A stretch of DNA of 64,000 nucleotides from NCBI RefSeq assembly GCF_000971195.1, contig NZ_BBLZ01000005.1, positions 1-64,000 of the forward strand, in the 5' to 3' direction. A model generated the notes under the pieces. It searched no databases. It was not told where the DNA came from and saw only the letters and a program-made list of their open reading frames with translations. The stretch's first letter is position 1; every line of letters starts with the position of its first letter. Both the position numbers and the translations under genes were made by a program. This document shows positions 1 to 64,000 of the stretch, one piece after another. Origin of the DNA: Demequina soli. GTDB taxonomy: Bacteria; Actinomycetota; Actinomycetes; Actinomycetales; Demequinaceae.

Positions 1-489
1 GGCCTCATGGTCGGCCTCACCTCCGTCGGCTCGGGCTCCCTCATCATCATCGCCCTCATGGCCCTCTACCCCGCCCTGAAGGCCAACCAGCTCGTCGGCA
101 CCGACCTCGTCCAGGCCGTGCCCCTCGTGGTCTCCGCCGCGGTCGCCCACCTGTGGTTCGGCGAGGTCGACTGGTCCGTCACCATCCCCGTCATCATCGG
201 CTCCATCCCCGGCACCTACCTCGGCGCCCAGCTGTCCTCCCGCGTCGGCGGCGGCGGCCTGGTCCGCCGGGCCCTCGCGATCGTGCTGATGGTCTCGGGC
301 CTGAAGATGCTCGGCGCATCCAACGCCTTCACCCTGGCCGCCCTCGCCACCGCCCTCGTCGGCGGCACCCTCGCCTGGGCCCTCATCCGCCACCGCCTCG
401 GCTTCGACTTCTTCATCTGGCAGGCCCGCCGCCACGAAGCCGCGGCCCGCGCCGCCCGCGAGGCCACCGGACCGCACAAGGAGGACTGA
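1..489 (+). CDS. TauE/SafE-family sulfite/sulfonate exporter, C-terminal part (5' end outside window)
   Basis: The frame is open from base 1, so the start lies before the window. The visible 162 residues hold about four hydrophobic segments. The glycine-rich stretch GLTSVGSGSL near the beginning is typical of the opening of the second half-repeat of TauE/SafE membrane proteins, which move sulfite or sulfonate-like anions across the cytoplasmic membrane. The tail is basic and cytosolic-looking. The stop (487-489) is one base before the GTG of the APS kinase gene, so the two are almost certainly co-transcribed. That neighbour supports a role in sulfur handling; transport direction and exact substrate cannot be read from the sequence. 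Confidence 0.85.
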   Translation, partial: GLMVGLTSVGSGSLIIIALMALYPALKANQLVGTDLVQAVPLVVSAAVAHLWFGEVDWSVTIPVIIGSIPGTYLGAQLSSRVGGGGLVRRALAIVLMVSGLKMLGASNAFTLAALATALVGGTLAWALIRHRLGFDFFIWQARRHEAAARAAREATGPHKED

Positions 490-490
490 C

Positions 491-1603
491 GTGCAGCTGC
501 GTCTGACCCGTCACCAGCTCAACGAGCTCGAGCTCATGCGCGCCGGCGCCTACGGCACCAGCCTGCGCTACCTCATCCCCGCCGGCGACACCCACATCGC
601 CACCCTCCTCGTCGACGACGTCGTGGTGCCCTCCACCTTCGAGCTGCTCGACACCGAGGCCACCCCCATCGCCCGCGTCGACGTCACCGACTCCCTCACC
701 ACCGGCCGCGGCACCTGGATCGCCGGCGACGTCACCATGCTGCGCGAACCCGCCACCGCCGCGTTCGCCGAGATCCGCCCCCGCGCGAGCCTCGAGATGC
801 TCGACCACGCCACCCTCGCGGTCGGCAACGACGTCGCCGACCGCGACGACGCCCTCATCCTCGTCGACCACGGCGACACCGAGGCCCTGTCCCGCGCCGT
901 GGCCACCGCCCGCCGCACCGACCGCGACGTCCGCGTCCTGCCCCGCCCCGCCGCCGCGCACATCGTCACCGACGACGTCGACGCGCTCCTGACCCACCTC
1001 GCCGAGGTGATGTTCGCCTCCACCGTCACCACCCGCCGTCGCGCCGGACGCGCCCGCGGCACCGGCATCGTGGTCCTCCTGTCCGGCCTGTCCGGCTCCG
1101 GCAAGTCCACCATCGCCCGCCAGCTCACCCGCCGCCTGCGCGCCGAGTCCCACCAGCGCGTCACCCTCCTCGACGGCGACGAGGTCCGCGCCATGCTGTC
1201 CTCCGGCCTGGGCTTCTCCCGCGCCGACCGCGAGCTCAACGTCCGCCGCATCGGCTGGGTAGCCGCCCAGCTCGCCGCCCACGGCGGCATCGCCGTCTGC
1301 GCCCCCATCGCGCCCTACGCCACCATGCGCGCCGAGATGCGCGCCATGGCCGAGGAGCACGGCCGCTTCGTCCTCGTCCACGTCGCCACCCCCATCGAGG
1401 TCTGCGAGGCCCGCGACCGCAAGGGCCTCTACGCCAAGGCCCGCGCCGGCGAGATCAAGGAGTTCACCGGCATCTCCGACCCCTACGAGGCCCCCCACGA
1501 CGCCGACATCGTCGTCGGCGAAGGCGACGAGGGCGTCGACGACGCGGCCGAGCGCATCCTCCACGCCATCCTCGGCACCGCCGAGGCCTCCTACGTCATC
1601 TGA
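491..1603 (+). CDS. cysC: Adenylyl-sulfate (APS) kinase with N-terminal sulfurylase-like domain
   Basis: 370 residues, GTG start one base after the preceding stop. Residues 199-207 form a P-loop (GLSGSGKST), followed by the LLDGDEVR and RRIGWVA stretches and CEARDRKGLYAKAR, all typical of APS kinase, which phosphorylates APS to PAPS, the universal sulfate donor. The first ~190 residues resemble a degenerate ATP-sulfurylase N-terminal (PUA-like) domain: LTRHQLNELELMRAGAYG recalls the family opening. Ordinary CysC is about 200 residues, so this is a fused or extended form. The ATP sulfurylase that would supply APS is not in the window and may lie just upstream. Two sulfotransferase genes follow within 4.2 kb, which suggests that PAPS is used here for sulfation rather than only for assimilation. 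Confidence 0.9.
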   Translation: MQLRLTRHQLNELELMRAGAYGTSLRYLIPAGDTHIATLLVDDVVVPSTFELLDTEATPIARVDVTDSLTTGRGTWIAGDVTMLREPATAAFAEIRPRASLEMLDHATLAVGNDVADRDDALILVDHGDTEALSRAVATARRTDRDVRVLPRPAAAHIVTDDVDALLTHLAEVMFASTVTTRRRAGRARGTGIVVLLSGLSGSGKSTIARQLTRRLRAESHQRVTLLDGDEVRAMLSSGLGFSRADRELNVRRIGWVAAQLAAHGGIAVCAPIAPYATMRAEMRAMAEEHGRFVLVHVATPIEVCEARDRKGLYAKARAGEIKEFTGISDPYEAPHDADIVVGEGDEGVDDAAERILHAILGTAEASYVI

Positions 1604-1609
1604 CGTCAC

Positions 1610-1642
1610 CGCCCGCCGCCTCCGTTCGTGAGGTGGCGGGCG
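1610..1642. terminator. Bidirectional terminator hairpin between convergent genes
   Basis: A 13-bp stem (1610-1622 with 1630-1642, one G-T pair) closes a 7-base loop and is followed by TTCT. It lies between the stops of cysC (+) and the acyltransferase (-). Confidence 0.85.
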
Positions 1643-1645
1643 TTC

Positions 1646-3814
1646 TCACGTCCCCGACAGGAAGCCGGCCGGGGCGCGGTCGATGACCTGCGGAGCGAGC
1701 GTGGACGCCCACAGGCGGGTGAGGTGGCCCGAGTCGCGGTAGACCAGCACTCCGCCGACCACGGAACGGCATAGCACCTCCCCGCAGTAGTCGTCCGTGA
1801 GATCGATCACGGCGACCTGATCCTTGGTGAACGCGCGCGCGGCGCGGAGCTGCGGATCGAACTGCAAGGCCTCTTCGCGAGGCAGCGTGCAGCGGCGGCG
1901 GGCGCCGAGCCCGTGCTCCGCGACACATTCCTGGACACCGTCGACCGCATGCGGGTTGTCCGCGATGGCGAGCACGCGCGCACCCGAGTCCACGGCGACC
2001 TGCCAGGCCGCCACGAGGCCGTCCACGCCCGCCGCACGGCGGCTCGGGTAGTCGAACCTCTTCCAGGTGACACCGGACAGCTGGCTCGTGAGGAGGAGGT
2101 CGTAGTCGCCGGTCCCGAGATCGTCGGCGATCGCCTGCTGCCACTCGGCGCACAGGTCCGCCACGGCCGGCCCGAAGGACGTGCGCACGGCGAACGTGTA
2201 CGGGCAGCTGTTGCGGAACGCGACCGTGAGATCCCAGTCGTACGCATCGGCGAGCTCGAGCGCGAGGTTGGTGAGCTGCTCGGCGTGCGAGTCGCCCACC
2301 ATGAGGACGCGAGGCCCGGTCCCATCGCCGCCGACCAGGTGGCACGAGGCGTAGCCCTCGTCGCGCCAGCTGAGGAAGCAGCCCTCCCCCTCGAGTCGAT
2401 CGCGCACGAGGCGGGCGCCGGCGTTGGCCACGGCCTGATCCGGCACAAGCGCCTCGTAGAGGGTGCCTGCGCACTCGTCCGGGCGGGCGGCCGCGTCAGC
2501 GCCCAAGCACGCGGGCTGATCCTTGATCAGCTCCTCGACCGCTGCGATGGCCTTGGCCTCCACGACCTTGGCCTGGACGAGGATGGCGCTCGGGACGGTC
2601 AGCACGCAGAGGGTGCCGACGACCAGCATCGCGACCGCGCGGCGCGGCGTGAACAGGTGATCACGCCTCGGGTCGAGGTAGCGACGCTCCACCCACGCGT
2701 AGCTCGACGCGGCCAGTGCGAGCGATACGGCGAGCTGCGCGATCACGAGCGGGACGCGGGGTGCCTCGGAGAACGCGTAGCCGGAGACGATGATCACCGG
2801 CCAGTGCCACAGGTAGAGCGAGTACGACACGTCGCCAAGCCACTGCACGGGCCTCAGGCCCGCAGGCCTCACGGAGTCCCAGCGCAGAGCCGTCGAGCCC
2901 ATCCCGAGCACCACCGCGGTCGCGAGCGTCGGCACGAGCGTGGGCCACGACGGATGCGGGGTCTGCGCGTCGAACACCGCCAGCGAGCCCATGAGGACGA
3001 TCCACGCGATCCAGACGCTGCCGGCGCGCAGCCAGTCGGGGATGCGAGCCGACGCGCCCAGCTCTCGCAGCACGGCCGGCGCAGTCGCGACGATGCCGCC
3101 GAGCGCGAACTGCCACGCGCGGGTGGTGGTCGGGTAGAAGACGTCGATGCCCGCGTTGGCGACGCCGCCGGCGGCGGCGAGGAACGATGCGATGCCCGCG
3201 CCGGCGAGCACCAGCGGCAGAGCGATGGTGAAGCGCCGCGCGGACCGGCGCAGCGCCAGCAGGAGCAGCACCATCAGGATCGGGATCGCGACGTAGTACT
3301 GCTCCTCGACCGACAGGGACCAGAAGTGCCGGAACGGTGAGACCGGGATGTCCTCGCGGAAGTAGTCGGAGCCCGCCGCCGCGAGGTACCAGTTCTCGAC
3401 GTACAGCGTCGAGGCGACCGCTTCCTCCGAGAACTGGCGCCACAGCGCCGACGGGACCCACACAAGCATCGCAAGCGTGGTTCCCAGGATCGCCAGGAAG
3501 GACGCCGGCATGAGACGGCGCACGCGCCGATTCCAGAACTGGGACAGGCGGAACCGCCCGCCCACGATGCCACGCGCGATGATCCCGGTGATGAGGTAGC
3601 CAGAGATCACGAAGAAGATGTCGACGCCGATGTAGCCGCCCGTCAACCGGTGAGGCGCCAGGTGGTTGACCAGCACGCCGCCGATCGCGACCGCGCGCAG
3701 GGCCTGGATGTCGCGCCTCCTGGCCGATGGTGCCGCGTGGCCCGAGACGCGTGTCGCCTCGGAGCTCGTCGGCTGCGGCTCCCGCTCCTCGCGATCCAGC
3801 ACGACAGTCACCAC
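1646..3814 (-). CDS. OafA/YrhL-type acyltransferase with C-terminal SGNH domain
   Basis: About 722 residues from GTG 3814 (GTG 3811 is equally possible); an AGGGGG ribosome site lies 4-7 bases before them, which favours this over longer upstream ATGs. The N-terminal ~370 residues form an acyltransferase-3 membrane domain with about ten hydrophobic segments and the expected early NHL histidine followed by GVDIFFVISGYLIT. A cytosolic/periplasmic C-terminal half carries SGNH-hydrolase marks: GDSHAEQ (block I, nucleophile Ser) and DSGH near the end (catalytic Asp/His). Such two-domain proteins O-acetylate surface polysaccharides, the membrane part passing the acyl group to the SGNH part. The neighbouring sulfotransferases and glycosyltransferases fit decoration of an exported glycan. 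It is divergent from the next gene and ends at a shared terminator. Confidence 0.9.
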   Translation of the reverse strand: MVTVVLDREEREPQPTSSEATRVSGHAAPSARRRDIQALRAVAIGGVLVNHLAPHRLTGGYIGVDIFFVISGYLITGIIARGIVGGRFRLSQFWNRRVRRLMPASFLAILGTTLAMLVWVPSALWRQFSEEAVASTLYVENWYLAAAGSDYFREDIPVSPFRHFWSLSVEEQYYVAIPILMVLLLLALRRSARRFTIALPLVLAGAGIASFLAAAGGVANAGIDVFYPTTTRAWQFALGGIVATAPAVLRELGASARIPDWLRAGSVWIAWIVLMGSLAVFDAQTPHPSWPTLVPTLATAVVLGMGSTALRWDSVRPAGLRPVQWLGDVSYSLYLWHWPVIIVSGYAFSEAPRVPLVIAQLAVSLALAASSYAWVERRYLDPRRDHLFTPRRAVAMLVVGTLCVLTVPSAILVQAKVVEAKAIAAVEELIKDQPACLGADAAARPDECAGTLYEALVPDQAVANAGARLVRDRLEGEGCFLSWRDEGYASCHLVGGDGTGPRVLMVGDSHAEQLTNLALELADAYDWDLTVAFRNSCPYTFAVRTSFGPAVADLCAEWQQAIADDLGTGDYDLLLTSQLSGVTWKRFDYPSRRAAGVDGLVAAWQVAVDSGARVLAIADNPHAVDGVQECVAEHGLGARRRCTLPREEALQFDPQLRAARAFTKDQVAVIDLTDDYCGEVLCRSVVGGVLVYRDSGHLTRLWASTLAPQVIDRAPAGFLSGT

Positions 3815-3938
3815 GGTGCCCCCTGTTCCACGACTGCGCGGCGGCCCGTGTGCCCCCACAGCGCGGACAAGTGTAGGGGTGCGAGGGAGGCGACCGCCGC
3901 GCAAAAGGGTGCTGCCAGGAGGCACGGAACGTGCGTGG

Positions 3939-3944
3939 GATACT
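3939..3944 (+). promoter_or_regulatory. -10 element for leaderless sulfotransferase mRNA
   Basis: GATACT ends 6 bases before the ATG at 3951 and no ribosome site is present, so transcription probably starts at the ATG. Confidence 0.55.
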
Positions 3945-3950
3945 TCGCGC

Positions 3951-4997
3951 ATGAAGATCACCCCCGTCTCCCCGAGCGACGCGTCGGCGGCAAGCGGCGC
4001 CTACAACACGTGGGTCCTGCCGGAGCAGAAGATCCTCTTCGTGTCGATCGGCAAGAACGCGTGCACGTCCATCAAGTGGCTGCTGGCCGAGATCTCCGGA
4101 CAGGACATCGACCAGCTGCTCGACACCCCGGCCCTGCAGTCGACGCGACGCATGCTCATCCACACGCGCAAGCGGTGGGTGAACACGCCCAAGCTGAGCG
4201 AGATGACGGAGGAGCAGCGCGCGCAGATCAGCCCGGACAACGGGTGGTTCGTGTTCGCGGTCGTCCGTGACCCGCGCCTGCGGATCTTCTCGGCGTGGCA
4301 GTCGAAGTTCCTCGTCGGCGAGCCCGCGTACAGCTGGCGGAAGTACGGCGGTCGCGCCTGGATCCCGAGCACCCCGGAGTCCAAGGAGGACGTGCTCCGT
4401 GACTGGGAGAAGTTCGTCACGGCGCTCGAGCTCGACGGGCCCCGCGGCGGCGTCGCGCGCGGCGACGGCCACTTCACCACGCACACCGCCCGCCTGCACG
4501 AGGCGGTGGTGCCCTACGGCACCATCTACGACATGAGCGAGATCGGCCAGCTCACCACGGACCTGCGGGAGCACCTCATCCGCACGCAGGGCCACTCGCC
4601 CGAGCTGCTGCTCGGCAATGAGAACGACACGCCGCTGAAGGCTGGCCGCGAGGTGTTCGAGAACGGCATCCTCGACCGTCTCGAGGTCATCTACGCGTCG
4701 GACTTCGAGCGCTTCGGCGACCTGTGGGACGAGTCCTTCGAGCGGAAGGTCATGGCGAAGCCTGTCGACTGGACGGCCGCCGACTTCCGCGAGATCGCGT
4801 CGCGTCGGGCGATCAACGAGCGGGTCTACGAGCTCGACATGCGCATCCGTGGGCTCGCTGCCAAGAATCGCGAGTTGAGGGCCGACCTGCAGAGCGCGCG
4901 CGCCGAGCTCACCGCGGCCCGCGACGTCAAGGTCCCTGCTCCGACACCGACGCCGAGCCTCGCGAGCAAGGTCAAGCGCCGGCTCACCGCCCGCTGA
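3951..4997 (+). CDS. Sulfotransferase family protein (carbohydrate sulfotransferase-like)
   Basis: 348 residues. The start is ATG 3951, directly after a -10 box; an upstream extension in frame would overlap the divergent gene's promoter. Near the N-terminus FVSIGKNACTSIKWLL matches the 5'-phosphosulfate loop of Sulfotransfer_2-type enzymes, and VFAVVRDPRLRIFSAWQSKF matches the 3'-phosphate-binding segment that contacts PAPS. The last ~60 residues are charged and heptad-like (KNRELRADLQSARAEL), probably a coiled coil for oligomerisation. The enzyme should move sulfate from PAPS to a sugar or glycolipid hydroxyl in the cytoplasm. The APS kinase gene 2.3 kb away would make the donor, and a second sulfotransferase follows in the same direction. 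The acceptor is unknown. Confidence 0.85.
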   Translation: MKITPVSPSDASAASGAYNTWVLPEQKILFVSIGKNACTSIKWLLAEISGQDIDQLLDTPALQSTRRMLIHTRKRWVNTPKLSEMTEEQRAQISPDNGWFVFAVVRDPRLRIFSAWQSKFLVGEPAYSWRKYGGRAWIPSTPESKEDVLRDWEKFVTALELDGPRGGVARGDGHFTTHTARLHEAVVPYGTIYDMSEIGQLTTDLREHLIRTQGHSPELLLGNENDTPLKAGREVFENGILDRLEVIYASDFERFGDLWDESFERKVMAKPVDWTAADFREIASRRAINERVYELDMRIRGLAAKNRELRADLQSARAELTAARDVKVPAPTPTPSLASKVKRRLTAR

Positions 4998-5104
4998 GCC
5001 TCGCGCGAGGGCCCGGTCCGCGTCGAGGGCCGGGCGCTCGCACGCACCTCGGTGTCCCTCTCGAGGCGGTTCATCCCCGGTCCGGACGGTACCCGCCAAC
5101 CTGA

Positions 5105-5110
5105 TACCGT
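5105..5110 (+). promoter_or_regulatory. -10 element for leaderless second sulfotransferase
   Basis: TACCGT ends 6 bases before ATG 5117. The gene therefore has its own promoter although it follows the first sulfotransferase by only 119 bases. Confidence 0.5.
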
Positions 5111-5116
5111 CCTCCC

Positions 5117-5764
5117 ATGGAGTGGAGGATCACCGTCTGGGACGAGCCGCGTCTGGTCTACGTCGCCGTGGCCAAGGTCGCGAACACCGCCGTCAAGGCG
5201 GCGCTGCTGGAGTCCTACGTCGAGGACACGCGGTGGAGGAACCCTCACGCGGAGGACATGCCGTACAAGACGGCAGAGCCTGGCGAGCTCGCGACCACCT
5301 ACGCCGACCACACGGTCTTCAGCGTGGTCCGCAACCCCTACGACCGCCTCGTGTCCTTCTGGGCCGACAAGATCGTGGGCGTCGGCTGGTACCGCAGGCT
5401 CGGCGCGCTGGGCTTCACCCGCAACCAGTCGTTCGCCGAGGCAGCGGCTGTCGCCTGCGGGCTCGCCGACGACGTGACCGACCCCCACGCCCAGTCGCAG
5501 GTCGCCCGCCTCAAGGCGGACTCGGGGCTGCTGCTCCCGACAGAGCTCATCCGCTTCGAGCGCATCGACGAGGACTGGACGCGGCTCCAGGAGCTCGCGG
5601 CCCAGGCGGGCGCCCGCCCGCTCAAGTCGCTGACGCCGCGCCGCGTGAGCCAGCGCGACGCCTGGCAGGACTACTACACCGACGAGGTCGCCGCGATCGT
5701 CGCCGAGCGGTACCGCGAGGACTTCGACCTCCTGGGCTACGACACGGCGTTCGCGCGCGCCTGA
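5117..5764 (+). CDS. Sulfotransferase family protein
   Basis: 215 residues, ATG start. VAVAKVANTAVKAAL near residue 20 is the phosphosulfate-binding loop in which a Lys-containing AKVANT replaces the more usual PKxGxT, as in Sulfotransfer_2 (chondroitin/dermatan-type) relatives. FSVVRNPYDRLVSFWADKI is the 3'-phosphate segment with the invariant Arg and the RNPYDRLVS signature. It is much shorter than the preceding sulfotransferase and lacks its coiled-coil tail. The two share the same fold motifs but little other sequence, so they probably act on different acceptors or positions. Transcribed toward a strong terminator at 6001-6037. Confidence 0.85.
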   Translation: MEWRITVWDEPRLVYVAVAKVANTAVKAALLESYVEDTRWRNPHAEDMPYKTAEPGELATTYADHTVFSVVRNPYDRLVSFWADKIVGVGWYRRLGALGFTRNQSFAEAAAVACGLADDVTDPHAQSQVARLKADSGLLLPTELIRFERIDEDWTRLQELAAQAGARPLKSLTPRRVSQRDAWQDYYTDEVAAIVAERYREDFDLLGYDTAFARA

Positions 5765-6052
5765 GCGACCCTCCGACACGGAGAGCGGAACCACCACCGC
5801 CCCGCCGCTGAACCGCGTGCGGGAGCCGGCGGCGTCATGGTGTCCGTGACCGTCGACCGAGCCGTGCTCGGTCTCACCGCGGGTCCGCCCTCTCGGCCTC
5901 CAGAGGCCACCACGAGAACACCGCCGCCGATGCCGTCCCGGCGGCTCCCGCATCGTCCCCTGGCCGCGATCGACGCGGGCCGGGCGCCCCCACCGATGCG
6001 CGAGGGGCGCCCCACCGTCATGGTGGGGCGCCCCTCGTCGCGCAGCCGGCGG
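5765..6052. other. Intergenic stretch without a recognisable gene
   Basis: Between two convergent genes. Apart from the strong hairpin at 6001-6037 I see only short inverted words (for example GGCCTCCAGAGGCC near 5897-5910) and no credible coding pattern. Confidence 0.5.
6001..6037. terminator. Strong bidirectional terminator
   Basis: A perfect 16-bp stem (6001-6016 with 6022-6037) closes a GTCAT loop between the convergent sulfotransferase and polysialyltransferase-like genes. Confidence 0.9.
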
Positions 6053-7414
6053 TCAGTGGCCGCGCAGCACCTTCACGGCCCTGCGCGTGCGTCCCCGCAG
6101 CACGGAGACGGCACGGTGGAACACCTGCCCCTGATCGGACTTGTCGAGCTGATGCGTGATCACAGCGCGCATGCCCTCGCCCTTCAGGCTGCCGCCGGGC
6201 AGCCCCAGCTTCGCGAGACGGCTCGCCGGGAAGTACCTTTCGCGGTCCGCCACCGAGAGCGATCCGATGACGTCGATCGCCTCGTCGCGCAGGTGAGCGA
6301 CGATCTTGGGCTGCTGCACGTAGCCGACCGCCCGGACCAGCCGCTGAAGCGCCTCGGGCGCCCGGAAGGTGTCGTCCGCGCGCGTGAGGGCGTCGACGGC
6401 CACGAGAGGGATGCGGTTGGAGTTCTCGTATGGATCGAGCCGCGGGAGCAGCTCCTCGGGTCCGACGGCGTCGATGGCCAGGTCGAAGATCGACCTCGCT
6501 GTCGCGAGTCCCGTGGAGAACGCCGCGATGACGCCCACGCAGTTGATCCGCGGCATGAGCGACTCCGCCACCCACGGCGTGTCGACCACGACGATGTCGA
6601 CGTCGAGATGCCCCTCGACCAGTCGGGACACGGCGGCCGGAGGGGCGGCGGGATGCGGCTTGAACAGCACCCGCTCGGCACCCATCCCGATCGCACGCTC
6701 GATCATCCTCTCCTGGAGCGCGATCTCCTCGCTCGCGGGGATGAGCCTGATCGAGGACAGGTACTGTCCGAGCACCAGCGCGGTGGGGCGCTGGTCCGCG
6801 CAGATCTCCGCGAACAGCGGGTCGGTCTCCGCGTCGGCGGCGAGGGCGAACGCGGCGCGCGCCGCATCGGCCGGGACAGCGCGCAGCTCGATGTCGAGCT
6901 CCGAGAACAGCACCGGCCTCACCCCGTCGAGCAGGTCGAGGTAGATGAGGGACGCGATCCGCGACTGGATCGAGTACGGGATCTCCGAACGCAGCGGCGA
7001 GTAGCTCATGAGCCCGTCGGAGATCACGTGGACGGTGCCCGACTCGAACATCCGCATGAGCGTCTTGGCGGGCGCGACCTGCGGGCTCTGGACGAACAGC
7101 TCGATGTCCTCGGTTCCGAGGTCCCAGTCGTCGCGGAGCACGCGCGCGAAGACCGGCAGGTCGACGTCGCGGGGGTTCCAGTGGTTGGGCGCGTGCGGGG
7201 CCGTGAACTCGTTGAGGTCGATCACCCGATCGAAGCGGTCGAGCAACGGCTTCGCTCCGGGCTGGTCGAGCAGCGACGTGGTCACCTCGGGCACGGGGGC
7301 ACCGTTGACCGCGAGGAGGAGACGAGGCCCGTTGTCCTCGACGAGCCCCGCGTCGATCGCCGCGACGACGGTCGCGATAGCGCTGAGCGATGTCGACATG
7401 AAGATCTGGGTCAC
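6053..7414 (-). CDS. Polysialyltransferase-like glycosyltransferase
   Basis: 453 residues from GTG 7414, which overlaps the upstream stop as GTGA and is preceded by AAGGGGAG. The N-terminus (TQIFMSTSLSAIATVVAAID then LLLAVNGAPVPE) and the later FKPHPAAPP and TPWVAESL segments look like alpha-2,8-polysialyltransferase (PF07388-type, GT-B fold) proteins. The HP motif in KPHP is the nucleotide-binding dyad of bacterial sialyltransferases, and the following ValAlaGlu/Ser region matches the acceptor side. It should transfer a nonulosonate from its CMP form to a growing chain in the cytoplasm. It is the last gene of a minus-strand run with a GT2 enzyme and a NeuB-like synthase, which supports the assignment. 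Linkage and acceptor cannot be predicted. Confidence 0.75.
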   Translation of the reverse strand: MTQIFMSTSLSAIATVVAAIDAGLVEDNGPRLLLAVNGAPVPEVTTSLLDQPGAKPLLDRFDRVIDLNEFTAPHAPNHWNPRDVDLPVFARVLRDDWDLGTEDIELFVQSPQVAPAKTLMRMFESGTVHVISDGLMSYSPLRSEIPYSIQSRIASLIYLDLLDGVRPVLFSELDIELRAVPADAARAAFALAADAETDPLFAEICADQRPTALVLGQYLSSIRLIPASEEIALQERMIERAIGMGAERVLFKPHPAAPPAAVSRLVEGHLDVDIVVVDTPWVAESLMPRINCVGVIAAFSTGLATARSIFDLAIDAVGPEELLPRLDPYENSNRIPLVAVDALTRADDTFRAPEALQRLVRAVGYVQQPKIVAHLRDEAIDVIGSLSVADRERYFPASRLAKLGLPGGSLKGEGMRAVITHQLDKSDQGQVFHRAVSVLRGRTRRAVKVLRGH

Positions 7415-8391
7415 GAGTCGCTCCCCTTCTGGTGGTAGCGCGACAGCGCGAGGCGCCTGCGGCCGGGGCCGTTGCGCAGCGCCTCGGCCACGTGCTCGGC
7501 GGGGAGCGCTGCCATCAGGTCGCGCACTCCGTGCTGCAGGGTCTGGCGGTCGGCGCTGGTCATCTGACCCGCGCGCGTGAGCTGGTGCTCGCAGATCGCG
7601 AGCGTGTTCCACGTGAGCTTCGGCCAGAACCGCTCGGCGTCATCCGCTCGCTCGAGCACCTGGCGAGCCAGGTCGAAGGCGCGGATGAAGTGCAGCTGAC
7701 GCGAGTCGATGATCCGGGTGAGCGATCCCTCGACCTCGCGGCGGTAGAAGAGGTAGGGCGCGTCGACGACGGCGAACGATCGCGCCTCGAGGAACAGACG
7801 CCAGATCCACGGCCGGTCCTCCGCTGTGAAGAGTCCGTCGTCGAACGCCAGCAACCCGTCGTCGTACAGGCGCCGGTCGAACATGCCGGCCCACGCGTAG
7901 GGGTAGTCCACCATAGTCCGCTGGTTGCGCGGCATGATCGCCTCGCGCGGCGCGATCGCCTGGTGGCGCTGGAACCACGGCGCGCGGACCACCTCGCGCC
8001 GGAAGCCGGCGGCGGTGACGTGGTCCGTGCGCACGAAGTCGCAGTCGAGCGCGTCCATCGCGTCCGCGAGGGACTGGAGGCGCCGCGGCGCCATCCAGTC
8101 GTCCCCGTCGATGAACGCGATGCGGCGCCCCGTGGCGAGGCGCAGCCCCTGATTGCGGGCGGACGCGAGGCCGGAGGGCGCATCGTTCTCGATGACGCGG
8201 AAGTTCGGCAGATGCCTGCCGTAGTACCGCAGCACGTCACCCGTGGCGTCCTTCGAGCCGTCGTTGATCGCGATGACCTCGAGGGCGGAGAGATCGTCGA
8301 ACTGCAGCGCGACGCTCTTCATGGTGGTGCCGACGTAGTCCTCGCCGTCCTTGACGGGAAGGATCAGTGTGACACGGGGAGCGTCAACCAT
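7411..8391 (-). CDS. Family 2 glycosyltransferase
   Basis: 326 residues from ATG 8391 (start chosen because the conserved VTLILPVKDGEDYV begins five residues in; a longer ATG at 8424 lies inside a hairpin). GT-A motifs: VIAINDGSKDATGDVL for nucleotide-sugar binding, ASARNQGL, and FIDGDDWM as the DxD metal site. The C-terminal half (residues ~190-326) is a helical extension without membrane segments. Enzymes of this shape often add the first or branching sugar on capsule or teichoic-acid-like chains. Four bases overlap the polysialyltransferase-like gene, so the two are translationally coupled and probably act on the same polymer. Confidence 0.85.
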   Translation of the reverse strand: MVDAPRVTLILPVKDGEDYVGTTMKSVALQFDDLSALEVIAINDGSKDATGDVLRYYGRHLPNFRVIENDAPSGLASARNQGLRLATGRRIAFIDGDDWMAPRRLQSLADAMDALDCDFVRTDHVTAAGFRREVVRAPWFQRHQAIAPREAIMPRNQRTMVDYPYAWAGMFDRRLYDDGLLAFDDGLFTAEDRPWIWRLFLEARSFAVVDAPYLFYRREVEGSLTRIIDSRQLHFIRAFDLARQVLERADDAERFWPKLTWNTLAICEHQLTRAGQMTSADRQTLQHGVRDLMAALPAEHVAEALRNGPGRRRLALSRYHQKGSDS

Positions 8392-8408
8392 GCGCCGCCC
8401 CCGACGAC

Positions 8409-8439
8409 GAGTCGCCGCCCGCAAGGCGGGCGGCGACTC
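8409..8439 (-). terminator. Perfect 14-bp hairpin between neuB-like gene and GT2 gene
   Basis: 8409-8422 pairs perfectly with 8426-8439 around an AAG loop. It follows the neuB-like stop by 31 bases and ends 18 bases before the GT2 start. There is no T run, so it may be a partial terminator or attenuator between the two. Confidence 0.65.
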
Positions 8440-8470
8440 GGTTCGATTCGTGCGTGCTCACCGAGGCGCG

Positions 8471-9346
8471 TCAGCCGTCGACGCGGCGGAGCTTGCTCAG
8501 GGGGGCGAGCTCGCCCGGGAAGACCTTCTTGACGCCGTCGCCGAGCGCGGTCTCGATGATGCGGATGTCGCGCACGAGGTGAGTGAGTCCCTGCGGCTCG
8601 AGCGAGGCGGCGTGGTCCGAGCCCCACATGGTGCGGTCGAGCGTGATGTGGCGCTCCACGGTGACCGCGCCGAGCGCGACCGCGGCGAGCGAGATCTGCA
8701 GGCCCGGCTCGTGGCCCGAGTAGCCCGTCGGCACGCCGTAGCGGTCCTTCAGCGTCGGGATCATGCGCAGGTTCGCCTCCTCCGGGGGAAGCGGGTACGT
8801 CGAGGTCGCGTGCATGATGACCAGGTTGTCCTTGCCCAGCGTCTCGACGGCCGTGTCGATCTGCTCGAGCGTCGACATGCCGGTCGACAGGATGACCGGC
8901 TTGCCGGTCTCACGGATCTTGCGCAGCATGCCCAGGTCCGTCACGGAGGCGGAGGCGATCTTGTAGGCCACGGCGTCCATCGACTCGAGGAAGTCGACGC
9001 TCGGCTCGTCCCACGGCGACGCGAACCAGTCGAGGCCCTTCTCACGGCAGTACGCGTCGATCTCGGCGTACTCGTCCTTCTCGAACTCCACCTTGTAGCG
9101 GTACTCGAGGTACGTCATCGTGCCCCACGGAGTCTCGCGCGGCGTGGCCTTCATGTGCTCGGGCGTCGCGATGTCCGGCGTGCGCTTCTGGAACTTCACC
9201 GCCTGGCAACCCGCCTCGGCGGCCACGTCGATCAGCTGCTTCGCCGTCTCGACGCTGCCGTTGTGGTTGAGCCCGATCTCGGCGATCACGTAGACCGGCT
9301 GTCCGTCTCCGACGAGGTGCTCGCCGATCTTCACTGCGTCAGCCAC
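8471..9346 (-). CDS. neuB: N-acetylneuraminate (nonulosonate) synthase family protein, NeuB/SpsE-like
   Basis: 291 residues from GTG 9346, chosen because AGGGAG sits 7 bases before it and the conserved VYVIAEIGLNHNGS begins soon after. The TIM-barrel features of NeuB are all present: AEIGLNHNG, AVKFQKRTPD, WFASPWDEPS, YKIASASVTD, ILSTGMS, TGYSGHEPG and VERHITLDRTMWGSDH. The enzyme condenses phosphoenolpyruvate with a ManNAc-type sugar or its phosphate to give a nine-carbon sialic-acid-type sugar. The protein ends at KLRRVDG, just where the C-terminal antifreeze-like SAF domain of typical NeuB (about 345 residues) would start, so that domain is absent. The matching cytidylyltransferase is encoded 1.3 kb upstream on the same strand. 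Confidence 0.88.
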   Translation of the reverse strand: MADAVKIGEHLVGDGQPVYVIAEIGLNHNGSVETAKQLIDVAAEAGCQAVKFQKRTPDIATPEHMKATPRETPWGTMTYLEYRYKVEFEKDEYAEIDAYCREKGLDWFASPWDEPSVDFLESMDAVAYKIASASVTDLGMLRKIRETGKPVILSTGMSTLEQIDTAVETLGKDNLVIMHATSTYPLPPEEANLRMIPTLKDRYGVPTGYSGHEPGLQISLAAVALGAVTVERHITLDRTMWGSDHAASLEPQGLTHLVRDIRIIETALGDGVKKVFPGELAPLSKLRRVDG

Positions 9347-9373
9347 CAGGGGCTCCCTTCGCTTATGTGCTGC

Positions 9374-9379
9374 GGTATA
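9374..9379 (-). promoter_or_regulatory. Likely -10 element of the neuB-like gene
   Basis: TATACC on the minus strand, about 28 bases before the GTG. It leaves room for the AGGGAG ribosome site. Confidence 0.4.
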
Positions 9380-9401
9380 CGGTAGCCGGATTTCCGTGTG
9401 C

Positions 9402-10628
9402 TCACGCACCCCGCCCCTCACGCGCACGGTGCAGCGCGCGCACGGCGCCCGCCGCCGTCGACGCGACCAGATGCCGCAGCGGTGTGTCCGCGGACCCCAA
9501 AGCCTCGTGACGCCGACGCGCGCGACGCGCCGCGCCCCGCATGCCGCCGCGAGGCGCACGGTAGCCGGCGAGGGTCGCGGTACCGCCGTCGCGGGCCATC
9601 GCCTCGGCGCGCGCGATCCAGTCGGACTCGTCCGCGGGGTGGAAGTAGTTGTCGTGGCACCAGGCGGGATCCGGGTCTCGGAAGCCCAGCCTCGCGAGGT
9701 CGGTGAGCGAGCCGAACAGGCGCGAGCCCTCGAACACCACGTTGATGGCCCCGGCGTCGACGCCGAAGTCGTCGAGGCAGATCACGGGCACACCTGCGGC
9801 GATCGCCTCGAGCGCCGCCGTCGAGCTCACCGTCACGAAGCCCGCGCAGTCACCGAGATAGTCACGCAGGGGTCCATGCGCGAAACGGAGGTTCGCGGGC
9901 CATCCCGCCGCCGGGATGTCCCGCGCGAGCGCCGGGAACGATGCGTGCTCGGCGTGCGTCTGCGCCTCGCCCTCGGTCCCGCGGAGCTTGATGATCCAGT
10001 CCAGCTGGGGATTCGCGTGCGCCGCGGCGACGAGGCCCGCCAGCAGCGCACGGCGATGGTCGACGTCGTGCGGGACGAGCGCCTGGGGGGCGAAGATCAC
10101 GCGCGGCCGCTCGCCACCCCCGACGGCGCGATCGTCGACGAGCGAGGCGAGGCCGACCTCCCGGATGCGTCCGCGCGGGAGCATCGTCGCCACGGCGGCT
10201 CGCTCGCGCACGCTGTGGACCACGAGCATGTCGACGGACGCACGCAGCGTCACGCCGAGCTCGGTCGGCGGGAGCCAGATGCCCGGGATGCCGGCGACCG
10301 CGACCTTGCAGGGCGGCACCCCGCCGAACCGCTCCTCGACGAGCAGCTGGATGAGCGGCCCGCGGCACGCGAGCAGGAGCACGTCCGGACGCTCGGCGCG
10401 CAGGCGCGCCTCGAGCGCGTCGAACGACACGACGGCGGGCTCGTGCTCGAGCCGGCCGTCGACCGCCGCCGTGATCTGCTCCGCGCTGGGCGTGACCGCG
10501 TTGCGCACGACGAGCAGCTCGGTCCTCCAGCTGGACGGCGCCTCGAGCAGCCGCGACACCGCCCACTTCAGGTAGGAGTCCGAGTCCGCGACCACGAGGA
10601 GGCTGATCGGCGGCGCGGCCTCGGTCAC
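9402..10628 (-). CDS. Putative GT-B-like glycosyltransferase of a sialic-acid-type cluster
   Basis: 408 residues from GTG 10628, which overlaps the neuA-HAD stop as GTGA. The sequence opens with a Rossmann-like strand (ISLLVVADSDSYLKWAV). It has a second domain with RPRVIFAPQALVP, a predicted LDWIIKLRG strand, and GFVTVSSTAALEAIAAGVPVICLDDFG. The last resembles the donor-binding motif of GT-B enzymes such as polysialyl- or capsule transferases. I think it belongs to the family catalogued as DUF6716, but cannot confirm this. Its place, translationally coupled to the CMP-nonulosonate synthetase, suggests that it uses the CMP-sugar made next door. The C-terminal ~50 residues are Arg-rich and low complexity. 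Confidence 0.65.
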   Translation of the reverse strand: MTEAAPPISLLVVADSDSYLKWAVSRLLEAPSSWRTELLVVRNAVTPSAEQITAAVDGRLEHEPAVVSFDALEARLRAERPDVLLLACRGPLIQLLVEERFGGVPPCKVAVAGIPGIWLPPTELGVTLRASVDMLVVHSVRERAAVATMLPRGRIREVGLASLVDDRAVGGGERPRVIFAPQALVPHDVDHRRALLAGLVAAAHANPQLDWIIKLRGTEGEAQTHAEHASFPALARDIPAAGWPANLRFAHGPLRDYLGDCAGFVTVSSTAALEAIAAGVPVICLDDFGVDAGAINVVFEGSRLFGSLTDLARLGFRDPDPAWCHDNYFHPADESDWIARAEAMARDGGTATLAGYRAPRGGMRGAARRARRRHEALGSADTPLRHLVASTAAGAVRALHRAREGRGA

Positions 10629-11794
10629 CCCAGGTCCCGCGCCGCGAGGATGAGCTCGGCGAGCTCGCGCAGCGCGCCGGCGCCGCCCGGCCGCGTGAGC
10701 GTCACCCGGGCCCGCCTCGCCGCGTCGCCGTGCGCGTCCGGCACCACGACCGGCCAGCCGACGATCTCGAGCGCGGGCACGTCGTTGACGTCGTTGCCGA
10801 CGTACGCCACACGCGCGGGGTCGAGGCCCTTGTCCTCGCACCAGGCGCGCAGCGCGGTCGCCTTGTCGTCGACCGCGTGCATCACCTCGACACCCAGCTT
10901 TGCGGCGCGCGCCGCGACGACGGGGTTGCGCTCCTTCGACAGGATCAGCATCGGCAGCCCTGTCGCACGCAGCAGTCCGATGCCCATGCCGTCGGAGCGG
11001 CTCACGCGGACGGACTCGACGCCATGCTGGTCGACCACGACCGTGTCGTCGGTGTGCACGCCGTCGAAGTCCATCACGAGGGCATCCACGTCGACGGGCT
11101 CGCGCGTGTCCACGACGGGGGCGAGCGCGCGGGCGAGGTCGAGCTCGTGGACCGCATCGATCTCGACGCCCGTGGAGGCGTCCACCTCGGCGATGCCGAC
11201 GCGCCCGAAGAAGCGGAATCCACGCTCGCGGAAGCCCGCGACGTCCATCACGTAGAAGGCGCCGGTCTCCTGGTAGTGCGGCTCGCGGTCCTGGCGGCGG
11301 GGACGGAACGAGTGGTCGTGGTTGACGCCCGCCGCGCCGGCGTCGGTGCGCTGCCACAGGAATGCGTACGTCTCGAACGCGGAGAACATCGAGTCGTACG
11401 TCCCCGCGAGCACCTCGCCGACAGCCCCGTCGAGCGCGGCCGTGTCGATGAAGGGCGAGGTGGCCTGGAGGAAGGCGAGCGCGCGCGGTCGGATCCCCTG
11501 CTGCTCGAGCACGTCGAGAGCGTGCAGCAGCGCCGACTCCGACGTGGCGGTGTCGCCCGCGATCTCGGCGGGACGGGCGATCACCTGCGCGCCGACCGCA
11601 CGTGCGGCATCGGCGATGGCCTCGTCGTCTGTCGACACGTAGACGGCGTCGATGGACGGCGCCGCGAGCGCGGCGCGGGCGGCGCGCGCGACCAGGGGCA
11701 CGCCGCCGACGCGCGCCACGTTCTTCCCCGGCACCCCCTTGGATCCGCCTCGCGCGGGGATGATCGCGATGGCGGAGATGTCGGTCGGGGTCAT
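10625..11794 (-). CDS. neuA: Bifunctional acylneuraminate cytidylyltransferase / HAD phosphatase
   Basis: 389 residues from ATG 11794, overlapping the upstream stop as ATGA. Residues 11-25 (IIPARGGSKGVPGKN) are the CTP-binding signature of CMP-sialic acid synthetases, followed by VSTDDEAIA, FLQATSPF and the QETGAFYVMD strand. From about residue 235 a KdsC-like cap-less HAD domain follows: nucleophile D242 and D244 in MDFDGVHTDD, LILSKERN (motif II), the Lys of DDKATAL and GNDVND. All catalytic residues are present, so the phosphatase should be active. It may remove a 9-phosphate before CTP activation, as in the KDN/Neu5Ac-9-phosphate route. The product, a CMP-nonulosonate, would feed the flanking glycosyltransferases. 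Confidence 0.9.
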   Translation of the reverse strand: MTPTDISAIAIIPARGGSKGVPGKNVARVGGVPLVARAARAALAAPSIDAVYVSTDDEAIADAARAVGAQVIARPAEIAGDTATSESALLHALDVLEQQGIRPRALAFLQATSPFIDTAALDGAVGEVLAGTYDSMFSAFETYAFLWQRTDAGAAGVNHDHSFRPRRQDREPHYQETGAFYVMDVAGFRERGFRFFGRVGIAEVDASTGVEIDAVHELDLARALAPVVDTREPVDVDALVMDFDGVHTDDTVVVDQHGVESVRVSRSDGMGIGLLRATGLPMLILSKERNPVVAARAAKLGVEVMHAVDDKATALRAWCEDKGLDPARVAYVGNDVNDVPALEIVGWPVVVPDAHGDAARRARVTLTRPGGAGALRELAELILAARDLG

Positions 11795-12750
11795 GGCTGC
11801 TCCTGGGTGTCGAGTGGGGTGAGCACGCTCCGCAGGGCGACGTCGGCCGCCGGCGTCCACCACGCCTCCGGGACGGATACGGTGCGGTGGCGAACGGCGT
11901 CGGGCAGGATCGCGGCGAGCGTCGCCCGCGTGCTGGACGGGAGCGACACGACCTCCTCGAGACCGGGTGCGCACGCCAGCACCACCTCGGCGGGCAGGTC
12001 CGTGGTGACCACCGTGGCGCCGTGGTCCGCGAGCTTCGCGAGCAGCGCGGGCGTCTCCCGACGATGCGGGAGATAGTGGGCGGCGCCGCGCGCCGCGTCC
12101 GCCACCCACGTGAGGTAGTTCGCCTCCGAGATGTACCCGTCGGGCACGAGCGCCGAGCCGAGCACGACGCGTGGGCCGACCGCGGTGTGAGGGACGTCCC
12201 GCACGCCGCGCAGCCACGCGTACCGGTTGGGCTCGACGCGCACGCCGTGCTCGGTGAGGACCGTCACGGACGGATGGTCGGCGTAAGCGGTGAAGAGGCT
12301 GAGCCGGCCGGCGCGAGCGGCGCGCCTGAGGCGGATGCGGGCGGCCTCGCCGAGCGCACGGGCCGGCGGGTGCTCGCGCTGGCCCATGCGCGCGAAGGGC
12401 TCGTCCCCGCTCAGCACGCGCGCGAGGTGGAGCGTGGCGGTGCCGTCGTCGAGCACGGTGACGTCGCGGGTGCTCGCGAGCGCGGTCAGGATGCGGAACT
12501 GCCCGCTGAAGGCATCGCCGATGATGCGCCGGCGCGCGTCTCGCAGCCCCGCCGCCCACGGCGTCGCTGCCCACGCGAGCGTCACCTCCGTGTGGCCGGT
12601 CGCCTCCAGCGCGGTGTCCAGCCACCGTGCCAGCGGCGCGAGCGACGCGACGTCCTCGCGCAGGCCGATGACGACGGGCTCGCGGCGCTCCGCCGCCCAC
12701 TCGACCGCGTTGAGCAGCTGGAGGGGCGACTCGACCCAGGCGTGGTTCAC
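11791..12750 (-). CDS. Sialyltransferase-like glycosyltransferase (polysialyltransferase-type N-terminus)
   Basis: 319 residues from GTG 12750 (GTGA overlap with the ABC ATPase stop, GAGG just upstream). The opening WVESPLQLLNAVEW is close to the 'SPLQLLN' start found in LOS sialyltransferase/polysialyltransferase (GT52-like) proteins. Later features are FSGQFRILTAL, VTVLDDGTATL (a DDG(T/S) motif shared by these enzymes), YLPHRRET in place of the HP dyad, and EVVSLPSSTRATLAAIL near the end as the Ser/Thr motif. It is coupled on both sides by four-base overlaps to an exporter ATPase and to neuA, strong evidence that its product is the exported polymer. Exact linkage and donor are inferred from neighbours. 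Confidence 0.65.
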   Translation of the reverse strand: MNHAWVESPLQLLNAVEWAAERREPVVIGLREDVASLAPLARWLDTALEATGHTEVTLAWAATPWAAGLRDARRRIIGDAFSGQFRILTALASTRDVTVLDDGTATLHLARVLSGDEPFARMGQREHPPARALGEAARIRLRRAARAGRLSLFTAYADHPSVTVLTEHGVRVEPNRYAWLRGVRDVPHTAVGPRVVLGSALVPDGYISEANYLTWVADAARGAAHYLPHRRETPALLAKLADHGATVVTTDLPAEVVLACAPGLEEVVSLPSSTRATLAAILPDAVRHRTVSVPEAWWTPAADVALRSVLTPLDTQEQP

Positions 12751-13481
12751 TTGGACCTCAGGTAGGCCCTGACCACCGGCTTCGTGGGTCCGTCCATAAC
12801 CAGGTTGCCGTGGTCGATCCACAGGACCCGCGTGCAGGTGTCACGAATGGACTTCATGGAGTGGCTCACCAGGAACACGGTGCCGGCCTGGTCGCGCAAC
12901 TCGCGGATGCGCTGCTCGCTCTTGGCCCGGAACTCCTTGTCGCCGACCGCGAGCGCCTCGTCGACCAGCAGGATGCGGTGGTCGCGCGAGATCGCGATCG
13001 AGAACCGCAGGCGGGCCTGCATGCCGGACGAGTACGTCTTCATCGGCAGGTCCATGAAGTCTCCGAGGCCGGAGAACTCGACGATCTCGTCGCGGATCCC
13101 CTCGACCTCGGACGGGGCGTGGCCGAGCGCGAGCGCACCCAGCGTGACGTTCTTGTCACCGGACAGGTCGCCCAACAGGGCGGCATTGACGCCCAGAAGC
13201 GCCGGACGGCTCGCCGCGTATACGGCGCCCCGGGACGGCGCCTGCAGCCCCGCGAGCGTCCGCATGAGCGTCGACTTGCCGGAACCGTTGTGCCCGATCA
13301 CTCCGATCGACTCGCCCTCGTGCGCGACGAACGACACGCCCTTGAGCGCGTGCACCACGCGCAGGCCGCGCTGACGCTTGAGCAGCGCGCGACGGTCGCT
13401 GGCAGCCTTGCCGGACGCGAACGAGCGGTACTCGACGTGCAGCCCGTCGACGGCGATCGTGGGCTTTCCGAGCTCACTCAC
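12747..13481 (-). CDS. Polysaccharide ABC exporter ATPase (Wzt/TagH/KpsT-like)
   Basis: 244 residues; GTG 13481 lies 7 bases after GGAGGAGAGG and overlaps the permease stop by 8 bases. Motifs in order: Walker A GHNGSGKST, YSSGMQARLRFSIA as the ABC signature, ILLVDEALAVGD as Walker B plus D-loop, and the switch His in VSHSM. A ~20-residue insertion before the first strand pair (HALKGVSF region) is usual for TagH/Wzt proteins. There is no C-terminal carbohydrate-binding domain, so export is probably not chain-cap dependent. Pairs with the permease directly upstream and is coupled to the sialyltransferase-like gene downstream. Confidence 0.92.
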   Translation of the reverse strand: MSELGKPTIAVDGLHVEYRSFASGKAASDRRALLKRQRGLRVVHALKGVSFVAHEGESIGVIGHNGSGKSTLMRTLAGLQAPSRGAVYAASRPALLGVNAALLGDLSGDKNVTLGALALGHAPSEVEGIRDEIVEFSGLGDFMDLPMKTYSSGMQARLRFSIAISRDHRILLVDEALAVGDKEFRAKSEQRIRELRDQAGTVFLVSHSMKSIRDTCTRVLWIDHGNLVMDGPTKPVVRAYLRSK

Positions 13482-14340
13482 GTCCGTACCTCTCCTCCGC
13501 ACGCCAGAAGAACACGATGCCGAAGCCGAGCATGCTCACCGCGGCGACGCCGGCGATGATCCACAGGCGGCCCGGCACGCCGTGCGCCTCCTGCAGCGCG
13601 CCGCGCGACAGCTCGATGAAGTCGTGGACCGGGTTGAGCTGTGCCAAGGCGAGCATCCAGGCAGGGTGCTTCGGCGGCGCGAGCACCAGCTCGAGCGAGT
13701 AGAAGATCCCCGACATGTAGAAAAGGATGCGGGTGATCACCGGGATGAGCTGCCCGATGTCGCGCAGATGAACCGTGAGTCGGGCGGCTACGAGCGCCAC
13801 CCCCACGTTGAACATCGTCATGAGGATCACGATGGGGATCATCAGCAGCCACGACCAGGTGGGGTACTGGCGGAATCCGATCAGGATCGCCGCGAGCACC
13901 GCGAGCATCGGGACCAGCTCGTAGAGGTTGCGCAGCACCGCGGACAGGGGCAGCAGCATGCGCGGGAACGCGAGGCTGCGGACGAGCGCCAGGTTGCCGG
14001 TGATCGACTTCGCACCCTGGGAGAAGGACTTCGAGAAGTACGTGAAGATGAAGAAGCCCGTCACCAGGAACGGGACGAACGGCTGCGGCCGGGACGAGCC
14101 CGGCATGATGACGCCGAAGATGAGCCCGTAGACACCCGCCTGGAGCAGCGGGTCGAGCACCACCCAGGCGAGGCCCAGACGGTTCTCCGCGGTGCTGGCC
14201 TCGACACGGAAGCGCGCCATCGTCGTGGCGAAGTGCCGCCTCCGCCAGAGCTCACGCAGGTAGGCGGGCAGCGTCGGCCGGGCCCCGACACGCGGCAGAC
14301 CGGCGTCGCGCGCGACGGCGCCATAGTCGATGTTGGTCAC
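13474..14340 (-). CDS. ABC-2 type polysaccharide exporter permease
   Basis: 288 residues, GTG 14340 with AGGAGA just before it. About six membrane segments follow a ~55-residue cytosolic N-terminus containing an amphipathic RELWRRRHFATTMARF helix, the usual gate helix of Wzm/TagG proteins. FYSLELV and NPVHDFIELSRGAL match the conserved C-terminal half of the family. It starts a five-gene run (permease, ATPase, sialyltransferase-like, neuA-HAD, GT-B-like), each overlapping the next, so the exported cargo is probably the nonulosonate-containing polymer. Confidence 0.92.
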   Translation of the reverse strand: MTNIDYGAVARDAGLPRVGARPTLPAYLRELWRRRHFATTMARFRVEASTAENRLGLAWVVLDPLLQAGVYGLIFGVIMPGSSRPQPFVPFLVTGFFIFTYFSKSFSQGAKSITGNLALVRSLAFPRMLLPLSAVLRNLYELVPMLAVLAAILIGFRQYPTWSWLLMIPIVILMTMFNVGVALVAARLTVHLRDIGQLIPVITRILFYMSGIFYSLELVLAPPKHPAWMLALAQLNPVHDFIELSRGALQEAHGVPGRLWIIAGVAAVSMLGFGIVFFWRAEERYGRE

Positions 14341-14367
14341 TTCTCTCCTGCATCCGCCGTGGCGGTT

Positions 14368-15486
14368 CTACCGCCCCGAGAAGGAATTGTGCCCTCGGGG
14401 GGCCTTCACGATACCCGCAATGCATCCCGCTCCCCACGCGAGGTGCATGGTCGGCAGGATCACGGCGAGGCGCCGCCGCACCGCGCCGGGCACGTCCGCG
14501 CGCGCCGCGGTGCCCGCGATCCACGCGCCGTAGACCACGAACGGACTCGCGCCGAGGGCCAGCATCACCGCCGCAGCGGACCCCCCCACGAACGGGGCGG
14601 AGACCAGCAGCCCGAACCCGACCACGAGCGCCACCAGCAGCGCCGGCGGCACGAAGTACCGCATCGGCTGGCGGGTGCCGAGGCGGCGGATGAGCTCGCC
14701 GCGCCAGCGGCCCGAGGCATGGAACTGACGCGTCAGCGCCGGCATGTTGGGGCGCGGCCGGTAGACCACCTCGAGCTCGGGGTCGAACCAGACGATCCCG
14801 CCGGCCTCGGCCAGGCGCCGGTTGAACTCCCAGTCCTCGCCGCGGGACAGGCCCTCGTCGAAGCCACCGATCGCCAGCACCGGCTCGCGCCGGAAGACGC
14901 CCAGGTAGGCCGACTCGGCCGGGCCCTCCTCGCCGCCGGTGTGGTAGATCGCGCCGCCGAGCCCGGCGGGCGAGTTGTACCCCCACGCGACGGCCTGCTC
15001 GAAGCGGGAGATGCCCTCGGCGCGCATGCGGCCGCCGACGTTCACGGCGCCGGTGCGCGACAGCGTGCGCAGCGCGGTCGCGGCGTAAAGCGGCGGCAGG
15101 ACGGAGTGCGCGTCGACGCGCACCACCACCGGGTGCCGCGCCTCCGCGATGCCCAGGTTCATGGCCACGGAGATCGCGTTGCGCGGGTTCGCGATCGGGC
15201 GCACGCGCGGGTCCTCGTCCGCGAGCGCGGCGACGATCTCGGCGCTGCGGTCGCGCGAGCGCCCGAGGAGCACCAGCACCTCGAAGTCGTCGAGCTCCTC
15301 CTGCGCGAGCACGGAGCGGATCGCTGCCTCGATGTGCCGCTCCTCGTTGAGGACCGGGATCACGAAGCTGGCGACCAGCCGCGCGGTCGGCTCGGTGACG
15401 CGGTCGGACGTCTCAGGAGAGACGTCGAGCAGCACCGGCTCCTCGTCGCGCGGGTGCGCGTCGACGGGGGACACAGGCGCGGACAT
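14368..15486 (-). CDS. Family 2 glycosyltransferase with C-terminal membrane segments (ExoA-like)
   Basis: 372 residues from ATG 15486, supported by a -10 box at 15494-15499 giving a leaderless message. The GT-A core starts at VASFVIPVLNEERHIEAAI. It carries VVVRVDAHSVLPP (the DxD equivalent is DAH), GAVNVGGRM, and SRGEDWEFNRRLAEAGG as the acceptor ED motif. Two to three hydrophobic segments follow (around residues 280-360), so the enzyme is membrane-anchored. This layout is like ExoA/succinoglycan-type transferases that build lipid-linked repeats. It sits between the two exporter operons with its own promoter, so it could serve either. Confidence 0.88.
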   Translation of the reverse strand: MSAPVSPVDAHPRDEEPVLLDVSPETSDRVTEPTARLVASFVIPVLNEERHIEAAIRSVLAQEELDDFEVLVLLGRSRDRSAEIVAALADEDPRVRPIANPRNAISVAMNLGIAEARHPVVVRVDAHSVLPPLYAATALRTLSRTGAVNVGGRMRAEGISRFEQAVAWGYNSPAGLGGAIYHTGGEEGPAESAYLGVFRREPVLAIGGFDEGLSRGEDWEFNRRLAEAGGIVWFDPELEVVYRPRPNMPALTRQFHASGRWRGELIRRLGTRQPMRYFVPPALLVALVVGFGLLVSAPFVGGSAAAVMLALGASPFVVYGAWIAGTAARADVPGAVRRRLAVILPTMHLAWGAGCIAGIVKAPRGHNSFSGR

Positions 15487-15493
15487 GGCCCCT

Positions 15494-15499
15494 ATTGTG
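15494..15499 (-). promoter_or_regulatory. -10 element for leaderless ExoA-like gene
   Basis: CACAAT on the minus strand ends 7 bases before ATG 15486; there is no ribosome site. Confidence 0.45.
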
Positions 15500-15541
15500 A
15501 CATCCCGCGCCTGGACCCCCGACTTCGCCACCCCGCGGCGA

Positions 15542-16270
15542 TCACTCCTCGCCGCGCATGCGGCGGACGACGGCGTGCGGCTCGTCGTCCATGACCACGT
15601 TGCCGTGCTCGAGCAGGATGCCCCGGTCGCACAGGTCCGCGACCATGTTGAGGTCGTGGCTCACGATCACGAGGGTCTTGCCCTGAGCGCGCAGCTCGCG
15701 GATGCGGGCCAGGCACTTCTGCTGGAACGGCTCGTCGCCCACCGCGAGGATCTCGTCGACCAGGAACACGTCCGGGTCGGTGTGCACCGCGACGGAGAAG
15801 GCCAGGCGTAGGAACATGCCGGAGGAGTAGAACTTCACCTCGGTGTCGATGAAGGCCTCGATCTCGGAAAACGCGACGATGTCGTCGAACCGCTCCTCGA
15901 TCTGCTCCTCCGACATGCCCAGGATCGCGCCGTTGAGGTACACGTTCTCGCGGCCCGTCAGGTCGGGGTGGAAGCCCGCGCCGACCTCGATGAGGCCCGC
16001 GATGCGGCCGCGCACCCCGATCTGCCCCTCGTCGGGCGTGAGCACGCCGGAGATGCACTTGAGCAGGGTGGACTTGCCCGAGCCGTTGAAGCCCAGCAGG
16101 GCGACGGTCTCGCCCTGGTTGATCGTGAGCGACACGTCCCTGAGCGCGAGGAAGTCGTCGACGGTCTCGGACCGCCGGGTCGAGGCGCGCGCCACGACCT
16201 CCTTGAGCGAGCGGACGTGGCGGATGCGGAAGCGCTTGGTGACGTTGTCGACGACGATGCTCTCGGTCAT
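15542..16270 (-). CDS. wzt: Polysaccharide ABC exporter ATPase (second system, Wzt-like)
   Basis: 242 residues, ATG 16270 one base after the permease stop. GFNGSGKST (Walker A), [14 protein letters not shown] (signature), [12 protein letters not shown] (Walker B) and VSHDL are intact, and [17 protein letters not shown] is the conserved stretch before the ENV(Y/F)LNG motif of O-antigen/galactan exporters. No C-terminal binding domain is present. Because it is in one overlapping operon with a GlfT2-like transferase and glf, it most resembles the galactan exporter ATPase of mycobacteria (Rv3781 type). It is a different sequence from the ATPase at 12747-13481. Confidence 0.92.
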
Positions 16271-16271
16271 G

Positions 16272-17151
16272 TCACAGCTCCTGCGCGAACTTGCGGGACA
16301 TGCGCGTGAAGACGCGGTCGCCGATCGCCAGGAGCGCCAGCGAGACGACGAGCATGATGACGCCGCGGGTCATGAGGTCGGGGATGAGCGCGCCCTCGCG
16401 GATCGAGGGGTCCGCGGCGGCCCACCAGAACGCCCGGTGGAACAGCTCGACCGCGATGGTGAGGGGGTTCGCCTCGTACAGCTGCGACAGCAGCGAGCCC
16501 CTGCCGAACGTGTCCCACACCATCGACATCGAGTACAGGACGGGCGAGAACCACACGGCGACCATGAGGATGAGGTCGACCGTGTTCTCGATGTCCCGGA
16601 AGGCGACGTTGACGGCCGCGAAGATGAGGCCCAGCCCCAGCGCGAACGCGATGACGATGAACGTCCCGAGGAAGAAGGCGGCGACCCCGGTGGCGTCCGG
16701 CCGCCAGCCGTAGAACAACGCGCCCGCGATGAGGATCACCACCTGCGGCAGGAAGTGCACGAGCGCCACGAACACCGAGGACACCGGGAACAGCTGGCGC
16801 GGCAGGAAGATCTTGCGCACCAGCGGGCCGTTCCACACGATGGACCGCGTCGCGTTGCCCAGGATCTCCGTGAACAGGTTGATCACGATGATGCCGCTGA
16901 ACAGGAAGATCGCGAACGGCGGCAGCGTCTTCGACATGTTGAGGAAGCCGCCCATGACGAAGAAGAACACCGCGAACTGCGCGCCCGGCTTCACGTAGCT
17001 CCACGCGAGGCCGAGCACGGACGCCTGGTAGCGCACGCGCAGCTCCTTGCGCACCAGCAGCTCGAGGAGGTACCGGTGCGCGAAGATGCTCGTCAGGCCG
17101 CGCGCGACGCCCGGCCGCTCCATCCCCTGGGGCAGGGGACGGAGCCCGGTG

Positions 17152-17159
<8 letters not shown>
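16272..17159 (-). CDS. wzm: ABC-2 type polysaccharide exporter permease (second system, Wzm-like)
   Basis: 295 residues, ATG 17159 overlapping the GlfT2-like stop by 8 bases. About six membrane segments follow a cytosolic start; [22 protein letters not shown] is split by the gate helix and [19 protein letters not shown] is the first membrane span of galactan/O-antigen permeases. FSPVLYSM and [10 protein letters not shown] match the family's C-terminal half. It should form the membrane channel for a galactofuranose-containing polymer made by the two upstream genes. Confidence 0.92.
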
Positions 17160-20629
<3,470 letters not shown>

Positions 20630-22453
20630 ATGCACCCGACGACGTTGGCCATGCCCACCGGATTCCGCGCCGGCTCGCGACCGACGCCCGTGCCGGCCAG
20701 CCGCTGGTGGTGGGCGATGGCGGTGGTGTCCGTCCTGCTCCTGGTGATCGTCATGATCGTGGTGGCGCAGACGGCGTGGGCGCCGCGCACGCCGTGGGAC
20801 GAGAACGGCATCTTCGAGCTCGCGCGCATCCTCGCCGGCCAGTCCGGCGTGCCGCCGATGGCGTCCAACGGCTACTACCCGGGCGCATCGGTCGTCATCG
20901 CGCCGCTGTACTGGTTCACGTCGGACCCGACGGTGGTCTACCCGGCCGCGAACTTCATCATGAACGTCATCGCGGTCGCGACGGTGCTGCCGCTCGTCGG
21001 GATCGCGCGCCGGGTGGGCCTCAACCTGCCCCAGGCGATCACCGCATCGGCCATCACCATGACGATGCCCGCCTACACGGGCCTCGCCGACTACGTGCTC
21101 GCCGAGCAGCTGCTGGGCTTCCTCATCGTGCTCAGCCTCTACACCGCGATCCGCTTCTGGGAGCGTCCGCGCTTCTGGTGGGGCGCCGCGCTGCTCGGAT
21201 CGTCGCTCGCGACGCTCTTCACGCACCCGCGCGCGCTGTCGCTCATCGCCGCGCTGGCCATCTGGCTCGTCGGCGTGGTCGTGCTGGACAAGCAGCGGCG
21301 CCGGGGCGCGGCCCTCATGCTGGTCGCGCTGCTGCCCGCCGCGTACATCACCAAGTCGGTCGCGGACAGCCTGTCGACCCTCGTGACGATCGGCGGCTTC
21401 GCGCAAGGCAGCAGCATCATCCGGAACCTGGTGCACTTCGATCTGGCCGCGATGTCCCGCACCATCTTCATGCAGTCGTGGGGCCAGCTGCTCGGCACGA
21501 TGGGCCTGCTCGCGTTCGGCGCGATCGTGCTGTGCGCGTGGACCTACAACGAGGTGGTGCGCGAGCGCCGGTTCGGGCCCGGCGTGCTGATCTTCGGCGT
21601 CACGCTCGCCGGCGCGATCATCTCGTGGAGCTACTGGGCCAAGCCCGGCGTGTTCACCTACCCCGACGGCGTGCGCTTCGACCCCTACGTGTACACGCGC
21701 TACATCGCGCCGTTCGTGATCGTCGCGGTGCTGCTCGGCATCAGCGCGCTGCTGCTGCGCATGTCCCGCGCGATGGCGATCGCCGCGGTCGCCGGCACCG
21801 CGGTCGTGTCGCTCATCACCACGTACGTGTTCGCAGACTCCGTTCCCATCTGGGGCTCGACCTACGGTCCCGGCAACATCTCCGCGCTGCGCGCGTGGCA
21901 GGGGCTGTGGCCCACCGAGGAGCACCCGATCCCGCTCACGCCGACCCTCGGCAACGGCAACCGGTTCTGGATCATCGCCTCGCTCGCGATGCTCGCCGCG
22001 CAGATCCTCATGCTGGTGCTGCGGCGGTGGCCGCGGATCCTCGGCGGGACGATGATCGCGGGCTTCGGCTACTACGCGATCCTGTCCAACCCGACGCTCG
22101 AGCGGAACGCCCCGCAGCGCATCGCGGGCGGCATCGCGACGATCGAGAAGGTCACGGGCGAACCGGTCGACTCGATCTCCTTCGACATGTCGTGCGACCC
22201 CGGCCCCAACGGCCGCCCGACCACGCTCAACTGGCTGGGCTTCTGGCTCGCGCCGACGGAGATCGACCTGTTCAACCCGAGCAAGGGCGAGGAGCCGCAG
22301 GACGAGGTCGTGGTCTCCTGCACGAACCAGGGCTTCGCGGAGACGCACGACGCGGCGACCATGGTCGACGCGGACAACTTCAACTACACGGTGTTCGTGC
22401 TGCCGGGCACGACCCAGGACGAGGTGGTCGCCGCCGGCGACGCCACGCGCTGA
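20630..22453 (+). CDS. Multi-pass membrane protein, putative GT-C-type glycosyltransferase
   Basis: 607 residues from ATG 20630. About twelve hydrophobic segments lie between residues 25 and 485, then a ~120-residue extracytoplasmic tail. WDENGIFELARILAG after the first span holds acidic residues in the position typical of GT-C enzymes that use polyprenyl-phosphate sugars. It is clearly paralogous to the protein at 30231-32006: GYYPGASVVIAPLYWFTS aligns with GYFPGWALVIAPLWWFTS, and both end the core with TLGN(G/A)NR(F/M)W. The function is inferred; it could add sugars to the exported galactan outside the membrane. No ribosome site is close to the ATG (GAGAGGA is 13 bases away). Confidence 0.7.
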   Translation: MHPTTLAMPTGFRAGSRPTPVPASRWWWAMAVVSVLLLVIVMIVVAQTAWAPRTPWDENGIFELARILAGQSGVPPMASNGYYPGASVVIAPLYWFTSDPTVVYPAANFIMNVIAVATVLPLVGIARRVGLNLPQAITASAITMTMPAYTGLADYVLAEQLLGFLIVLSLYTAIRFWERPRFWWGAALLGSSLATLFTHPRALSLIAALAIWLVGVVVLDKQRRRGAALMLVALLPAAYITKSVADSLSTLVTIGGFAQGSSIIRNLVHFDLAAMSRTIFMQSWGQLLGTMGLLAFGAIVLCAWTYNEVVRERRFGPGVLIFGVTLAGAIISWSYWAKPGVFTYPDGVRFDPYVYTRYIAPFVIVAVLLGISALLLRMSRAMAIAAVAGTAVVSLITTYVFADSVPIWGSTYGPGNISALRAWQGLWPTEEHPIPLTPTLGNGNRFWIIASLAMLAAQILMLVLRRWPRILGGTMIAGFGYYAILSNPTLERNAPQRIAGGIATIEKVTGEPVDSISFDMSCDPGPNGRPTTLNWLGFWLAPTEIDLFNPSKGEEPQDEVVVSCTNQGFAETHDAATMVDADNFNYTVFVLPGTTQDEVVAAGDATR

Positions 22454-22472
22454 CCCGCGCGCACCGACAAGG

Positions 22473-22502
22473 AAGGCCGCCACCCGTCGGGGTGGCGGCC
22501 TT
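22473..22502 (+). terminator. Terminator hairpin, bidirectional
   Basis: AAGGCCGCCACCC (22473-22485) pairs with GGGTGGCGGCCTT (22490-22502) around a GTCG loop, between convergent genes. Confidence 0.9.
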
Positions 22503-22519
22503 CGTCGTACGGGAGCGGC

Positions 22520-23551
22520 TCAGCCGGCCGGCGCGTCGACCTCGGGCTCGGCGGGGGCCGGCGGCGCGGGACGGCGCGGGACGCGCTCGAGGACGTACGC
22601 GACGAGCCAGAAGAGCACGTCGACCGCGGCCGACCACACGCGGCTCACGAGCACGACGAGCGCCGCCGTCGAGGCGGGAAGCACGATGAGCAGCAGCGCC
22701 ATCTGCGTGGCGTCACGCGTGCCCAGCCCGCTCGGGACCAGCGGCGTGAGCATGCCGACCACTCCGGAGAACCCGAAGGCGCCGATGAGGAAGAGCATGT
22801 CCGACGACTGCACCTCGGGCGCGACCGCGCGTGTCATGAGCGCGAACGCGGCGCCGGACAGCAGGGCACCGAACGCGTAGAGGCCGAGCGCCTCGCTCAC
22901 GAGCCTCCACCCCACCTCGACGGGGGTGCCGCGCTTGAGGATCTTGAGGCCGAACGCGAGGAGACGGTTGAAGACCGGCGGCGCCATCGCCACGAGGCCG
23001 AGCACGGCGCCGATCGCGACGACCACGCGGAAGAAGGGCGACACCTCACCGATGCGCGGGTCGACCGCGAGCATGAGCAGCGACACGGTGCCCACCGCGA
23101 CCACCTGCGCGGCGGCCTCGACGAGGGTCGAGACGGCGAGCTTGGACTTCGAGATGCCGTGCTGGGCCGCCATGTAGATCTTGCCCGCGATCCACGGCAC
23201 CGTGCCGGGCACGTAGCGCGCGAGCCACGCCTTGGCGTAGATGTCCGACATGGTGCGGAAACGCGGCAGCTCGTGCGCGCCGAGCCGCGTAAGGACGCGC
23301 CTCCACACGATGACGCCCAGGTAGCGGAAGCCGAGCGCGATGACCGAGGCGAGCACCAGCCAGCCCCAGTTGACGCTCGCACCCTCGAGCGAGGCCCAGT
23401 CGACGGTCGCGATGAAGTAGCCGAAGGCGGCGATGATGAGCAGGTAGAAGGCCCACCGGATGATCACGGAGCGCATGCGGCGAGGCTTGCGCGGGGCGGG
23501 CTGCGGGATCGACTCGGCGTCGGTCGCGCTCTGCTCAGGCTCTTGATTCAC
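22520..23551 (-). CDS. Lysylphosphatidylglycerol synthase-TM/UPF0104-type flippase-like membrane protein
   Basis: 343 residues from GTG 23551, chosen because a TATGGT box ends 7 bases before it; ATG 23563 and GTG 23560 are alternatives. After a ~40-residue charged N-terminus there are about eight membrane segments with the family's WLARYVPGTVPWIAGKIYMA loop and the late GVVGMLTPLVPSGLGTRDA motif. Relatives include AglD/MprF-type integral membrane domains, thought to move lipid-linked substrates across the membrane. A second, larger relative is encoded at 39374-41836. The Pro/Ala-rich tail is probably disordered. Divergent from a sulfotransferase whose promoter overlaps its own. Confidence 0.85.
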   Translation of the reverse strand: MNQEPEQSATDAESIPQPAPRKPRRMRSVIIRWAFYLLIIAAFGYFIATVDWASLEGASVNWGWLVLASVIALGFRYLGVIVWRRVLTRLGAHELPRFRTMSDIYAKAWLARYVPGTVPWIAGKIYMAAQHGISKSKLAVSTLVEAAAQVVAVGTVSLLMLAVDPRIGEVSPFFRVVVAIGAVLGLVAMAPPVFNRLLAFGLKILKRGTPVEVGWRLVSEALGLYAFGALLSGAAFALMTRAVAPEVQSSDMLFLIGAFGFSGVVGMLTPLVPSGLGTRDATQMALLLIVLPASTAALVVLVSRVWSAAVDVLFWLVAYVLERVPRRPAPPAPAEPEVDAPAG

Positions 23552-23575
23552 GCCGTTCACCATAAACTGTCCGGC
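23552..23575. promoter_or_regulatory. Overlapping divergent -10 elements for two leaderless genes
   Basis: On the plus strand TAAACT (23563-23568) ends 7 bases before ATG 23576; on the minus strand TATGGT (23564-23559) ends 7 bases before GTG 23551. The two hexamers overlap, so the genes cannot both bind polymerase at once. Confidence 0.55.
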
Positions 23576-24502
23576 ATGCGTCCGGTCGACTTCTTCATCG
23601 TGGGCCAGCCCAAGTCCGGTACGACGGCGCTGGCGACGTTCCTCGACGAGCACCCCGAGATCGCGGTGTCCGTCCCCAAGGAGCCCGGCTACATGGCCTC
23701 CGACCTGCGCGAGGAGAGCCTGCGCGTGCACGGCGACCTGCGCAAGATCCAGGTCCCCGACCAGCGCGCGTACGAGGAGTGCTTCGAGTCCGCGGCCGAC
23801 GGTCAGCTCACGGGCGACGCGTCGACCTGGTACCTGTTCTCCCGCAACGCCGCGACGGACATCAAGGCCCACAACCCCGACGCGCGCATCGTCGTGATGC
23901 TGCGCGAGCCCATCTCGATGCTCGCGTCGCTGCACCGCCAGTACGTCAACGAGACCGTCGAGGACATCACCGACCTCACCGAGGCCGTCGCCGCCGAGGA
24001 GGACCGCAAGGCGGGCCGCCGCGTCCCGTCGCGTGCCCCCGTGCCGTCGCTCCTGCACTACCGCGACCGCGTGCGCTTCCGGGAGCAGATCGAGCGCTAT
24101 CACGCCGCGTTCGGCAAGGACGCGGTGCTCGTCGCCCTCAACTCGGACCTGCGCTCCGACGCGGACCGCCTCTACGGCGACATCCTGGCCCACATCGGCG
24201 TCGCCGACACGGCGTTCCGTCCCGACTTCCGCGGCGTCCACGAGTCCAAGTCGGCCCGGTCGCCGCTGCTCAACCGCATCGCCCGCTCCGACGTGGTCAA
24301 GGTGCCCGTCCGCAAGCTGCTCGGCCAGCGTCGCTACACGGAGCTGCAGAAGAAGGTCGTCGAGCCCGCCCTGATGACGGCGGCCGACCGCATCCAGGTG
24401 GACCCCGAGCTCGAGGCGGCGCTCAAGAGCGAGCTGGTCGACGAGGTCCGCTACGTCTCCGAGCTCACCGGGCGCGACCTCGTGACGGAGTGGGGTTACT
24501 GA
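23576..24502 (+). CDS. Sulfotransferase family protein (NodH/heparan-type)
   Basis: 308 residues. DFFIVGQPKSGTTALATFL at the N-terminus is the canonical 5'-phosphosulfate loop (PKSGTT), and ARIVVMLREPISMLASLHRQ carries the Arg and Ser that bind the 3'-phosphate of PAPS. GDASTWYLF and SLLHYRDRVRFREQIERY are typical of the Sulfotransfer_1/3 group. This sulfotransferase differs from the two at 3951-5764, making three in 24 kb, with the PAPS-making kinase at the left end. It lies downstream of the galactan genes, so sulfation of that polymer is plausible but unproven. Confidence 0.9.
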   Translation: MRPVDFFIVGQPKSGTTALATFLDEHPEIAVSVPKEPGYMASDLREESLRVHGDLRKIQVPDQRAYEECFESAADGQLTGDASTWYLFSRNAATDIKAHNPDARIVVMLREPISMLASLHRQYVNETVEDITDLTEAVAAEEDRKAGRRVPSRAPVPSLLHYRDRVRFREQIERYHAAFGKDAVLVALNSDLRSDADRLYGDILAHIGVADTAFRPDFRGVHESKSARSPLLNRIARSDVVKVPVRKLLGQRRYTELQKKVVEPALMTAADRIQVDPELEAALKSELVDEVRYVSELTGRDLVTEWGY

Positions 24503-24587
24503 TCCGCCTGCGTGGGCGGCGTCTGTGACGTCGCTCACGATGCCCCACGCGCCGCCGCGCCTCGCCTGAGGACGCGTCGCGCGCGCT

Positions 24588-24593
24588 TAGGGT
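24588..24593 (+). promoter_or_regulatory. Likely -10 element upstream of the lipoprotein gene
   Basis: TAGGGT, predicted start near 24600, giving a leader of about 55 bases to ATG 24656. An in-frame ATG at 24599 could allow a leaderless longer form. Confidence 0.4.
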
Positions 24594-24655
24594 CGCTCAT
24601 GCATGAGGCAGGTTCGGGCGATCCGCCCGATCCGCGTCACGGATGGGAGCAGTGC

Positions 24656-25216
24656 ATGAGGCGCATCGGTTGGGCCAAGGCAGTCGCGGTCGGGGTGGTC
24701 GCGCTGTCCGCGGCGGGCTGCACCTCGCACCCGACCGACGGGGCCTCCACCACGCCCGCACCGAGCGGCGCCCCCTCCACCTCCGCGACGGCCGCCGCGC
24801 CAAGCACCCCGCAGGCGTCCGCGAGCCCCAGCGCCACGGCATCGTCCGTGGCCACGCCGAGCGACGGCCCGAGCGCCTCCCCGTCCCCGTCCGCCTCCGC
24901 CTCCGTCTCCGCGCAGCCGCGCGCGACCGTCGACGTCACCGTCACCCGCTTCGGGGTGGTCGACGGCCAGTTCCTGGTGGGCGGGGTGGTCGACGGCGTC
25001 GCCGAGGACGGCGGCACGTGCACCGCGACGCTCACGTCGGGCGGGGAGACCGTGACGCTCACCGGGGCGGGCGCGATGTCCGCCTCCACCACGGGCTGCG
25101 GCGAGGGACTCCAGATCGACGCCGCGAGGGTCTCGGGCACGTGGTCGCTCACCCTCGCCTACGTGTCGGGCGACGCCGAGGGCACGTCCGCCGCCGTCGA
25201 GGTGGACGTCCCGTGA
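24656..25216 (+). CDS. Secreted lipoprotein with Ser/Thr/Pro/Ala-rich linker, unknown function
   Basis: 186 residues from ATG 24656, preceded by GGGAG at a good distance. MRRIGWAKAVAVGVVALSAAGC is a short lipoprotein signal with lipobox SAAGC (Cys22). Residues ~25-90 are low-complexity Ser/Thr/Ala/Pro, a typical wall-spanning linker. The C-terminal ~95 residues form a small beta-rich domain with two cysteines (GGTCTATLT and TTGCGEGL) that probably make a disulfide. The stop overlaps the GTG of the LGFP-repeat protein by four bases, so both are made together and the lipoprotein may hold or assist the larger protein at the surface. I do not recognise the domain. Confidence 0.75.
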   Translation: MRRIGWAKAVAVGVVALSAAGCTSHPTDGASTTPAPSGAPSTSATAAAPSTPQASASPSATASSVATPSDGPSASPSPSASASVSAQPRATVDVTVTRFGVVDGQFLVGGVVDGVAEDGGTCTATLTSGGETVTLTGAGAMSASTTGCGEGLQIDAARVSGTWSLTLAYVSGDAEGTSAAVEVDVP

Positions 25217-27909
25217 CCCGGCGCATCGTCGCCGCGCTCGTCAACGCAGGGCTGTTCGCGGGGCTGCTGACCTCCGGCATCGTCGGCGGCGCCGCGCCCG
25301 CCACGGCCGTGAGCGCGACCACGTTCGACCCCGGCATGATCATCACCGACTCCGCCTTCTACGACTCGAACGCGATGACGGCCGCCCAGGTCCAGACCTT
25401 CCTCGACAAGAAGGTGCTCACCTGCCGCGAGGACCTGAGCACGGGACCCAACGACCCCATCGTGTGCCTCAAGGACTACACGCAGAAGACCACCGCCAAG
25501 AGCGCCGACGCCTACTGCAAGGGCTACTCGGCCGTGACGCAGACGGCGGCCCAGATCATCAACGGCGTCGCGCGCGCGTGCGGCGTCAGCCAGAAGGTGC
25601 TGCTCGTCCTGCTCCAGAAGGAGCAGGGGCTCGTCACGAACACCTACCCGAGCCAGTACCGCTACACCAAGGCGACCGGGTTCGCGTGCCCCGACACCGC
25701 CGCATGCGACACGCAGTACGCCGGCTTCTTCAACCAGGTCTACATGGCGGCGCGCCAGTTCAAGAAGTACCGCGCGAACCCGAACTCGTACGGCTACGTC
25801 GCGGGCATGACCAACTACATCCAGTGGAACCCGACCAAGAGCTGCGGCGGCTCGTACGTGACGATCAGGAACCAGGCGACCGCGGGGCTGTACATCTACA
25901 CGCCGTACCAGCCCAACCAGGCGGCCCTCAACGCCGGCTACGGCTCGGGCAACTCGTGCTCGTCGTACGGCAACCGCAACTTCTTCCTCTACTACAACGA
26001 CTGGTTCGGCTCCGCACCGCCCACGGCCGCCGACCTGGTCGCGGCGGACTACCTTCAGCGGGGCGGCGAGAGCAAGCTCGGCACGGTCGTGTCCGGGCCG
26101 GTCACGGTGGGCAAGGGCGCGTACCTGCAGACCACCACGGGCTACCTGTTCGTCGACCCCGACGGCGACTCGACCTTCATGGGCTCCGACTGGCGGATCA
26201 CGCCGCTGTACTGGGACGCCGGGGGCCCGTCCGGTTCGTGGGGCTGGCCCCAGGGCGACCGCACCGCGAACGCGGAGGGCTGGAGCTACCGGTTCGAGCA
26301 GGCGGCCGGCTTCGGCATCGGCGGCGCCCCCGTCGTGCTCACCGGCGCGATGTACACCTCTTACGCCCGCCACGGTGGGGAGTCCTCGCTCGGCATCCCG
26401 GTGGGCCGCGTCGTGAGCCCCACCGGCGGCAGCTACATCGCGCTGGAGCGCGCCTATGTGTACGTCACGACGGCGGGCAAGGTGACGTTCCAGGGCGCCT
26501 CCTGGAGCATGACCAAGACCTATTGGGCCAACGGCGGTCCCACCGGCGCGTGGGGCTGGCCGCTCGGCAGCCGGTACTCCGTCTCCGGCGGCTGGGCGCA
26601 CCCGTTCACGAACGCGATCGCCTACGGCGTCGATGGCGCGGTCCGCATCGTTGACGGCGCCATGCACGATGCGTGGGTCGGCCACGGCGGCGACGGCACG
26701 GTCGGGATCGCGGTCGCGGACCCGATCACGTCGGGTGACGGCACGTACCAGGAGTTCACGCGCGGGCACCTGTTCCTTCCCGCGGCGGGAGGCTCGGTCT
26801 TCCTGGCGTCGGGCTGGCGGGTGCCCAAGACGTACTGGAAGTCGGGCGGCCCGACAGGGTCGTGGGGATGGCCCGTCCGTGACCGCGCCACGATCTCCGG
26901 CGGATATCGCTTCGACTTCACCCACGCGACGGTGTGGGCCGTCGAGGGGAAGGTGCGCATCCTGCAGGGCGCGATGTACGACACGTGGCTCGCTGAGGGC
27001 GGCACGACCACGCTGGGTGCCGCGATCGCGAACGCGCAGTCCACCGCGGGGGGGAGCTACCAGCACTTCTTCAAGGGCGACCTCTTCGTCACGTCCGGCG
27101 GGAGCGCGACCGTGCTCAGCGTGAAGTCGCCCGTCACCAGCCTGTACTGGGACGCCGGGGGCCCCGACGGGCTCTGGGGTTGGCCTCTCGGCGACCCGGT
27201 CACGGTCGACGCCGGGGACCGCTACGAGTTCGAGCACGCGACGGTCACGGTCGTCGGAGGCGCGGTCACCGTGGCCTCGACCCCGATGTACGACGCCTGG
27301 AGCGCGCGCGGCGGCGCCTCGTCGCTGGGCTCCCCGATCACCGCGGCGGTCACCACCGCGGCTGGGACCTATCAGCGCTTCGCCAACGGCGACCTCTTCC
27401 TCGACTCGTCGGGCGCATCGGTCTACTACGGTGCGAAGTGGCGCGTGCCGGTCATGTACTGGAAGGCCGGAGGCCCGGACGGCTCGTGGGGCTGGCCGCT
27501 GAGCAACCCGGTCCGAGTCTCCGGGGGGTCCCGTTTCGACCTGAGCCACGCGACCGTGTGGTCCGTGAACGGCAAGGCACGCGTCCTCACCGGCGCTCCA
27601 TACGACGCGTGGACCGCCGCGGGCGGGGAGCGCAGCATGGGCACCCCGACCACGAACGCCGTCACCGCCGGCGGCGGCACCTACCAGCGCTTCACCAAGG
27701 CAGACCTCTACCTCTCCCCGAACGGCAAGACGGTGCGGTTCGGCTCGAGCTGGCGCATCACGGCGTCCTACTGGAACAACGGCGGGCCCAAGGGCGCGTG
27801 GGGATACCCCACCCGCGACCGCGTCGCGATCACCGGCGGGTACCGGTTCGCGTTCGAGTACGCGACCGTGAAGATCGTGAACGGCAAGGTCACCGTCATC
27901 AAGAAGTAG
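25213..27909 (+). CDS. Secreted LGFP-repeat protein with N-terminal hydrolase-like domain
   Basis: 898 residues, GTG 25213 (GTGA overlap with the lipoprotein). A signal peptide of about 35 residues ends near PATAVSA. Residues ~40-275 form a Cys-containing globular domain: FDPGMIITDSAFYD, then NGVARACGVSQKVLLVLLQK with a following EQGLV, whose Glu is reminiscent of lysozyme/transglycosylase catalytic acids, and a C-terminal FFLYYNDWFG. From residue 284 six composite repeats of exactly 104 residues follow, each with GGxxxLG and WGWP-type motifs of the LGFP family, known from corynebacterial cell-wall proteins. It is probably a surface protein that binds wall glycan and perhaps cuts peptidoglycan. 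The hydrolase role is inference. Confidence 0.8.
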   Translation: MTRRIVAALVNAGLFAGLLTSGIVGGAAPATAVSATTFDPGMIITDSAFYDSNAMTAAQVQTFLDKKVLTCREDLSTGPNDPIVCLKDYTQKTTAKSADAYCKGYSAVTQTAAQIINGVARACGVSQKVLLVLLQKEQGLVTNTYPSQYRYTKATGFACPDTAACDTQYAGFFNQVYMAARQFKKYRANPNSYGYVAGMTNYIQWNPTKSCGGSYVTIRNQATAGLYIYTPYQPNQAALNAGYGSGNSCSSYGNRNFFLYYNDWFGSAPPTAADLVAADYLQRGGESKLGTVVSGPVTVGKGAYLQTTTGYLFVDPDGDSTFMGSDWRITPLYWDAGGPSGSWGWPQGDRTANAEGWSYRFEQAAGFGIGGAPVVLTGAMYTSYARHGGESSLGIPVGRVVSPTGGSYIALERAYVYVTTAGKVTFQGASWSMTKTYWANGGPTGAWGWPLGSRYSVSGGWAHPFTNAIAYGVDGAVRIVDGAMHDAWVGHGGDGTVGIAVADPITSGDGTYQEFTRGHLFLPAAGGSVFLASGWRVPKTYWKSGGPTGSWGWPVRDRATISGGYRFDFTHATVWAVEGKVRILQGAMYDTWLAEGGTTTLGAAIANAQSTAGGSYQHFFKGDLFVTSGGSATVLSVKSPVTSLYWDAGGPDGLWGWPLGDPVTVDAGDRYEFEHATVTVVGGAVTVASTPMYDAWSARGGASSLGSPITAAVTTAAGTYQRFANGDLFLDSSGASVYYGAKWRVPVMYWKAGGPDGSWGWPLSNPVRVSGGSRFDLSHATVWSVNGKARVLTGAPYDAWTAAGGERSMGTPTTNAVTAGGGTYQRFTKADLYLSPNGKTVRFGSSWRITASYWNNGGPKGAWGYPTRDRVAITGGYRFAFEYATVKIVNGKVTVIKK
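26062..27906 (+). repeat. Six tandem 312-bp coding repeats (LGFP units)
   Basis: GG-x-x-x-(L/M/V)G motifs begin at residues 284, 388, 492, 596, 700 and 804, a strict 104-residue step. Each repeat also carries a W-G-(W/Y)-P turn about 58 residues later. Confidence 0.85.
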
Positions 27910-27924
27910 GCCCGGGGGCGGGCC
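27909..27924. terminator. Small GC hairpin at the end of the LGFP gene
   Basis: GGCCCG and CGGGCC pair around GGGG, starting in the stop codon; six bases separate it from the convergent gene. Weak by itself. Confidence 0.35.
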
Positions 27925-27929
27925 CGCCG

Positions 27930-29117
27930 TCAGGCGCGGGCCTGCTCCGTCTCGCCGGCGACCATCACCTCGGCGTAGCGGCGCGCGATGGCGTCCCACG
28001 TGAACTGGTCGAGCGCGCGCTCGCGCGCCGCGGCGCCCATGGCGAGCGCCCGGTCGCGGTCCGCGGCGAGGTCGGCGATCGCATCGGCGATCTGGGTCAC
28101 GGCGCGCTCGTCGACGAGGTAGCCCGTCACGCCGTCCTCGATGATGTCGGAGATGCCGCCGCTGCGGGTGCCGATCGCGGGACGGCCCGCGAGGGCGGCC
28201 TCCACGAACACGAGGCCGAAGGCCTCCTTCCAGCCCGCCTCGGTGGTGTGGGAGGGGCCCACGAGCGCGTCGTTGCGGGCGAGGATCGCGGGCAGCTGGT
28301 CCGGCGTCATCCATCCCAGGAACGTGACGTGGTCGCGCAGGTCGAGCGCGTCGACGAGCGCCTCCAGGTCGTCGCGCATCACGCCGTCGCCCGCGATCTC
28401 GAGCCGGGCCGCGACGCCGCGGGCGCGGGCCTCGCCGACCGCACGGATCGCATCGTCCACCCCCTTGCCGTCGGCGAGCCGGCCGACGAACGCGAGGCGC
28501 ACGGCGTCCGAGGGCGGAGCGGGGGTCGGGTCGTAGCGGTCGACCGTGCCCATGGGGATGACGGCGTAGTCGTCGCGCTCGTGCAGCTCGCGGCACGCCG
28601 CGAGCGTCGCCGAGCTGTTGGCGACCACGCGGTCCGCGTGGCGCAGGGTCCACGCCTTGAGGCGGCGGGACAGGCCGCCGGTGAGGGTGAAGACGTCGGC
28701 GCCGTGGACCACGATGACGGTGCGCGTGCCCGTGAGGCGCGACGCGGCGACCGCGGCGAAGCCCTGCGGCACGAGCCAGTGCGCGTTGACGACCCCGGCG
28801 GACCGGCCCGCGCGCACGGCGGCAGCCATCAGCGCGACGGTGTACGCCCCGCCCTTGACCTTCGACAGGAGGCTCGGCTTGAAACGGCCGTAGGCGATCG
28901 ACTGGCCCGACCGCGGCCACCAGTAGGTGAACCGGCGGATCTCGACGCCGTCCATCGTCTCGGTGCGCGCGGCGCCCGGGAAGTCCGGCACCAGCGCGGA
29001 GACGGAGGCGAAGTGGTCGCCCAGGTGCTGCGCGAACTCATGAACGAACGCGGGGACCTCGTCGCCGGGCCACCGCGGATACGTCGACGCGAGCACGACC
29101 AGGCGGTTGGGATCCAC
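27930..29117 (-). CDS. Family 4 glycosyltransferase
   Basis: 395 residues from GTG 29117, directly supported by a TACTAT box ending 6 bases upstream. GT-B features: VNAHWLVPQG and VVHGADVF in the N-terminal domain, FVGRLADGKGVDDAIRA opening the donor domain, and EAFGLVFVEA as the E-x7-E nucleotide-sugar motif. AGWKEA just before it and GISDIIEDGVTGYLV after it fit retaining GT4 enzymes such as mannosyl- or N-acetylglucosaminyltransferases of phosphatidylinositol mannoside or capsule pathways. Donor and acceptor cannot be predicted. Its own leaderless promoter separates it from the GT2 gene upstream. Confidence 0.88.
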   Translation of the reverse strand: MDPNRLVVLASTYPRWPGDEVPAFVHEFAQHLGDHFASVSALVPDFPGAARTETMDGVEIRRFTYWWPRSGQSIAYGRFKPSLLSKVKGGAYTVALMAAAVRAGRSAGVVNAHWLVPQGFAAVAASRLTGTRTVIVVHGADVFTLTGGLSRRLKAWTLRHADRVVANSSATLAACRELHERDDYAVIPMGTVDRYDPTPAPPSDAVRLAFVGRLADGKGVDDAIRAVGEARARGVAARLEIAGDGVMRDDLEALVDALDLRDHVTFLGWMTPDQLPAILARNDALVGPSHTTEAGWKEAFGLVFVEAALAGRPAIGTRSGGISDIIEDGVTGYLVDERAVTQIADAIADLAADRDRALAMGAAARERALDQFTWDAIARRYAEVMVAGETEQARA

Positions 29118-29123
29118 CGCTCG

Positions 29124-29129
29124 ATAGTA
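29124..29129 (-). promoter_or_regulatory. -10 element for leaderless GT4 gene
   Basis: TACTAT on the minus strand ends 6 bases before GTG 29117. Confidence 0.55.
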
Positions 29130-29194
29130 GGCGGGCCCTCGCGAGGGGGTCAAAGGACGGGACGATGCGCCGGGCGACGGTGCCGCGACGCCCG

Positions 29195-30166
29195 TCAGGC
29201 CACCTCGGTGCGCTCGGCCGCCGGGTGCACCGGGCCGTACTGGCGCTCCTTCTCCCGCTCGAGCATCTGCTCGGTGAGGATCCGGTTGGTCTTGTTGAGG
29301 TCGGACAGCACGCCGAGCGCCACCGACAGCAGCGCACCGATGAGCAGCAGCGTGCCGAGCATGAGCGACTGGAAGTGGTTGCCGCCGTCGCCGATCGCCA
29401 GCAGGATCGCGTAGCGCACGAACGGGTAGAGGCCGATGAGCCCGAACACCGTCGCGAGCGACGCGAAGATGGTCCACGGCTTGAACATGATGTACGAGCG
29501 CAGGATCGCCTGGCCCGACTTGATCATGTGCTCGAACATGTTGTTGAACAGGCGCGACTCGCGGGTCTTGGCGTTCGTGTCGATCTCGACGGACTCGATC
29601 GCGAGGCGCTTGTTGCCCGCCTGGATGATGGTCTCCATGCAGTAGCTGAACTGCGTGACCACGTTGAGACGGTAGATCGAGTAGCGCGAGTACGCGCGGA
29701 AGCCCGACGCGGCGTCCGGCAGGTCGGTGCCGGCGGCCTTGTTCACCACCCACGACCCGAAGCGCTGCATGACCTTCTTGAAGGCGGAGAAGTGCTCGAT
29801 CTTGTGCGTCTGACGGTCGCCGATGACGATCTCGGCACGCCCCTCGAGGATCGGGCGGACCAGGTCGCCGATGCGCTCCTGCGGGTACTGGTTGTCGCCG
29901 TCGGTGTTGACGACGATGTCCGCGCCGTTGGCCATCGCGTAGTCGATGCCGTCACGGAACGACTGCGCGAGGCCCATGGGACGGGCGTGGCGCAGCACGT
30001 GCGCGCCGAACTCGCGGGCGATCTCGCCGGTGCGGTCGGTCGAGCCGTCGTCGATCACGAGCAGCTCGATCTCGTCGATGCCGTCGATCTGCGAGGGGAT
30101 GGAGGACAGGACCGTGGCGAGGGTCTCCTCCTCGTTGAGGCAGGGCACCTGGACGATGAGCTTCAC
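29195..30166 (-). CDS. Family 2 glycosyltransferase, polyprenyl-phosphate sugar synthase-like (GtrB/DPM1 type)
   Basis: 323 residues from GTG 30166, with TACCCT ending 7 bases before it. IVQVPCLNEEETL, LLVIDDGSTDRTGEIA, and VVNTDGDNQYPQERI (DxD) are typical of dolichyl/polyprenyl-phosphate mannose or glucose synthases, as is the later DAASGFRAYSR. Two C-terminal membrane segments around residues 225-300 anchor it. Such enzymes make the lipid-phosphate sugars used by GT-C enzymes outside the membrane; two GT-C-like proteins are encoded nearby (20630-22453 and 30231-32006), the latter immediately upstream on the same strand. That pairing is the best clue to its role. Confidence 0.88.
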   Translation of the reverse strand: MKLIVQVPCLNEEETLATVLSSIPSQIDGIDEIELLVIDDGSTDRTGEIAREFGAHVLRHARPMGLAQSFRDGIDYAMANGADIVVNTDGDNQYPQERIGDLVRPILEGRAEIVIGDRQTHKIEHFSAFKKVMQRFGSWVVNKAAGTDLPDAASGFRAYSRYSIYRLNVVTQFSYCMETIIQAGNKRLAIESVEIDTNAKTRESRLFNNMFEHMIKSGQAILRSYIMFKPWTIFASLATVFGLIGLYPFVRYAILLAIGDGGNHFQSLMLGTLLLIGALLSVALGVLSDLNKTNRILTEQMLEREKERQYGPVHPAAERTEVA

Positions 30167-30173
30167 GCACACC

Positions 30174-30179
30174 AGGGTA
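30174..30179 (-). promoter_or_regulatory. -10 element for leaderless GtrB-like gene
   Basis: TACCCT on the minus strand ends 7 bases before GTG 30166. Confidence 0.5.
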
Positions 30180-30230
30180 ACCGAGCGCGCACCGCTCCCC
30201 TCCTGCGCGGCCGGGCGACGCGCCGCGGGC

Positions 30231-32006
30231 TCAGCGCGATGGGTCCGGCACGCGCAGCCCGTCCGCCACCGGGCCGGGCCGCACCCACAGCTCGCTCCCG
30301 TAGGCCAGGGAGCCGGGCACCGGGGTCGCGTCCAGGGACGATGCGCCGGGCCACCCCTCGCACGCGACATAGAGGTCGTAGCGGGCCAGGTCGGGCGACC
30401 CGTCGGCCACGCCCTCCATCACGGCCGGCACCAGCCACCAGCCGAAGTAGTTGCGGCTCACCGGACCGCGACCCGCCGACGGCGCGCAGCCGGTCACGTA
30501 CGCGACCCTGGTCTCGGGGTGCTCCGCGAGGACGGCCCGCGTCTCGGCCACCGGCGCCGGCACGCGCCCCTCGGATGCGTGGAACCGGTCGGTGGCCGGG
30601 TCCGATGCCACCGAGGCCGCCGTCGCGAGCAGGCCCGCGAGGGCCACGGCCGCGAGCGGGCGGCGCCGCAGCGCGAGGACGAGCGCGAACGCGGCCGCCG
30701 TCGCGAGCGATGCCCACAGCCACATGCGGTTGGCGTTGCCGAGCGTCGGCAGCAGGTGGAGTCCCTCGTCGAAGCGCTCGGCGGGCAGCAGCCCGAGCCA
30801 CGGCGCGAGCCCCGGCACGTGCGCGACGGTGACGTATCCCCACGTGGAGGCGTACGGCGCGGCGGCGAGCAGCGTCGCCGTGACGATGAGCGCGCCCGCG
30901 GCGGCGGCCCACGCGTGCACTCGCCCCGGGACGCGCCGGATCAGCAGCGCGAGCGCGAGCGCGACCACGAGGGTCGCGACCGGATCGAGGTAGCGGCCGT
31001 AGATCCATCCATCGAGGCGCCGCCAGTCCTCGGCGTACAGCACGGCAGGGTCCGCCCACGACAGCACCGACACGAGCACGGACGCGACGATCGCCCCCGC
31101 CAGCCACAGCGCCGGGTCGGGCCGGCGACGGCGCGCGGCGCCCCACGCCGCCTGCGCGACCGCGACGGCCCCGACCGCGACGAGGCCGAACGTCCCCACC
31201 AGCTGCGCCCACAGCTGGCTCGCCAGCACCCGGAGCATGAGCAGCGGAGCCGGGTCGCTCAGCGCCGCGAGCAGGCCCGTGCCCTGGGTGGGCACGGCGT
31301 CCATGACGGCGAGGTTGAGCGCGACGCCGAGACCGTGGACGGCGAGGCCCGCGACCACGAGGACCGCGAGCCCCGTCGCCGCGGAGCGCCGGTCGCGCCG
31401 CAGCAGCAGCACGAGCCAGACCAGCGTGACGGCCACGAGGGCGAGCGCGCGCAGGTGCACCAGGTACGTCGCGGTCGCGGCGAGCGCCAGCATCGTGGCG
31501 CGGGCGGGCGTCGGGCGTTCGTGCAGGCGCTGGACCGCGAGCGCGAGGCACACCACGGCGAGCAGCAGGAGCCGTTCCGACAGCGAGAAGGCGGCCTGGA
31601 CGGCGACCGCGGGCATCGCGAGCACCACGCACGCCACGGCGTACGCCTGGGATCGGGCGAGCCCGACGCGCCGGACCAGCGCCGCGAGCGGGAGGACGGT
31701 GGCCGCCGACACGACGAGACCCACGACGAGCGACGCCATGTAGAGCGTGGTGGGGGTCGAGGTGAACCACCACAAGGGCGCGATCACCAGCGCCCACCCG
31801 GGGAAGTAGCCGGCGCCGATCACGAGCGAGTGGTCCTGGCCGGCGAGCAGGCGCGACATCTGCAGCAGCGTGACCTCGTCGTACGGGAACACCGGCGTGG
31901 TCGCGCCCCACAGGAGCAGCACGTGGGCGGCGAGCGCGACCGCCGCGGCGGCGAGCGCCAGCGCGGTCCAGCCCCGGGCAGCGGCCGGCATCATGGTGGG
32001 CTCCAC
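30231..32006 (-). CDS. Multi-pass membrane protein, putative GT-C-type glycosyltransferase (paralogue)
   Basis: 591 residues from GTG 32006, supported by a TAGGGT box ending 7 bases upstream. About eleven to twelve membrane segments, with an acidic YDEVTLLQMSRLLAG loop after the first, then GYFPGWALVIAPLWWFTS. The tail (about 110 residues) is extracytoplasmic and carries two cysteines (TGCAPS, VACEGW). It shares loop motifs and order with the protein at 20630-22453 but is diverged throughout. A GtrB-like synthase follows on the same strand, consistent with use of a polyprenyl-phosphate sugar. The enzyme activity is inferred from architecture only. Confidence 0.65.
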   Translation of the reverse strand: MEPTMMPAAARGWTALALAAAAVALAAHVLLLWGATTPVFPYDEVTLLQMSRLLAGQDHSLVIGAGYFPGWALVIAPLWWFTSTPTTLYMASLVVGLVVSAATVLPLAALVRRVGLARSQAYAVACVVLAMPAVAVQAAFSLSERLLLLAVVCLALAVQRLHERPTPARATMLALAATATYLVHLRALALVAVTLVWLVLLLRRDRRSAATGLAVLVVAGLAVHGLGVALNLAVMDAVPTQGTGLLAALSDPAPLLMLRVLASQLWAQLVGTFGLVAVGAVAVAQAAWGAARRRRPDPALWLAGAIVASVLVSVLSWADPAVLYAEDWRRLDGWIYGRYLDPVATLVVALALALLIRRVPGRVHAWAAAAGALIVTATLLAAAPYASTWGYVTVAHVPGLAPWLGLLPAERFDEGLHLLPTLGNANRMWLWASLATAAAFALVLALRRRPLAAVALAGLLATAASVASDPATDRFHASEGRVPAPVAETRAVLAEHPETRVAYVTGCAPSAGRGPVSRNYFGWWLVPAVMEGVADGSPDLARYDLYVACEGWPGASSLDATPVPGSLAYGSELWVRPGPVADGLRVPDPSR

Positions 32007-32088
32007 GCCGCACACCCTAGGGCCGACGCCGCCGCGACGCCCGCCGGGTCCCGGGGGCGGGCCCGCGGGACCCAGGTAGCCTTGTGTG
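32007..32088. promoter_or_regulatory. Divergent leaderless promoters
   Basis: Minus strand: TAGGGT (32019-32014) for GTG 32006. Plus strand: TAGCCT (32077-32082), which ends 6 bases before GTG 32089. Confidence 0.5.
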
Positions 32089-33051
32089 GTGATTCACCCG
32101 TCCTCGACGCTGGCGATCGTCATCGTCACGTTCAACCGCTCCGCGCTTCTCGACGAGCTCCTGCGCAGCGCGTCGACCATGGCGACCCCGGCCGATCGGA
32201 TCGTCGTCGTGGACAACGCGAGCTCCGACGACACGCCCGCGGTGGTCTCCGCGTGGCAGGACCGGTTCCCGGCCGGGATGCTCGTCAACCACCGCCTCGA
32301 GACCAACACGGGCGGCGCCGGCGGCTTCTCCGAGGGCACGCGCGTCGCGCTCGAGCACGGCGCCGACTGGGTGTGGCTCATGGACGACGACGTGGAGATC
32401 CTCCCCGACGCGCTCGACCGCCTCGGCCCGTGGATGGCCCGCTTCCAGGTGATCCACGGCCGCCGCTACGACGTCGACGGCACGCCGTTCTACTGGCAGG
32501 CGAAGTTCAACCAGTTCCTCGGGGTGCCGCTGCCGTACTCCGTCGGCACGTTCAACACCGACGGCTACGCCGTGACGAACTCGGGCACCTTCGAGGGCAT
32601 GCTCATCCACGCCGACGTGGTGCGGCGCATCGGCCTGCCCGACCCGCGGTTCTTCATCTCGTGGGACGACGCGGTCTACGCGTGGCTCGCCTCGCTCGAG
32701 ACCACGGTGGTCTACGTCGACGAGTTCGTGCTGCAGAAGAAGCGTCAGCAGAAGCAGATCAACCTGGGCCTGCGCCACCTCAACGACTCGAGCGCGCTGG
32801 CGAAGTACCACGTCATGCGCAACCGCGCCTATGTGGGCCGGTACTTCGAGGCGCACGGGCGGCTCAACCGGCTCGGCTTCGGGCTCGGCACGGGCCTCAC
32901 CTTCGCCAAGGAGGTGGTGCGCCTGCTCGCGGTCGAGCACACGCTCAAGGGCTCCGACGCGCTCGTGCACGGGTGGCGCGACGGCCGCCGCATCTGGGCC
33001 GACAAGGCCTGGACGCCGATGCCGCCGCTCGCATCGCGCGCCGACGCCTGA
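32089..33051 (+). CDS. GlfT1-like family 2 glycosyltransferase
   Basis: 320 residues from GTG 32089 (GTG 32086 and 32084 are less consistent with the -10 position). Core motifs: LAIVIVTFNRSALLDELL, IVVVDNASSDDTP, NTGGAGGFSEG, LMDDDVEILPD and FFISWDDAVYAWL. The GGAGGF and DDD patterns are those of mycobacterial GlfT1/GlfT2 and related rhamnosyl- and galactofuranosyltransferases. GlfT1 starts galactan by adding the first Galf residues, so with glfT2, glf and the wzm/wzt pair at 15.5-20.3 kb this could complete a galactan pathway. Rhamnosyltransferase activity is the main alternative. Confidence 0.82.
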   Translation: MIHPSSTLAIVIVTFNRSALLDELLRSASTMATPADRIVVVDNASSDDTPAVVSAWQDRFPAGMLVNHRLETNTGGAGGFSEGTRVALEHGADWVWLMDDDVEILPDALDRLGPWMARFQVIHGRRYDVDGTPFYWQAKFNQFLGVPLPYSVGTFNTDGYAVTNSGTFEGMLIHADVVRRIGLPDPRFFISWDDAVYAWLASLETTVVYVDEFVLQKKRQQKQINLGLRHLNDSSALAKYHVMRNRAYVGRYFEAHGRLNRLGFGLGTGLTFAKEVVRLLAVEHTLKGSDALVHGWRDGRRIWADKAWTPMPPLASRADA

Positions 33052-33067
33052 CAGCGCCGGGGACGAT

Positions 33068-33087
33068 GCGCGGGCTCAGGCCCGCGC
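33068..33087. terminator. Terminator hairpin between GlfT1-like gene and hisC
   Basis: GCGCGGGC (33068-33075) pairs with GCCCGCGC (33080-33087); the loop contains the hisC stop codon. A copy of GGACGATGC immediately precedes it. Confidence 0.6.
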
Positions 33088-34176
33088 GCCGCCGTACGTC
33101 GCGATCCGGGCGAGGAACGCATCGTTCTCCGCGGCGTGGCCGATGGTGACCCTCACGCCCTCGCTGGCGAACGGGCGCACGAGGATCGCCGGCTCCGCAC
33201 CGCCGAGGTGCGCGACCAGGTCGCCCGTGGCGTCGCCGATCCCCAGCCACACGAAGTTGCCCTGCGAGTCCGGGACGCTCCAGCCCTGCTCGCGCAGCGC
33301 CGCGAGCACGCGGGTGCGCTCGGCTACCACCTCGGCCGCGCGCTCGAGCAGCTCGTCGCGCGCGTCGAGCGACGCGATCGCGGCGGCCTGCGCGGGGCCC
33401 GACACGGAGAACGGCGTCACGCACGCGCGCACCGGGGCCATGAGCGCGGCGGGGCCGACGGCGTAGCCGACGCGCAGGCCCGCGAGGCCGTACGCCTTGG
33501 AGAACGTGCGCAGCAGCACGAGGTTGGCGAACCGGTCGAGCGACGCGGGGCCGTCCGCGACCGCGTCGTCGCGCACGTACTCGACGTACGCCTCGTCGAG
33601 CACCACGAGCACGCGGGTCGGGACCGCGGCCATGAAGGAGTCGAGCTCGGCCTGTGTGAGGATGGGGCCCGTCGGGTTGTTCGGCGAGCACAGCATGATG
33701 ACGCGGGTGCGCTCGGTGACGGCGGCGATCATCGCCGGCAGGTCGTGCCGGGCGTCCGCGGTCAGCGGGATCATCACGGACTCCGCGCCGGCGATGCGGG
33801 CGAGGATCGGGTACGCCTCGAACGAGCGCCACGCGAACATCACCTCGTCGCCGGGGCCCGTGTACGCCTGGAGCAGGTGCGCGAGCACCGCGACCGAGCC
33901 GCCGCCCACGACCACGTCCGCGGCGTCGCGGCCCACGTGCGCGGCGATGCGCTCGGTGAGCTCGGCCGCGCCCATGTCGGGGTAGCGGTTGATGCCGGCG
34001 GCGGCGGACTCGACGACGCCGACCACGGAGGGCAGCGGGCCGTGCGGGCTCTCGTTGGAGGACAGCTTCACGGGCGGCGCCGCGTCGGCGGCACCCCGGG
34101 CGCCCGGCACGTACGGGGGCAGCTTCGCGAGGGCGGGACGGGGCGTGGGCAGGTCGGCGGGGCGCGCGTCGGACAT
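33076..34176 (-). CDS. hisC: Histidinol-phosphate aminotransferase (or aromatic aminotransferase of the HisC family)
   Basis: 366 residues from ATG 34176; ATG 34188 is an alternative. VKLSSNESPHGP, NRYPD, GGGSVAVL, MLCSPNNPTGP, VLDEAYVEY and RTFSKAYGLAGLRVGY are the class-II PLP aminotransferase signatures, the last holding the PLP lysine (SKA). The size and the N-terminal LSSNE block match HisC and the actinobacterial phenylalanine aminotransferase Pat, which are hard to tell apart. No other his genes are nearby, so it may be the stand-alone Pat-type copy. A class-I transaminase role in aromatic amino acid synthesis is equally possible. Confidence 0.85.
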   Translation of the reverse strand: MSDARPADLPTPRPALAKLPPYVPGARGAADAAPPVKLSSNESPHGPLPSVVGVVESAAAGINRYPDMGAAELTERIAAHVGRDAADVVVGGGSVAVLAHLLQAYTGPGDEVMFAWRSFEAYPILARIAGAESVMIPLTADARHDLPAMIAAVTERTRVIMLCSPNNPTGPILTQAELDSFMAAVPTRVLVVLDEAYVEYVRDDAVADGPASLDRFANLVLLRTFSKAYGLAGLRVGYAVGPAALMAPVRACVTPFSVSGPAQAAAIASLDARDELLERAAEVVAERTRVLAALREQGWSVPDSQGNFVWLGIGDATGDLVAHLGGAEPAILVRPFASEGVRVTIGHAAENDAFLARIATYGGARA

Positions 34177-34213
34177 GGGAGACAGCATGGCACCGCGTGG
34201 AACAATGACGCAC
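34177..34213. promoter_or_regulatory. Divergent leaderless promoters of hisC and the holin-like gene
   Basis: AACAAT (34201-34206) ends 7 bases before ATG 34214. On the minus strand CATGCT (34189-34184) ends 7 bases before ATG 34176 and is a weaker match. Confidence 0.4.
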
Positions 34214-34600
34214 ATGCGCTTCGTCCTCGTGTCCGCGATCACCGCGGTGGCCGTCTGGGTGGTCACCCTGCTCCCGCTCGACGTCGTGGTCGAGGGAGGC
34301 GACGCCGGCCCGTGGGCCCGCATCGGCGTGTTCCTGCTCATCGGCGCGGTCATCGCGCTCGCCAACGCGTTCGTCAAGCCGATCGTCGACGTGCTGTCGC
34401 TGCCCATCAAGATCCTCACGCTGGGCCTGTTCGCCCTGGTGACCAGCTGGTTCATGCTGTGGTTCAGCGCGTGGCTGACCACGCTCGTGCCGTGGGCCGA
34501 GCTCACGCTAGGCGCCTTCTGGGAGACGCTGCTCGCGGCGCTGCTCATCAGCATCGTCACGGCGATCCTCACCGCGATCGTGCCCGGCGCGCGCCGCTGA
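34214..34600 (+). CDS. Phage holin family 4 / four-TM membrane protein
   Basis: 128 residues from ATG 34214. Four membrane segments separated by short loops, with the family stretch ALANAFVKPIVDVLSLPIKI and then LGLFALVTSWFMLW. This is the chromosomal 'Phage_holin_4_2' family common in actinobacteria and cyanobacteria; despite the name there are no phage genes around it. The molecular role is unknown. It has its own leaderless promoter and ends at the convergent hydrolase gene without spacing. Confidence 0.85.
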   Translation: MRFVLVSAITAVAVWVVTLLPLDVVVEGGDAGPWARIGVFLLIGAVIALANAFVKPIVDVLSLPIKILTLGLFALVTSWFMLWFSAWLTTLVPWAELTLGAFWETLLAALLISIVTAILTAIVPGARR

Positions 34601-35917
34601 TCATCCCGCTCCCGTCACCGGCCGGTAGGTGGTGACGGTCCCGGCGCCCCCCGCCAGCATGGGGCGCGCGCCGTCCACCCACGCACGCGTGGAGTCCGAC
34701 ACGCCCTCGTCGACCAGCCGCGCCGTCGCCTCGTAGCCGCGGATGCCGTGCGCCTGGGCGACCGTGCGCGAGCCGTCCGGGGAGTCGGGCCGGGTCGAGC
34801 GGCGCCTGTCGTGCGAGACCGTCACGCGCGTGGGGGTGGCGGGGTTGGCGCGCCCGTCGAGCCCCGGCACCAGGTCGCGCGTGTTCTCCAGGTGCAGCGC
34901 TCCCACCGACGCCGGCAGCGCGAGCCGGCCCGTGGGCGCGCCCGCGGTCACCACCTGGGTGACGCGGTAGCGGCCCGCGAGGGCGGCGGCGACGACGGTC
35001 GCGATGATCCCGCCCTGGCTGTGCCCCGCGATGAGCACGGGATCGTCCGGGCCGATGCCCTCGGCCGCCATCGCGTCGACCACGGCCCGGGCCGCGTCCG
35101 GCCAGCCGCCCGTGACCGCGGCGAGGTCGGCCTGCGCGTCCGCCGTGTTGGCGTCCGTGATCCCCCAGTCCTCGGTGCCCGGGACGTAGACCAGGTGACG
35201 GGTGCCCGTGCCGTCGCGCACGGTCTCGATCGCGACCGAGCCGTCGCCGAGCGACTCCAGCCACGCGAGCCGACGCATGACGTCCGCCACCGAGTCCGGC
35301 GCGCGGTCGCCCGCCGTCCCCACCGCCTCCACCGTGCGGTAGCGCGGCTCCGCGGCCTCGGCGAGCGCGACCGCGCGCGCGAGCGCCCGCGCCCCGGCGT
35401 CGAAGCCGGGCCCGGAGAGCAGCCCCTGCGCCGTGTCGCGCCGCGCCAGCGCCGTCGTGGGCGGCAGCCCGATCGCGTCGAGCCCGAGCGGGGTGCCGGC
35501 GAGCCTGCCGGCGCCGGGCAGCGCGGCGAGCCGCGCGCGGGCCGCCGCGCCGTACGCCCACGCCACCGTCCCGAACCAGTCGGCGACGCCCTCGAGCACG
35601 CCGCGGGCGTCGATCACCGGCGCGCGGGCCGCCGCCTCCGCCTCGAGGTAGGCGCGGGCCGTGCCGAGCAGCGCCGTCGCGAGCGCGCGCATCCCGTCGG
35701 CCTCGCGGGACGATGCTGCGGCCGCGTCGAGCAGCCCGGCGGCGGCCGGTCCGGCGCGCGGATCCCACGCGACCGTGCGGCTCGCCACCCCGAGCAGCCG
35801 GGCGGCACGCTCGAGCTCCCCCGCGGCGTCGACGAGCGCACCCACCGCGGCCTCGAGGTCCTCCACCACGGCGACGGTGCCGCCCGCGCCGCCCGCGGAC
35901 CAGATGGGCTCCGTCAC
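34601..35917 (-). CDS. Alpha/beta hydrolase with ESX-like helical N-terminus
   Basis: 438 residues, GTG 35917 overlapping the small upstream gene by four bases. Residues ~15-180 are Ala/Leu-rich helices with spacing like WXG100-type or DUF1023-type proteins. The hydrolase part starts near HLVYVPGTEDWG and has the nucleophile elbow GHSQGG, a later NTRDLVPGLDG (candidate Asp) and a C-terminal QAHGIRGYEAT (candidate His). No signal peptide or membrane span is visible. The helical front and the small helical partner suggest a secreted or surface-linked system similar to actinobacterial ESX cargo pairs, but this is inference. One copy of GGACGATGC is inside the gene (35708-35716). Confidence 0.72.
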   Translation of the reverse strand: MTEPIWSAGGAGGTVAVVEDLEAAVGALVDAAGELERAARLLGVASRTVAWDPRAGPAAAGLLDAAAASSREADGMRALATALLGTARAYLEAEAAARAPVIDARGVLEGVADWFGTVAWAYGAAARARLAALPGAGRLAGTPLGLDAIGLPPTTALARRDTAQGLLSGPGFDAGARALARAVALAEAAEPRYRTVEAVGTAGDRAPDSVADVMRRLAWLESLGDGSVAIETVRDGTGTRHLVYVPGTEDWGITDANTADAQADLAAVTGGWPDAARAVVDAMAAEGIGPDDPVLIAGHSQGGIIATVVAAALAGRYRVTQVVTAGAPTGRLALPASVGALHLENTRDLVPGLDGRANPATPTRVTVSHDRRRSTRPDSPDGSRTVAQAHGIRGYEATARLVDEGVSDSTRAWVDGARPMLAGGAGTVTTYRPVTGAG

Positions 35918-36117
35918 GGCGGCGGCCCGACGGCCGCGGAGGCCGCGTCCACGTGCCCGGTCAGGGCGGTGACGCGGGCCGCGGCCTCGTCGAGCCGCGC
36001 CGTGTAGACGCGCCCGTGGACCCCCTCCCACCGCACGCGACGCGCGGCGACGAGGCGCGCGTGGGCGATCGCGAGCGCGATGCGGGCCTGCGCCACGAGG
36101 GCGGCGATGTCATCCAT
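35914..36117 (-). CDS. Small helical protein, possible WXG100-like partner
   Basis: 67 residues from ATG 36117, fixed by a TACGGT -10 box that ends 6 bases upstream. Mostly helical, Ala/Arg-rich, with a single Trp followed by EGVHG in the middle (RWEGVHGR), a turn in the position where WXG100 proteins have W-x-G. It shares four bases with the downstream hydrolase gene, so both are translated together. Its N-terminal partner function is a guess; the length is shorter than typical ESAT-6-like proteins (about 95). Confidence 0.55.
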   Translation of the reverse strand: MDDIAALVAQARIALAIAHARLVAARRVRWEGVHGRVYTARLDEAAARVTALTGHVDAASAAVGPPP

Positions 36118-36247
36118 GACGGGACCGTAGGCAGGACGGGCCGCGGGGCGCCCTGGTGACGGCCCGATCTGGGGAGGGCGCGCATCGTCCCCGGGGCCGG
36201 GGACATCGGCCGGAACGGGCGCCGCGCGTGCGTGGAACAATGTGCGC
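36118..36247. promoter_or_regulatory. Divergent leaderless promoters (small helical gene and purB)
   Basis: Minus strand TACGGT (36129-36124) for ATG 36117. Plus strand AACAAT (36236-36241) ends 6 bases before GTG 36248. The middle holds a GCATCGTCC copy (36182-36190) next to a GTCCCC/GGGGAC inverted pair. Confidence 0.5.
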
Positions 36248-37657
36248 GTGACCGACTGGACCTCCCTCGCCTCCCTCTCGCCCGCGATCGCGCTCGGCCC
36301 GCTCGACGGCCGCTACCGCGGCGCCGTCGCCCCGCTCGTGGACCACCTGTCCGAGCCCGCGCTCAACCGCATGCGCCTCCACGTCGAGGTCGAGTGGTTC
36401 ATCCACCTGTGCGAGACGGCCGCCGTGCCCGGCACGCGCGTGCTCACCGACGACGAGAAGGCGCTGCTGCGCGGCATCCCGGCAGGCTTCGACGCGGCCG
36501 GCATCGCCGAGCACGCCGCCCACGAGCGCGTCACCATCCACGACGTCAAGGCCGTCGAGTACCTCATCAAGGACCGCATCAAGGGCACCTCGCTCGAGCC
36601 GCTCGGCGAGCTCGTGCACTTCGCGTGCACCTCCGAGGACATCAACAACCTGTCCTACGCGCTCATGGTCAAGGGCGCCGTGCAGGACGTGTGGCTGCCC
36701 GCCGCATCGTCCCTGGTGAACGACGTCGCCGACCTCGCGCGCACGGCCAAGGCCGTGCCGATGCTGTCGCGCACGCACGGCCAGACGGCCACCCCGACCA
36801 CGCTGGGCAAGGAGTTCGCGGTGCTCGCGCACCGCCTGGGCCGCCAGCTGCGCCGCATCGACGGCCAGGAGTACCTGGGCAAGATCAACGGCGCCACGGG
36901 CACCTTCGGCGCGCACACCGCGGCCGTCCCCGAGACCGACTGGATCGAGGTGTCGCGGACGTTCGTCGAGGGCCTCGGGCTCACGTGGAACCCGCTCACC
37001 ACGCAGATCGAGAGCCACGACTGGCAGGCCGAGCTCTACGCCGACGTCGCGCGCTTCGGGCGGATCCTGCACAACCTCGCGACGGACGTGTGGACGTACG
37101 TGTCGCTGGGCTACTTCGCGCAGGCCGCCGTGGCGGGGGCGGTCGGCTCGTCCGCGATGCCCCACAAGATCAACCCCATCCGCTTCGAGAACGCCGAGGC
37201 CAACCTCGAGATCTCCGCGGCGCTGTTCGACACGCTCGGCGCGACCCTGGTGACGAGCCGCCTCCAGCGCGACCTCACCGACTCGACGTCGCAGCGCAAC
37301 ATCGGCGTCGCGTTCGGCCACTCGCTGCTCGCGATCGACAACGTGCGCCGCGGCCTCACGGCCCTCACCGTCAACGAGGCGGCGCTCGCCGCGGACCTCG
37401 ACGCGTCGTGGGAGGTGCTCGCGGAGCCCATCCAGTCCGCCATGCGCGCGGCCTCGATCGCCGGCGTACCCGGCATGGAGAACCCGTACGAGCGCCTCAA
37501 GGAGCTCACACGCGGCCAGCAGATCAACGCCGAGGCGATCCGCACGTTCGTGGGCGGGCTGTCGCTCGAGCCGGAGATGGCGGCGCGCCTCGAGGCGCTC
37601 ACGCCCGGCTCGTACGTGGGCCTCGCCGAGACGCTGGTGGACCGCTTCCTGGGCTGA
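36248..37657 (+). CDS. purB: Adenylosuccinate lyase
   Basis: 469 residues; GTG 36248 is preferred to GTG 36242 because the -10 box positions the transcript start there. LGPLDGRY at the N-terminus, TSEDINNLSYALM, LSRTHGQTATPTTLGKE and residues 301-310 (SSAMPHKINP) are the signatures of PurB of the E. coli-like long type (about 455 residues). It cleaves adenylosuccinate and SAICAR in purine synthesis, in the cytosol. A copy of GCATCGTCC lies inside the gene at 36704-36712. It faces a MOSC gene across a large inverted repeat. Confidence 0.96.
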   Translation: MTDWTSLASLSPAIALGPLDGRYRGAVAPLVDHLSEPALNRMRLHVEVEWFIHLCETAAVPGTRVLTDDEKALLRGIPAGFDAAGIAEHAAHERVTIHDVKAVEYLIKDRIKGTSLEPLGELVHFACTSEDINNLSYALMVKGAVQDVWLPAASSLVNDVADLARTAKAVPMLSRTHGQTATPTTLGKEFAVLAHRLGRQLRRIDGQEYLGKINGATGTFGAHTAAVPETDWIEVSRTFVEGLGLTWNPLTTQIESHDWQAELYADVARFGRILHNLATDVWTYVSLGYFAQAAVAGAVGSSAMPHKINPIRFENAEANLEISAALFDTLGATLVTSRLQRDLTDSTSQRNIGVAFGHSLLAIDNVRRGLTALTVNEAALAADLDASWEVLAEPIQSAMRAASIAGVPGMENPYERLKELTRGQQINAEAIRTFVGGLSLEPEMAARLEALTPGSYVGLAETLVDRFLG

Positions 37658-37667
37658 GCCCTCTCTG

Positions 37668-37772
37668 CGCGATTCGCTCAGCACGGTTTCCCATCCGACA
37701 CGCCTAAGTCGGGGGCACGATGCGCGGGTTCCGCCCGCGTGTCACGGCGCGAACCGTGCCGAGCGAATCGCG
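37668..37772. repeat. Long-loop inverted repeat between purB and the MOSC gene
   Basis: 37668-37688 and 37752-37772 are complementary over 20 of 21 positions (one A-C mismatch). The 63-base interior holds a second small hairpin (CGCGGG/CCCGCG type) and a near copy of the GACGATGCG word (CACGATGCG). It could act as a bidirectional terminator. Confidence 0.7.
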
Positions 37773-37780
37773 GAGCAGAT

Positions 37781-38467
37781 TCAGGCGAGGCGGACCGGGT
37801 CCCCCACCCGCATCGCGCCCGGCTCGAGCACCTCGCAGTAGACCGCCACGCACGCGTCGCGGCGCTCGCCGAGGGGCTTGAGCCAGCGGGTGGGCGCGTC
37901 GACGCCGTTCTGTGCGAGGTCGATGACGCGGCACCGCTCGTTGCGTTTGACCGCGCGCATCCGCACGCCGCCGAGCGTGAGCTCGGACCCGATCCAGCCC
38001 TCCTCCACGAACGGCTCGTCGGTGTCGATCACCACGTTGACGCGCAGCCGGCGCGGGTCGGCGTCGGCGCCGAGCTCCGTGCGGCACCAGTCGAGCGTCG
38101 CGGTGCCGACGATCGACACCGGCCGCGAGTCGAAGAACGTGCGCGGCTCGCCCGTGTCGGCGACGATGCGCATCGGCTCGCCGAGACGCGCGCTGAGGTC
38201 GGCGTCGAGCGCGGGGTCCCCCGCGTCCCAGGCGAGGGCGCCGCGCGAGACGACCACCGCATCGTCCACCATCCGTGCCGCGTACCCCATCACGCCCTCG
38301 AAGGGGCGCCACCGCGAGCCGCGCTTGCCCGAGGCGAACAGGCCCTCGCCGTCGACGACCGCGAGCGCGCGGTCGCCCACCAGGCCGCGCGCGTCGACGC
38401 CGACCGCGGCCAGCTCCTCCCCCTGCATGGCCTTGACGGGGTACCTGCTGAGGGACACGATGCGCAT
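37781..38467 (-). CDS. MOSC-domain protein (molybdenum cofactor sulfurase C-terminal-like)
   Basis: 228 residues from ATG 38467, which starts exactly at the predicted transcript start after TACGCT. It has the N-terminal beta-barrel MRIVSLSRYPVKAMQGEE and GLVGDRALAVVD, then the MOSC core with LRVNVVIDTDEPFVEEGW, and KRNERCRVIDL with the conserved cysteine that carries a persulfide. YcbX/YiiM-like relatives reduce N-hydroxylated compounds with molybdenum cofactor. Two GCATCGTCC-type words are near or inside the gene (38259-38267). Divergent from a CPBP protease gene. Confidence 0.88.
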   Translation of the reverse strand: MRIVSLSRYPVKAMQGEELAAVGVDARGLVGDRALAVVDGEGLFASGKRGSRWRPFEGVMGYAARMVDDAVVVSRGALAWDAGDPALDADLSARLGEPMRIVADTGEPRTFFDSRPVSIVGTATLDWCRTELGADADPRRLRVNVVIDTDEPFVEEGWIGSELTLGGVRMRAVKRNERCRVIDLAQNGVDAPTRWLKPLGERRDACVAVYCEVLEPGAMRVGDPVRLA

Positions 38468-38514
38468 CCCGCCAGCGTAGGCCGGGAACCCCCGCTCGTT
38501 AGAGTGGCGTGACG
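38468..38514. promoter_or_regulatory. Divergent leaderless promoters (MOSC and CPBP genes)
   Basis: Minus strand TACGCT (38479-38474) ends 6 bases before ATG 38467. Plus strand TAGAGT (38500-38505) ends 9 bases before ATG 38515, which favours that ATG over GTG 38509. Confidence 0.5.
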
Positions 38515-39327
38515 ATGGACATCGCAGCCCCCGCGCACGACGCGCCTCCCGCTCAGGTCACCCTGCCGAGCCGCGGCCGCATGCGCGCCGAGGTCTGGAT
38601 CGTGCTGGGCCTGTCGCTGGGCCAGACCGCCGTGTACGCGGCGATCCGCCTCATCGAGCGGTACATGTCCTCGACCCCCATCTCGGGCCAGACCACCACG
38701 CTCAACCCGAGCCGCTCGTCGATCGACGTCATCGACCTGATCCGGCAGCTGCTGAGCATCGGCTTCGCGCTCGTGCCGGTCGCGCTCGCGCTGTACCTGC
38801 TGAGCCAGCACGGCGTCTCGTCGCGCGTCCGCCTCGGACTGGTGGGGCCGGCGCGCCGCTGGTGGGGAGACGTGGGCTGGGGCATGATCCTCGCCGCGTC
38901 GATCGGGTTGCCCGGGCTGGCGCTGTACGCCATCTCGCGCGCGCTGGGCCAGACCGTGACCATCGACACGTCGGGGCTTCCGTCGGCGTGGTGGTCGGCG
39001 ACGATCCTCCTGCTGTCCGCCGCGGCCGCGGGCGTGCTCGAGGAGTTCGTGGTGGTCGGCTTCGTGCTGACGCGCCTGCGTGACCTCGGGCGGTCGCCGT
39101 GGACCGCGATCATCCTCGCGGCGCTGCTGCGCGGCGGCTACCACCTGTACCAGGGCTGGCCGATGGCGCTCGGCAACGTCGCGATGGGCCTGGTGTTCGG
39201 CTTCATGTACGTGCGCCGCGGACGCCTGGCGCCGCTGGTGATCGCGCACTGGACCATCGACGCCGTGTCCTTCATCGGGCCCGAGGTGGTCCCGCACGCC
39301 TGGCTCGTGTCGCTGGGCGTCGCGTAG
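38515..39327 (+). CDS. CPBP-family intramembrane metalloprotease
   Basis: 270 residues. About seven membrane segments; the conserved EE motif GVLEEFVVVGFVLTRL, then LRGGYHLYQGW (Arg/Tyr/His), and PLVIAHWTIDAVSF (His) make the metal site of the Abi/CPBP (Rce1-like) family. These proteases cut substrates within the membrane; in bacteria they often give bacteriocin self-immunity, but no bacteriocin gene is visible here. Monocistronic by spacing (46 bases to the next gene, which has its own promoter). Confidence 0.88.
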   Translation: MDIAAPAHDAPPAQVTLPSRGRMRAEVWIVLGLSLGQTAVYAAIRLIERYMSSTPISGQTTTLNPSRSSIDVIDLIRQLLSIGFALVPVALALYLLSQHGVSSRVRLGLVGPARRWWGDVGWGMILAASIGLPGLALYAISRALGQTVTIDTSGLPSAWWSATILLLSAAAAGVLEEFVVVGFVLTRLRDLGRSPWTAIILAALLRGGYHLYQGWPMALGNVAMGLVFGFMYVRRGRLAPLVIAHWTIDAVSFIGPEVVPHAWLVSLGVA

Positions 39328-39361
39328 CCCCCGCCTCCGACTTCCGCGCCCCGCGCACCCG

Positions 39362-39367
39362 TAGACT
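39362..39367 (+). promoter_or_regulatory. -10 element for leaderless flippase-pseudokinase gene
   Basis: TAGACT ends 6 bases before ATG 39374; no ribosome site. Confidence 0.6.
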
Positions 39368-39373
39368 CGCCGC

Positions 39374-41836
39374 ATGGCCGCCGACGCATCCCTGACGCGC
39401 GTGGACGCGCCGACGGTGCGCATCGTCGACGAGCCCGAGACCCGCGTCCGCCGGTTCACCGACGTGATCGGCCTCCTGCTGACCGCGCTCGGCATCGTGG
39501 CGGTGCTGCTCATCGGCGAGTTCGCCATCGGCACCACGCAGGGCCTCACGCAGGACATCTCGTCGATCTCCCCGCTGCTGCAGCGGCTCCTCATCGCGCC
39601 CGTCAACCTGTTCACCGCGATCCTCGCGGTGGTGATCCCGGCGATCATGATCGTCGACATGCTCGTGCGCCGCGAGCCGCGACGCATCATCGAGGCGCTC
39701 GGCGCCGCGATCCTCGGCGTCATCGTCACGCTCGTCGCGGCGTTCATGCTGCTCCAGTGGGGCACCGCCGAGCTGCAGGCAAGCCTGACCCCGCGCGGCG
39801 CCTCGACCATCCAGCTGCCCGCCTACGTGGCCGCGATCTCCGCGCTGCTCACCGCAGCGGGCCGTCGCTCGACGCGCCGCAGCCTGTCGCTGTCGTGGAA
39901 CATCCTGTGGCTCGGGCTCGCGATCGCCGTGATCTTCGCGGTCGTGACGATCCCGTCGACGCTGCTCACCGTGCTGTTCGGCCGGGTCGCGGGCCTCGCG
40001 CTGCGCTACTGGCTCGGCTCGACCGCCGACCGCGCGTACGGCGACACGCTCGTCGAGGGGCTGAGACGCGCAGGCTTCGAGCCGAGCGTGCTCGTGCGCG
40101 CCGACATCGAGCACGAGACCCCCGACCCCGAGCTCGACGAGGTCACGGACGCGCTCGCGCGCACCCGCGACGGCCGCGTGTACGCGATGACGACGGCCGA
40201 CCACCACCGGTACGTGGTGATCGCGCTGGACGGCGACCAGCAGGCCGCCGGCCTCGTGTCGAAGATGTGGACGTCGCTGCGCCTGCGCGGCATCGACACC
40301 CGGCCCGACGTGTCGCTGCGTCAGAGCGCCGAGGCCACCGCGCTCGTGTCGCACGCCGCGCGCGTCGCCGGCGTGCGCACCGGACGCGTGCTCGGCATGG
40401 GCCAGATCCGCGACACGATGCTGCTGGTCTACCAACGCCCCCCGGCCGCGCGCCCCTTCGCCGACGTCCCCGTCGACGAGGCGGACGATGCGCTGCTCGA
40501 CGCGATCTGGACCGAGGTCGCCACGGCGCACCGCGCCGGCATCTCGCACCGCCAGCTGTCGGGCGACACGGTGCTCGTGGGGCTCGACACCGACCTCGAC
40601 GCCCCCAACGTGTGGCTCACCGCGTGGGACCTGGGCGAGGCGGCGACCAGCACCTTCGCGCAGCGCATCGACGTCGCGCAGGTGCTCGCCATGATCGCCG
40701 CGCGCGTCGGCGCGCAGCGGGCGGTCGACTCGGCGTTCCGCGCGCTCGGCTCGGAGCCCGTCGAGCAGGCGGCGCCGCTGCTCCAGGCCATCGCGCTTCC
40801 GCCGGTCACGCGCGCCGCGGTCAAGGACAGCACCGAGCCGAAGCTGCTCGACTCGGTGCGCGAGGCGATCCTCGCGCGCTCCCCCGACGCCGAGGTCGCG
40901 AGCGAGAACATCGTCCGGTTCGGCTGGCGCACGGTCCTCACCATCGTGCTCGGCCTCGTCGCGGCGGCCGTGATCCTCGCGGGCTTCAACACGCAGGACT
41001 TCCTCGACGCGGTCCAGCAGGCCAGCCCCTGGTGGATGGTCGCGGGCTTCGTGTTCTCGATGCTCACCTACGTGGGTGCCGCGCTCGCGCTGGCCGCGTT
41101 CAGCCCGGTACGCATCCCGTTCTGGCGCGTCCTCATCGCGCAGTTCGCGACCGCGTACATCTCGGTCGCCGTCCCCGCCGGCGTGGGCCCCGTCGCGCTC
41201 AACGTGCGCCTCCTGACCAAGCGCAAGGTCGCGCCGCCCCTCGCGGTCGCGACCGCCGCGCTCGTCCAGGTGAGCGCCGCCGTCGTCACGGTGCTCGGCC
41301 TCATCGCGCTCACCATCGCCTCGGGCTCGCAGGGCGCGCTCGCCGCGCTGCCCTCGACCGCGATCATCATCGCGATCGGCGTCGTCGTGCTGGTGATCGC
41401 CGGTGCGCTGCTCGTGCCGCAGGTCCGCGCGTGGGTGCAGCGGCGCATCGTCCCCACGCTGCGCCAGACCTGGCCGCGGCTCGCCCAGATCCTGGGCCAG
41501 CCGTGGCGCCTCGCGATGGGCCTCGCGGGCAGCCTGCTGCTCACGGTCGCGTACATCGGGGCGTTCCAGTCGGCGCTGCTGGCGTTCGGCCAGCACATGG
41601 CCGTCATCGACTCGGCCGTCCTCTACTTCGTCGCGAGCGCGGTCGGCTCCGCGGTGCCGACGCCGGGCGGCCTGGGCGCCGTCGAGTTCGCGCTCACGTC
41701 CGGCCTCGCGGGCGCCGGCGTGCCGTGGGGCATCGCGCTGTCCGCGACGCTCGTGTACCGCCTGGTCACCTACTGGCTGCCCATCCCGCTGGGCTTCGCC
41801 GCCATGAAGTACATGGAGCGCCACGGGGAGCTGTAG
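39374..41836 (+). CDS. Lysylphosphatidylglycerol synthase-TM/UPF0104 flippase fused to a pseudokinase-like domain
   Basis: 820 residues in three parts. Residues ~30-215 hold about five membrane segments. Residues ~225-500 form a soluble domain with a protein-kinase-like order: AGISHRQLSGDTVLVG aligns with the catalytic HRD loop but lacks Asp and Asn, and LTAWDLGEA takes the DFG place, so catalysis is unlikely. Residues ~515-820 are a second membrane block with the UPF0104 motifs FATAYISVAVPAGVGPVALN and SAVGSAVPTPGGLGAVEF. Homologues with this fusion occur in actinobacteria; the flippase half should move lipid-linked or amino-acylated lipids and the pseudokinase may sense a ligand. Two copies of the GGACGATGC word lie in the gene (40483, 41445). 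Confidence 0.82.
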   Translation: MAADASLTRVDAPTVRIVDEPETRVRRFTDVIGLLLTALGIVAVLLIGEFAIGTTQGLTQDISSISPLLQRLLIAPVNLFTAILAVVIPAIMIVDMLVRREPRRIIEALGAAILGVIVTLVAAFMLLQWGTAELQASLTPRGASTIQLPAYVAAISALLTAAGRRSTRRSLSLSWNILWLGLAIAVIFAVVTIPSTLLTVLFGRVAGLALRYWLGSTADRAYGDTLVEGLRRAGFEPSVLVRADIEHETPDPELDEVTDALARTRDGRVYAMTTADHHRYVVIALDGDQQAAGLVSKMWTSLRLRGIDTRPDVSLRQSAEATALVSHAARVAGVRTGRVLGMGQIRDTMLLVYQRPPAARPFADVPVDEADDALLDAIWTEVATAHRAGISHRQLSGDTVLVGLDTDLDAPNVWLTAWDLGEAATSTFAQRIDVAQVLAMIAARVGAQRAVDSAFRALGSEPVEQAAPLLQAIALPPVTRAAVKDSTEPKLLDSVREAILARSPDAEVASENIVRFGWRTVLTIVLGLVAAAVILAGFNTQDFLDAVQQASPWWMVAGFVFSMLTYVGAALALAAFSPVRIPFWRVLIAQFATAYISVAVPAGVGPVALNVRLLTKRKVAPPLAVATAALVQVSAAVVTVLGLIALTIASGSQGALAALPSTAIIIAIGVVVLVIAGALLVPQVRAWVQRRIVPTLRQTWPRLAQILGQPWRLAMGLAGSLLLTVAYIGAFQSALLAFGQHMAVIDSAVLYFVASAVGSAVPTPGGLGAVEFALTSGLAGAGVPWGIALSATLVYRLVTYWLPIPLGFAAMKYMERHGEL

Positions 41837-42094
41837 GTCTGTCAGTTGTCGCTCGACTTCGGCAATCGGACCCTAGGTGAGCAATGTTGCCTTTCTAGTG
41901 CGGCAATATCCAAGGTGCGCACTTTCGCACCGGGGCCGCCGTCGCATCACACCTCGCCTCACGCGCAAGGCCCGCGGACGTCAGCAGGCCGGGCGGGACC
42001 GCCCTCGTCGTGGGCATATCGGCGCGCCAGTCGGGCCACGGCGAGGCTGCGACGACCCGACGATCGCGCGGCTGGCCGATGCGTCGGCCGGGCG
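41837..42094. other. Intergenic stretch, no gene recognised
   Basis: 258 bases, less GC-rich at the start (around 41855-41915). It has a weak hairpin (TTGCC/GGCAA near 41885-41906) and no coding pattern I can support; possibly remnant DNA at the edge of an acquired segment. Confidence 0.4.
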
Positions 42095-42745
42095 TCAGGC
42101 GGTAGGCGTCCACCCCTGGGGGGTGGTGATGAGCAGGCGTGCGCCCGAGGCTGCGGGGTCGACGGCGATCGCGACGAGGGCCTTGGCGACGTTCGCGAAC
42201 GGCAGCGTGGGAAGCCCCGGCACCTTGGCGACGGTCGCGAGCGGCTGGACCGCGGCCTCAGGCAGCGTCGGGGAGTCCTTGAGGTTCACCGGATACGTGA
42301 TCGTGTAGTCCAGGCCCGAGGCGACCAGCTGTGCGTCGGCGGCGGCCTTGTCGGCGAAGAACCCCTTGAGCACGGTGCGGTAGAGGAGGCGTGCGAAGCC
42401 CGAGGCCTTCGGGGCGGTATCGCCCGCGCCGAACGCCGAGACGAGCACCACGCGCTGAACGGCGGCGGTGCGGACCGCGTCGATGATGCTCGGCAGCGCG
42501 CGCTGCATGAACGACGCGTCGCGCATGGAACCGGTGATGGCCACGATCACCGCGTCCGCGCCCGCGGCCGCGGAGGCGAGCGCGGCGCTGTCCGAGGCGT
42601 CGCCTGCGGCCACGGTCAGGCCGGCGCGGGCCTCGACGGCCTCGGGCCGACGCACGTACGCGATGACCTCGTGCCCGGCGGCGAGCGCCTCGTCCACGGT
42701 GCGCGAGCCGACGTTTCCGGTTGCTCCGATGACGACGATCTTCAT
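42095..42745 (-). CDS. NAD(P)-binding SDR-like protein (atypical short-chain reductase/NmrA-like)
   Basis: 216 residues from ATG 42745 with GGAG at the right distance. MKIVVIGATGNVGSRTVDEA is a perfect Rossmann nucleotide-binding start (GATGxxG), followed by VIAYVRRPE, ADAVIVAITGSM, VVLVSAFGAGDT and YTITYPVNLKDSP. These are BVR-B/NmrA-type atypical SDRs without the Tyr-x3-Lys pair; they sense or reduce with NAD(P)H. It lies next to and on the same strand as a TetR regulator, 62 bases downstream, so it is probably its target gene. Confidence 0.88.
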   Translation of the reverse strand: MKIVVIGATGNVGSRTVDEALAAGHEVIAYVRRPEAVEARAGLTVAAGDASDSAALASAAAGADAVIVAITGSMRDASFMQRALPSIIDAVRTAAVQRVVLVSAFGAGDTAPKASGFARLLYRTVLKGFFADKAAADAQLVASGLDYTITYPVNLKDSPTLPEAAVQPLATVAKVPGLPTLPFANVAKALVAIAVDPAASGARLLITTPQGWTPTA

Positions 42746-42807
42746 GTGCTGTGCTCCTGGATCACTAGGTGGCGAGGGGTTGATGGGGCGGCTGATGCCG
42801 CGCGGGC

Positions 42808-43392
42808 TCAGGGCGCGGTGCTCGACTCGAGCACGCTCCGCCATGCGCTCATGCAGGCCTCGAGGGCCTGCTCGGTGCCAACACCCGCGTCGGCGGCGTG
42901 ACGCGCGGCGAACTCCACGAAGGCGAGCCATGCGCCGAACGACAGTCGACGCTCCGGCGTGTCGGGCGCTCCGGTCGCAGCGATGAGACGGTCGACCTGG
43001 ACCACGTGGTTCGCGGCAGCGATGCGAGTCACCTCGGGCGAGCCGGCCTCATCGGCGGCATAGAGCTCCCGGATACCGCCGGAGCTCTCGGCGAAGTGGG
43101 CGAAGTACGCACGGAGCGCTCGCTCGATGTTCTCCTGCGGCGAGCGGGTCTCGTCCGGGGCGGTCGCGACGAGCAGCCGGTCCGCTTCGCGCTGCAGCAC
43201 CGCCTCGAGCAGGCTCTGCTTGCCGGGGAAGTAGTGGTAGACGAGCGGACGGGTCACGCCCGCGTCGCGGGCGATCGCGCTCATGGAGGCACCCGCCACG
43301 CCGTCGCGCTCGAAGTGGCGCGCGGCGACCGCCTCGATCTGCTCGCGCCGCTGGTCGGGCGAGAGGCGCGGCGAAGGCGATCGGTTTGTCAC
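42808..43392 (-). CDS. TetR-family transcriptional regulator
   Basis: 194 residues, GTG 43392 directly after a TATATT box. The N-terminal HTH (ARHFERDGVAGASMSAIARD then GVTRPLVYHYFPGKQSLLEA) is standard TetR; the C-terminal ~120 residues would bind an unknown ligand. It is divergent from a MauE/DoxX gene with overlapping promoters and precedes the NAD(P)-binding gene on its own strand, so it may control both. The inducer cannot be read from the sequence. Confidence 0.92.
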   Translation of the reverse strand: MTNRSPSPRLSPDQRREQIEAVAARHFERDGVAGASMSAIARDAGVTRPLVYHYFPGKQSLLEAVLQREADRLLVATAPDETRSPQENIERALRAYFAHFAESSGGIRELYAADEAGSPEVTRIAAANHVVQVDRLIAATGAPDTPERRLSFGAWLAFVEFAARHAADAGVGTEQALEACMSAWRSVLESSTAP

Positions 43393-43447
43393 CTGACTAA
43401 TATACTTCCACTCACACGATCACGCGCACAGAACCCGGGGGAGGACC
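43393..43447. promoter_or_regulatory. Divergent overlapping promoters of TetR and MauE/DoxX genes
   Basis: Plus strand TATACT (43401-43406); minus strand TATATT (43404-43399), which ends 6 bases before GTG 43392. The AT-rich GACTAATATAC segment is the best place for TetR binding. GGGGGAGGACC gives the MauE/DoxX gene a ribosome site. Confidence 0.55.
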
Positions 43448-43951
43448 ATGACCACCGTCGCACCGGACACCTCGACGTCCCGCATCACCTGGAGCACCGT
43501 TCAGCCGTGGCTGTCCACCGCGGTCCGCCTCGGCATGGCCGCCAGCCTCATCGCCGCAGCGATGCCCAAGTTGCTGGACATCCCGCAGTCGATCATCGCG
43601 GTCCGCGCCTACCGCATCCTCCCCGAGACCGTCGTGCCCCTCGTGGGCACCCTGCAGCCGTTCCTCGAGCTTCTCCTCGCGGCGTTCCTGGTCGCCGGGC
43701 TCTTCACCCGCGCCGCGGCCGTGATGTGGCTCGCGATGATGGCCGCGTACACCACGGGCGTCATCTGGGCCTGGGCGCACGGCCTCAGCATCGACTGCGG
43801 CTGCTTCGGCGGAGGCGGCGAGGTCGCAGAAGGCACCACCAACTACCCCCTCCACCTGCTCGAACGCGCCGGCTTCATCGCTCTGGGCGCATTCCTCGTC
43901 GTGCTGCCCCGCTCGCGCCTGTCGCTTGACGGATGGATGCGGGACGCATAG
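43448..43951 (+). CDS. MauE/DoxX-family redox-associated membrane protein
   Basis: 167 residues, ATG after GGAGG. Four membrane segments and GLSIDCGCFGGGGE between the third and fourth; the paired cysteines in DCGCF are the mark of MauE-type proteins, which help disulfide or methylamine-dehydrogenase-type maturation. LGMAASLIAAAMPKLLDI near the start is the DoxX-like first span. The usual partner thioredoxin-like gene is not next to it, so its role here is open. Probably regulated by the divergent TetR protein. Confidence 0.88.
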   Translation: MTTVAPDTSTSRITWSTVQPWLSTAVRLGMAASLIAAAMPKLLDIPQSIIAVRAYRILPETVVPLVGTLQPFLELLLAAFLVAGLFTRAAAVMWLAMMAAYTTGVIWAWAHGLSIDCGCFGGGGEVAEGTTNYPLHLLERAGFIALGAFLVVLPRSRLSLDGWMRDA

Positions 43952-44114
43952 GAAGTGCCGACGGCTCGCGCCATTCGCGACCGCACCACCGCACACGCGC
44001 CTGATCGTGCCGCGCGTTGCAGCGCGGACACCTGCGCGGCGACCACAGCGGTCGGTGACCGGCAGCCTCCGACACTGACGGAAGAATCCCCAGGTAGACC
44101 GCGGTGTCGAGGAA

Positions 44115-44183
44115 TTGCCACGATGTAGCGCACCCGTGCGTGCTTGCCGGTCGTCTCGGCTGTGCGGGCGCACATCGTGGCAA
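44115..44183. repeat. Inverted repeat in the gap before marR
   Basis: TTGCCACGATGT (44115-44126) and ACATCGTGGCAA (44172-44183) are perfect complements 45 bases apart; weaker GCGC/CCCG pairing extends inward. The 320-base gap (43952-44272) holds no gene I can support. Confidence 0.55.
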
Positions 44184-44248
44184 CGTGCCAACCTAGGCAC
44201 CCACCCGACAGGTGCGTACCGGTGCACGCCTCGTCGCGACGACCACGG

Positions 44249-44268
44249 GTACTTCACAGGTAAAGTAC
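44249..44268 (+). promoter_or_regulatory. Candidate MarR operator overlapping a leaderless promoter
   Basis: GTACTT (44249-44254) and AAGTAC (44263-44268) are an inverted pair 8 bases apart; the -10 box TAAAGT (44261-44266) lies within it and ends 6 bases before ATG 44273. Autoregulation by MarR is the simplest reading. Confidence 0.6.
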
Positions 44269-44272
44269 TTGC

Positions 44273-44728
44273 ATGGCACCGTCGCCCACCGACCCGTTGA
44301 GCCCCGAGGAGGACGCCCTCCTGCGCGAGCTCGCCCGCGTCGCCCTCACCCTGCCGCGCACGTTCACCGCGGATCTCGGCCCCGTCGCCGGGGTCTCGCT
44401 GTCCGAGTACCACGCGCTCATGCACCTCTCCGACGCGCCCGGCCACGCCCTGCGGATGAGCGAGCTCGCCGCCCGCACTGGGCTCTCGCTCGGCGCGGTC
44501 ACCCGCGTCATGCGCGCCCTCGAGACCCAGGGACTCGCCGACCGGCGGCGCTCCGTCGAGGACGGCCGCGGGCAGGAGGCGTTCCTCACCGACGCCGGCC
44601 TCGCCCGCCTGAGCGAGGCGATCCCCGCGCACCGCGCGAGCGCCCGTCGCCAGATCTTCGACCGGCTCGATCCGGCGGAGGTCGCCGCCCTCGCCGACGC
44701 GCTCCACAGGATCGGCGCCGGCGCATGA
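44273..44728 (+). CDS. MarR-family transcriptional regulator
   Basis: 151 residues, leaderless ATG. Winged-helix core: SLSEYHALMHLSDAPGHALR, then MSELAARTGLSLGAVTRVMR as recognition helix, and DRRRSVEDGRGQEAFLTDAG as the wing with the DxR pattern of the family. Its stop overlaps the start of an unknown gene (ATGA), so it co-regulates that gene if it controls its own promoter. The ligand is unknown. Confidence 0.92.
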   Translation: MAPSPTDPLSPEEDALLRELARVALTLPRTFTADLGPVAGVSLSEYHALMHLSDAPGHALRMSELAARTGLSLGAVTRVMRALETQGLADRRRSVEDGRGQEAFLTDAGLARLSEAIPAHRASARRQIFDRLDPAEVAALADALHRIGAGA

Positions 44729-45702
44729 GCAACCCGTACGCGCAGTCCGTGGAGTATGCGCGCTTCGGGCCGTGGATCGACGCGGTCGCGCACCACGACG
44801 ACGTCCCCCGGCTGTTCCGGGACCACCCCGTGGATCTCGCTGCCGCGCGCCTGGTCCTCAAGGTCCCGCGCAACATCCCGCGCCGCGACGCCACGCCAGA
44901 CATGGACCTGTACGACCACCTCCTGGTCGTCGACGACGCCGGGCTCACGGTCCTCAGCCGTGACGGCCACGACGCCGACCGTCGCCGCCCCGCTCCCCCG
45001 CGCGGATTCACCGCCGACCGCATCGCGCTCGCCGACATCGTGGCCCTCGAGGACTCCGTCAACCTGCTGCGCGGCCGCTACCGGATCCACACCAGGGACG
45101 GCGGCGGCGTGGGCTTCGCGTTCAGCGGCTCCGCACGCGCGAGCCTCGCACTCCTCACCGACGCGCTCCGGGCCACCTTCCCCACCAGGGACGATGCGCG
45201 ACCCGCCGGCCCCGCCGGCCTCGCCCTGGCCGCCGCGACCGCCGGGCTGACGGCCGACCTCAGGCCGCTCGACGCCGCCGGCGACCTCGCGCTGACCGCG
45301 GACATCCGCGACGTGGTCGCCGCCCGCCCGACGGTGGCCGCCTGGGCCTGCCACCCTCGCCGGGTGCTCGCCCCGACCGGCGACGGCCCGCGCGGCCTGG
45401 TGCGGCGCATCGGCCACGCGTGGTCGCCGATGGTTCTCCAGGGCGCGATCGTGGCTGGCGACGGCGCCGCTCTCGAGATCCTGGGCCGCCACGAGCCGCT
45501 CACCCGCGGCAACGCGCCCGTCCACTCGGCGTCGCGGCTGACGATGGCACTGAGCCGGCTCGACGCGATCGCGATGACCGACCTCGCCGGCTACGCGGGC
45601 GCGGACGTCGCGACGCTCACCGCCGGCGGATGGCACGCGCGGCTCCCAGTGCCGCACGGCTCGTCCACCCTCGAGCTGCTCGCCGCGGCACGGCCGCGAT
45701 GA
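44725..45702 (+). CDS. Hypothetical protein coupled to MarR
   Basis: 325 residues, ATG 44725 within the marR stop. I do not recognise the family. There are no membrane spans and no signal peptide. Residues ~60-150 look beta-rich with a terminal helix (DHLLVVDDAGLTVLSRDG, then VNLLRGRYRIHTRDG), like a bacterial PH-type domain. The second half (residues ~200-325) is mixed with Trp-rich turns. A GGACGATGC copy (45189-45197) falls between the two halves. Translational coupling to MarR suggests it is the regulator's main target. Confidence 0.7.
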   Translation: MSNPYAQSVEYARFGPWIDAVAHHDDVPRLFRDHPVDLAAARLVLKVPRNIPRRDATPDMDLYDHLLVVDDAGLTVLSRDGHDADRRRPAPPRGFTADRIALADIVALEDSVNLLRGRYRIHTRDGGGVGFAFSGSARASLALLTDALRATFPTRDDARPAGPAGLALAAATAGLTADLRPLDAAGDLALTADIRDVVAARPTVAAWACHPRRVLAPTGDGPRGLVRRIGHAWSPMVLQGAIVAGDGAALEILGRHEPLTRGNAPVHSASRLTMALSRLDAIAMTDLAGYAGADVATLTAGGWHARLPVPHGSSTLELLAAARPR

Positions 45703-45708
45703 GCCGAC

Positions 45709-45744
45709 GGTGCGGCCGCGGCGCTCCTCCGCCGCGGCCGCACC
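45709..45744. terminator. Strong bidirectional terminator
   Basis: A perfect 15-bp stem (45709-45723 with 45730-45744) around CTCCTC, between the convergent unknown gene and the GH35 gene. Confidence 0.9.
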
Positions 45745-45748
45745 GAGA

Positions 45749-47524
45749 TCAGAACTCGGTGTGCCCGAGCAGCAGGTCGGGCGCGAACCGGAGCACCGGC
45801 TCCACCACGGTGTCGAGCTCGAGCACGGTGACCCGCGCGACACCGTCGGCGACCAGCGGCGCCGGCACCACGAGCGAGCGCTGCGGCCCCCGGCGCCAGT
45901 AGCGCCCCAGGCACAGGCCGTTGACCCACACGAGGCCCTTGCCGAGCCCGGAGCATTCGATCACCAGGTCACCGGGGACGGCGATGTCGACGGAGGCCCG
46001 GTAGATCGCCGCGCCCGCCTCGAGCGCGGCCGGCACCCGCTCCGCAGCCCAGTCCTCGAGCCCGTCGAGGTCGACCGGCGTTGAGCTCCAACCGGTCACC
46101 GGGGCGCCGCCCAGCGTCACGGGGCCCATCACGCCCTTGGGCTCGCCGATGCGCGGGCCGTAGTTGACGCGGCCCTGGTCCTCGACCACGAGCGTGAGCT
46201 CGCCCTCGCCGCGCGGCAGCGTGAGCGCCTCGTCGTGGGCGTCGCGCGCGAGGATTCCCACCGGGGCGCCGTCGAGCAGCACGTGGACGCGGTCGCGGAC
46301 CTCGCCCAGCCGCAGCACCGCGGGCGCGGGGCCCGCCGTCAGGGTCGCGCGGTGGACCAGCAGGCCGCGGTACGTCGCGAGGTCCTCGAAGGTCGGGATC
46401 GCGTCGTGTGCGGTCCACCCGCCCCGCTCGTCGACGTACTCGCGCAGCGACCCGGCATAGGCGAGCGGCGCATCGGCCGGCACCACCAGGGGGGACGATG
46501 CGCCGGCCAGCTCGGATGCGTCCGGCACCTCCGCGTGACGCGCGATGACCTCGCGGAAGGCCCAGAACTTCGCGGTGGGCCGCCCGAGCTCGTCGAGCGG
46601 GGCGTCGTAGTCGTACGACGTGACGGTGGGCTGGTAGACGCCCTTGTCGTTGGCTCCGTTGGTGAGCCCGAGGTTGGTGCCGCCGTGGAACATGTAGACG
46701 TTGACGGACGCCCCGGCGGCGAGCAGCGCGTCGAGCGCCTCCGCCGAGGCCGCGACGGGCGCGGTGTGGTGGTGCGCGCCCCAGTGGTCGAACCACCCGC
46801 ACCAGAACTCGGAGCACATGAGCGGCCCGGTGGGCTGGTGCGCGCGCAGCGTGGCCAGGCGCGACTCGACCTGCCCGCCGAAGGACCCGGTGGCATGCAG
46901 CTCGGGGATCGAGCCGCGCTCGAGCATCCCGTCCGCGGGCTGGTCCACCGTGAGCAGCGGCACGGTGACCCCGCCGTCGCGGAAGCGCGCGGTGAGCCAC
47001 CGCAGGTGCTCCGCCCGCTCGGCGGGCTCGACCACGTCGTACGCGCCGTACTCGTTCTCGACCTGCATGAGGATCACGGGTCCGCCGCGGTCGGCCTGCA
47101 GCGGCACCACACGGGCGAGCACCTCGTCGAGGAAGGCGCCCACGGCGGCCGCGTAGCCCGGCTCGGTCGATCGGATCCGCACGCCGGGGATCTCGAACAG
47201 CCAGCCCGGCAGCCCGCCGCCGTCCCACTCCGCGCAGATGTAGGGCCCCGGCCGCACGATCGCGTGCATGCCCTCCTCCGCCACCTCGCGCAGGAACCGC
47301 TCGAGGTCGAGCCCGCCGTCGAAGCGGAACACGCCCCTGGCGGCCTCGTGCTCGTTCCACGGCACGTAGGTCTCGATGGTGTTGAGGCCCATGAGGCGCG
47401 CCTTGCGGATGCGGTCGCGCCACAGGTCGGGATGGACCCGGAAGTAGTGCAGCGCCCCCGAGAGCACCCGGTGGGGCCGGCCGTCGAGCAGGAAGTCCTG
47501 GTCGCCGATCGCGAAGTCGGTCAT
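45749..47524 (-). CDS. Glycoside hydrolase family 35 beta-galactosidase
   Basis: 591 residues, ATG 47524 with AGGAGA upstream. The GH35 barrel begins at LSGALHYFRVHPDLWRDRI with YVPWNEHE. It has the acid/base E158 in VENEYGAY, the nucleophile E239 in CSEFWCGWFDHW, and GGTNLGLTNGAN. Two beta-sandwich domains follow to the C-terminus, ending with GLVWVNGLCLGRYW. There is no signal peptide, so it acts in the cytoplasm on imported galactosides. It is the last gene of the minus-strand operon, after a long hairpin behind lacZ. Residues around 345 (the GGACGATGC copy at 46493) are in a linker. Confidence 0.93.
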   Translation of the reverse strand: MTDFAIGDQDFLLDGRPHRVLSGALHYFRVHPDLWRDRIRKARLMGLNTIETYVPWNEHEAARGVFRFDGGLDLERFLREVAEEGMHAIVRPGPYICAEWDGGGLPGWLFEIPGVRIRSTEPGYAAAVGAFLDEVLARVVPLQADRGGPVILMQVENEYGAYDVVEPAERAEHLRWLTARFRDGGVTVPLLTVDQPADGMLERGSIPELHATGSFGGQVESRLATLRAHQPTGPLMCSEFWCGWFDHWGAHHHTAPVAASAEALDALLAAGASVNVYMFHGGTNLGLTNGANDKGVYQPTVTSYDYDAPLDELGRPTAKFWAFREVIARHAEVPDASELAGASSPLVVPADAPLAYAGSLREYVDERGGWTAHDAIPTFEDLATYRGLLVHRATLTAGPAPAVLRLGEVRDRVHVLLDGAPVGILARDAHDEALTLPRGEGELTLVVEDQGRVNYGPRIGEPKGVMGPVTLGGAPVTGWSSTPVDLDGLEDWAAERVPAALEAGAAIYRASVDIAVPGDLVIECSGLGKGLVWVNGLCLGRYWRRGPQRSLVVPAPLVADGVARVTVLELDTVVEPVLRFAPDLLLGHTEF

Positions 47525-47554
47525 GTGGGTTCTCCTTGGAAGGGACGATGCGAC

Positions 47555-47596
47555 GGGCCCGCCCCCTCCCCCGTCACGGGAGGCGGGGGCGGGCCC
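47555..47596 (-). terminator. Hairpin between lacZ and the GH35 gene
   Basis: GGGCCCGCCCCC-TCCC (47555-47570) pairs with GGGAGGCGGGGGCGGGCCC (47578-47596), with a small bulge, inside the operon. A GGACGATGC copy (47543-47551) flanks it. It is probably a partial terminator or an mRNA stability element. Confidence 0.6.
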
Positions 47597-47602
47597 GGAT
47601 CG

Positions 47603-50600
47603 TCAGCGCAGGACGCCCTGGAAGCCGAACGTGAACGTCAGCTCCCCTCCGGGCACCCGGTATTCGGGGTGCGTCATGGCGCCCCAGGACTGGTCGCCGC
47701 CCGCCCCGCGGCGCGCGAGCGCGGGCCGCAGGATGGTGCGGTGGATGGGCGGCAGCTCGTTGGCGTGCAGCGCGCTCTCGATCTCGAACGGCGTCCACGG
47801 CAGCGCGGACAGCTCCATGCCGTCGGCGCTGTCGAGCCGGATCCCGAAGCCCGCGTCGTCGAGCACCTCGGCCCACCGCACGCCCGTGTGGCTGCCGGAC
47901 TCCTGGGGTCGCATGTACGGCGTGAGCTGCGTGCGCACGTCGCCCTCCCACACGTCCAGGCGTGCGCCGCCGCGGCGGTCCACGTACGACTCGGCGGGAC
48001 CGTCGCCGTACCAGCGCAGCCGATGCAGGTCGGCATCGAGCGTGAAGAGCATGCCCATCTCGGGCAGGTCGGGAAGCCCCTCGCCCGGGCGCAGGGTCAC
48101 GGTCGTCTCGACACGGCCGTCGCCGTCCACCAGGTACGACACGTCGACCTCGCTCGGCGGCACCGTCGGCAGCTCGTACCCGAAGGTCACCTCGACCGCC
48201 GCATCGTGCCGCGTCACGCGCGGCTTCTCGAAGCCGGCCCGCGGCCTGCGGTACCGGCTCGCGAGGAGCCACTGGCCGTCGCGGAAGGGCATGCCCCAGC
48301 CGCGCTCGTTGGACGTGGGCGCGTGCCAGAAGCTCGGCTGCGGGGGCTCGCGGCGCAGCAGCTCGCGCCCGCCGTCGCTCGTGCGGCCGTACCGGTACGA
48401 CGTCAGCGCGCCGTACAGCCGCGAGAACGTCACCGAGAAGTGCGGGCCGTGGACGCCGATGTTGTGCGTGCTCTCGACCACCCGTGGGCCCGGGGACGAT
48501 GCGCGGGTCGCCGGGGCATCGTCCGTCACCGCGATCACGGCCTGCTCCCAGCCGACCGCGTAGCCCGCCGGCGCCCACGCGGTGGCGCGGCGCTGGCGGT
48601 ACGCGACGTCGACGGTGTACTCGCCGGCCGTCGCGGGGATCGCGAACGGGAGCGGGTAGGTGGCCGTCGCCTGGGGCGCGACGTCGATGTCGAGGGTCTC
48701 CTCGGCGAGCGTCACGCCCTCGCGGGCGAGCGTCACCACGGCCTCGACGTCGGCGGTGCCGGAGAAGCGGCGGCGGCTGCGGATCTCGATGCCGTCGCGA
48801 GAGATCGCGGTCCGGAACGGCTGGTAGAGGTAGCGGACCTCCTGGTACGCCGGCGTCGGGGTGCGGTCGGCGAAGACGATGCCGTTCGCGCTGAACTCCC
48901 CGTCGTGCGGCGCCTCGAGGTGGTCGCCGCCGTAGGCCTGGTAGGCGCGTCCGTAGCGGTCGGTCATCGGGAGCGTCTGGTCGACGAAGTCCCAGATGAA
49001 CCCGCCCTGGAACAGCGGCTCGCGCTCGGTGAGGTCGAGGTACTTGTCAACCGCGCCGAACGAGTTGCCCATCGAGTGCGCGTACTCGCACAGGATGAAC
49101 GGCTTGTCGCGGTGCTCCTTGAGGTGCGCCTCGACGTCGGCCGCGAACGTGTACATCTGGCTCGTGACGTCCGTGGTCTGCGGGTGACGCGGGTCCCAGT
49201 GGACGCCCTCGTAGTGCACGGGGCGGGTGGGGTCCGTCGCGCGGAACCAGTCGGAGACCTCGAGCAGCACGGAGCCGCCGAAGGACTCGTTGCCGAGCGA
49301 CCAGATGATGACGCTCGCGTGGTTCTTGTCGCGCTCGAGCATGCTCGCGGCGCGGTCGAGCAGCGCGGGCTTCCACTCCTGACGGTCGCCCGGCAGGGCC
49401 TGCTCGACCGTGAGCTCGCCCTGGATGACCCGGTCCCACATGGCGTGGGTCTCGAGGTTCATCTCGTCGATCACATACAGGCCGTACCGGTCCGTGAGCT
49501 CGTAGAACGCGCTCGAGTTCGGGTAGTGGCTGGTGCGGACCGCGTTGATGCCGGCCCGCTTGATGATCTGGAGGTCCGCCTCGATCTCGGCGGCGGTCAT
49601 GACGCGGCCGCGCGGGCCGAACTCGTGGCGGTTGACGCCGTCGAAGACCACGCGCTCACCGTTGACCGTGATGATCGCGTCGCGGATCTCGACGCGACGG
49701 AGGCCCACGCGCTGCGGGATCACCTCGGTGACCGCGCCGTCCGCGTCGAGCACCTCGACGAGCAGCGCGTACAGGTGGGGGTCCTCGGGGCTCCACAGGC
49801 GCGGCTCCGCGAGGGTGATCGCGAGACGCCCGTCCGGCCCCGGGGAGAGCTCGCCGACGCCGCGCAGGTGCGCGCGCATCGTCCCCTCGCCCACGAGGGT
49901 CACGTCGACGGAGAGCTCGGCGCTCGCCAGGTCCTCCGCGACGTCCGTGTGGACGTGGAGGTCCTCGGCGTGGACCGCGGGACGCCGGTACAGGGTGACG
50001 TCGCGGAACAGGCCGTGGAACCGGAAGAAGTCCTGGTCCTCGAGCCACGAGGCGGCCGTCCACTTGAACACCTGGACCGCGAGGCGGTTGACGCCGTCGC
50101 TCAGGTGCGGCGTGAGGTCGAACTCCGACGGGGTGAAGGAGTCCGTCGCCCAGCCGACGTAGGCGCCGTTGAGCCACACCGCGATGCCGCTCTCGGCGCC
50201 GTGGAAGGTGACCGACAGGGTCTCGCCGTCCGCGAGCGCGGTGTCGAGCGTGAAGTCGCGCACGTAGCTCGCGACGGGGTTCCAGCGGGTCGGGACCTGG
50301 CCGGGCTCGAGGTCCTCGAGGCCGTCCCACGGGTACTGCACGTTGACGTACTGCGGGCGGTCGTAGCCGTGCATCTGCAGGTGGCCGGGGACGGGGATGT
50401 CGTCCCAGCCGTCGACGTCGGTCGCCGGGTCCTGGAACCCGAGGAGCGTCATCGCGAGGTTCTTGGCGTGGTGCACCTTCCACAGGCCGTTGAGGCTCTG
50501 CTCGAAGCTGCTGGTGCCGGACGCCGCCTCCGCGCCGTCCACGAACCACCGGTGGTCGCTGTGGGCGACGCGCCGGTGCTCGTGGACGTACGTGGGGTCG

Positions 50601-50626
50601 GTGATCCGGGAGGGATCGAAGGTCAC
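47603..50626 (-). CDS. lacZ: Glycoside hydrolase family 2 beta-galactosidase, LacZ type
   Basis: 1007 residues from GTG 50626 (GTGA overlap with the permease). The five-domain LacZ plan is present: sugar-binding N-domain (NGLWKVHHAKN, VPGHLQMHGYDRPQYVN), Ig-like domain, barrel with NRHEFGPRGR, HYPNSSAFYELTDRYGLYV and DEMNLETHAMWD, acid/base E447 in SLGNESFGG, nucleophile E514 in ILCEYAHSMGNS, and a C-terminal beta-galactosidase small chain (HAPTSNERGWG). E. coli LacZ has E461/E537, so spacing is conserved. It hydrolyses beta-galactosides in the cytosol. An inverted pair of GGACGATGC words (48494-48524) lies in the linker just before the small-chain domain. Confidence 0.96.
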   Translation of the reverse strand: MTFDPSRITDPTYVHEHRRVAHSDHRWFVDGAEAASGTSSFEQSLNGLWKVHHAKNLAMTLLGFQDPATDVDGWDDIPVPGHLQMHGYDRPQYVNVQYPWDGLEDLEPGQVPTRWNPVASYVRDFTLDTALADGETLSVTFHGAESGIAVWLNGAYVGWATDSFTPSEFDLTPHLSDGVNRLAVQVFKWTAASWLEDQDFFRFHGLFRDVTLYRRPAVHAEDLHVHTDVAEDLASAELSVDVTLVGEGTMRAHLRGVGELSPGPDGRLAITLAEPRLWSPEDPHLYALLVEVLDADGAVTEVIPQRVGLRRVEIRDAIITVNGERVVFDGVNRHEFGPRGRVMTAAEIEADLQIIKRAGINAVRTSHYPNSSAFYELTDRYGLYVIDEMNLETHAMWDRVIQGELTVEQALPGDRQEWKPALLDRAASMLERDKNHASVIIWSLGNESFGGSVLLEVSDWFRATDPTRPVHYEGVHWDPRHPQTTDVTSQMYTFAADVEAHLKEHRDKPFILCEYAHSMGNSFGAVDKYLDLTEREPLFQGGFIWDFVDQTLPMTDRYGRAYQAYGGDHLEAPHDGEFSANGIVFADRTPTPAYQEVRYLYQPFRTAISRDGIEIRSRRRFSGTADVEAVVTLAREGVTLAEETLDIDVAPQATATYPLPFAIPATAGEYTVDVAYRQRRATAWAPAGYAVGWEQAVIAVTDDAPATRASSPGPRVVESTHNIGVHGPHFSVTFSRLYGALTSYRYGRTSDGGRELLRREPPQPSFWHAPTSNERGWGMPFRDGQWLLASRYRRPRAGFEKPRVTRHDAAVEVTFGYELPTVPPSEVDVSYLVDGDGRVETTVTLRPGEGLPDLPEMGMLFTLDADLHRLRWYGDGPAESYVDRRGGARLDVWEGDVRTQLTPYMRPQESGSHTGVRWAEVLDDAGFGIRLDSADGMELSALPWTPFEIESALHANELPPIHRTILRPALARRGAGGDQSWGAMTHPEYRVPGGELTFTFGFQGVLR

Positions 50627-51441
50627 TTGACGACTCCAGTGAAGCCTGCGACGAAGGAGCGCTGCAGGACGAAGAAGATGACGATGGTGGGCAGCGACGC
50701 GATGAGCACCGCGAGCATGAGCGCGCCGTAGTCGATGACGTAGCCGGCGCTGAAGTTCGAGATCAGCATGGGCATCGTCTGGACGGTGCTCTTGACGAGG
50801 ATGACCTTGGGCCACAGGAAGTTGTTCCACGCCGCCATGAAGGTGATGACCGCCGCGGCCGCGTACGTGGGCCGCATGGTCGGCACGAACATGCGCCAGA
50901 AGATGGAGAACTCCCGCAGGCCGTCCATGCGGGCCGCCTCGATGATCTCGTGCGGGAAGCTGCGTGCCGACTGCCGGAACATGAGGATGAGCAGCGGCGT
51001 CGCGATGACGGGCAGCACGACGGCGAACGAGGAGTTCACCATGCCGAAGTCCGCGAACAGCTGGAACAGCGGGATCATCGTGGCCGCGAACGGGATCATC
51101 ATCGCGAGCATGAGGACCCACATGAGGCGGTCCTTGTTGGGCGAGTGGTAGACCTCGAAGCCGTAGCCGGCGATGGAGCTGACGACCAGCGCGAGCACCG
51201 TGGTGAGGACCGCGTTGACCGTCGAGTGGTACATCGCGGCGCCCACGTCCTGCTGGCTGGTGAGGGTCTGCCAGTTCTCGAGCAGGTGGGAGCCCGGCCA
51301 CATGCGCGAGGCGAGCACGTCCTGGGTGCTGTTGGTCGCCGAGACCGCCATGAAGTACAGCGGGGCGACCGACACGAGGGCCACGAGGGTGAGGTACACG
51401 TACTTGGGCACCTCGCGAAGCGTCCTAGTCACGCTTGTCAC
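50623..51441 (-). CDS. Carbohydrate ABC transporter permease (MalG-like)
   Basis: 272 residues if GTG 51441 is used, 269 if GTG 51432, which has an AGGTGA ribosome site five bases upstream; the choice is uncertain. Six membrane segments; EAARMDGLREFSIFWRMFVP is the EAA loop that contacts the ATPase. It partners with the MalF-like permease, whose stop overlaps it. No ATPase gene is in the operon, so a shared MsiK/UgpC-type ATPase encoded elsewhere probably powers import. Confidence 0.92.
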   Translation of the reverse strand: MTSVTRTLREVPKYVYLTLVALVSVAPLYFMAVSATNSTQDVLASRMWPGSHLLENWQTLTSQQDVGAAMYHSTVNAVLTTVLALVVSSIAGYGFEVYHSPNKDRLMWVLMLAMMIPFAATMIPLFQLFADFGMVNSSFAVVLPVIATPLLILMFRQSARSFPHEIIEAARMDGLREFSIFWRMFVPTMRPTYAAAAVITFMAAWNNFLWPKVILVKSTVQTMPMLISNFSAGYVIDYGALMLAVLIASLPTIVIFFVLQRSFVAGFTGVVK

Positions 51442-52378
51442 CTACCTTCATCTGGATGGCGGCGAGCACGGCGACCATGATCAGGATCACGTAGGACACC
51501 GCGGCGCCGTAGCCGAAGTTCGGGTTGTTCTGGAACGAGATCTTGTACAGGTAGTGCGACATCGTCATCGACGTGTTCGCGGGCCCGCCGAGCGTGAGGT
51601 TGTACGACTCGTCGAACATCTGCAGGGTGCCGTTGATCGACATGATCACGGTCAGCACGATCATCGGCTTGAGCTGCGGGACCGTCACCGAGAAGAAGGT
51701 GCGGATGGGCCCGGCGCCGTCCATCTTGGCGGCCTCGAGCGTGGTCGGGTCGATGTTCTGCAGGCCCGCCAGGTAGAAGATCATGTTGTAGCCCGTCCAC
51801 CGCCACAGCAGGCCCAGGATGATGACGAGCCGCGCGGTGTTGGGTTGGCCGAGCCAGTTCACGGGGCCGTCGACCAGATGCAGGGCCATGAGCCAGTCGT
51901 TGACCAGGCCGTCGGTCGAGAAGATCGTGCGGAACACCAGCGAGTACGACACGAGCGAGATCGCGGCGGGCAGGAAGATGGCGGTGCGCCACATGCCCTT
52001 GAGCTTGAGCCGCGGGTTGTTGAGGATGTTCGCCAGCAGCAGCGCCGAGATCAGCATGATCGGCACCTGGATCACCAGGTAGAGCAGGGTGTTGGTGACC
52101 GTGAGCTTGAAGATGTCGTCGTGCAGGATCCGCTCGTAGTTGTACCAGAGCGGGTCCGCGAAGTTGAGGTTGGCGCCCTTGCCGGTCTTCATCGACAGGA
52201 TGAGCGCCTGGAGCATCGGCCAGAACATCATGATGCCGATGAGCGCGGCGGCGGGGATGAGGAACATCCATCCCGTGAGGCTGCGGCGTCGCGCGTCCTT
52301 GGACATCTTCGCCTTGGGCGCGTTGCGGTTCTTCTTGGGTGCGCGGTCGGGGACCACGACGGGCGTCATCGTCGACAC
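51425..52378 (-). CDS. Carbohydrate ABC transporter permease (MalF-like)
   Basis: 317 residues from GTG 52378, placed by AAGGAGA six to seven bases upstream. A ~35-residue Lys/Arg-rich cytosolic start, six membrane segments and the EAA loop LEAAKMDGAGPIRTFFSVTVP. It forms a heterodimer with the MalG-like protein to import the galactoside delivered by the lipoprotein at 52446-53762. Translational overlap of 17 (or 8) bases with malG. Confidence 0.92.
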   Translation of the reverse strand: MSTMTPVVVPDRAPKKNRNAPKAKMSKDARRRSLTGWMFLIPAAALIGIMMFWPMLQALILSMKTGKGANLNFADPLWYNYERILHDDIFKLTVTNTLLYLVIQVPIMLISALLLANILNNPRLKLKGMWRTAIFLPAAISLVSYSLVFRTIFSTDGLVNDWLMALHLVDGPVNWLGQPNTARLVIILGLLWRWTGYNMIFYLAGLQNIDPTTLEAAKMDGAGPIRTFFSVTVPQLKPMIVLTVIMSINGTLQMFDESYNLTLGGPANTSMTMSHYLYKISFQNNPNFGYGAAVSYVILIMVAVLAAIQMKVGDKRD

Positions 52379-52400
52379 GGGGTATCTCCTTGCCTGGGTC

Positions 52401-52430
52401 GGGAGGGGGCCGAGACCTCGGCCCCCTCCC
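52401..52430 (-). terminator. Hairpin between the binding-protein gene and permease genes
   Basis: A near perfect 13-14 bp stem (52401-52414 with 52417-52430). Placed after the binding protein gene it would reduce transcription of the permeases, as is common for malE-malF junctions. Confidence 0.65.
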
Positions 52431-52445
52431 TCACCGATGGGCGTG

Positions 52446-53762
52446 TCAGTTCATCGCGAACTCGACGTTGTCCTGCGCCTCCTGCAGGGCCGAGTCCATG
52501 TCCGTGCCGTTGATGATCTTGGTGATCGCCGCCGAGACCGCGTCGCGGGCCTCGTAGTAGTAGGCGCCCGTGTTGTTGGCCGGAACCTCGGCCGCGAACT
52601 TCAGGACGTCCGAGTAGATGGGCTGGCCGCCGAAGAACGCCTGCGGCTCCGAGTAGACCGCGGAGTCACCGGCCGGGAGCCAGTTCGCGACCGCGCCCGA
52701 GGCCGGGAGGATCTCGTCGTAGAGCTCGGTCGAGCCCGCGAACGTCGACTTGAGGAAGTCCTCGGCGAGCGCCACGTCGGCGTTCGAGGACACGGCCCAC
52801 GAGGAGCCGCCGTTGGCCGAGTAGTGCGTCGCGCCGTCGATGCCGTCGAGGGCCGGGAGGTCGGTGACGGCCCACTTGCCGGACTGGTCCTCGGCGCTCT
52901 GGATCGAGCCCGAGATCCAGATGCCGTTGATGGCGCTGGCGGCGGTGCCGTTGACCAGGGTCGCGATGTACTCGTCCCACGAGTTCACCTCGGAGAACGT
53001 GCCATCCTTGACCATCTGCGCGTAGACCGTGATGGCGGCCTTGAGGGCGGCGTTGTCGACGATGGTGGGGTTGCCCTGGTCGTCGAAGAGGCTCGCGCCG
53101 GCGGACTGCAGCATCATGAGGATCATGTCGGACGAGCCCGCCTGACCCGAGAGCAGCGGCTTGCCGGTCTTGTCGAGGACCTGCTTGGCGAGGGTCTCGT
53201 ACTGGTCCCACGTGATGTCGGTGAAGTCGTCGATCGTGAGGCCGGCCTGCTCGAGCACGTCGGTGCGCATCGCGTTGATCGCGGTGCCCGAGTCGAACGG
53301 CACGCCGTAGTTCTTGCCGTCGATGGTCGAGTACGCCGTCACGCCCGCGGGGAACTGGCTGAAGTCCACGCCCGAGTCGGTGATGTCGGTGACGATGTCC
53401 GGGTAGTTGATGACGTTCTTCTGGAACGCGTTGTTCTGCATGAGGAAGATGTCGGGGAGCTGGTCGTACTCCTGCGACTGGGCCAGCGTCGTGAGCTTCG
53501 TCTGGACGTCGTCCCAGGTGACCTCCTGGATGTCCAGCGTGAAGTCCGGGTGGTCCTTCTGGTAGATCTTCTCGGCCGCCTGCATGGCGTAGATGTTGAA
53601 GTTGGGGTCCCAGGCCCACACGGTGAGCGTGTTGCCCATCGCGTCGCCGCCGGTGGCGCCGCCGCTGGAGGAGTCGGTCGAGTCGCCGCTCGAGCAGGCG
53701 GCGAGGCTGAGGGCGAGCGTGGCCGTCGAGGCCACCACCAACCCGGTACGGAACTTCTTCAT
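52446..53762 (-). CDS. Extracellular sugar-binding lipoprotein of an ABC importer
   Basis: 438 residues, ATG 53762, with GAAGGGTGA upstream. Signal MKKFRTGLVVASTATLALS with lipobox LAAC (Cys23) and a Ser/Gly/Asp-rich linker, then the family-1 binding fold beginning NTLTVWAWDPNFN. VPFDSGTAINAMRTDVLEQAG and NGIWISGS are the hinge strands of this family. It captures a galactoside outside the cell and passes it to the two permeases. First gene of the operon, with promoter and LacI operator in the adjacent 305-base gap. Confidence 0.94.
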   Translation of the reverse strand: MKKFRTGLVVASTATLALSLAACSSGDSTDSSSGGATGGDAMGNTLTVWAWDPNFNIYAMQAAEKIYQKDHPDFTLDIQEVTWDDVQTKLTTLAQSQEYDQLPDIFLMQNNAFQKNVINYPDIVTDITDSGVDFSQFPAGVTAYSTIDGKNYGVPFDSGTAINAMRTDVLEQAGLTIDDFTDITWDQYETLAKQVLDKTGKPLLSGQAGSSDMILMMLQSAGASLFDDQGNPTIVDNAALKAAITVYAQMVKDGTFSEVNSWDEYIATLVNGTAASAINGIWISGSIQSAEDQSGKWAVTDLPALDGIDGATHYSANGGSSWAVSSNADVALAEDFLKSTFAGSTELYDEILPASGAVANWLPAGDSAVYSEPQAFFGGQPIYSDVLKFAAEVPANNTGAYYYEARDAVSAAITKIINGTDMDSALQEAQDNVEFAMN

Positions 53763-53915
53763 TGAGGTTCACCCTTCCCTGGTGGGATGCTCCCGGATCG
53801 CAAGGCGCACCACGTCGAACGCCCACCGGGTCAAACCGTCTCCGTGGTTCCGCGTCGCCCTCGACCGCTCGGTGTGATGCCGACCGCGCCGTCGCGATGC
53901 ACTCCCCAAGGAGAT

Positions 53916-53929
53916 TGTTTAGGTAAACA
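53916..53929. promoter_or_regulatory. LacI-type operator overlapping the operon promoter
   Basis: TGTTTA-GG-TAAACA is a perfect palindrome. The minus-strand -10 TATGTT (53931-53926) overlaps it, so repressor binding would block the galactoside operon. The rest of the gap (53763-54067) holds no gene; the leader from here to the binding-protein gene is about 150 bases. Confidence 0.7.
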
Positions 53930-54054
53930 TAGCCATGCCCGGGGGGTCGCGCCAGTCCCACCAGTGTCACGATCGGATAACGGAGTTTCGCCTCACAGTG
54001 ACGCGGCGGCGCGCGGATGGGGACGTTAACACCCGAGCCGGCGCGCGGTATGGC

Positions 54055-54060
54055 TACACT
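54055..54060 (+). promoter_or_regulatory. -10 element for leaderless lacI-family gene
   Basis: TACACT ends 7 bases before ATG 54068. Confidence 0.55.
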
Positions 54061-54067
54061 CCGATGC

Positions 54068-55102
54068 ATGACGGGCAAGGGAGCGCGCGGGGGCCGCAAG
54101 ACGGGTCCCTCCATCGCCGACGTCGCGCGCCTTGCGGGCGTGTCCGCCCAGACCGTCTCCCGCGTGTCGACCGGCACCGGACCGGTCCGCCCCGAGACCC
54201 GCGACCGCGTCATGCGCGCGATCGAGCAGCTCGGCTACACGCCCAACCGCGCCGCCCGTGCGCTGCGCGACGGCCGCTACGGCACCATCGGCCTCCTGGC
54301 GCGCCGGTTCGACCGCACCGGCGAGGCGCTCACCACCGACGCGGTGCTGCGCGCCGCCGAGGAGCGCGACTACAGCGTCACGCTGCTGCGGGTCCCCGAC
54401 ACGAGCGCGAAGGGCTGGGAGCCGGCCGCGCGTCGCCTGCAGCACCAGACCGTCGACGGGATCATCATCATCCGTGCGGAGGGCGGCGCGGGCGACCAGC
54501 TCGCGCTGCCCGCCACCATGCCCGTCGCGGTGTCGGACTCGCGCCCGCACGGCCGCTACCCGCACGTGGCCTCCGACGAGTTCACCGGTGCCCGCATGGC
54601 GGTCGACCACCTTCTCGGGCTGGGCCACCGGGTGGTCCACCACCTGGGCGGCCCCCTCGACTCCGAGCCGGCGCGCATGCGAGCGGCCGGCTGGCGGACC
54701 GCGCTCGCCGAGGCGGGCGTGCTCACGCCGCCCGACGCGGCGATCGGCGACTGGAGCTCCGAGTCCGGCTACGCCGCCGGCACGGTCCTCGCCGCCGACC
54801 CCGCCGTCACGTCGGTGTTCTGCGCCAACGACGAGATGGCGTTCGGCCTCATGCTCGCCCTCCACGAGGCCGGCCGCAGCGTCCCCGCCGACGTCTCCGT
54901 CGTCGGCTTCGACGACATCGCGCTGAGCCGCTTCACCTCGCCTCCCCTGACCACGATCCGCCAGGACTTCCCCGAGATGGGACGCGAGCTCGTGCGCCTG
55001 CTGCTCGCGCAGATGGAGACGCCGCGCCCGGAGCGCGTCGAGGACGGCATCGTGCCGCTCGAGCTGGTGGTGCGCGCGACCACGGCGCCGCCGCGGGCCT
55101 GA
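54068..55102 (+). CDS. LacI-family transcriptional regulator
   Basis: 344 residues from ATG 54068 (fixed by the -10 box; the frame is open further upstream but without HTH sequence). SIADVARLAGVSAQTVSRV is the HTH, GYTPNRAARALRDGR the hinge region, and VSVVGFDDIALSRFTSPPLT the C-terminal ligand domain signature. It should repress the divergent galactoside operon through the palindrome at 53916-53929, released by a galactoside or galactose. It is convergent with dnaB. Confidence 0.94.
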   Translation: MTGKGARGGRKTGPSIADVARLAGVSAQTVSRVSTGTGPVRPETRDRVMRAIEQLGYTPNRAARALRDGRYGTIGLLARRFDRTGEALTTDAVLRAAEERDYSVTLLRVPDTSAKGWEPAARRLQHQTVDGIIIIRAEGGAGDQLALPATMPVAVSDSRPHGRYPHVASDEFTGARMAVDHLLGLGHRVVHHLGGPLDSEPARMRAAGWRTALAEAGVLTPPDAAIGDWSSESGYAAGTVLAADPAVTSVFCANDEMAFGLMLALHEAGRSVPADVSVVGFDDIALSRFTSPPLTTIRQDFPEMGRELVRLLLAQMETPRPERVEDGIVPLELVVRATTAPPRA

Positions 55103-55124
55103 GCCGGCCTGAGCCGGCCTGAGC
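55100..55124 (+). repeat. Tandem 10-bp repeat at the lacI stop codon
   Basis: TGAGCCGGCC occurs twice in direct repeat (55100-55109, 55110-55119) with a partial third copy. The first unit contains the stop codon. It is directly followed by a GCATCGTCC word (55123-55131). Confidence 0.7.
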
Positions 55125-55134
55125 ATCGTCCCTG

Positions 55135-56511
55135 CTAGAGGTCCTGCGCCATGTCCGTGAAGTGGGCGAAGTCCTTGCGGAACGCGACCGCGATGGTGTC
55201 GGTGGGTCCGGCACGGTGCTTGGCCACGATGAAGTCGGCCTCGCCGGGACGGTTCTCGCGGTCGTAGGCGTCCTCGCGGTGCAGCAGGATCACGATGTCG
55301 GCGTCCTGCTCGATCGAGCCGGACTCACGCATGTCGGAGAGCATCGGCTTCTTGTCGCCGCGCTGCTCGGGGCCACGGTTGAGCTGCGAGATCGCGATGA
55401 CCGGGACCTCGATCTCCTTCGCGAGCAGCTTGAGCGCGCGCGAGAACTCGGAGACCTCCTGCTGACGCGACTCGACGCGGCGGCCGGACGTCATGAGCTG
55501 GAGGTAGTCGAGCACCACCAGCTGGAGGTCGTGCTGCTGCTTGAGGCGGCGGCACTTCGCTCGGATCTCCATGAGCGACATGTTCGGCGAGTCGTCGATG
55601 TACAGCGGCGCGTTCGCGACCGACGCGGCGGTCTGGGCGAGCCGCTCCCAGTCGTTGGGCCCCATCGGGCCCTTGGTGAGCTTCGACAGCTTCACGCCGG
55701 CCTCGGCGGACAGCATGCGCTTCGCGATCTCCTCGCGGCTCATCTCGAGGGAGAAGATGACGGCGGCCTTCTTGTGGTGGATCGCGCACGAGCGGGCGAT
55801 GTCGAGGCCCAGCGTCGACTTGCCGATCGCGGGTCGCGCCGCGATGACGATCATCTGGCCGGCCTGCAGGCCGCCCGTGAGGTCGTCGAGCTCGCGGAAG
55901 CCCGTGGGCACGCCGAGCATGCTGCCGTCGCGCGACGACGCGGCGTCGACCTCCTCGAGCGTGCGCTCCATGATCTCGCTGAGCGCCTGGTAGTCCTCGG
56001 AGCTGCGGCGCTCCGTGACGGCGAAGATCTCCGCGGAGGCGGCATCGACGATCTGGTCGACCTCCGCGCCCTCGCCGTCGTAGCCGAGGCCCGTGATGCG
56101 CGTGCCCGCCTCGACGAGCTTGCGCAGGATCGCCTGCTCGCGGACGATGCGCGCGTAGTAGCCGGCGGATGCCGCGGACGGCACCCCCGAGATGAGCGTG
56201 TGCAGGTACTCGGCGCCGCCGACGCGCGTGAGGATGCCCTGGCGCTGCAGCTCCGCGCTCACCGTGAGCGCGTCGACCGGGTCGCCGGCGTTGTAGAGCT
56301 TCACGCAGACGTCGAAGATCTGCTCGTGCGCCGGCTTGTAGAAGTCGTCGGAGCGGACCGCCTCGACGACGTCCGCCATCGCGTCCTTCGACAGCAGCAT
56401 CGAGCCCAGCACGCTCTGCTCCGCCTCGATGTTCTGCGGCGGCAGACGATCGAAGGTGCGGGGCGATCCCCCTTCGGAGCCGTACGCGGCCTCGAGCTCG
56501 TCGACGGACAT
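55135..56511 (-). CDS. dnaB: Replicative DNA helicase
   Basis: 458 residues, ATG 56511 with AGGGAG upstream. N-terminal DnaG-interacting domain (RLPPQNIEAEQSVLGSMLL), linker, and RecA-type motor with Walker A K231 in ARPAIGKST, MSREEIAKRM, Walker B VVLDYLQLM, and AISQLNRGPEQR. No intein or insertion. It forms the hexameric helicase at the replication fork. It is read away from a 520-base gap rich in DnaA-box-like words and follows rplI in the usual actinobacterial order rpsF-ssb-rpsR-rplI-dnaB, here interrupted by a DUF559 locus. Confidence 0.97.
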   Translation of the reverse strand: MSVDELEAAYGSEGGSPRTFDRLPPQNIEAEQSVLGSMLLSKDAMADVVEAVRSDDFYKPAHEQIFDVCVKLYNAGDPVDALTVSAELQRQGILTRVGGAEYLHTLISGVPSAASAGYYARIVREQAILRKLVEAGTRITGLGYDGEGAEVDQIVDAASAEIFAVTERRSSEDYQALSEIMERTLEEVDAASSRDGSMLGVPTGFRELDDLTGGLQAGQMIVIAARPAIGKSTLGLDIARSCAIHHKKAAVIFSLEMSREEIAKRMLSAEAGVKLSKLTKGPMGPNDWERLAQTAASVANAPLYIDDSPNMSLMEIRAKCRRLKQQHDLQLVVLDYLQLMTSGRRVESRQQEVSEFSRALKLLAKEIEVPVIAISQLNRGPEQRGDKKPMLSDMRESGSIEQDADIVILLHREDAYDRENRPGEADFIVAKHRAGPTDTIAVAFRKDFAHFTDMAQDL

Positions 56512-56621
56512 GCGGCTCTCCCTTCGTTCGTGAACAGTCTCCCGCCGCCCTCAGACAGTCGGGTCAGGCTCGCGAATCTAGGCCCGGATCCACCGGCCGA
56601 CAAATCGGCTCGCGGGCCATC

Positions 56622-56796
56622 CGTGGATGACCCGTGGAGAACTGGGGATGACCCGTGGATGGAGCGCGTCGCGCCGTGGACAACCATGCGTGGCGCATGT
56701 GGACAAGGATGTGGATGAATCCGCGAATAGGTCGGCTATGGGCGTTCTACGTCGCCATTTGAGCGGGACGATGCTGTGGACAAGTCGGGTGGACAA
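56622..56796 (+). promoter_or_regulatory. Cluster of DnaA-box-like sequences upstream of dnaB
   Basis: All on the plus strand: TGTGGACAA at 56698-56706 and 56775-56783 (exact to the high-GC actinobacterial box TTGTCCACA), CGTGGACAA 56675-56683, TGTGGATGA 56710-56718, GGTGGACAA 56788-56796, and weaker CGTGGATGA 56622-56630 and CGTGGATGG 56654-56662. Confidence 0.6.
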
Positions 56797-56854
56797 GTCC
56801 CCGGCGTGTCGCGACCGGCGTGTCGTGCTTCCGGGTGCCAATTCTCGTCGGAGG

Positions 56855-56877
56855 GGTGCCGGGCTGGGCCCGGCACC
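56855..56877. terminator. GC hairpin beside the first REP-like element
   Basis: GGTGCCGGG (56855-56863) pairs with CCCGGCACC (56869-56877) around CTGGG; abuts the inverted-repeat element that starts at 56876. Confidence 0.55.
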
Positions 56878-56940
56878 GCCAACCTTGAGCTTCCGCCTCG
56901 CAAAGCGCGGACGCGCGGCAGCGGATCCTCACAGTTGTCG
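56876..56940. repeat. REP-like inverted-repeat element, copy 1
   Basis: 65 bases: a reverse arm at 56876-56894 (core CAACCTTGAG) and a forward arm at 56923-56940 (GGATCCTCACAGTTGTCG). The interior contains CGCAAAGCG. It is the most diverged copy. Confidence 0.7.
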
Positions 56941-56980
56941 TGGGCGCGGATGAGGCCGGCGGCGACGCGCCCGCCTCCTC

Positions 56981-57045
56981 CCGCAACTGTGATGATCCAC
57001 CCCGCAAACGGCGGTGGTCTCCGCTGCGCGATCTCAAAGTTGCGG
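56981..57045. repeat. REP-like inverted-repeat element, copy 2
   Basis: 65 bases: reverse arm 56981-56998 (CCGCAACTGTGATGATCC), forward arm 57028-57045 (GCGATCTCAAAGTTGCGG). The forward arm supplies the last codons (Pro-Gln-Leu) and the stop codon of the DUF559 gene. Confidence 0.75.
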
Positions 57046-57987
57046 CGAGGCGAGCCCGGGCGACTGCTGGGCGAGCCTCGTCGCGACGGCCGCGTCGAGC
57101 ATCGTCCGGCACCAGTCCGGGCGGTCGCGCAGGACGGTGTAGTCGAAGTGCAGCGTCACCAGCCCGAGAACCGCCAGCTCGGCGTCGCGCTCGTTGTCGC
57201 GCAGACGGGCCTCGCGACCGCCATGCGCCGCCTCGCTGTCGCACTCGACCACCACGCGCCCCTCGCGGTGGAGCAGGTCCGCGCGACGCACGCCGCGGGG
57301 CGTGCGGATCTCCACCTGGCGCTCGAGGACCTGGTCGCACGGACGCGTGAAGACCTCGCGCCGCGCCATCACCTCGCCCGGAGACGTCGCGCCGTCGAGG
57401 AACTCGCCGAGGATCCCGTCCAGCTCGCCGCGGTCGGGGACGCGCCTCACCTTGGCGGCGGCCGCGATCGCCTGCTTAGGGGTCACGACCTTCAGCCACA
57501 GCGCCTCGTAGAGAAGGCCCTTGCGCTTGTCGGTCTCCGCGCGGATCCATGCGTCGATCAGGGCGTCCTCGCGGGTGAGCAGGTCGCAGTCCTCGCGCCG
57601 TGAGGTCAGCGGCGGCCGCTCGCGGAAGCGCATCCGCAGCCACGGCGCCGACGGGCGGTGCCGTCCGGGCGCCACCGCGGCCTCCACCTGGGCAGGCTCG
57701 GGGAGGCGCGGCTCGTACAGATGGAGCGCCGACCGGCCCGCGATCACGGCGCGGCCGGCCGTGGCGGTGTCGACCGCGTGGCACCGGACCTCATGGAGGG
57801 TCGCGGTCGCGGCCGGCGCGTAGATCCCCGGAAGGACACGCACCAGCGCGCCGGCAGCGACCGCGCGCTACAGCACGTGCTCGCCCAGCGCCTTCGCGAG
57901 CGCCGCCCGCGGCAGGGTCCGCCGCCCGTCGGTCATGGAGGCGAGCACGCGGGCGAGGCGCTCATCGCACGTGCGGTGGGTGGACAT
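57034..57987 (-). pseudogene. DUF559/Vsr-like endonuclease with AbiEi-type N-terminal wHTH, interrupted by an amber codon
   Basis: The full frame runs from ATG 57987 (or ATG 57996) to the stop at 57034-57036, about 317 codons. A single in-frame TAG at 57868-57870 falls inside the N-terminal winged helix: the sequence before it (RTLPRAALAKALGEHVL) and after it (RAVAAGALVRVLPGIYAP) read as one continuous AbiEi_4-like domain. An internal GTG (57843) could start a 269-residue product. The C-terminal DUF559 nuclease core looks intact: RRADLLHREGRVVVECD gives the Asp and Glu-x-Asp of a PD-(D/E)xK fold, followed by LRDNERDAELAVLG. Two inverted-repeat elements lie on each side. It is probably inactive or strongly reduced, unless the stop is suppressed or is a base-calling error. 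Confidence 0.8.
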
Positions 57988-58108
57988 GCGATCCATCGTG
58001 AGGCGCCCGTCCGACGGCGCGGCCGTTCTCTCCACAGGTGGAGGTCCGACGGTGGGCTCGCGGGCGCCGGGGACATCGGTCGCGGCTGGGTGCCGAGGCG
58101 AGTCGTCA

Positions 58109-58172
58109 CCACAACTGTGAGATCGCGCGCGGATTTCCAGCTGCTTTGCCGCGCGGATCCTCAAAGTTGCGG
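58109..58172. repeat. REP-like inverted-repeat element, copy 3
   Basis: 64 bases: reverse arm 58109-58126 (CCACAACTGTGAGATCGC), forward arm 58155-58172 (GGATCCTCAAAGTTGCGG, equal to the consensus). The interior contains CTTTGCCGC. Confidence 0.8.
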
Positions 58173-58191
58173 CAGCCCCGGCGCGAGCCGG

Positions 58192-58256
58192 CATCAACTT
58201 TGAGGTCCTCCGAGGAAAGCGGCCCGGTTTGCACAGCGGAACCTCAAAGTTCGCGG
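58192..58256. repeat. REP-like inverted-repeat element, copy 4
   Basis: 65 bases: reverse arm 58192-58208 (core CAACTTTGAGGTCC), forward arm 58238-58256 (GGAACCTCAAAGTTCGCGG). The interior contains GAAAGCGG and GGTTTGC. Confidence 0.78.
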
Positions 58257-58292
58257 AGGCGGAGGCGGCCAAGCCACCCCACCCACGACGCA

Positions 58293-58341
58293 ACGAGGCC
58301 CGCCGCCCCAGCCGACAAGCGGAGGGGGCGACGGGCCTCGT
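58293..58341 (-). terminator. Terminator of the rpsF-ssb-rpsR-rplI operon
   Basis: ACGAGGCCCG (58293-58302) pairs with CGGGCCTCGT (58332-58341), with further CGCCCC/GGGGGCG pairing inside, 14 bases after the rplI stop. Confidence 0.8.
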
Positions 58342-58355
58342 CTCAGCTGCGAGAA

Positions 58356-58802
58356 CTACTTCGCGGCAACCACGTTGACGGCCACCTTGGCGGTGACGTC
58401 CGTGTGAAGGGTGACCTTCACCTCGTACTCGCCGAGCGCCTTGATGGGCTGGGCGATGTGGATGCGACGCTTGTCGACGGTCGCACGCGAGCCGATCGCG
58501 TCCGCGATGTCCGCGGGCGAGACGGCGCCGAAGAGGCGACCGGACTCGCCGGCCTTCACCTCGACGACGACGGGGGCGGACTGCAGCGCGTCGCGCGCAG
58601 CCTGGGCACCCTCGACGGTCGCGATCTCCTTGGCGCGGCGCGCCTTGCGGAGAGCGTCGATCTGCTTCTCGGCGCCGGCCGACCACGGGGTGGCGAGCTT
58701 GCGCGGAACCAGGTAGTTGCGGGCGTAACCGTCCTTGACGTCGATGACGTCGCCGGCGATGCCGAGGCCGGAGACCTCGTGGGTCAGGATGACCTTAGCC
58801 AT
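58356..58802 (-). CDS. rplI: 50S ribosomal protein L9
   Basis: 148 residues, ATG 58802. MAKVILTHEVSGLGIAGDVI then VKDGYARNYLVPRKLA is the L9 N-domain signature; a long connecting helix and the C-terminal domain (ESGRLFGAVSPADIADAI) follow. It binds 23S rRNA near L1. Last gene of the four-gene ribosomal/ssb operon. Confidence 0.98.
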   Translation of the reverse strand: MAKVILTHEVSGLGIAGDVIDVKDGYARNYLVPRKLATPWSAGAEKQIDALRKARRAKEIATVEGAQAARDALQSAPVVVEVKAGESGRLFGAVSPADIADAIGSRATVDKRRIHIAQPIKALGEYEVKVTLHTDVTAKVAVNVVAAK

Positions 58803-58817
58803 GTGTCAGACCCCCGA

Positions 58818-59054
58818 TCAGCGGCCGGAGCCGGAGTAGGGAAGGAGCGCCATCTCGCGCGCGACCTTGATCGCGCGCGCGATCTCGCGCTGCTCCTGGA
58901 CGGTGACACCGGTGACGCGGCGCGAACGGATCTTGCCGCGGTCGGAGATGAACTTGCGAAGCAGCGCGGTGTCCTTGTAGTCAACCTTGTCGACCTTGGC
59001 GGCCTTGAGCGGGTTGACCTTCTTGCGCGGCTTGCGGATGTCGTGCTTAGCCAT
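58818..59054 (-). CDS. rpsR: 30S ribosomal protein S18
   Basis: 78 residues, ATG 59054; a longer frame upstream is only a shadow of ssb. [20 protein letters not shown] and [20 protein letters not shown] are the S18 core. No zinc-binding CxxC pattern is present at the N-terminus ([12 protein letters not shown]), so this is the zinc-free form. It forms a dimer with S6, encoded two genes upstream. Confidence 0.98.
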
Positions 59055-59083
59055 GTGAAGACTCCTGAATGAAAAAGTACCTG

Positions 59084-59590
59084 TCAGAACGGGGGCTCGT
59101 CCGACGCCGGGGCCGTCGCCCACGGGTCGTTGGAGGAGCCGCCGGCCGGCGAGCTGCTGTAGCCGCCGCCACCGCCGAAGCCGCCCGAGTTGCCGCCGCC
59201 GCCGAAGCCGCCGCCACCCTGGCCGCCGCGCTGCGTGCGCGTGACCTTGGCGGTGGCGTAACGGAGGGACGGGCCAACCTCGTCGACCTGCATCTCGGTG
59301 ACGGTGCGCTTCTCGCCGTTCTGCTCCCACGAGCGGGCCACAAGACGGCCGGTGACGATCACGCGCATGCCCTTGGTGAGGGACTCTGCGACGTTCTCGG
59401 CGGCCTCACGCCACAGGGAGCACCGCATGAACAGGGTCTCGCCGTCCTTCCACTCGTTCGACTGACGGTCGAACGTGCGGGGGGTGGACGCCACCGTGAA
59501 GTTGACGACGGCCGCGCCGGAGGAGATGAAGCGCAGCTCCGGGTCTCCGGTGAGGTTGCCGATCACGGTGATCTGAGTTTCGCCTGCCAT
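59084..59590 (-). CDS. ssb: Single-stranded DNA-binding protein
   Basis: 168 residues, ATG 59590. OB-fold [30 protein letters not shown] and [19 protein letters not shown], a Gly-rich flexible region from residue ~117, and the acidic C-terminal tip SDEPPF that recruits partner proteins. It is the replication SSB because it sits between rpsF and rpsR. Confidence 0.98.
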
Positions 59591-59644
59591 GTGTGTTCCC
59601 CTTGGTTGCGTGTGGTGCTGGTGAGAGTCGGGAGAGAGCAGCCC

Positions 59645-59935
59645 TTAGCGGGCGTCCGGACGAAGCAGCTTGGTGCGCAGGATGGTCTCGTTGAGACCCA
59701 GCTGGCGCTCCAGCTCCTTGGCGGTCGCGGACTCCGACGTGAAGTTCACGACGGCGTAGATGCCGTCGTTCTTCTTCTTGATCGGGTACGCAAGGCGACG
59801 ACGGCCCCAGATGTCGAGCTTGTCGACGGAACCGGAGTCACCCGTGATGACCTGCAGGTACTTGTCGAGCGACGGAGCGACGGTGCGCTCGTCGATCTCA
59901 GGGTCGAGGATGATCATCATCTCGTACTGACGCAT
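59645..59935 (-). CDS. rpsF: 30S ribosomal protein S6
   Basis: 96 residues, ATG 59935 with GAGGAGG at ideal distance. [39 protein letters not shown] and [16 protein letters not shown] are the S6 signatures. It is the first gene of the operon; S6-S18 autoregulation through the leader is possible (hairpin at 59964-59982). Confidence 0.98.
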
Positions 59936-59963
59936 CTATACCCACCTCCTCTGGACTCATGCG

Positions 59964-59982
59964 GCCACGGACGTTCCGTGGC
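59964..59982 (-). promoter_or_regulatory. Hairpin in the rpsF leader, possible S6:S18 control element
   Basis: GCCACGGA and TCCGTGGC form a perfect 8-bp stem with a three-base loop, about 30 bases before the rpsF start. S6:S18 leader motifs occur at this place in many bacteria; I cannot confirm the conserved bulge. Confidence 0.4.
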
Positions 59983-60043
59983 AGGAGGGTGATGCAGCCG
60001 CGGACCGCCCGGCCAGGGGGCCAGGGGGTTTCCGCGACGGTCA

Positions 60044-60049
60044 AGGATA
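60044..60049 (-). promoter_or_regulatory. Likely -10 element of the rpsF operon
   Basis: TATCCT on the minus strand, predicted start near 60037, which gives a leader of about 100 bases. Confidence 0.45.
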
Positions 60050-60096
60050 CCGTCCGCCTGGCACGATGCGCCAGTATCAGGTCCCGCCCTGGGGAG

Positions 60097-60130
60097 GGAC
60101 GATGCACGGGTCGCCCCGCGCGCATCGTCC
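60097..60130. repeat. Inverted pair of the GGACGATGC word
   Basis: GGACGATGC (60097-60105) and GCATCGTCC (60122-60130) form a hairpin with GC pairing inside the loop, between the divergent rpsF and ATP-grasp promoters. A third, imperfect copy is at 60062-60070. Confidence 0.75.
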
Positions 60131-60153
60131 GGGGCCACCCGGAGGGCTCCCCC

Positions 60154-60159
60154 TAGACT
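60154..60159 (+). promoter_or_regulatory. -10 element of the ATP-grasp gene
   Basis: TAGACT, predicted start near 60166; GGAGG (60175-60179) then sits five bases before ATG 60185, so this message has a short leader. Confidence 0.55.
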
Positions 60160-60184
60160 GAACCGGGCTGATCCGGAGGTGTCC

Positions 60185-61459
60185 ATGAAGCAGGTGCTGG
60201 TGGTCGGGCTGGGCGGCGACATCGGGACGTACGCGTTCCAGCGCGCCGCGCACGAGCGGTTCGGCTGGGAGTCCATCGTGCTCGGCCCGCGCGTCACGAC
60301 GTTCGGCAGGCACTCGACGCTCGCCCGCTGGATCATCGAGCCCGACGTGTTCACCGCGGACACCCTGCTGCGCCGGCTCGACGAGATCGCGGCGGCGCAC
60401 CCCGACCACGAGCTCGTCCTCTTCACCAACCTCGACTTCCACGTGCGGCTGCTCGCGGAGCACCGCGACCGCCTGGACCCGCGCTGGCTGCTGCCGCTGC
60501 CGGACCTCGGCATGTTCGACCGCGTGTCCTCCAAGGTCGCCTTCGCGACCGCGTGCGACGAGGTCGGGATCCGCACGCCCCTCACCGTCGCGGTCGGCTT
60601 CACCGGGGACGATGCGCCGGCCGGGTCCGTCGCCCCGGCGGAGGCCCTCGCGCGGCTGCGCGAGGCGCGCCTCGAGTACCCGGTGATCGGCAAGCCCGCC
60701 GACAGCGCCGACTGGTTCGAGGTGGACTTCCCCGGCAAGCAGAAGATCCACCACTTCACGTCCGAGGCGGAGATCGAGGAGGTCCTCGCCCAGCTCGAGG
60801 CGCGCGCCTACCCGAGCGAGTTCCTGCTCCAGGAGTTCGTGCCGGGCAACGAGACGCACATGCGCTCGCTCACCGCGTTCCGCGACTCCGCGGGCGAGGT
60901 CACGCTCGTGGCCGGCGGCCAGGTGCTGCTCGAGGAGCACACCCCCGGCACGCTCGGCATCCCCGCCGCGATCCTCACGCACGTCGACGAGGAGGCCTTC
61001 GACGCGGCCGCGCGCCTGCTGGACCGCACCGGCTACTACGGCTTCGCGAACTTCGACTACAAGGTCTCCTCGCGCACGGGCGAGAGCGTCTTCTTCGAGG
61101 TCAACCCGCGCATCGGCCGCAACAACTTCTACGTCACCGCGGCCGGCGTCAACGTCGCGGAGATGGTCGCGCGCGACCTGCTGCCCGAGGCGCTCGGCGA
61201 CGCCCCCGCGTCGCCCCGCACCCCCACGGACCAGGTGCTCTACTCCGTGGTGCCGTACCGGTTCCTGCTGCGCTACCTGCTCGACCCCGAGCTCAAGGCG
61301 CGGGTCGTGGCCGCCAAGCGCCGCCACGGCGTGCTCCACCCCCTGCGCTACCGGGGCGACGCGTCCCTCAAGCGGCGCCTGTGGGTGCGGGCGCTCGACT
61401 ACCGGCTGGTCCGGAAGTACCGCGAGCACTACCCGCGGCCGACCGAGAGCGGGTTCTGA
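60185..61459 (+). CDS. ATP-grasp carboxylate-amine ligase, probably a D-amino-acid ligase for the peptidoglycan bridge
   Basis: 424 residues; ATG 60185 follows GGAGG. The ATP-grasp layout is clear: DLGMFDRVSSKVAFATACDE and GIRTPLTV as pre-ATP region, YPVIGKPADSADWF with the ATP lysine, FLLQEFVPGNETHMRS, and VFFEVNPRIGRNNFYVTAAG with the metal-binding Glu and Asn. Relatives include D-aspartate ligase (Aslfm) of Enterococcus. The next gene encodes a FemX-like aminoacyl ligase and then a class A PBP, so D-Asp or D-Glu addition to a Ser- or Lys/Orn-containing bridge is likely. The C-terminal ~60 residues are very basic, perhaps membrane-associating. Confidence 0.82.
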   Translation: MKQVLVVGLGGDIGTYAFQRAAHERFGWESIVLGPRVTTFGRHSTLARWIIEPDVFTADTLLRRLDEIAAAHPDHELVLFTNLDFHVRLLAEHRDRLDPRWLLPLPDLGMFDRVSSKVAFATACDEVGIRTPLTVAVGFTGDDAPAGSVAPAEALARLREARLEYPVIGKPADSADWFEVDFPGKQKIHHFTSEAEIEEVLAQLEARAYPSEFLLQEFVPGNETHMRSLTAFRDSAGEVTLVAGGQVLLEEHTPGTLGIPAAILTHVDEEAFDAAARLLDRTGYYGFANFDYKVSSRTGESVFFEVNPRIGRNNFYVTAAGVNVAEMVARDLLPEALGDAPASPRTPTDQVLYSVVPYRFLLRYLLDPELKARVVAAKRRHGVLHPLRYRGDASLKRRLWVRALDYRLVRKYREHYPRPTESGF

Positions 61460-61468
61460 GGGTCCCGT

Positions 61469-61474
61469 TAGTCT
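61469..61474 (+). promoter_or_regulatory. -10 element for leaderless FemX-like gene
   Basis: TAGTCT ends 7 bases before ATG 61482, only ten bases after the ATP-grasp stop. Confidence 0.5.
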
Positions 61475-61481
61475 CGGTGCC

Positions 61482-62525
61482 ATGACGATCCCCGCGCCCC
61501 TGAGCGTCGACGAGGTCTCCGACGCCCGGTTCCTGGAGCTCGCACGCACCGCCGACCACCCCGTCCCCATCGAGCAGGCGCCGGCGTGGGACGCGTACGA
61601 CGCGACCGTGCCCGGACGCGAGCACCTGGTCCGCCTCGCCGTGCTCGACGCCGACGGCACGCCCGTCGCGGTCGTGTCGCTGTCGCGTTACGAGGTCCGC
61701 GGCTTCCCCTACGTGTGGGCCAAGCACGGCCCGATCCCCCTGGTGGAGCGCACCCCCGAGCACGAGAAGGCCATCCGCGACGCCCTCGCGGCGGACGTGC
61801 GGGCCCGCTTCCCGTGGGCGGTGTTCCTGCGCATGCACGCGCGTCACGCCGCGCCGGACCTCCGGGAGCTGCTCCAGACGGTCACGTTCGACCGCACCGT
61901 CATCGTCGACCTCACCCCCGAGCCCGACGCGATCATGGCCTCCTTCTCCAAGCGCGGCCGCTACAAGATCCGCCAGACGCTCAAGGACGAGGCGATGACG
62001 GTCACCGAGGAGACCGGCCTCACCGCGGAGCAGTTCGAGGAGCTCTACGCGATCTACCGGGAGACCGCGGCGGGCGCCGGCTTCGGGATCTTCCCCGCCG
62101 AGATGTACCTGCGCATGCTCGACACCCTCGCGCCGCACGCGCGCATCTGGGTGGCCCGCCGGCACGACACCGGGCCGGAGGGCGACCTCACCCCCGGCCG
62201 CGCCGTCGCCTGGGTGATCGCCGTGGTCCACGAGGACGGCGGCACCGACTACTACGCGGGCAACAACCTCGAGGCGCGCGACACCAACGCGGCGCTGCGG
62301 ATCAAGTGGGAGATCCTCATGACGCTCAAGCAGGAGGGCGTGCGCGAGTACGACCTCTTCGGCGTCGGCTCCGACCGCGCGCCGCAGCTCATGGGTGTGC
62401 GCGAGTTCAAGCAGCAGCTCGGCGAGATCGTCGAGTGCGACGGCGCGTGGGACGTGCCGCTCAAGCCGCTGCGCTACCGCGCGCTCGTGGCCGCGCTCGG
62501 CCTCAAGCACGCGCTGCGACGCTAG
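61482..62525 (+). CDS. FemAB/FemX-family peptidoglycan bridge aminoacyltransferase
   Basis: 347 residues, ATG start. Two GNAT-like domains: VPIEQAPAWDAYD and FPYVWAKHGPIPL in the first, MASFSKRGRYKIRQTLKDEAM at the junction (Lys/Arg-rich, lipid II contact), then AVAWVIAVVHEDGGTDYYAG and LRIKWEILMTLKQEGVREYD in the second. The family uses aminoacyl-tRNA to extend the stem peptide of lipid II, commonly with Ser, Gly or Ala. It pairs with the D-amino-acid-ligase-like gene upstream and faces a class A PBP gene. The amino acid cannot be told from sequence. Confidence 0.88.
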   Translation: MTIPAPLSVDEVSDARFLELARTADHPVPIEQAPAWDAYDATVPGREHLVRLAVLDADGTPVAVVSLSRYEVRGFPYVWAKHGPIPLVERTPEHEKAIRDALAADVRARFPWAVFLRMHARHAAPDLRELLQTVTFDRTVIVDLTPEPDAIMASFSKRGRYKIRQTLKDEAMTVTEETGLTAEQFEELYAIYRETAAGAGFGIFPAEMYLRMLDTLAPHARIWVARRHDTGPEGDLTPGRAVAWVIAVVHEDGGTDYYAGNNLEARDTNAALRIKWEILMTLKQEGVREYDLFGVGSDRAPQLMGVREFKQQLGEIVECDGAWDVPLKPLRYRALVAALGLKHALRR

Positions 62526-62542
62526 CCGCGCCCGGGCGACCG

Positions 62543-62572
62543 GGGACGATGAGCCGCGCGGCGCATCGTCCC
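62543..62572. terminator. Terminator formed by an inverted pair of the GGGACGATG word
   Basis: GGGACGATG (62543-62551) pairs with CATCGTCCC (62564-62572), with a self-complementary CCGCGCGG inside, between convergent FemX-like and PBP genes. Confidence 0.8.
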
Positions 62573-62579
62573 GGCACGG

Positions 62580-64000
62580 CTACCCCGCGGCCGCGGCGTT
62601 CCCGGTGGACGTCCCTGACTTCTTCCCGGTGCCCGGCGTGGCGGCCGGATCGGCCGCGGCACCCGCGGTCGCCGTGGGCTCGGGCGTGCTCGACGGCTCG
62701 GGCGTGATGACCGGCTCGGGCGTCACCGACGGCTCGGGCGTGATGACCGGCTCGGGCGTCACCGACGGCTCCGGCGCCGCGGTCTGGGACGGCGTGGGCG
62801 ACGGGGTCGACGACGGCGTGGGCGACGGGGTCGACGACGGCGTGGAGGTGGGCTTGGGGTTGACCGCCTCGCCGACGTTCGCGCGCGGCGGGAAGTCGAC
62901 CACGTCCATGCGGTCGAGGATCGGGCCCATCATCGACACCCAGATGTCCGTCGGCACGGTGCCGCCGGTGATCTCCGAGTAGCCGCCGAACGGGGTGATC
63001 GACTGCACCGAGCCGTCCTCGCCGACCTGGTACAGCGACACCACACCGACGATCTGCGGGGTGAAGCCGCAGAACCAGGCCGACTTGTTGTCGTTCGACG
63101 TGCCGGTCTTGCCCGCGATGGGGCGGCCGAGCTCGCGTGCCTGCGTGGCGGAGCCGGCCTGCACCACCTGCTGCATCGCGTAGGTGGTGTCGGCGATGAC
63201 GTCCTTCGAGAACACCCGGGTGGAGTCCTCCTGGTGCTCGTAGGCGGTGCCGCCGTCGGGGCCGATCACCTTCTGCACCGTGTAGGTCGGCTTCCGGACG
63301 CCGCCGTCGGCGATGGTCGTGTAGGCGTGCGCCATCTGCATCGCGGTCGGCGAGGCGGTGCCGAGCACGTTCGCCGCGTTGTCGTCCAGGCCGACGGTGT
63401 CCTGCGGCAGGCCCGCGTCGATCGCCGCCTGCATGGTCTTGTCGGGGCCCACGGCCTCGTTGAGCTGCACGTAGTAGGTGTTGACCGAGTTCTGCGTCGC
63501 CTGGACCATGTCGATCCAGCCGTAGTTGATACCCGCGAAGTTGCGCACCGGGTTCTCGAAGCCGGGCAGCGTCATCGAGTCGTTGGCCTCGTACCGGGTG
63601 TCGAGCGAGAAGCCGTTGGACAGCGCGGCGATCATCGCGAACGGCTTGAACGTCGAGCCCGCCTGCGAGATGTCCTGGGTGACCGCGTTGCGCTGGACCT
63701 TGAGGTAGTCCGGCCCGCCGTACATCGCCGTCACGGCGCCCGTCTGGGCGTTCACCGTGGTCGCGGCCGCCTTGAGGTTGTCCGCGTGCCCCTCGGGCAT
63801 GTGCTGGACGGCGTTGACCACCGACCGCTGGTCGTGCTTCTTGAAGGTCGTGACGATCTTGTAGCCGCCCATCTCGATCTGCTCCTGCGTGAGGTCGAGC
63901 TTCGCGATGGCCTCGTCGAGCGCGGTGCGGATCAGGTAGCCGTTGGTGCCGCCGAACGTGTCGGAGGTGGAGAACTCGACCGGCTCGGGGAAGGCCTGCG
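62580..64000 (-). CDS. Class A penicillin-binding protein (C-terminal part; 5' end outside window)
   Basis: At least 473 residues are visible; the frame is open to the window end on the minus strand, where the glycosyltransferase domain would be. The transpeptidase domain carries SQAGSTFKPF (S-x-x-K with active Ser), QNSVN (S-x-N) and GKTGTSNDNK (K-T-G). A long Pro/Ser/Thr/Glu tail follows, with repeats VTPEPVITPEPS, ending GNAAAAG. It builds and crosslinks peptidoglycan at the outer face of the membrane. The neighbouring bridge-forming genes suggest coordinated wall synthesis. Confidence 0.93.
   Translation of the reverse strand, partial: QAFPEPVEFSTSDTFGGTNGYLIRTALDEAIAKLDLTQEQIEMGGYKIVTTFKKHDQRSVVNAVQHMPEGHADNLKAAATTVNAQTGAVTAMYGGPDYLKVQRNAVTQDISQAGSTFKPFAMIAALSNGFSLDTRYEANDSMTLPGFENPVRNFAGINYGWIDMVQATQNSVNTYYVQLNEAVGPDKTMQAAIDAGLPQDTVGLDDNAANVLGTASPTAMQMAHAYTTIADGGVRKPTYTVQKVIGPDGGTAYEHQEDSTRVFSKDVIADTTYAMQQVVQAGSATQARELGRPIAGKTGTSNDNKSAWFCGFTPQIVGVVSLYQVGEDGSVQSITPFGGYSEITGGTVPTDIWVSMMGPILDRMDVVDFPPRANVGEAVNPKPTSTPSSTPSPTPSSTPSPTPSQTAAPEPSVTPEPVITPEPSVTPEPVITPEPSSTPEPTATAGAAADPAATPGTGKKSGTSTGNAAAAG
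62695..62838 (-). repeat. Tandem repeats coding the PBP tail
   Basis: A 36-bp unit (62695-62730, 62731-62766, then partial) and a 24-bp unit (62791-62814, 62815-62838) code for the ProGlu- and SerThrPro-rich tail. Copy number could vary by slippage without breaking the frame. Confidence 0.8.

Follow-up and report, generated by a model that had tools for sequence, protein, structure and literature searches.

Putative DnaA boxes arrayed upstream of dnaB in Demequina soli and their conservation among actinomycetes

What is the functional significance of a row of DnaA boxes upstream of a replicative helicase gene? The question is raised by the 64-kb window analysed here, which is part of contig C12 (165,941 bases) of the Demequina soli genome (3.0 Mb, 16 contigs). 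The product of dnaB in this window scores 532 bits against TIGR00665 (cut-off 385), and its closest relatives are found in Demequina species, with up to 89% identity. Beyond the intergenic region 5' of dnaB lies a gene without assigned function (57034-57843) and, further out, rplI, rpsR and rpsF. A sequence-only reading of the locus had proposed a cluster of DnaA boxes at 56622-56796, acting in DnaA titration, in control of dnaB or as a secondary origin-like element. The position proved correct, and control of dnaB is the best supported of the three options. Here we compute the boxes, their single orientation, their phasing, a promoter-like block and their conservation with dnaB, and we weigh the functions that the array may have.

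The array and a promoter-like pair upstream of dnaB

The array contains eight DnaA-box-like 9-mers (Table 1). Seven matches to NGTGGAYRA had been claimed, but the pattern fits six (boxes 1 and 4 to 8); the two others, CGTGGAGAA (56633) and CGTGGATGG (56654), are each one base off. The claims that two boxes are exact and that all lie on one strand both hold: TGTGGACAA is found at 56698 and 56775, and all eight 9-mers read TTGTCCACN-like on the dnaB strand. By the look of the sequence, the boxes also appear to be of the high-GC actinobacterial type, as had been suggested.

Table 1. The dnaB gene and features of its upstream region, in positions of the window
Feature	Position	Strand	Sequence or basis
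dnaB, replicative DNA helicase, 458 aa, without intein	55135..56511	-	TIGR00665, Pfam DnaB_C and DnaB
Intergenic region 5' of dnaB, 522 bp, GC 0.67, contains box array	56512..57033	.	
Probable -10 hexamer	56575..56580	-	TAGATT; TAC/TAG-ATT-CGCG block in 12-species alignment
Probable -35 hexamer, 17 bp ahead of -10	56598..56603	-	TTGTCG; CGATTTG-like block kept in alignment
DnaA box 1 (putative)	56622..56630	-	TCATCCACG on dnaB strand
Weak DnaA box 2 (putative)	56633..56641	-	TTCTCCACG, one base off
Weak DnaA box 3 (putative)	56654..56662	-	CCATCCACG, one base off
DnaA box 4 (putative)	56675..56683	-	TTGTCCACG
DnaA box 5 (putative)	56698..56706	-	TTGTCCACA, consensus
DnaA box 6 (putative)	56710..56718	-	TCATCCACA
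DnaA box 7 (putative)	56775..56783	-	TTGTCCACA, consensus
DnaA box 8 (putative)	56788..56796	-	TTGTCCACC

The steps between boxes are 11-13 and 21-23 bp, or about one or two helical turns, with one additional gap of 65 bp. With the period scanned from 10.2 to 11.2 bp, helical phasing of the eight boxes reaches R = 0.89 at 11.05 bp, a value equalled by 0.8% of random placements when the scan is allowed for. For single other species, the corresponding fractions are 0.4 to 1.0% (six or seven boxes), 1.5% (five boxes) and 9% (a four-box layout), and these fractions are not independent of one another because the species are relatives. The single-strand fold of the array is no better than that of shuffles (z -0.72).

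In an alignment of 12 species, the boxes are conserved blocks amid otherwise variable DNA, and a further conserved block, CGATTTG...CTACATTCGCG, lies between the array and the start codon. By eye, and given its conservation, we read this block as a probable -35 and -10. The promoter-like pair is located 64-92 bp before dnaB, and the array ends 18 bp upstream of the -35 hexamer; relative to the likely transcription start, the array would extend from about -55 to -230. The TTGTCG/TAGATT pair scores 8 of 12 in a consensus promoter scan, which at its threshold of 9 of 12 reports no promoter in the region. A terminator scan of the dnaB upstream region found none.

Clustering in the genome and conservation with dnaB

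It is the clustering of the boxes that is unusual, not their total. Genome-wide over-abundance of DnaA boxes is rejected, since TTGTCCAC has 51 matches in the 3.0-Mb genome and a reversed control word has 53. Similarly, the window alone contains seven one-mismatch matches to TTGTCCACA where 4.1 are expected, a number that is reached by 12 of 100 shuffles and is not unusual. In contrast, four of the 51 TTGTCCAC sites lie inside 121 bp at the array, and 51 sites placed at random 20,000 times never had four inside 121 bp. The only other pair of TTGTCCAC sites less than 200 bp apart (C12:119942-119968) is near crgA. A search of the whole genome with the pair pattern GTGGAYRAN{0,30}GTGGAYRA gives five matches, three at the array and two at C12:119883-119949, and contig C12 has three runs of boxes with gaps of no more than 100 bp: the array (six boxes), 92527-92557, between dnaA and dnaN (two), and 119883-119968 (four). 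Similar box density is not found at many ordinary intergenic sites, there being one other comparable direct-repeat cluster genome-wide. Several boxes lie close 5' of dnaB, above chance, as expected of a DnaA-controlled dnaB promoter.

Smaller groups of boxes were seen at other places. Outside the window, three DnaA-box-like 9-mers are located between rsmG-like and parA-like genes (C12:87012-87076; L008 13012-13076), and similar boxes occur at the matching rsmG-like/parA-like place in L163 and L165, with the genes named by eye from their translations. A further conserved box pair, GTGGACAAAATCTGTGGATAA or similar, adjoins a copper-resistance-D-like gene (again named by eye) in other Demequina (L166, L167, L170); this type of pair was not found by the pair-pattern search of the D. 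soli genome.

The box clusters are conserved with dnaB. Our Demequina-family set comprises loci from 30 of 43 genomes, and 40 of the 42 other genomes share the genus label of our own. Within 600 bp 5' of dnaB, all 30 loci have at least one forward box, and 23 have two or more that point the same way. One forward box only is present in the Demequina species L025, L026, L029, L032, L033, L038 and L039. Spacings of 11-12, 21, 23 and 65 bp recur between species of the family.

For a wider count, we counted boxes up to 500 bp 5' of dnaB and compared them with 400 permuted motifs in each of four locus sets; dnaB upstream regions from 20 of 198 and 20 of 158 genomes were hand-picked, for spread over families and for a match reaching the start of the DnaB protein, and are not random samples. 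The Demequinaceae set (25 loci) has 74 boxes against a permuted mean of 1.9 (forward:reverse 64:10), with at least two boxes in 16 loci. The corresponding numbers are 117 against 2.9 in 55 other named loci (85:32; at least two boxes in 38), 40 against 1.1 in 20 other-order loci (31:9; at least two in 14), and 27 against 1.5 in 20 other same-order loci (at least two in 8), where orientation is near-balanced (15:12). In each of the four sets, the observed count was matched by none of the 400 permuted motifs. Two families, labelled f7 and f11 by the search tool, are exceptions: within 600 bp, four f7 loci have two boxes in all, and three f11 loci have none. Because boxes are few or absent in these families, DnaA control of dnaB would not be universal.

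Such clusters are not conserved upstream of two control genes. For rpsF, there are 8 boxes in 29 loci, and no locus has two or more; one of 30 loci was left out because a contig end was too near. For recA, there are 15 boxes in 27 loci, with at least two boxes in 2 of 27, after 3 of 30 loci were left out for the same reason; recA is not a clean negative control, since one box is present in many genomes, but it was kept in the count. In our own genome, rpsF is only 3.2 kb upstream of dnaB. Hence, we reject the view that proximity to the origin is enough for a gene to have such boxes. At recA itself (L231-L259), 12 of 27 actinomycete loci have one DnaA-like box in the coding direction (one locus has two), ~110-176 bp before the gene. 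In most cases, the box precedes a TTGTCGGTG...TAGCGT-like promoter by 20-50 bp; this promoter we take to be of the PafBC/RecA-NDp type.

Possible functions of the array

The nearest known relative of the array has been measured in mycobacteria. According to excerpts of Hicks et al. 2020 (PMC7738170), IDAP-seq identified five DnaA regions in M. tuberculosis, one of them "upstream of dnaB", and ChIP-seq detected homologous regions in M. smegmatis. Furthermore, a DnaA I282T mutant had reduced binding at the dnaB promoter, and dnaB was uniquely under-expressed, an expression result that comes from one mutant (same excerpts). In both systems, DnaA boxes lie 5' of dnaB, and very few other places in the genome are of this kind. 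They differ in the evidence: binding in vitro, ChIP and the expression of one mutant for mycobacteria, and sequence alone for the eight helically phased, single-direction boxes of Demequina. In Caulobacter crescentus, too, dnaB is reported to be a DnaA-regulon gene, with predicted boxes for DnaA at its 5' side and DnaA-dependent expression (Hottes et al. 2005, via excerpts of the review PMC8203912). Caulobacter belongs to a distant phylum, and its dnaB-DnaA link is probably independent or very old.

We consider it likely that DnaA bound to the array regulates the dnaB promoter, and that it does so by activation. Control of dnaB is best supported because the promoter-like pair adjoins the array, because the array is conserved with dnaB, and because binding and an effect on expression are described for mycobacteria (PMC7738170, excerpts). 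We infer DnaA binding in Demequina, its activating sign and its cell-cycle timing as follows. DnaA monomers would bind the eight same-direction boxes, and the spacing of one or two turns would place these on one face of the helix, making cooperative binding possible. The bound row would end 18 bp upstream of the -35 hexamer, a position suited to aiding RNA polymerase, and active DnaA would thus raise the supply of helicase as the cell nears initiation. A DnaA reservoir effect may accompany control of dnaB.

An alternative explanation is that the array is mainly a DnaA reservoir that tunes or delays initiation at oriC, by titration, as for the DnaA-box clusters of B. subtilis, or by a change of nucleotide state, as for datA and DARS in E. 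coli, with dnaB merely adjacent. We found no description of datA or DARS in actinobacteria in the literature searched. The array is dense, same-direction and close to the origin, and would be doubled early in replication. Moreover, the genes flanking its sister cluster at crgA converge, so of the two clusters at least this one is no promoter element for a neighbouring gene. In B. subtilis, box clusters outside oriC are able to hold DnaA and affect the timing of initiation (Okumura et al. 2012, via excerpts of the review PMC5295017), but their function was shown by deleting all six clusters, whereas the Demequina array is tied to a dnaB promoter. A pure reservoir would have no need to stay beside the dnaB start, as the boxes do through much of the class, and the published mycobacterial mutant ties binding to dnaB expression (PMC7738170, excerpts). 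We therefore regard a reservoir as an unlikely main role for the array.

DnaA bound to the array could instead repress dnaB; in E. coli, ATP-DnaA is a repressor of dnaA and, when abundant, of nrdAB. A single promoter can be activated or repressed by DnaA (PMC8203912, excerpts), and DnaA filaments could extend from box 1 over the -35 hexamer. However, no strong box overlaps the core promoter, the nearest ending 18 bp upstream of the -35, and activation is suggested by the under-expression of dnaB in the M. tuberculosis mutant whose binding is reduced (PMC7738170, excerpts). Repression by this route seems quite improbable.

The true origin had been expected to be not far away, and dnaA is indeed 34 kb from the array, at C12:90347-91633. 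Although the array is near dnaB and origin-proximal, we reject it as a secondary or former origin, a reading to which we give almost no credence: its boxes all point in one direction, there is no AT-rich unwinding stretch at the dnaB site (lowest 50-bp GC 0.52, compared with 0.48 at dnaA-dnaN), the cumulative GC skew of contig C12 has its broad minimum at 109 kb, on the dnaA side, rather than at 56 kb, and a normal dnaA-dnaN origin region, with boxes on both strands, is present at ~92.5-92.8 kb.

A second putative box cluster, 3' of crgA

The second putative DnaA-box cluster (C12:119883-119968; region to 120123, L005 1501-1741) is located outside the window and 3' of crgA; on the side away from crgA, it is followed by a rhomboid gene and, next, a cyclophilin gene. 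The identity of crgA was confirmed by Pfam, and a CrgA protein match was obtained at all 30 Demequina crgA loci. In our own genome, the rhomboid gene and crgA converge on the cluster, which is hence the promoter of neither. At least one box lies inside the 600 bp downstream of crgA in 26 of the 30 Demequina loci. Class-wide, 28 crgA loci (2 of 30 were left out because a contig end was too near) show an enrichment 3' of the gene: 30 boxes fall in the first 500 bp downstream (14 kb in total), whereas the 500 bp upstream contain 5 and the other 56 kb contain 28, and 17 of the 28 loci have at least one box downstream. Beside the crgA cluster, at L005 1640-1735, GGGGATAACTAC is repeated and has an inverted copy; this sequence is outside the DnaA-box pattern used.

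The mycobacterial gene Rv0011c is presumably crgA. The Rv0010c-Rv0011c region is among the five DnaA regions of mycobacteria and is described, in the excerpts of PMC7738170, as having no obvious counterpart in other species and an unexplained consequence. Judged by its boxes and neighbouring genes, the putative crgA cluster of D. soli matches this site in place. This suggests, as a lead, that the mycobacterial site may be old and may act on DnaA rather than on its neighbours. Since the Demequina site lies between convergent genes, a role in handling DnaA would fit it, rather than control of a promoter. More tentatively, a few old DnaA sites near the origin but outside oriC may be common to actinomycetes: one, a phased array, would drive dnaB, and another, 3' of crgA, would handle DnaA, as a reservoir or in nucleotide exchange; we put this forward as possible but somewhat doubtful.

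The mycobacterial relative of the array is known already (PMC7738170, excerpts). The layout of the array, its class-wide spread and its pairing with the crgA site are new as far as the literature searched, which covered few subscription journals and in which we found no paper describing either site as conserved across the class. Control by DnaA of the gene encoding the helicase has so far been measured in mycobacteria and proposed for Caulobacter; among actinomycetes it is probably widespread, showing as boxes 5' of dnaB. The dnaB and crgA sites represent a small conserved set of loci for testing DnaA control in actinobacteria, and a DnaA-handling role would, if true, explain the Rv0010c-Rv0011c site of mycobacteria.
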